Virus record (IMG/VR): IMGVR_UViG_3300017751_000269
Coordinates: 1 to 22,207 of that record
DNA length: 22,207 nucleotides
Source: a virus
Direction: 5' to 3' (one strand)
In this document: piece by piece, positions 1 to 22,207 of the stretch
Layout of the letters: each line of letters opens with the position of its first letter
How positions within the stretch are numbered: the stretch's first letter is position 1
Position numbers and translations under genes: made by a program
Notes under the pieces: generated by a model
Told to the model about the DNA's origin: nothing
Seen by the model: the letters and a program-made list of their open reading frames with translations, nothing else
Database searches by the model: none

Positions 1-1578
1 AAAATGTTTACAGATAAAGTGGTACCTATATCAATTAATTACCCCTTCTTCTTTAAACCTATACAGGATGGTATGGATCGTCCTAAATCTGAGTTGGCAT
101 ATAGAGTACCTTCTACTAAGTTTACTCGTAAGAAAATACAGAGTAATGAGAAGCTAGAGGAGCTCGCTGGTCTTGATACAACGATAGACTGGAAGAATAC
201 AGGTGACAACAGTTATGACGGTGAAAAGCTAAACCTGTTAGTACATGATGAGAGTGGCAAGTGGGAGAGACCTGACAACATACTAAACAACTGGCGAGTA
301 ACAAAAACTTGCTTAAGACTTGGAAGTAGAATCGTAGGGAAATGCCTTATGGGATCTACTTCAAATGCGTTAGATAAAGGAGGTAGTAATTTTAAAAAGT
401 TATATAATGACTCAGATGTTTCTAGGAGAAACCGCAATGGACAAACAAAGTCTGGCCTGTATTCTCTCTTTATCCCTATGGAATGGAACTATGAAGGATT
501 TATTGACGAATTCGGATTTCCAGTCTTTGATAATCCATGTGATGGAGAACGACTGGGACCAGACGGTGAACTAATAGATATAGGTGTTGTAGACAGTTGG
601 GAGAATGAAGTTGATGGTCTTAAGGAAGATCAAGACGCTTTAAATGAATTTTACCGGCAGTTTCCTAGAACTACGGAACACGCCTTCAGAGATGAGAGCA
701 AAAGCAGTATCTTTAACCTAATGAAGATATATGAGCAAATAGACTACAACGAAGGAAGTAGACATGCTGCTCACACCACGACTGGTAGTTTTGGTTGGGT
801 TAATGGAATTAAAGATTCAAAGGTGATATTTCACCCAGATCCAGGAGGTAGATTTAAAGTAAGCTGGGTACCACCAGCGCACTTGCAGAATAAACAAATA
901 ACAAAGAATGGTATTAAGTTCCCAGGCAATGATCATATTGGCGCGTTCGGCTGTGACAGTTATGATATTAGCGGTACTGTTGATGGCAAAGGGTCGAAAG
1001 GCGCGCTCCATGGATTAACAAAGTTTTCTATGGAAGATGCTCCTTCGAGCACGTTTTTCTTAGAGTATATAGCAAGACCACAAACCGCAGAGATATTTTT
1101 TGAAGACATGCTTATGGCGCTTGTGTTTTACGGAATGCCTATACTAGCAGAGAACAATAAACCAAGACTACTATACTATCTACGCCGAAGAGGTTATAGA
1201 GGCTATAGTATGAACAGACCAGATAAAACTTGGAAGAAATTATCAGTTGCCGAAAGAGAGGTGGGTGGTATACCAAACTCAAGCGAAGATATTAAACAAG
1301 CCCATGCCGCTGCTATTGAGATGTACATACAAGAACATGTAGGTCATTTAGGCGAAGGCAATTACGGAACAGTATACTTTAACGAGTTGCTTAACGAATG
1401 GGCTAGGTTTGATATAAACAAGAGAACTAAGCATGATGCTTCTATAAGCTCAGGCTTAGCCATCATGGCTTGTAACAGACACCTTTATGCACCCAACGCC
1501 AAAGTTGAAGTCCAACCTTTAGACTTAAGTATATCAAAATATAACAATAGGGGGTTTAACTCCCAGATAATTAAATAA
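1..1578 (+). CDS. terL: Terminase large subunit, 5' truncated
   Basis: This is the ATP-driven DNA packaging motor and headful nuclease, which docks on the portal during head filling. The frame is open to the left edge, so the ATG at 4 is probably internal and the Walker A part lies upstream. Numbering from that ATG, a Walker B-like strand LLVHDE is at residues 78-83, followed by SGKW, and a coupling motif MGSTSN is at 116-121. The RNase H-like nuclease half shows three acidic positions in the expected order: D318 in GCDSYD, E383 in ILAENN and D478 in KHDAS. The family is usually 450 to 750 residues, so 524 visible residues fit a protein missing only its N-terminus. The stop is two bases before the portal start, the usual terminase-portal order. 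Assignment to TerL is firm from motifs; resemblance to crAss-like terminases is from memory. Confidence 0.93.
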   Translation, partial: KMFTDKVVPISINYPFFFKPIQDGMDRPKSELAYRVPSTKFTRKKIQSNEKLEELAGLDTTIDWKNTGDNSYDGEKLNLLVHDESGKWERPDNILNNWRVTKTCLRLGSRIVGKCLMGSTSNALDKGGSNFKKLYNDSDVSRRNRNGQTKSGLYSLFIPMEWNYEGFIDEFGFPVFDNPCDGERLGPDGELIDIGVVDSWENEVDGLKEDQDALNEFYRQFPRTTEHAFRDESKSSIFNLMKIYEQIDYNEGSRHAAHTTTGSFGWVNGIKDSKVIFHPDPGGRFKVSWVPPAHLQNKQITKNGIKFPGNDHIGAFGCDSYDISGTVDGKGSKGALHGLTKFSMEDAPSSTFFLEYIARPQTAEIFFEDMLMALVFYGMPILAENNKPRLLYYLRRRGYRGYSMNRPDKTWKKLSVAEREVGGIPNSSEDIKQAHAAAIEMYIQEHVGHLGEGNYGTVYFNELLNEWARFDINKRTKHDASISSGLAIMACNRHLYAPNAKVEVQPLDLSISKYNNRGFNSQIIK

Positions 1579-1580
1579 GC

Positions 1581-3953
1581 ATGGCTGAGTCAGTATATGT
1601 AAACTTTCCTTCTCAAGCGGTTCCTGACCTAGAGAAAATGAGTGCCGAGTATGGCCTCAAAGTGGCGCAAGCTATAGAGCAGGAGTGGTTTAAAGATTCA
1701 CATAGCAATAGATATAACGTAACGCAACAAAAGTTCCATAACTTAAGGTTGTATGCTCGCGGTGAGCAATCCATACAAAAATACAAAGATGAGTTATCTA
1801 TAAATGGTGATTTATCTTATCTTAATTTAGACTGGAAACCGGTACCTATTATACCTAAGTTCGTGGACATTGTGGTTAACGGTATGGCTGAAAGGATGTT
1901 TAATATCAAAGCTCACTCTCAAGATCAGTATGGTGTAAGCAAGAGGACAGAGTACATGGAGTCAGTGATGAGAGACATGGAGGCTAAAGAGTTTAATGAT
2001 CAATCCGCTAAACTATTTAACATAAATCTTTACGAGAATAAAAAAGAAGATTTACCAGAGACTGATGAAGAGTTAGACTTACATATGCAGCTCAACTACA
2101 AGCAGGCGGTTGAGATAGCGGAAGAGCAAGCTATAAATGTATTATTGAAAGGGAATAGGTACGATTTAACTAGACGTCGTCTTTTGTACGATCTAACTGT
2201 ACTAGGTATTGGTTGTGTTAAAACAGGTTTTAATTGGAGTGATGGGGCTACTGTTGAGTATGTTGACCCAGCTAACATTGTATACTCATACACAGATTCA
2301 CCTTACTTTGAAGACATATACTATATTGGAGAGGTTAAAACTATTCCAATTAACGAACTAGCTAGAGAGTTTGATCACTTAACTGAGTCTGACCTAAAGG
2401 ACATACACTCTAATTCTGGCCAAAGAAACACACGTGGCAGAAGGGTAAATGAAACAGATAAAAACAAAGTCCAAGTCTTATACTTTAACTATAGAACATA
2501 CACCAATGACGTGTATAAATTAAAGGAGACCGCAGCTGGTGGATACAAGGCTATAGAAAAGACAGATGCGTTTAATCCACCTGAAAACAAAGAAGGTGGA
2601 TATTCAAAACTACAAAGATCTGTAGAATGTATTTTTGAAGGTGCAATGGTTCTTGGAACAGACAAACTTATCAAGTGGCAGAAGGCCGAGAATATGATGC
2701 GCACTAAAAGTGATTTTAACAAAGTTAAAATGAACTACTCTTTAGTTGCGCCAAGAATGTACGAGGGTAGAATAGAGTCTATAGTTAGTAGAATTACTGG
2801 GTTTGCAGATACAATTCAACTCACACATTTAAAGTTGCAGCAAGTTTTATCTCGCATGGTACCAGATGGGGTGTATCTTGACGCTGATGGGCTTGCTGAA
2901 ATAGATTTAGGTAATGGAACAAATTACAATCCACAGGAGGCATTAAACATGTTCTTTCAAACGGGTTCTGTTATAGGCCGAAGCATAACATCAGAAGGAG
3001 ACCCAAATCCAGGTAAGGTTCCTATTCAGCAAATATCAAACGGTGCAGGTCAAAATAAAATGGGTAGTCTAATACAGACTTACAACTACTATCTTCAAAT
3101 GATCCGTGATGTAACAGGTTTAAACGAAGCTAGAGACGGTAGTATGCCTGATCCCAAATCGCTAGTAGGTGTCCAGAAGCTTGCTGCGGCTAATTCTAAC
3201 GTAGCCACTAGGCACATCTTGCTTTCGTCAATGTTCTTAACGTCCGAGGTTGCAGAGGCTTTGTCTTTACGTATATCAGATATTCTAGAGTACTCTCCAA
3301 CGGCTGACGCGTTCGTGCAGTCTATAGGCGCTCATAACGTAGCTACACTAAAAGAAATGTCTGAACTACACCTATATGACTTTGGTATATTTATAGAACT
3401 AGAGCCAGACGAAGAAGAGAAGCAGATGCTAGAGAACAATATCCAAACAGCTTTAGCTCAGCAACTCATAGATCTAGACGACGCTATAGATATTAGGGAG
3501 GTGCGAAACGTTAAACTCGCAAATCAATTGCTAAAGATAAAACGCAAGAAGAAACAAGAACGTGACCAGCAAATCCAACAGCAAAACATTCAAGCGCAAG
3601 CACAGGCAAATGCGCAAACTCAACAAGCCGCAGCTCAGTCTGAGATACAAAAAAATCAGGCAAAAGCTCAAGCGGACGCACAATTAGAGCAGATGAAAGC
3701 TCAAAGCAAGTTAACGCACTTGCAAGAAGAGGTTAAATTAAAGAAAGAGCTAATGCAGTTTGAATTTGATCTTAACACTTCTTTACGTGACCAAGAAAGA
3801 GCGTCTACAGAAAAGATAGAGGGCATGAAAGAGCAAGGTAAAGATAAACGAGAAAATGTCAAAGCGAGTGCTAAAAAGTTTGAGTCTTCAGGTAATGATA
3901 TACTAGGAGGCGGAATGGGTTTAGATAAGTTTACCCCACAAATTGGTAATTAA
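1581..3953 (+). CDS. Portal protein
   Basis: The portal is a dodecameric ring at one capsid vertex through which DNA enters and leaves, and to which terminase and then the neck bind. The protein has 790 residues, long as in crAss-like portals. Residues about 204-260 hold a portal-like segment beginning LTVLGIGCVKTGFNW and continuing VEYVDPANIVYSY. A second typical segment near residues 510-550 includes RDVTGLNEARDGS and VGVQKLAAANSN. From about residue 653 the chain becomes a long, charged then Q/A-rich stretch up to about 760, predicted coiled coil or helical barrel, ending in a short glycine-rich tail. The ATG at 1581 directly follows the terminase stop and has no Shine-Dalgarno sequence. 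Position between TerL and the scaffold/capsid genes agrees with the call. Confidence is high for portal, moderate for the lineage. Confidence 0.9.
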   Translation: MAESVYVNFPSQAVPDLEKMSAEYGLKVAQAIEQEWFKDSHSNRYNVTQQKFHNLRLYARGEQSIQKYKDELSINGDLSYLNLDWKPVPIIPKFVDIVVNGMAERMFNIKAHSQDQYGVSKRTEYMESVMRDMEAKEFNDQSAKLFNINLYENKKEDLPETDEELDLHMQLNYKQAVEIAEEQAINVLLKGNRYDLTRRRLLYDLTVLGIGCVKTGFNWSDGATVEYVDPANIVYSYTDSPYFEDIYYIGEVKTIPINELAREFDHLTESDLKDIHSNSGQRNTRGRRVNETDKNKVQVLYFNYRTYTNDVYKLKETAAGGYKAIEKTDAFNPPENKEGGYSKLQRSVECIFEGAMVLGTDKLIKWQKAENMMRTKSDFNKVKMNYSLVAPRMYEGRIESIVSRITGFADTIQLTHLKLQQVLSRMVPDGVYLDADGLAEIDLGNGTNYNPQEALNMFFQTGSVIGRSITSEGDPNPGKVPIQQISNGAGQNKMGSLIQTYNYYLQMIRDVTGLNEARDGSMPDPKSLVGVQKLAAANSNVATRHILLSSMFLTSEVAEALSLRISDILEYSPTADAFVQSIGAHNVATLKEMSELHLYDFGIFIELEPDEEEKQMLENNIQTALAQQLIDLDDAIDIREVRNVKLANQLLKIKRKKKQERDQQIQQQNIQAQAQANAQTQQAAAQSEIQKNQAKAQADAQLEQMKAQSKLTHLQEEVKLKKELMQFEFDLNTSLRDQERASTEKIEGMKEQGKDKRENVKASAKKFESSGNDILGGGMGLDKFTPQIGN

Positions 3954-3967
3954 TTATATAATATATT

Positions 3968-5116
3968 ATGGAAGAAGTTAAAAATGAAGAGGTGACCGAA
4001 GAGGTTATCCAAGAAACCCCTCAGGTAGAGGTTGTAGAAGAGCAAGCTCCAGAGCTTGATCTAGAAAAATTTGAAAGCAAGGATGACCCAGATATCCTTA
4101 AAGTAGACTTAAGTAAACCAGTAGAAACAGTAGATGAAAACCAAGTTGATCTCGAAGAAGCAATTGAAGAGGTTACACAAGAAGAGGTCGTTGATGTTGA
4201 AGCGCCCGCACTTGAGGAAGTAACAGAAGAAGAAGAAATAACTGAAGAGGAAGTTATTGAAGCTTTAGACGCTAACGAAGAGACTGGTAAAGCAATACCT
4301 GAGAATGTCCAAAAGCTAATGGACTTTATGGATGAAACAGGTGGTGATCTTCAAGATTACGTAAACTTAAACAGAGACGTCAAGGGACTTGACAACCAAG
4401 AGGCTCTGCTTGAATACTACAAGAGAACTAAACCTCATTTAGACTCGGAAGAGATTAACTTCCTTATGGAGGATAATTTCTCATTTGACGAGGAAGTAGA
4501 TGACGAAAGAGATATTAAACGTAAAAAATTGGCCCTTAAAGAGCAAGTTGCCGAGGCCAAGACCTACTTAGACGGGCAAAAGTCTAAATACTACGAAGAC
4601 ATTAAAGCTGGAAGCAAGCTCACGGCTGAGCAGCAGAAAGCGGTAAATTTCTTTGACAGATACAATAAAGAGTCAGAGCAGACGCAAAAAATAGCTCAAC
4701 AACAGAAGTCTAGATTTAACAAGAAGACCGAGCAGGTTTTCAATGACAAGTTCAAAGGTTTTGAATATGAAGTCGGAGATAAAAAATTTAGGTATAATGT
4801 TAAAGACGCGAGCCAAGTAAAGGAAACACAGAGCGACATAAACAACTTTGTCAAAAAGTTTTTGAACGAAGATAACACTATGTCAGACGCTAAAGGTTAC
4901 CACAAGAGCTTGTACACAGCTATGAATGCAGACGCAGTTGCTAGCCACTTTTACGAACAAGGCCGAGCAGACGCACTGAAAGACAGTGTTGCAAAAGCTA
5001 AAAACATAAACACTACAGCTAGATCCACTCAAGGTGAAGTGCAAGGTGGAATGAAAGTAAGGGTACTAGGTGATGATTCTGCCTCTTTTAAGTTCAAATT
5101 AAAAAACAAAAAATAA
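3968..5116 (+). CDS. Probable capsid scaffolding protein
   Basis: A 382-residue protein between portal and major capsid genes, the usual place of the scaffold that guides procapsid assembly and then leaves the head. Residues 1-105 are extremely acidic, with repeated EEV, TEE and VEE units and almost no basic residues. Residues 112-170 form a more ordered helical part containing VQKLMDFMDETGGDLQDYV. Residues 180-340 are charged and helical, rich in K, E and Q. The extreme C-terminus is basic (FKFKLKNKK, 374-382), as in scaffolds whose C-terminal tail binds the coat protein. No protease motif (HK97 or herpesvirus type) is visible, so removal by an external or upstream protease, or exit without cleavage, is possible. 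The start follows an A/T-only 14-base gap. The call rests on composition and position, not on a recognised domain. Confidence 0.68.
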   Translation: MEEVKNEEVTEEVIQETPQVEVVEEQAPELDLEKFESKDDPDILKVDLSKPVETVDENQVDLEEAIEEVTQEEVVDVEAPALEEVTEEEEITEEEVIEALDANEETGKAIPENVQKLMDFMDETGGDLQDYVNLNRDVKGLDNQEALLEYYKRTKPHLDSEEINFLMEDNFSFDEEVDDERDIKRKKLALKEQVAEAKTYLDGQKSKYYEDIKAGSKLTAEQQKAVNFFDRYNKESEQTQKIAQQQKSRFNKKTEQVFNDKFKGFEYEVGDKKFRYNVKDASQVKETQSDINNFVKKFLNEDNTMSDAKGYHKSLYTAMNADAVASHFYEQGRADALKDSVAKAKNINTTARSTQGEVQGGMKVRVLGDDSASFKFKLKNKK

Positions 5117-5136
5117 CAATTTAAAGAAAAACAATT

Positions 5137-6621
5137 ATGGCTATTACAGCAGGAGGTTCGTTAAACTCAGTTGCCGCTTCGCAGCAGCAGACTTTAGCGT
5201 CAAATTACATAGATTTTACAAGCGACGCAACTAAAGGTTGGGCGCAACAATATTTACCAGACCTTATGGAGAAAGAGGCTGAGGTGTTCGGACAGCGAAC
5301 TATTTCAGGATTTCTCGCTCAAGTAGGGGCTGAAGAGGCAATGCAATCTGATCAGGTTGTATGGTCTGAGCAATCTCGCTTACACCTATCGTACGTAGGA
5401 ACAGTAGTTCCAGCTGGTGATACAAACGGTACGTTTGAAGTAACAACCGACATTGACGGAAACACTTTGACTAGTACTCACGGTATTCGTGTTAACGATA
5501 TCGTTGTTATTGCTCAAGCAGGTTTAGTAGTTAAAGCTTTAGTTGTAGAGACGCCGGAATCGGCTGTCGTTACAGTTGAGCCTTATGCTACAGCTGCTCT
5601 AAGTACTTTAAGCGCCGGCACAGCAACTTTGCTAGTCATTGGTTCTGAGTACGGAAAAGGCCAGAGCTACAGTGATAACACTGGTACTCACAGCGCTGAG
5701 AGACGTACTGCTTTAACACCAACGTTTAAGTCGTACACTAACAAGCCAATTATCATGAAGGATTACTACGAGATCTCTGGATCTGATGCTTCTGCTATTG
5801 GTTGGGTTGAAGTTTCAGGTGAAGAAGGACAGAATGGTTACTTATGGTATCTAAAAGCTGAGGGCGATACTCGTGCTCGTTTTGGTGATTACTTAGAGAT
5901 GGCTATGCTTGAGTCTGAAAAGACAGCGGCTAACTCTGCTATTGGTTTTGGTGATAAGCAGATCCGTGGAGCTGCTGATGGAGGTGCAGGTTCTGCTGGT
6001 ACTGAAGGTTTATTCGCGGCTATTGAGTCTCGTGGAAACGTAACATCTGGTGTAACTGGAGTTAACGCTGCTACTGACTTAGCTGAGTTTGATGCTATTC
6101 TAGCAGAGTTTGACAAGCAAGGTGCTATTGAAGAGAACATGATGTTTATCAACCGTGCTACATCGCTAGCTATGGACGACATGCTTGCTTCTATGAATTC
6201 TTACGGTGCTGGAGGTACTTCTTATGGAGTATTCGAGAACGACGAGGATATGGCTCTTAACTTAGGGTTCTCTGGATTCCGTCGTGGATCTTACGATTTC
6301 TACAAGTCAGACATGCGTTACTTGAATGACAAGGCAACTCGTGGAGGTATTAACGACCGTGCTGGTAGTGCTGCTATCCGTGGAGTTATTATTCCAGCTG
6401 GTACATCAAATGTGTACGATCAGGCATTGGGTAAAAACCTTAAGCGTCCTTTCCTACATGTTCGTTATAGAGCTTCTAAGACAGACAATCGCAAGATGAA
6501 AACTTGGGTTACTGGTTCTGTCGGAGCTCAAACATCAGCGCTTGATGCGATGCAGATTCACTACTTATCTGAGCGTTGTCTAGTGACACAAGGTGCAAAC
6601 AACTTCATGTTGATGAAGTAA
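5137..6621 (+). CDS. Major capsid protein, HK97-like fold inferred
   Basis: This 494-residue protein is the likely shell subunit of the head. The N-terminus (SLNSVAASQQQTLASNYIDF, 8-27) starts a helical arm. Residues about 88-175 are rich in V, T, G and A with little helix and look like an inserted beta domain. From about 200 the sequence resembles the body of HK97-fold capsid proteins, with the helical segment ARFGDYLEMAMLESEKTA near 247-264. It follows the scaffold by 20 bases and is followed by a strong terminator, typical of the most expressed virion gene. Codon use differs from its neighbours: 16 of 21 arginines are CGT, where the other genes favour AGA. The leader is A-rich (AAAGAAAAACAATT then ATG) without a Shine-Dalgarno sequence. 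No direct motif proves the fold; position, size, codon bias and remembered similarity support the call. Confidence 0.85.
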   Translation: MAITAGGSLNSVAASQQQTLASNYIDFTSDATKGWAQQYLPDLMEKEAEVFGQRTISGFLAQVGAEEAMQSDQVVWSEQSRLHLSYVGTVVPAGDTNGTFEVTTDIDGNTLTSTHGIRVNDIVVIAQAGLVVKALVVETPESAVVTVEPYATAALSTLSAGTATLLVIGSEYGKGQSYSDNTGTHSAERRTALTPTFKSYTNKPIIMKDYYEISGSDASAIGWVEVSGEEGQNGYLWYLKAEGDTRARFGDYLEMAMLESEKTAANSAIGFGDKQIRGAADGGAGSAGTEGLFAAIESRGNVTSGVTGVNAATDLAEFDAILAEFDKQGAIEENMMFINRATSLAMDDMLASMNSYGAGGTSYGVFENDEDMALNLGFSGFRRGSYDFYKSDMRYLNDKATRGGINDRAGSAAIRGVIIPAGTSNVYDQALGKNLKRPFLHVRYRASKTDNRKMKTWVTGSVGAQTSALDAMQIHYLSERCLVTQGANNFMLMK

Positions 6622-6637
6622 GATTATATATTTGGTG

Positions 6638-6680
6638 AAACTACCCTGCCTTCGGGTGGGGTAGTTTTATATTAATTTTT
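6638..6680 (+). terminator. Intrinsic terminator after capsid gene, UUCG loop
   Basis: AAACTACCCTGCC at 6638-6650 pairs with GGTGGGGTAGTTT at 6655-6667 around a TTCG loop at 6651-6654, giving a 13-pair stem with two central G-U wobbles. TTTT closes the right arm and a run of six T follows at 6675-6680 or so. It lies 16 bases after the capsid stop codon, so it would reduce or end transcription from the head genes and hold down expression of what follows. Confidence 0.88.
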
Positions 6681-6694
6681 TATTATATTATATT

Positions 6695-7555
6695 ATGGCT
6701 AAAAAGCAAACAAAAAAAGTAGAGGTTCAAGAACCCTACGTAGAAGAGACTGTTATGGTTGAAGAGACTCCCAAAGAGATTTATGTGGAACCTAAACCAA
6801 GACGAGTTGAAAAAGAAAATAAGGTATTAAATGATGGATGGGAGTTGAAGGATAGGATATACAGACTTAAAGGTAGTTATAAGCCTTTGTCTCGATCTGT
6901 CAGAGCAGCAAACATTCATTACTTTGACGAAGAAAAAGGGTACGAAAGAGAGATGAAATATTGCTCTAATCAACGTACGGTATTCGTGGATGAAATGAAA
7001 GGCGATCAAAGACTTGAGCATATCGTTTTTAGATCTGGAATACTTGTTGTAGAAAAAGAAAAAGTTATACTACAAAAACTTCTTTCTTTGTACCATCCAG
7101 ATAGAAACGTAATGTTCTACGAAGAGAGACCAGTAGCTCAAGCCGCTAATCAGATTGAGTGGTTAGAGATGGAGATTGATGCTCTTAACGCTGCTAAAGA
7201 TCTAGATATTGACATGGCAGAGGCTGTCATGAGAGTTGAGATTGGTTCTAAGGTATCAGAGATGAGTTCTAAGGAGCTTAAGCGAGATTTATTACTATAC
7301 GCTAAGAGAAATCCTCAACTGTTCTTAGAGCTTGTTAATGACGACAACGTGATACTTAGGAACTTTGGCATCAAAGCTACAGAGATGGGGGTTATTAAAC
7401 TATCCTCTGATCAAAGAACGTTTTCATGGGGGACTAATGACAGAAAGTTAATGACTGTACCTTTTGATGAACATCCGTATTCAGCTTTAGCCGCTTGGTT
7501 TAAGACTGACGAAGGAATGGAGATATACTCCAATATAGAAAAACGATTAAATTAA
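6695..7555 (+). CDS. Conserved-looking virion-region protein, function unknown
   Basis: I do not recognise a functional domain in this 286-residue protein. Residues 1-44 are a low-complexity lysine, glutamate, valine and proline stretch, probably disordered. The body starts near 45 with WELKDRIYRLKGSYKPLSRS (49-68), followed by a mixed segment ending in GILVVEKEKVILQKLLSLYH (115-134). Residues 145-235 are helical and charged, and include SSKELKRDLLLYAKRNPQLF (191-210). The C-terminal part holds FSWGTNDRKLMTVPFDEHPY (243-262). No signal peptide or membrane segment is seen. The gene stands alone between two UUCG hairpins, directly after the capsid terminator, so it may be expressed separately from its neighbours. 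I recall similar proteins next to capsid genes of marine phages, so a head-associated role (decoration, head completion) is possible but unproven. The ATG is preceded by an A/T-only leader. Confidence 0.8.
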   Translation: MAKKQTKKVEVQEPYVEETVMVEETPKEIYVEPKPRRVEKENKVLNDGWELKDRIYRLKGSYKPLSRSVRAANIHYFDEEKGYEREMKYCSNQRTVFVDEMKGDQRLEHIVFRSGILVVEKEKVILQKLLSLYHPDRNVMFYEERPVAQAANQIEWLEMEIDALNAAKDLDIDMAEAVMRVEIGSKVSEMSSKELKRDLLLYAKRNPQLFLELVNDDNVILRNFGIKATEMGVIKLSSDQRTFSWGTNDRKLMTVPFDEHPYSALAAWFKTDEGMEIYSNIEKRLN

Positions 7556-7568
7556 TAATCAATGGTGA

Positions 7569-7594
7569 TGCAACTGCCCTTCGGGGTGGTTGCA
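7569..7594 (+). terminator. UUCG stem-loop, terminator-like without U-tract
   Basis: TGCAACTGCCC (7569-7579) pairs with GGGGTGGTTGCA-side bases 7584-7594 around a TTCG loop at 7580-7583, giving 11 pairs with two central G-U wobbles. It lies 14 bases after a stop codon and 20 before the next ATG. Neither strand has a T run after the stem, so it may act as an attenuator, a processing site or an mRNA-end stabiliser rather than a classical terminator. The fold itself is clear; the function is not. Confidence 0.55.
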
Positions 7595-7613
7595 AAACTA
7601 CAAAAAAAGAATT

Positions 7614-8351
7614 ATGGCAATAAGTATAGACACAATATATCAGAGAGTATTAACCCTTGCCAACAAAGAGCAACGCGGTTATATTACTCCACAAGAGTTT
7701 AACTTATTGGCAAACCAGGCTCAAATGCAGATATTTGAGTCTTATTTTTATTCAAAAAACCAAAGGGACAGAACAGAGGACGCTAGACCCAACGAAGTAG
7801 ATGAAACTGATATATCAGAACTTTTAAGCGCTAAGCTTGAACCATTTAGATTAATAGGTGCGGTTACAAATGGAGACACATTTCTTACCTCAATAGGTAT
7901 TAGCTCTATTGATAGACCAGTGTTTCAAGTGGGTAGAGTTTTTTTAGGCAACGATGTTTGTATAAAGCTATCTCTAAACGAGGTTAGTAAAATACTTAGA
8001 TCTAAGCGGCATCTACTTACTAAAACCGGTCAGTTTCCTATATACTGCGATAGCACAACGGTGGGTAAGGATATACAAGCTTACGCAGGTAGTGCAACTG
8101 CCCTTACTAGTCTTACAGCAGAGTATTTTGGTACGCCACGAAAAGCGGAGTGGGCGTATGTAGTTGTGGGTGATAGTAAAAAAGCTTTGTACAATGCTAA
8201 CGCTGCTGTTGATTTTGAGCTGCATAGATCAGAGGAAGACACTTTAGTTAATAAAATATTAGAGATGGCCGGTATTGTTATTAACAAACCTGGACTTGCT
8301 CAACTCGCTGCTCAAAGAGACGCTGCTGAAGGTTCAATACAGAAAATATAA
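7614..8351 (+). CDS. Probable head-tail connector / neck protein
   Basis: A 245-residue protein. The ATG at 7614 is preferred over an in-frame TTG at 7590, because the TTG lies inside the right arm of the UUCG hairpin while the ATG follows an A-rich leader (ACAAAAAAAGAATT). The N-terminal half begins with two helices, IDTIYQRVLTLANKEQ (5-20) and ITPQEFNLLANQAQMQIFES (24-43), then a charged linker. The middle (78-190) is beta-rich with IDRPVFQVGRVFLGN (99-113). The C-terminus has FELHRSEEDTLVNKILEMAG (201-220), a pattern I associate with conserved neck or ring proteins of crAss-like and marine podoviruses. It is four bases before the next gene, which has similar context. A joining or ring role between portal and tail is an inference from order and remembered similarity; no specific domain is seen. 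Confidence 0.8.
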   Translation: MAISIDTIYQRVLTLANKEQRGYITPQEFNLLANQAQMQIFESYFYSKNQRDRTEDARPNEVDETDISELLSAKLEPFRLIGAVTNGDTFLTSIGISSIDRPVFQVGRVFLGNDVCIKLSLNEVSKILRSKRHLLTKTGQFPIYCDSTTVGKDIQAYAGSATALTSLTAEYFGTPRKAEWAYVVVGDSKKALYNANAAVDFELHRSEEDTLVNKILEMAGIVINKPGLAQLAAQRDAAEGSIQKI

Positions 8352-8355
8352 ATAA

Positions 8356-9294
8356 ATGGGAATAGTAAGACAAGCCGCGCGAGCGTACTACGGAACAAAC
8401 GGAGAGCATGGTAGCTACCAATACATACCCTTAGATGAAGTAATAGACTCGTTCAATGCTACTTATGTAGGTAAAGACAAGATATGTGAGGGTATTTCTT
8501 TTAATGACATAACGTTTCATGCTATTAGAGGTTTACAGGAGCTGAGTTACGATACACTTAAATCTACAAAAGATTGGGAAGTAGTCATACCATCTACCTT
8601 GGTTTTAGTAATGCCCCTAGATTACATTAATTACGTGAAGCTATCTTGGAGCGATAGCGATGGTATTGAAAGAATTATATATCCCACTAGTAAAACATCT
8701 AATCCAAACAACGTAGCCACAAGCGACAATCCACTTGTTCAAGACTGGGGAGGCTGGGACACCGGCAACTCGCTAGAAACAACAACTGATTTAATTGAAT
8801 CTGAATCATCAGACACAAACGCTAATTACAAAGCAAACGCTGCTTCTGATATTGGCTCCGTAGATGCGGATAACATGGATGATGAGTTTGGTAACCTAGT
8901 AGGCGGTAGATACGGCATTGATCCTCAACATGCTCAAGCAAACGGGTCTTTTTTTATAGATGAAAGTGCAGGTAAATTTCATTTTAGCTCTAACATTGCG
9001 GGGAAAACAGTGATCTTAAGATACATAAGTGATGGTATAGCAGCTACGAGTAGTACGGACCAGTCTATTGATCTTACTAAAAGCATGGTGCCAAAACTAG
9101 CTGAGGAGGCTTTATATAAGCATATTCTATATGGAGTACTACTAGCTAGAAAAAACACACCAGGTGGGCTACTAGGTCAACTAAAAAAAGAAAGATATGC
9201 TGAGACTAGAAAAGCTAAGCTTAGGTTATCTAACATTAAAATAGAGGAACTTACACAAGTTCTTAGAGGTGGATCTAAAATGATTAAACACTAA
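8356..9294 (+). CDS. Probable head-tail adaptor / ring protein
   Basis: A 312-residue protein lying four bases after one neck candidate and three bases before the giant nozzle-like gene. The first 70 residues are helical, with DEVIDSFNATYVG near 28-40 and a segment ending GLQELSYDTLK around 59-69. Residues 74-96 hold a beta hairpin-like stretch (VVIPSTLVLVMPLDYINYVK, 76-95) that recalls adaptor and tail-tube proteins of podoviruses. Residues about 110-215 are a polar loop region rich in D, S, N and T. The C-terminal 70 residues are strongly helical and basic, with LAEEALYKHILYGVLLARKN followed by KAKLRLSNIKIEELTQVLRG, ending in MIKH. No catalytic motif is seen. The order portal, capsid, connector, adaptor, nozzle matches short-tailed phages, which is the main ground for the call. 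It could instead be a minor tail protein. Confidence 0.78.
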   Translation: MGIVRQAARAYYGTNGEHGSYQYIPLDEVIDSFNATYVGKDKICEGISFNDITFHAIRGLQELSYDTLKSTKDWEVVIPSTLVLVMPLDYINYVKLSWSDSDGIERIIYPTSKTSNPNNVATSDNPLVQDWGGWDTGNSLETTTDLIESESSDTNANYKANAASDIGSVDADNMDDEFGNLVGGRYGIDPQHAQANGSFFIDESAGKFHFSSNIAGKTVILRYISDGIAATSSTDQSIDLTKSMVPKLAEEALYKHILYGVLLARKNTPGGLLGQLKKERYAETRKAKLRLSNIKIEELTQVLRGGSKMIKH

Positions 9295-9297
9295 AGC

Positions 9298-12200
9298 ATG
9301 CCCGAAATAAAAAACGTTTTCTCTAAAGCCTTAATGAACAAGGACATGGACGAGCGCCTTGTCCCTGCCGGTCAGTATAGAGATGCTTTAAATATTGAGA
9401 TAGCAACTTCGGACGGATCTAACGTTGGAGCTGTGCAAACTGTGTCTGGCAATACTAAATACTCGAAAATGCTATCTAGCGCTGGGGTATACGATGTAGC
9501 TGCCAATAGCACTTGTGTAGCATCTATCGCAGACGCGAGTAAAGATAAGCTTTACTACTTTGTACATTCAGGAAAACTTTCAACAGACGGCAGCTTTAAT
9601 GATACGTGTAAAGATTATATACTAGAGTACGATACTTTAAACGAAACTCATAGATATGTTTTTGTTGACATATATAAAGTTAAAACGACTATAGATGGGG
9701 CTACCACTGGTAACGTTGTCACTGTTGATTTAGGCTACAACAACGCCACTGACATAACTGGTATAAGGAGAGGTATGTTGGTAACGGGTACGTTCACTAA
9801 TGACACTGGCGGAGATTTCGTCTCCCCTGGAGGTGCTACTATAGCAGATGGAAGCACATACACTGTTACCGAATCGCACAACGTTAGCATTGACATATTG
9901 GGTTACGAGAGTAACAAAAGAAAATATACGCTTAGCCACACCCTCCCTGTCGCAGATGGTGAGACTATTACATTTGTAGCGCCTAGGGTGCTAGGTTTTT
10001 CTAAACACAATATTATCACCGGTATAAATATATTAGATGATTCTATATATTGGACGGACAACTATGGTGAGCCAAAAAAGATAAACATACGAAGATGTAT
10101 AGCTGGTACAGGGGGTACAATTGATCTTTACGCGGCACCAAACGAAACAAACACGTTTGAGGGCGACACCCCGTATTTTCACACTAGATTAACGGTGAGT
10201 GAAAATATTGCTGCTGATAAACTAAAAACAGTTTATGGCACATGGATACCTGGTTTTGATGTTAAGGCCCCTGTGTATGTAGATGAGAGCCATATTACGG
10301 TTATAAAAAAAGCTCCTACGCAGCCTCTAGATCTAGAAATGAGTCGAAAATCATCGCCTAGGGTTAATGACGCTGGGGTTGAAAATCTTCCATACGCGGC
10401 TATTACTTCCGCGACTCTTACTGAGGGTCAAAATGCAATAACTCTTAACGCTCTAAGGGACTTCCGAGTGGGTGACGTGTTGCTTTTTGTTAATCAAGAG
10501 AACACAACCCTTGCAACTAGCTTTACTAATTCTGATGCTAGAGGTATAGTTACTCAATCAAATGCAGATGTTAATAACCTAGTAAGCAGCATAGTTGTAG
10601 ACATGCAGTCTATATCTGCAAACATAATAGATGCAACCAACGACTACTACGTCAGACTTGAAGACTCAGATCCTTTGTTTGAGTTTAAACTACCTAGATT
10701 TTCATACAGGTATAAATACGAAGATGGAGAATACTCTACCTTTGCTCCTTTCTCGCGTATAGCTTTTTTACCAGCAAATTACGAATATCTACCTAAGAAG
10801 GGGTATAACTTTGGTATGGTTAACCAAATTAGAGGTTTAAAGCTAAAGCAATACCACAGTAACAAATGGGCGATACCTCAAGACGTAGTAGAAATAGATC
10901 TTTTATATAAAGAAACAAACAACCCAACCGTATATACAGTAAAAACAATAAAGCCTGGCGATGCCGGTGCCGCTTTGTTGTGGCCTACGCCTGACGACAC
11001 GGGGGTTGAAGGGAATAAAAGAGGTGAGTATAAGCTTACTACAGATATGGTCCATGCGGTAGTTCCTTCTAACCAGCTTCTTAGACCTTGGGATAACGTA
11101 CCTAGAAAAGCTTTAGCCCAAGAGATTAGCGCTAATAGACTTATATACGGTAATTATCTTCAAAACTACACTGTGCTAAAAGATCCTATCATATCAGTGG
11201 GGTTAGTGAGTAGCGGGTTGGGAGTTGAGCCAGCTTTGCCTTCCGTTAAATCTTTACGCACATACCAAATGGGTGTTGTGTTTAGTGATGGGTATGGTAG
11301 AGAGACACCTGTCTTAACAAATGAAAACTCTTCCATAAGAGTACCTAAAAACCTATGCGGCAAAAGGAACAGAATAGAGTGTAGGCTTCTTGAAGGTAGT
11401 AGTATCCCAGAGTGGGCTAAGTACTACTCATACTATGTAAAAGAAACCTCCGTAGAGTATTATACTCTAGCTATGGACAGGTGGTATGACGCTTTTGATG
11501 GAAACATATGGCTTTCATTCCCTTCTTCGGATAGAAACAAAGTTGACGAAGAGACGTTTTTAGAACTTAAAAAATCCCATGGAGAATCTAAAGCTGTTTT
11601 AGAAAAAGCCAGGTATAAAGTTTTAGCTATAGAGAGTGAAGCCCCAGACTTTATTAAAATTGAGAAAAAGAGTTTAGGGCGTTTATACAACACGGCGGAT
11701 AGCATTGGATCCCCAAACTTTGGTTTTCCTGTTATAGATGGCCAACTTATAACTATTGAAGGCACCGCTTTTGAAAATATTTTTGGAACGGATTTTTTAC
11801 TTGACACACCTGATAGCTTAAGTTTAATTTTATATGGAGCTAATCAGCAGTCTAAAGAGTATGTTGTTGGAGCTGTGACCCAAGAAGGGGGTTTATATAG
11901 AATACAAATAGCTGATAAGTTTGGGGTTGATATCTCTTTTACTAGTACTAATAATTCATACTCTGGTGCAATTGATGACTTGAGTTTTGCTTTATTTGAG
12001 GGGGTGGTTAAAAATAAACCTGAGTTTGACGGTAGGTTTTTTGTTAAAATATTTAAAGACGCCGTCTTACAGAACAACATCCTTAATAGCAGTGCGCCAG
12101 AAAACTGGGTTGTAGATAAAGAGTACCAAGTTAAGTATCTTCACAATAACGGATACGCTTACACAAATCAACAACTTCCATCCCATGCATTAGGTAATTA

Positions 12201-15200
12201 TCATTTAGGAGGGACGAGCACAAATTTTTACGCAGGTACTGCTTACGACACAGGTCACCCAACAGAAAACAATTATCAAACAACCGATAGCGACGGGGTT
12301 TACTACTGGGGTGGAGGAAGTGAAACAAGTGGTAACGCTTGGGGTGTGAAAGCTAGTGACTTAAATGGTAACCCTGTAGGGGCTATTCACGAACAATCAA
12401 ACACTTACGGAGGAAATGCATTCGAGTTTTGGGAGGGTATAGCAAATGATGACAAAAGATGTTTATTTATTGATCATGGAACAGCTTACAGCTGGAATGG
12501 GCGGCGCACAAATCAACCAGGAAGATATGGGTTAGACGAATTTACTGGACAGTTTTGGGAAAATTATACCCAACAAACCGCAGCAGATGCAGCAGATGTT
12601 GGCTTTGTGGGTGGAGTCGATGGTGCTGGGGTCCTGGGCAATATGAGGCACTTTAGAGGGCAACCTAGTCGAGGTATTTGGCACTATAATGGAAACTGCT
12701 TTATGGACGTGTCGTGGACTAGAATGCACGGTGACTACCCTAGCGTTACAAATAGCGATGGAGACCTTACCCTTGAGACTACGCTTGAAGGTTCTGCCGA
12801 GCAAGCTCCCGCTTTTTTTGGTGACGCATGGGCCTTTGTTAAAGCGCTTGTTACTCCTGGAACTAGGTTTAGATTTAAGAGAGATCCAGATCAAAGCGCT
12901 ATATATGAAGTTGGCGAGGAGCCGCACCCTACAGCAGGTATAGGTTATTTATTCAGTGATGAAAATACTGTACTAGCTGGAGATGGAACAGGCGGCACGT
13001 GGAATACCGTAGCATATGGGGAAACTCAAAATACGCAGCTTGGGTACGCTAACGAACATATATACTACAACACTGCTGGAGTCCCAACAAGTATATATAC
13101 TGGGGCTTATGGTATTAGGAATTTTGTGAAACCAAACTTCAACCATTGGCAAATGGACCCGAGAAACGTCCGCCAGCGGTGGACTATAAACGTTCACGAT
13201 GGAACAGCCGAGAGGAACGGTATAGGCTATCATAGGGATGGTCCTAGTGGATATAGCCCTGTAAAAGGAACAAAATCTGGTCTAAATGGTGGTCCATTGC
13301 ATAGCGATAGTGAATATAGAAGAGCTATACGCCATGATGCAGGTGGAGGAAGTGGAGACGAGGACAAAAAGCACGACACCATACAAATAATGGTGCCTTT
13401 CTTTAGTACGACTGGACCAGACGCGGGTAACTTTACAGAGAAACCAGCTGTTTGGGAGACCGAGCCTAAGGAGAGCGTTGACCTAGATATATACTACCAA
13501 GCTAGTGGTTTAATACCCCTAGATCTTAATATAAAAACTAATGAAGAGTTATTACCTATAGGGTCTACTTTCTTTTTATCTGCACAAGACGGTAGCGTTG
13601 TAGGCGAAAACGCAGTTGATCTTGGCAATAATAAGTTCACGATAACAGAGTGGGATAAATACAATAGAATTAAGTTCACCCCGGCTATTCCAGAGTACTA
13701 CAAGGTAGATGAAAATCAATTAGTTAGATTCACAAAGCGAGATAATTACTCTTTACATTTAAAGCTACAAGGGAACATTCAAGGGGGTGGGTCAGCAAGC
13801 CCCACGGACAGCCTTTACGTTAAAGGTAATAGATCATTTCAAGAGCAATCAATTCATAATCGAGGTCATATATTAGACTGGAATAACTGCTGGTCGTTTG
13901 GAAATGGAGTAGAATCAGATAGAATACGCGACGACTACAACGCTCCTCAAATGGATAATGGTGTTAAAGCCTCTACGGTTATAGCAGAGCCGGTTCGTGA
14001 AGAGAAAAGAAAGCACGGCCTTATATGGTCTGGTATATACAACTCTACGACAGGAATTAACAACACTAACCAGTTTATAATGGCAGAGGCTATAACTAAG
14101 GATTTAAACCCTAGTTATGGCAGTATACAAGCGCTGCTAAATAGAGATACTAGACTAATGATGTTCTGCGAGGATAAAATCCTACGAGCTCAAACAAACA
14201 AAGACGCACTGTACAACGCGGATGGTAAACCGCAAATTGTAGCTAGTAACGCCGTTGTTGGAGATGTAACCCCGTATCAAGGTGATTACGGTATATCTAC
14301 AAACCCTGAGTCTATGGTGGCCACACCGTATCAAGTGTACTTTACTGACGCTGTGCGTGGGCAGGTTCTTGCTATATCCGGAGAGGGTGTGAGATCTATA
14401 TCCGACATAGGCATGAGGAACTATTTTCTAGAGGAGATGAATAAATATGTGTGGAGAGCACTAGGTACTCATGACGAAAGAAAAAATGAATACAACTTAA
14501 CTATATCTAAAAAGTTTAGGGAAAACCAAGAGGTACCACATGGTACTACAGAGGGAACAACTGGAACTACTATCTCATATAGCGAAAGATCTAAAGGATG
14601 GGTTAGTTTTAAATCATTTATACCACAAAATGGTTTAAGCGCAAATAACGATTACTACACCTTTGATAAAGGGCACATATATAAGCACCACGACACCAGT
14701 GTAGATAAAAACAATTTCTATGGCTTGGCAAATCTCTCAAGCATAACCACGTTGTTTAATGGTTCGCCTAATGCAGTAAAAAACTTTGCAACAATAAATT
14801 ACGAAGGATCGCAAGCTAAAGTTACAGAGTTTGACAGTCAAACAATTGAGTACTACAATAATAACTACAGCGCTAGCGGTAGCGGCGAGTCAAATGGATT
14901 AACGACTGCAGCAAGCCAAAATGACGGTGAGTATTTTAATCTTAGCGACAAAAAAGGTTGGTTTGTAGATAACATAACGACAAACCTACAGGTATGTAGA
15001 AAGCTTTTATTTATAGAAAAAGAAGGTAAGTGGTTTGCAACTATTGTTGGGGGTGATCATACGCCTGACGGTATCTCTCACTCGCCCTATAATTTGCTCT
15101 CTGACATACCTACAAATAATAAAGGTGAATCTACAGTACAAGGTATAGGTCTCGCTAATATTACGCACAGCGGTAGCGCTGGTAATCCTGAAAATCAAAT

Positions 15201-17475
15201 AACTTTAACTGTAGCTAATAACATAGGTACAGTGTGGGACACCGCAGATACCCTTGCTACTGAAAACAGCCGATGGGTGTGTAGCACAGCTTCGTTACAG
15301 AGAGTAGCGGGAGCAACTATTATAAGCACTGACAAAGTAAACCTAACGGTATCTCCTGTTATAAATGGGGTGAACTCAAATTTCCCACTTTACGCGGCTA
15401 ATTTACTTATACAAAATGCAACGGCAACTATAGACAACACCGGAGCTAATCCAGTGTATGTATATACTACAGACGCTGACACATACGTTACAGACACAGG
15501 TGGCGCAGATTGGGAAGATATAGAGGAAATTAGATTTAATGACCTCGGCACTCCTGGAGACCCTAACAACACAGTTAATGTTACGGTTCAGTTCAAGGCT
15601 GGCAGAGCCTGGCCGGCCACGTCTCTAACCTACTACATAGATATAGATGACGCGGCAGGAGTATCCGAGGTTCCAACTAGAAAAACTTGCTTGCTATCTA
15701 GGTACGCACGTTACGAAGGTCTTCAAGCGGCTCCTGTGGTTGCAAATATTGCTGGTAACGATATACTAGAAACCGTGCCTATTGCTAGTGGTGTAGTTAA
15801 CGGTGCTGGTGAGGTTGGACCTACAAACAAACATACTGGTACAGTTCCTGGCACTGGAACAAGTGAAGTGGGTAGAGTTACATTTGCGCGAACTAGTCCT
15901 CAGTACTATGGAAACGTTAGCGTTAAGTGGGATAATTTAGGTGCGTACGAAAACTACTACACTTCTTCTGTAGATGAAACATTTACGGGTGGAGTGAAAA
16001 CTGGGTTTACTGTAAGACTTTTTTACACGCCTCCACAGGAAGGTGAGTTAATGGTTGACCCAGAAGATTTCTGTAGTTTAGATCATAGAGCTACTATAGT
16101 TTACGACCTAATAACCCCTGACTTACCTCCTGGTGAAGGACCAGACGGTACAGACTCTGGCATGATTTGGAAAGTAACTGCTTTTAATGGATCTAACAAC
16201 GTAGGGTACAATAATGATAATAGCGCAGGTGGTTCGTTAGTGCCTTGGCCGTCAGGTCCTTGGATACCTAGCCAAGGTGGCATCGCAACCGTAATAGTTA
16301 CTGGTGACAGCGGATCAAACTACAACCTGCATATACAAAAGAAAACAAGTGTAGACAGTGACACCACAGCTAGCACGAATGGCTACTACAATCCTGAAAC
16401 GGCGGCGTTTCAAACAGCTCCTGTATCTATTCCAGGTACCATACCGGCCTCAGGGACATACTCCCACAGCATAAGTATTCCATCTGCAACGGCAAATACT
16501 AGGTATGACGTAACTGTAGACGGTGGTCCTTTTAATGGTGTTCTAACAACATTAGGTGAACCTTGCCCTACTCAACCAGGAGACTTAATGATACCTCAAA
16601 ACGGTATATACACTGTGGCTATAGATACAGAAGGTATTGACCACGAGGGCAACGTCATTGTTGCTGACTCATTCATAAAACCAGTTGGATTTGGTGGTTC
16701 TAATATATTCACTAAAACATGTATGAACCTACAAGGGATCCATGCTATAGGTAGCACTAGGCTAATATTAAAGTCTGTACCTAGAAACCTTAGAACCGGA
16801 TCATACGTTGTAAATCCTTTTGGTCAGACTCTTTCGACTTTTAATGCTATACAGCATTTAACTACTGTAACGGCCGTTAACGGCAATGTGGTTACTATAG
16901 ACAAAGCTACTCAAGTGGCTCTTGCAGATGATGACCAAATATGCTTCTTATCTAACAACGCATCTGTTAAACCTTTTGAAGTGCAAGTTACCAAAGGTGG
17001 TAGTGAGGCTGATATTACAGCTATAAAAACTAGTGTTACATGGGAGGACACGGTTGGAGGTCTTAACACAAATCGCGGGTACCAAGTTAATGGGACACCC
17101 ACAGATTCAAGGACAATCCCCGTAACCCCAAACACACGAGGTCTTTATGTTGGGATGAAAGTAACGAGTCCAGGTAGAATAACAAATGCAGCTGGGGGAG
17201 ACTTTACTTTTATAACCGAAATTGGTAGCCTTAATGAAATCACTTTAGAGGATACCCAAACTCTAGCAAACGACACTAACTTAACGTTCTCAAGCGGGGA
17301 CGGAAGTGGAAGCGCGGTCGCTGTAACTGTTCAAGAAGATGTAAGACTTCTTCATATACAAGCCTATATGAAAGTCGCGGGAAGCGTGGCTAAAATACAA
17401 GGCTATCTTAGGGTCGACAGCGTGCTAGGCAATTCTACAATACAAATTTATTCAGACGCTATTTTAAACCAATAA
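9298..17475 (+). CDS. Giant tail nozzle-like structural protein
   Basis: One uninterrupted 2725-residue reading frame. Residues 17-33 (DMDERLVPAGQYRDALN) match the opening of nozzle or stabilisation proteins related to P22 gp10 and T7 gp12, which close the distal tail end. Family-like segments continue at 607-623 (AQEISANRLIYGNYLQN), 726-745 (MDRWYDAFDGNIWLSFPSSD), 909-918 (EFDGRFFVKI), 1382-1390 (KPAVWETEP), 1682-1710 (starting FTDAVRGQVLAISGEG), 1767-1775 (GWVSFKSFI) and 1903-1912 (LLFIEKEGKW). Residues about 944-1361 are a region rich in G, N, W, Y and H. After about 1920 the chain is 800 residues of S, T, G, N and V-rich beta sequence. P22 gp10 and T7 gp12 are about 470 and 800 residues, so this is several times longer, though long versions occur in marine phages. 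The start is three bases after the previous stop. Nozzle family is likely; the middle and C-terminal parts may contact the host surface. Confidence 0.85.
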   Translation: MPEIKNVFSKALMNKDMDERLVPAGQYRDALNIEIATSDGSNVGAVQTVSGNTKYSKMLSSAGVYDVAANSTCVASIADASKDKLYYFVHSGKLSTDGSFNDTCKDYILEYDTLNETHRYVFVDIYKVKTTIDGATTGNVVTVDLGYNNATDITGIRRGMLVTGTFTNDTGGDFVSPGGATIADGSTYTVTESHNVSIDILGYESNKRKYTLSHTLPVADGETITFVAPRVLGFSKHNIITGINILDDSIYWTDNYGEPKKINIRRCIAGTGGTIDLYAAPNETNTFEGDTPYFHTRLTVSENIAADKLKTVYGTWIPGFDVKAPVYVDESHITVIKKAPTQPLDLEMSRKSSPRVNDAGVENLPYAAITSATLTEGQNAITLNALRDFRVGDVLLFVNQENTTLATSFTNSDARGIVTQSNADVNNLVSSIVVDMQSISANIIDATNDYYVRLEDSDPLFEFKLPRFSYRYKYEDGEYSTFAPFSRIAFLPANYEYLPKKGYNFGMVNQIRGLKLKQYHSNKWAIPQDVVEIDLLYKETNNPTVYTVKTIKPGDAGAALLWPTPDDTGVEGNKRGEYKLTTDMVHAVVPSNQLLRPWDNVPRKALAQEISANRLIYGNYLQNYTVLKDPIISVGLVSSGLGVEPALPSVKSLRTYQMGVVFSDGYGRETPVLTNENSSIRVPKNLCGKRNRIECRLLEGSSIPEWAKYYSYYVKETSVEYYTLAMDRWYDAFDGNIWLSFPSSDRNKVDEETFLELKKSHGESKAVLEKARYKVLAIESEAPDFIKIEKKSLGRLYNTADSIGSPNFGFPVIDGQLITIEGTAFENIFGTDFLLDTPDSLSLILYGANQQSKEYVVGAVTQEGGLYRIQIADKFGVDISFTSTNNSYSGAIDDLSFALFEGVVKNKPEFDGRFFVKIFKDAVLQNNILNSSAPENWVVDKEYQVKYLHNNGYAYTNQQLPSHALGNYHLGGTSTNFYAGTAYDTGHPTENNYQTTDSDGVYYWGGGSETSGNAWGVKASDLNGNPVGAIHEQSNTYGGNAFEFWEGIANDDKRCLFIDHGTAYSWNGRRTNQPGRYGLDEFTGQFWENYTQQTAADAADVGFVGGVDGAGVLGNMRHFRGQPSRGIWHYNGNCFMDVSWTRMHGDYPSVTNSDGDLTLETTLEGSAEQAPAFFGDAWAFVKALVTPGTRFRFKRDPDQSAIYEVGEEPHPTAGIGYLFSDENTVLAGDGTGGTWNTVAYGETQNTQLGYANEHIYYNTAGVPTSIYTGAYGIRNFVKPNFNHWQMDPRNVRQRWTINVHDGTAERNGIGYHRDGPSGYSPVKGTKSGLNGGPLHSDSEYRRAIRHDAGGGSGDEDKKHDTIQIMVPFFSTTGPDAGNFTEKPAVWETEPKESVDLDIYYQASGLIPLDLNIKTNEELLPIGSTFFLSAQDGSVVGENAVDLGNNKFTITEWDKYNRIKFTPAIPEYYKVDENQLVRFTKRDNYSLHLKLQGNIQGGGSASPTDSLYVKGNRSFQEQSIHNRGHILDWNNCWSFGNGVESDRIRDDYNAPQMDNGVKASTVIAEPVREEKRKHGLIWSGIYNSTTGINNTNQFIMAEAITKDLNPSYGSIQALLNRDTRLMMFCEDKILRAQTNKDALYNADGKPQIVASNAVVGDVTPYQGDYGISTNPESMVATPYQVYFTDAVRGQVLAISGEGVRSISDIGMRNYFLEEMNKYVWRALGTHDERKNEYNLTISKKFRENQEVPHGTTEGTTGTTISYSERSKGWVSFKSFIPQNGLSANNDYYTFDKGHIYKHHDTSVDKNNFYGLANLSSITTLFNGSPNAVKNFATINYEGSQAKVTEFDSQTIEYYNNNYSASGSGESNGLTTAASQNDGEYFNLSDKKGWFVDNITTNLQVCRKLLFIEKEGKWFATIVGGDHTPDGISHSPYNLLSDIPTNNKGESTVQGIGLANITHSGSAGNPENQITLTVANNIGTVWDTADTLATENSRWVCSTASLQRVAGATIISTDKVNLTVSPVINGVNSNFPLYAANLLIQNATATIDNTGANPVYVYTTDADTYVTDTGGADWEDIEEIRFNDLGTPGDPNNTVNVTVQFKAGRAWPATSLTYYIDIDDAAGVSEVPTRKTCLLSRYARYEGLQAAPVVANIAGNDILETVPIASGVVNGAGEVGPTNKHTGTVPGTGTSEVGRVTFARTSPQYYGNVSVKWDNLGAYENYYTSSVDETFTGGVKTGFTVRLFYTPPQEGELMVDPEDFCSLDHRATIVYDLITPDLPPGEGPDGTDSGMIWKVTAFNGSNNVGYNNDNSAGGSLVPWPSGPWIPSQGGIATVIVTGDSGSNYNLHIQKKTSVDSDTTASTNGYYNPETAAFQTAPVSIPGTIPASGTYSHSISIPSATANTRYDVTVDGGPFNGVLTTLGEPCPTQPGDLMIPQNGIYTVAIDTEGIDHEGNVIVADSFIKPVGFGGSNIFTKTCMNLQGIHAIGSTRLILKSVPRNLRTGSYVVNPFGQTLSTFNAIQHLTTVTAVNGNVVTIDKATQVALADDDQICFLSNNASVKPFEVQVTKGGSEADITAIKTSVTWEDTVGGLNTNRGYQVNGTPTDSRTIPVTPNTRGLYVGMKVTSPGRITNAAGGDFTFITEIGSLNEITLEDTQTLANDTNLTFSSGDGSGSAVAVTVQEDVRLLHIQAYMKVAGSVAKIQGYLRVDSVLGNSTIQIYSDAILNQ

Positions 17476-17476
17476 C

Positions 17477-17863
17477 ATGGCATACGCAACACTAACTTTC
17501 GGAGCTCCTATAAACGCATCTTGCCAAGTAGGTGATATAGCTTATTATGTCACTGTTACAACTCAAGACGGATTTGACACTGGGTTTACCGATGACGGCA
17601 CAAGCAACGGTATAGTAAAAATAGGTGATATAAGAGAAATCAACAATCCAAATGGAGCCGCGCCTACAATGAAAGTTGAAACAACCTTAGGGTTTGATGA
17701 GTTAAACGGGCAAAACGGTAAGTTTATAATGTTCACTAAAGATACCAGAGCGAACTTGAGTTCGCCGCTTGGTTATTATGCTAGTGTAAAGCTTGTTAAT
17801 GACTCTAAAACTGAGGCTGAATTGTTTAGCGTTAGCATGGAGGCTTACGATAGTAGTAAATAA
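17477..17863 (+). CDS. Small probable virion protein, function unknown
   Basis: A 128-residue protein whose ATG lies one base after the stop of the giant tail gene, so the two are very likely co-translated. It is beta-rich without helices of note: QVGDIAYYVTVTTQDGFDTG near 15-34, VKIGDIREINNPNG near 49-62, and a C-terminal part with LGYYASVKLVNDSKTEAELF and SMEAYDSSK. There is no signal peptide, membrane segment or enzyme motif. I recall small proteins with a similar C-terminal pattern next to long tail genes in marine phages, so a tail accessory or nozzle-binding role is plausible. It could also be a chaperone for the giant protein. The 52-base gap that follows is the largest after 7613, so this may be the last gene of a transcription or translation unit. 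Confidence 0.78.
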   Translation: MAYATLTFGAPINASCQVGDIAYYVTVTTQDGFDTGFTDDGTSNGIVKIGDIREINNPNGAAPTMKVETTLGFDELNGQNGKFIMFTKDTRANLSSPLGYYASVKLVNDSKTEAELFSVSMEAYDSSK

Positions 17864-17915
17864 ACATGTATAAGTGTGACTATATTAGTATAATATAATT
17901 TAATTAAGCGCACGC
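17864..17915 (+). promoter_or_regulatory. AT-rich intergenic gap with inverted repeat
   Basis: The only gap above 25 bases after 7613. It holds a perfect inverted repeat TATATTA-GTA-TAATATA at 17881-17897, overlapping a TATAAT at 17889-17894. No well-spaced upstream element (sigma-70 -35 or the Bacteroidota -33 TTTG) and no TAnnTTTG box were found. It may be a phage-type promoter or operator for the cupin and ejection cluster, or only AT-rich spacer. Confidence 0.3.
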
Positions 17916-18464
17916 ATGGGGGATATTAGCGACCAAACAAAAAGTAGCTTAGTAACTACTACTTATACTCTAGAGGACATAGACAGGATTGAAGATTTTA
18001 GGGACTCTATTATTGACTTTGAAAAACAACTGTCAAATATTGAAGGGTCTTATGGGGACGCTAATAAACCAGGTCAAGAAAAAGTGGCTAATGAGATAAA
18101 CACTTTGACTCATACTTTTGCTGGTGGTTGTTATGTTAGAGAAATAAACATGCCAAAGGGTCAACTGATGACTACTGGTATACATAAGAAGGAGCATCCA
18201 TTTTTTGTACTAAAAGGTGATGTGTCTGTTCTAACAGACTCGGGTATAGTAAGAATTGTGGCGCCGTACAGCGGTGTAACTAAACCAGGGACTAAGAGAC
18301 TTATATATATAAACGAAGACACTATTTGGGCAACTGTACATGCCACTGATAAGGAGACAGTTGAGGAAGTTATTCCTGATATAATAGCGAAAGACTTTAG
18401 CGATCCTGAAGTCAGTCTTGAAAAAGCTAGAGAGATGTTAAGAATTGAATCAGATAAATCATGA
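17916..18464 (+). CDS. Cupin-fold phage protein
   Basis: A 182-residue protein with a single cupin-like beta barrel at about residues 65-145. The first cupin motif region reads MPKGQLMTTGIHKKEHPFFV (79-98) followed by LKGDVSV, with H90 and H94 as possible metal ligands. The second is APYSGVTKPGTKRLIYINED (116-135) followed by TIWATVHA with H142. The spacing differs from the classic H-x-H motif, so metal binding is likely but an enzyme activity is not shown. The N-terminal 60 residues are helical and charged; the last 35 are a helical, acidic tail. I recall this cupin type as common in marine phage genomes near virion genes, with no known function that I can name. It opens the last cluster after an intergenic gap, and its stop overlaps the next start by four bases. 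A structural, decoration or sugar-binding role is possible. Confidence 0.8.
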   Translation: MGDISDQTKSSLVTTTYTLEDIDRIEDFRDSIIDFEKQLSNIEGSYGDANKPGQEKVANEINTLTHTFAGGCYVREINMPKGQLMTTGIHKKEHPFFVLKGDVSVLTDSGIVRIVAPYSGVTKPGTKRLIYINEDTIWATVHATDKETVEEVIPDIIAKDFSDPEVSLEKAREMLRIESDKS

Positions 18465-19195
18465 GTTTTGTAGCAGTAGCTGTAGTTGGTACAGCGGTAA
18501 CCGTGGCGGGCGCTACGGCTAAAGCCGTGGATGGGGCTATACAAGCTAAAAAAGCTAAAGAAGCCGCTGAAGTGGCTCAAATAGAATTAGACAAGCAAAA
18601 GAAAAACTTTGCAAATCTAGATACTAGTAACCCATACCTAAATCTAGAGAACACCGCAGAGGATCTAACTGTGAATACCCAGCAGGCTGAATTTCAAAAA
18701 CAGCAGAGTATGCAAAACCAAGCTAATATAATGGATCAGATGCGTGGTGCAGCTGGTGGTTCTGGTATAGCAGCTCTAGCTCAAACGTTAGCTAATCAAG
18801 GTTCTTTGGATGCTCAAAAAGCATCGGCTTCTATAGGTCAACAAGAGGCTCAAAACCAAAAGCTCGAACGTGCAGAGGCTGGTAAGATACAAGCAGCAGA
18901 GCGTAAAGGTGAATTAATAAGTAGGCAGGCTGTGCATGGTAAAGTAACCGGTCTAATGGGTATGGCAGCGGATGACGTTTCAAACGCTAAGCAAGCTAGA
19001 GCCGCAGCTCAAGAAAAAATGTACTCTGGTATTAGCGAAGTTGGAGGTTCTCTTACAAACCTTGCAGCGGCAGGCGTTGGTGGTGGTGGTGGTGGTGACA
19101 TGAAGGCTTTAGAGTCCATTGACCCAACGTTGATTGAGCAAGACGAAGCGCTAAAATTAGAAAACAGAGGTCTTATGTTACCTAAGGGAAATTAA
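18461..19195 (+). CDS. Probable internal virion / DNA ejection protein
   Basis: A 244-residue protein rich in A, Q, G and K. Residues 2-27 are a small-residue hydrophobic helix (SFVAVAVVGTAVTVAGATAK at 2-21), as in T7 gp14-like ejection proteins that insert into the host envelope. Residues 28-50 are a charged helix. A conserved-looking core runs from NPYLNLENTAEDLTVNTQQA (57-76) through QANIMDQMRGAAGGSGIAAL (87-106) into a long A/Q/E coiled coil to about 155. A run of six glycines (207-212) links to a polar C-terminal tail. The ATG overlaps the stop of the cupin gene (ATGA), indicating translational coupling. Size, composition, the N-terminal hydrophobic helix and position before larger proteins agree with an ejection protein of a short-tailed phage. 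I recall this family in marine phages, but the role has to be regarded as inferred. Confidence 0.77.
   Translation: MSFVAVAVVGTAVTVAGATAKAVDGAIQAKKAKEAAEVAQIELDKQKKNFANLDTSNPYLNLENTAEDLTVNTQQAEFQKQQSMQNQANIMDQMRGAAGGSGIAALAQTLANQGSLDAQKASASIGQQEAQNQKLERAEAGKIQAAERKGELISRQAVHGKVTGLMGMAADDVSNAKQARAAAQEKMYSGISEVGGSLTNLAAAGVGGGGGGDMKALESIDPTLIEQDEALKLENRGLMLPKGN
19079..19096 (+). repeat. (GGT)6 trinucleotide repeat
   Basis: Six in-frame GGT codons encode G207-G212 of the probable ejection protein, forming a flexible linker before its C-terminal tail. Slippage would change glycine number without breaking the frame. Confidence 0.9.
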
Positions 19196-19200
19196 GCAAA

Positions 19201-20559
19201 ATGGCAGATACAGCAATGGGATTAGATTATAGTTTATCAGGTGATACACTAAACCGCATTAAAAATGCTGGGGTAACTAGAGTACCAGAAACAGGGATAG
19301 GTGAAGCTATTTCAGGTATAGGGGAGACTATAACTGATTACGCTACAGAAGGTCAAGACGCAATGGCTGGGTGGGACGAAGGTTTCGCCATACAAGGTGA
19401 TAGAGGGTCATGGGCTTCGGGTGAATTATTTGATCAGTTTCAGGAAATGGAAGCCGGGTATAAAGAAGAGTTTTTACAGGCTGTAAAAAGAAGAGATGAG
19501 CCAGCGAAAGCTAGGCTACTCAAAGATCAAGGCGATAGATCATCTTCAATACAAGGGTGGAATGATGTTATGGCAACAGCAAAACAAATCAACGACGGAG
19601 TTGGATGGGGGTCAGGTTTAGGTGACGAGGATAAGTATGTGCTAGGTGTTTTATCTAGAAATGACGGAGCTGCACGGGTCCGTATGGGGGATAGAGGCGA
19701 AATGGTGTTTGATATTCCGCTACAGAATGGTACTATTAGAACTTTAACTAGAAGAGAGGTGGATAAAATGGTTGCGAAAGGTACAAACGACTATGAGTCA
19801 GAGTTATCTTTTATGGAGAACAACGATGCTTTAACTAAAGCTGGTCTAAACGGGGATTTATTTAATTTTGGTACTCAAAAAAGAAGGAACCGTATATCTC
19901 TAACTCCAGATAAACTTCCGAATTTAATGAATCAAGATTATGGAGGTGGATCTTTTAGAGAGCACATCAAAGATCACCCAGACTTTCAAGGTCATATTTT
20001 ACTAGACGGTCATGAGGACTCGAATAATGATGGTGTTATAAACCTACATGATCTATCTGCAGATGAAATGGACCTACTCATTGATGAGATGGAGAAAACA
20101 CCGGAAATAGCTAAAGACTACGTGTCTGATTGGATGACGCTAATTCAACAAAGGGCATGGCAAACTGGACATGATGAGAAACTTAGAAGAGATGAAGAGC
20201 AACTTAGAAGCACTAGGTCAACTAGCACGACAAAGTTAACGGCTGAAGAGAGAAACCTCAACCGGGCTGAGAGAGATCGATTGAAGAAGATACAGGAAAG
20301 AAGTCAAAACATAACAATAAATGGCAAAGGTTTTGGGCGTGTTGATCAATATTACTTAGATGACGCGGGGTTTTGGCGAAATAAAAAAATACAGATGCCT
20401 GATGGGTCTGATGCTAAAATTAGGGATATGAAACTTGACGAGCTTGGAGTTGATGTAGACGTGTTTGAAGCTGAGCTAAGAAGACTACAGATTGGCGGTG
20501 CAAATACATCTTCAGCAGCTAGTGATCTAATAAACGATACGCGAGACCTATACTCATGA
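19201..20559 (+). CDS. Probable internal virion protein with EF-hand-like loop
   Basis: A 452-residue protein starting five bases after the ejection-protein stop and overlapping the next start by four bases. I do not recognise the whole protein. Residues 1-60 are polar and glycine-rich, 70-120 charged and helical, and 120-260 mixed. Residues 273-284 (DSNNDGVINLHD) form a canonical EF-hand or dockerin-type calcium loop, with D, N, D, G, I, N and D at positions 1, 3, 5, 6, 8, 9 and 12. The following residues (LSADEMDLLIDEMEKT) look like the exiting helix, and the part before it is less clearly helical, so this is a single loop rather than an EF-hand pair. Residues 320-375 are highly charged with an S/T-rich patch and end in a K/R/E helix. 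Context suggests a virion cargo or ejection protein; an enzyme has not been excluded. Confidence 0.7.
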   Translation: MADTAMGLDYSLSGDTLNRIKNAGVTRVPETGIGEAISGIGETITDYATEGQDAMAGWDEGFAIQGDRGSWASGELFDQFQEMEAGYKEEFLQAVKRRDEPAKARLLKDQGDRSSSIQGWNDVMATAKQINDGVGWGSGLGDEDKYVLGVLSRNDGAARVRMGDRGEMVFDIPLQNGTIRTLTRREVDKMVAKGTNDYESELSFMENNDALTKAGLNGDLFNFGTQKRRNRISLTPDKLPNLMNQDYGGGSFREHIKDHPDFQGHILLDGHEDSNNDGVINLHDLSADEMDLLIDEMEKTPEIAKDYVSDWMTLIQQRAWQTGHDEKLRRDEEQLRSTRSTSTTKLTAEERNLNRAERDRLKKIQERSQNITINGKGFGRVDQYYLDDAGFWRNKKIQMPDGSDAKIRDMKLDELGVDVDVFEAELRRLQIGGANTSSAASDLINDTRDLYS

Positions 20560-22207
20560 ACGATACAGAACTAGAGCAGATTGTTCAAAAGATGATTGAC
20601 GCTAACAGGCCTAGACATGAGATTTCGGCTTATATAAATCAGTACGATGCCGACATGGCGAGTGAAGCAGCGGGTACACCTACACTGGAAAATCAAGTTG
20701 AGCCGCTTGAAGTAGAAACAGAACCGACCGCTGAAGAAAAGGCTGAAAAAGAAAGAAAAGCAACCGCTAAAAGTTATATATCTAGCGCTATAGATTTAAC
20801 TAAAAACAAAACTCTTGGTGGGACAATTTTTGATGCGGAAGAAACACTAACGCCGCAACTAAAAAACATATTACAAGCTATAGATCCTAAGTGGGAGGTA
20901 GAGCAGGGAACAGGAGGCAATTGGCTTGGTATTACGGATGTTGAGGGTTCTGGAGATTGGTTTAATCCAAATAACATCACTCTTACAAACCCAAATGGAA
21001 TAAAAAGAAATTTTGCTATAACTGATCAAGAGGTTCTAAAAGAGGAGATATCTTCTTTTATGATTGAAAACCCTAAGCAATCTGCGTCTAAAATAAAACA
21101 GGAAGAAAATCTTAAGGAAGAGTTAGCTACAGCTTTCAACGACAACCCGTCATTGTACGGTGAGATGTTAGATCCTTCTAAAATGACTTTATCAGATAAA
21201 AGAGCTTATGAAAGTGATCCAACTGAATATTTAAGAGAAAGAGTTAGAGACCACGTTGGAGGTTTTGGATGGTTTGGGTTTGGTGGTGAAAGAGCAGAAG
21301 AGTATAACGAGCTAGGTAACGCTGATATAAACAAAATTGTAGATGATGTTTTTAATCTTAACCTTCAGCAAGAGTTGACCAATAGAAGAGCCGTACTTAG
21401 AGACAACAGTGACGAGGCTACTTACGTTGAGGGTGGTGGCACTTCAAGAGATTGGCACGATAAGGATAGAGCTGGAGCTATAGCTACATACGCAGGTAAA
21501 AACCTTGAGATAGCTGAGCTTGTAGAGGATTTAAACCATGGAGGTTTAAACGAAGCTGATTGGAAAGCTAAACATAAAAAGTATAAAGATCTTAAAGAAA
21601 AAATAGGTAAAACCTATGGTGTTATAGACCTGTATACTGGTAAGCAGATACACACGGACAACTTAACTCAAGCCCAAGAGTTAGCGAATAAACTTGGGCC
21701 TCAAGCGTCTGTCCTAGATACTGATAGCGCAGAAACGCAATATGAAGGTTTGGATATTGATGACCTACAGTTGGAGTATGAAAGAAGTGTACTAGAGTTG
21801 AGTGGTTTCAATAATGAGATCAAGAACACTATGCTTGAGTTTAACAATAAGGACGCTCTTGGTTACGACTTTGATTACACTGATGATGCTATTTTAAAAC
21901 CTATGTCTATTGCCGACTATATGAAGCAGATGTGGGGTTACGGTGGTATGCAAGGAGCTATGAACAACCCGGTTAACTATATCCCTAAAGGTTTTACCGA
22001 GGATGAGTGGAAAGCAAGGTTAGCCAACTATAGACAACAGCAAATAGACTTCACTACGGATAATGCCGCCTTGCAGAGGATGTACCTTCTTAACGAAGGT
22101 ATTATGGATGAGGATATGACTGTGCTTAATCAAGTTCATACAGCGGGTAAGTCGTTTTTAACACCTTTTGTAGGTGCATCCGAAGCACAAAGAATATTTG
22201 GATCTAC
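20556..22207 (+). CDS. Large probable internal virion protein, 3' truncated
   Basis: The frame opened by the ATG at 20556, which overlaps the previous stop as ATGA, stays open to the window edge for at least 550 codons. The N-terminus (ELEQIVQKMIDANRPRHEIS, 4-23) is a short helical hairpin-like motif that I associate with large phage internal proteins. Residues about 48-72 are a V/E/T/K-rich, probably disordered linker. The rest is acidic and mostly helical, with a glycine-aromatic patch GGFGWFGFGG at 235-244, DHDRAG-type charged turns around 300, and ADYMKQMWGYGGMQGAM near 453-469. No polymerase, lysozyme or protease catalytic motif appears in the visible part. In short-tailed phages, including crAss-like ones, the gene block after the ejection proteins carries very large cargo proteins, some with RNA polymerase or muralytic domains, so the unseen C-terminus may tell its role. 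Confidence 0.75.
   Translation, partial: MNDTELEQIVQKMIDANRPRHEISAYINQYDADMASEAAGTPTLENQVEPLEVETEPTAEEKAEKERKATAKSYISSAIDLTKNKTLGGTIFDAEETLTPQLKNILQAIDPKWEVEQGTGGNWLGITDVEGSGDWFNPNNITLTNPNGIKRNFAITDQEVLKEEISSFMIENPKQSASKIKQEENLKEELATAFNDNPSLYGEMLDPSKMTLSDKRAYESDPTEYLRERVRDHVGGFGWFGFGGERAEEYNELGNADINKIVDDVFNLNLQQELTNRRAVLRDNSDEATYVEGGGTSRDWHDKDRAGAIATYAGKNLEIAELVEDLNHGGLNEADWKAKHKKYKDLKEKIGKTYGVIDLYTGKQIHTDNLTQAQELANKLGPQASVLDTDSAETQYEGLDIDDLQLEYERSVLELSGFNNEIKNTMLEFNNKDALGYDFDYTDDAILKPMSIADYMKQMWGYGGMQGAMNNPVNYIPKGFTEDEWKARLANYRQQQIDFTTDNAALQRMYLLNEGIMDEDMTVLNQVHTAGKSFLTPFVGASEAQRIFGS

Follow-up and report, generated by a model that had tools for sequence, protein, structure and literature searches.

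A tail muzzle gene fused to a tip protein in a crAss-related podophage from a metagenome

Few phages are as abundant as the crAss-like phages, and we know of no account of how their muzzle senses the host. A metagenomic IMG/VR virus record of 22207 bases, the whole of which was analysed here and is called the window, holds a tail protein gene of 2725 codons. The question raised by this locus is what kind of tail protein is so long, and how its length came about.

A crAss-type muzzle and its layout

The frame is real, starts with ATG and lies exactly where the sequence-only reading of this DNA had placed it (Table 1). As the longest competing frames within 9298-17475 are only 84-131 aa, chance is excluded as the source of 2725 open codons. 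The genes come in the order terminase, portal, a 382-aa acidic protein, capsid protein, a 286-aa protein, two small structural proteins and the giant ORF, followed by ORFs of 128, 182, 244, 452 and 550+ aa. The gene directly ahead of the giant ORF occupies the place of the crAss001 tail tubular gene gp43, which lies ahead of gp44, and its product is probably a tail-barrel ring protein; judging from gene order, the one before it probably encodes a second ring protein. Another locus (L001) is identical to the window across their overlap and stops inside the giant gene, and a scan of genome contigs found no relative. The last large ORF of the window (20556-22207, 550+ aa) runs off the end and belongs to no family, and the corresponding region of a relative (G001 C1 16062-26621) holds a frame of more than 3000 aa; these perhaps encode a virion-carried ejected protein.

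The closest company in PHROG and phage searches were Cellulophaga, Flavobacterium and Maribacter podophages related to crAss phages. The window phage is a crAss-related podophage most like marine phages, and its named relatives infect Flavobacteriia. It should be noted that the taxonomy lines of Calle, phi19:3 and elemo read Pervagoviridae, Pachyviridae and Elemovirus, without Crassvirales, while those of crAss001 and phi14:2 give Crassvirales.

The window protein is a crAss-type tail muzzle, similar to the gp44 known from gut crAss phages. It matches phrog_14478 (virion structural protein) with E 2e-113, and the Pfam family PF25731 (crAss_MUZ) covers residues 1600-1789 at 29.8 bits, above the cut-off of 27. 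PF25729 (crAss_MUZ_C) was found at residues 1803-1914, scoring 22.6 bits in the scan of the full protein and 26.8 bits in that of residues 1526-1925 alone, both under the cut-off of 27, and is present in 29 of 30 relatives (E <= 0.01). Further, we aligned profiles of the window protein by hhalign to a gp44 family profile of six crassvirus muzzles. Residues 11-269, in the 1-500 profile, corresponded to gp44 11-153 (E 1.9e-12, prob 97.7) and residues ~1600-1839 of the C-terminal part to gp44 1055-1281 (E 1.9e-17); the middle region went undetected and is linked by fold search only, and the tip (1985-2725) gave nothing.

The AlphaFold model of residues 456-1565 (pLDDT 64.7, pTM 0.54) had the gp44 chains 7qok_A and 7qol_P as top Foldseek matches (E 1.1e-5 and 2.0e-5, prob 1.00), and VIA-align gave Z 9.2 to gp44 178-1014 over 339-351 residues, the runner-up reaching Z 7.3 over 84 residues only. 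No true match came from searching PDB sequences with the whole protein or with profiles of the tip, the middle and the C-terminal core. Since hmmsearch of the PDB with the 1526-1925 profile alone did not reach gp44, the link at the C-terminal end is carried by profile-profile alignment and Pfam.

The nozzle landmarks reported earlier from residue 17 to about 1912 were well placed, as family landmarks are found from residue 1 to about 1914-1925. The relation to nozzles was upheld, while the family is more precisely that of the crassvirus muzzle gp44, by Pfam, by hhalign at both ends and by Foldseek and VIA; a direct match to gp10 or gp12 was found neither by phmmer to the PDB nor in PHROGs or Pfam, all of them searches by sequence.

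Features of gp44-like muzzles are a ring-joining domain, a seven-bladed propeller made from the two ends of the chain, and a hexamer whose gate loop lies in blade 4. By homology, residues 1-460 would form the ring-joining domain and the first part of the propeller. An occupancy profile places insertions in them at about 126-225 and 276-325. Variable insertions also occur in the following region, residues 941-1525 being the most variable. Among the relatives, residues 1-940 and 1526-1925 are occupied in nearly all, 941-1525 variably and 1926-2725 in about one fifth. In gp44 the IG2 and crass folds are an insertion in the propeller, muzzle length varies through insertion in the IG2/crass region, and the crass domain has been proposed to contact the cell surface (Bayfield et al. 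2023, PMC10172136); the same paper reports a resemblance between the nozzle of T7 and the ring-joining domain and propeller of gp44.

Table 1. Features of the window at and around the giant ORF. Residue numbers refer to the 2725-aa protein.
Feature	Position	Strand	Basis
Virion structural protein, TTG start; probable second ring protein	7590..8351	+	phrog_14543
Virion structural protein, directly upstream of muzzle; probable tail-barrel ring protein	8356..9294	+	phrog_13977
Muzzle-tip fusion ORF, 2725 aa	9298..17475	+	ORF and translation, ATG start; phrog_14478; Pfam crAss_MUZ
N-terminal muzzle region, residues 1-460	9298..10677	+	hhalign to gp44; occupancy profile
IG2 / crass-fold region, residues 456-1565	10663..13992	+	AlphaFold model, Foldseek, VIA
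C-terminal propeller part and MUZ_C, residues 1526-1925	13873..15072	+	hhalign; crAss_MUZ_C in relatives
Fusion junction WDTAD, residues 1980-1984	15235..15249	+	relatives stop and restart here
Fused tip protein, residues 1985-2725, 741 aa, beta-rich	15250..17472	+	homologous to separate ORFs of relatives
Tip Ig-like beta-sandwich, residues ~2286-2436	16153..16605	+	VIA
Tip small beta-barrel module, residues 2485-2553	16750..16956	+	VIA; shared motif HMM
128-aa gene, homologous to C-terminal domain of unsplit muzzles	17477..17863	+	HMM; alignment
182-aa protein, short tail fibre / tail fibre adhesin family	17916..18464	+	PHROGs; tblastn

Length, the fusion junction and the interrupted muzzle

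The size had been described as several times the usual, and this holds against P22 gp10 and T7 gp12 but not within the protein's own family. It is about twice as long as the crassvirus muzzles examined (1340-1503 aa), and 75 non-redundant complete ORFs of relatives, a sample picked by similarity to the window, nearly all from IMG/VR contigs and not an unbiased census, span 946-3328 aa with a median of 2082, 13 of them being at least 2725 aa. The window protein is plainly neither exceptional nor unique in size among its relatives. Past the core, 39 of 76 proteins stop within 90 residues and 33 have 150-1154 more, and we regard the size as that of a known protein with a swappable add-on rather than of a new kind of nozzle. 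Muzzle length is no family trait, and environmental muzzle genes can be split or fused.

The add-on of the window protein is a second protein: a muzzle of about 1984 aa is fused to a 741-aa tip. The chain passes through the junction as ...GTVWDTADTLATENSRW, with GTVWDTAD at the end of the muzzle part. In four close relatives (L012, L067, L106 and L146) the muzzle stops at the equivalent residue and a new ORF begins within ~20 nt. The muzzles of L106 and L146 end in ...DIWDATAD-stop and, one base on, ATGGCAGACTGG opens the new ORF, while that of L067 ends in ...AIWDETPD-stop with the same kind of restart; in these three the stop and the next ATG lie within one or two bases (TAATATG, TAACATG). 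The muzzle of L012 ends in ...GAPWD-stop, with an ATG restart ~20 nt later. An uninterrupted frame through the junction was found also in L008/L010/L013, L011 and others.

A profile of the tip matches the separate ORFs of relatives with HMM E-values down to 1e-241. The match is full-length in the L012 ORF (611 aa), in the L067 ORF (743 aa) and in a frame of 740 aa on the 66.9-kb L146 record. More distant separate tip ORFs lie just after the muzzle in L019 (E 7e-57), L018, L015, L021, L072, L040 and L027; the tip is an independent gene in L012, L067, L106, L146, L019 and others. On a portal tree the fused window is sister to the split L012, with 90% portal identity, and the fused L008 to the split L067. 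Fused and split states interleave, and the supported branches force at least four changes among the labelled rows. Most outgroups are split, which would favour repeated fusion. A literature search of open papers found no report of a muzzle-tip fusion.

These observations bear on three other accounts of the long frame. The sequence-only reading took the last ~800 residues for a long extension of the nozzle; they are real and predicted beta-rich, but they belong to a separate ORF in relatives and probably came by gene fusion, not by growth of the muzzle itself. That a single ancestral giant nozzle grew its own host-contact extension without a separate gene would fit the one open frame seen here and in L008/L010/L013, L009, L011 and L014, but we find it unlikely, as close relatives and outgroups encode the extension as an ORF of its own at that position, and fused and split forms alternate along the portal tree. 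The muzzle end of the split relatives could also be a programmed frameshift or readthrough site yielding both forms from one gene, which the one or two bases between stop and ATG in L106, L146 and L067 might suggest; such close stop-start junctions are however ordinary translational coupling, the gap in L012 is ~20 nt, and we give this account very little weight. An assembly or sequencing artefact joining two genes comes to mind with any metagenomic virus record, but here it is hardly credible, since the stop-free fusion occurs in several independent relatives (e.g. L009, L011, L014, L008/L013) and the muzzles of L008 and L013 are identical yet come from different metagenomes. We retain gene fusion as the probable origin of the frame.

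The gene following the fusion is related to the end of other muzzles. A profile of the 128-aa protein matches residues 1395-1491 of the 1493-aa elemo muzzle (E 6e-9) and residues 1246-1321 of the 1324-aa Calle_1 muzzle (E 7e-7). It also matches, at their ends, the separate second halves of phi19:3, MW202828 and Panino, with the alignment pattern GD..Y / G.I / F..F.K / GYY..V.L / ELF..... S in common. As the 128-aa protein corresponds by homology to the last domain of unsplit muzzles, the ancestral muzzle gene is interrupted here, and the tip lies between the muzzle core and the muzzle's own last domain, the latter now a separate gene. No link was found between the 128-aa domain and the C-terminus of gp44. 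Another candidate for the ancestral muzzle end, displaced by an insertion, was the final 35-residue stretch of the window protein; it was rejected, the HMM placing the domain in the 128-aa gene.

Muzzles are split at other points too. The core of MW202828 (L003:11965-17982) is split inside the propeller part, with an unrelated 183-aa gene annotated 'putative glycosidase' between the halves; in phi19:3, L021 and L030 the break falls almost at that point too. In L087:9102-17882 the split is near the N-terminus, giving ORFs of 348 and 2573 aa.

The tip and its possible contact with the host

The AlphaFold model of the tip (19 rows) reached pLDDT 69 and pTM 0.41, hence only single domains are usable. 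The sandwich at residues 2286-2436 gave VIA Z 8.4 to 8f9l, an ester-bond repeat domain of an adhesin, over 116 residues at rmsd 3.0, with a tie of many Ig-like folds near Z 7-8. For the beta-barrel (~2472-2554) Z was 10.1 to residues 103-180 of the phage Mystique tail tube 9n71_A and 8.3, at 24% identity, to residues 279-371 of the LKA1 tailspike 4ru4. A stretch covering two beta-barrel modules resembles the tail-tip proteins of phages Chi and JBD30, with a high rmsd, and the whole tip model found generic multi-Ig proteins in Foldseek. A profile of the barrel motif is clear at 2485-2553 only, with weak second copies elsewhere in the window protein. Pfam and PHROGs returned no domain for the protein's own tail, and neither a catalytic nor a lectin domain was found in the tip, the Ig-like domain and the small beta-barrels being all that was recognised. 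The barrel motif also occurs in ORFs directly upstream of the muzzle in several relatives (L066:8680-9993, L081:1645-2931 and L074:8651-9994).

The tip diverges fast. Identity to relatives is 30-34% in the tip against 54-62% in the adjacent core (1526-1925) of the same pairs, and 34-47% in residues 941-1525; terminase and portal in those loci show 80-96% and 75-90%. In two close-strain pairs dN in the tip was 2.5-4 times that of the C-terminal core, and the middle region evolved at least as fast. The dN/dS ratio was ~0.14-0.18 in the tip versus 0.18-0.32 in the middle region and below 0.4 everywhere, so that dN/dS, well below 1, gave no sign of positive selection in the tip.

The muzzle tails of other relatives differ in content: many have GC[TM]DxxAxNYxxxAxxDDGSC repeats, three have fn3 and one has a Hint-type end; the muzzle tails of others are replaced by unrelated sequence or absent. 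The repeats, which fill the muzzle tails of L082, L066, L046, L053, L087, L160, L065, L029 and others, are of a kind known from secreted Bacteroidota proteins, and look as if borrowed from hosts. The muzzle of L036:15722-19084 has at its end a domain of the Hint/intein type (PT-HINT E 1e-9), the terminal motif being FFANSVLVHNKG, and self-cleavage at the tail tip would be possible there.

Fast divergence of the tip, swapping of tails among relatives and Ig-like and tail-tip-like modules are what is expected of a host-facing, replaceable tip. Contact of the tip with the host surface is plausible and is our leading, putative reading. The suggestion made earlier that the extension serves host contact is in line with these modules and the fast divergence; it is not backed by positive selection or a specific binding domain. 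The accompanying claim that the window has no separate fibre gene is not supported, as the product of 17916-18464 matches phrog_12032 'short tail fiber protein' (E 5e-31) and phrog_24280 'tail fiber adhesin' (E 7.5e-25), with tblastn matches in Vibrio, Alteromonas and Shewanella phages. The true receptor binder may be this 182-aa protein. A search of the near-complete relative G001 for further fibre genes found no recognised family, which says little since such genes are poorly annotated. The same record holds, on the minus strand, a 764-aa ORF (L176:10400-12691) with Por_Secre_tail (E 1e-11), the C-terminal sorting domain of Bacteroidota type IX secretion; in G006, a fused relative, the corresponding region also contains an ORF of that length.

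In the arrangement that we infer and consider probable, a hexameric crAss-type muzzle (residues 1-1984) would carry the fused tip, which would aid host contact. The muzzle part, with its ring-joining domain, beta-propeller, IG and crass-fold regions, would close the tail channel. The tip, a second tail protein encoded by the next gene in relatives and covalently fused here, would probably lie at the far end of the muzzle and help in contacting the host surface, and the fusion would couple docking and gate opening in one chain. The 128-aa protein would dock back onto the muzzle. Further, we speculate, and only tentatively, that the muzzle gene is a plug-in platform, in which a variable host-contact module was inserted between the muzzle core and the ancestral C-terminal domain and has repeatedly passed between a separate and a fused state. 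If so, a single chain would link the binding of a receptor to the opening of the channel, and host range could shift by swapping tips on a conserved gate, the swappable tips being the tip homologues, the GCTDxxAxNYxxxAxxDDGSC repeats, fn3 and the Hint-ending tails.

Alternatively, the tip could be a structural cap or stabiliser, or a platform for assembly or anchoring of fibres such as the 182-aa protein, and make no host contact. Purifying selection on the tip, the match of the small beta-barrels to structural components of phage tail tubes and tips (9n71, 8vjh, 8rk3) and the fibre-annotated gene two genes downstream agree with such a role. It fits less well with the tip's much faster divergence relative to the core and with the many relatives whose tails are missing or replaced, a pattern unusual for a structural core; we regard a cap or platform as possible but less likely, and a tip that aids host contact remains the preferred reading.

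Comparison with known systems

The crAss-type muzzle was already known; what is new is the fused tip and the interrupted terminal domain. Natural one-gene and two-gene forms of muzzle and tip offer ready domain boundaries for expression and structure work, and with them one can test directly if host range is set by the muzzle tip.

The phiCrAss001 gp44 (PDB 7qok, 7qol, 8ckb; PF25731/PF25729) has a homologous N-terminus, IG2/crass-fold region and C-terminal propeller part, and like the window muzzle gene its gene directly follows that of a ring-type tail protein. It is 1371 aa long against 2725 aa. Compared with gp44, the window protein has large insertions in its first part and in the crass region and a fused 741-aa tip, and the window carries the terminal domain of Flavobacteriia-phage muzzles as a separate gene. 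The muzzle-type proteins of Cellulophaga Calle_1/phi38:1 (1324 aa), Flavobacterium elemo (1493 aa) and Cellulophaga phi19:3 (1613 + 241 aa) share the order of the core and the portal-to-muzzle gene order with the window, but unlike the window protein they have no tip; the C-terminal domain lies inside the muzzle in Calle and elemo and in the split second half in phi19:3. The nozzles T7 gp12 and P22 gp10 have the same place as the window muzzle and the closing role proposed for it, but they are much smaller, have no crass fold, tip or insertions, and show no sequence match to the window protein.
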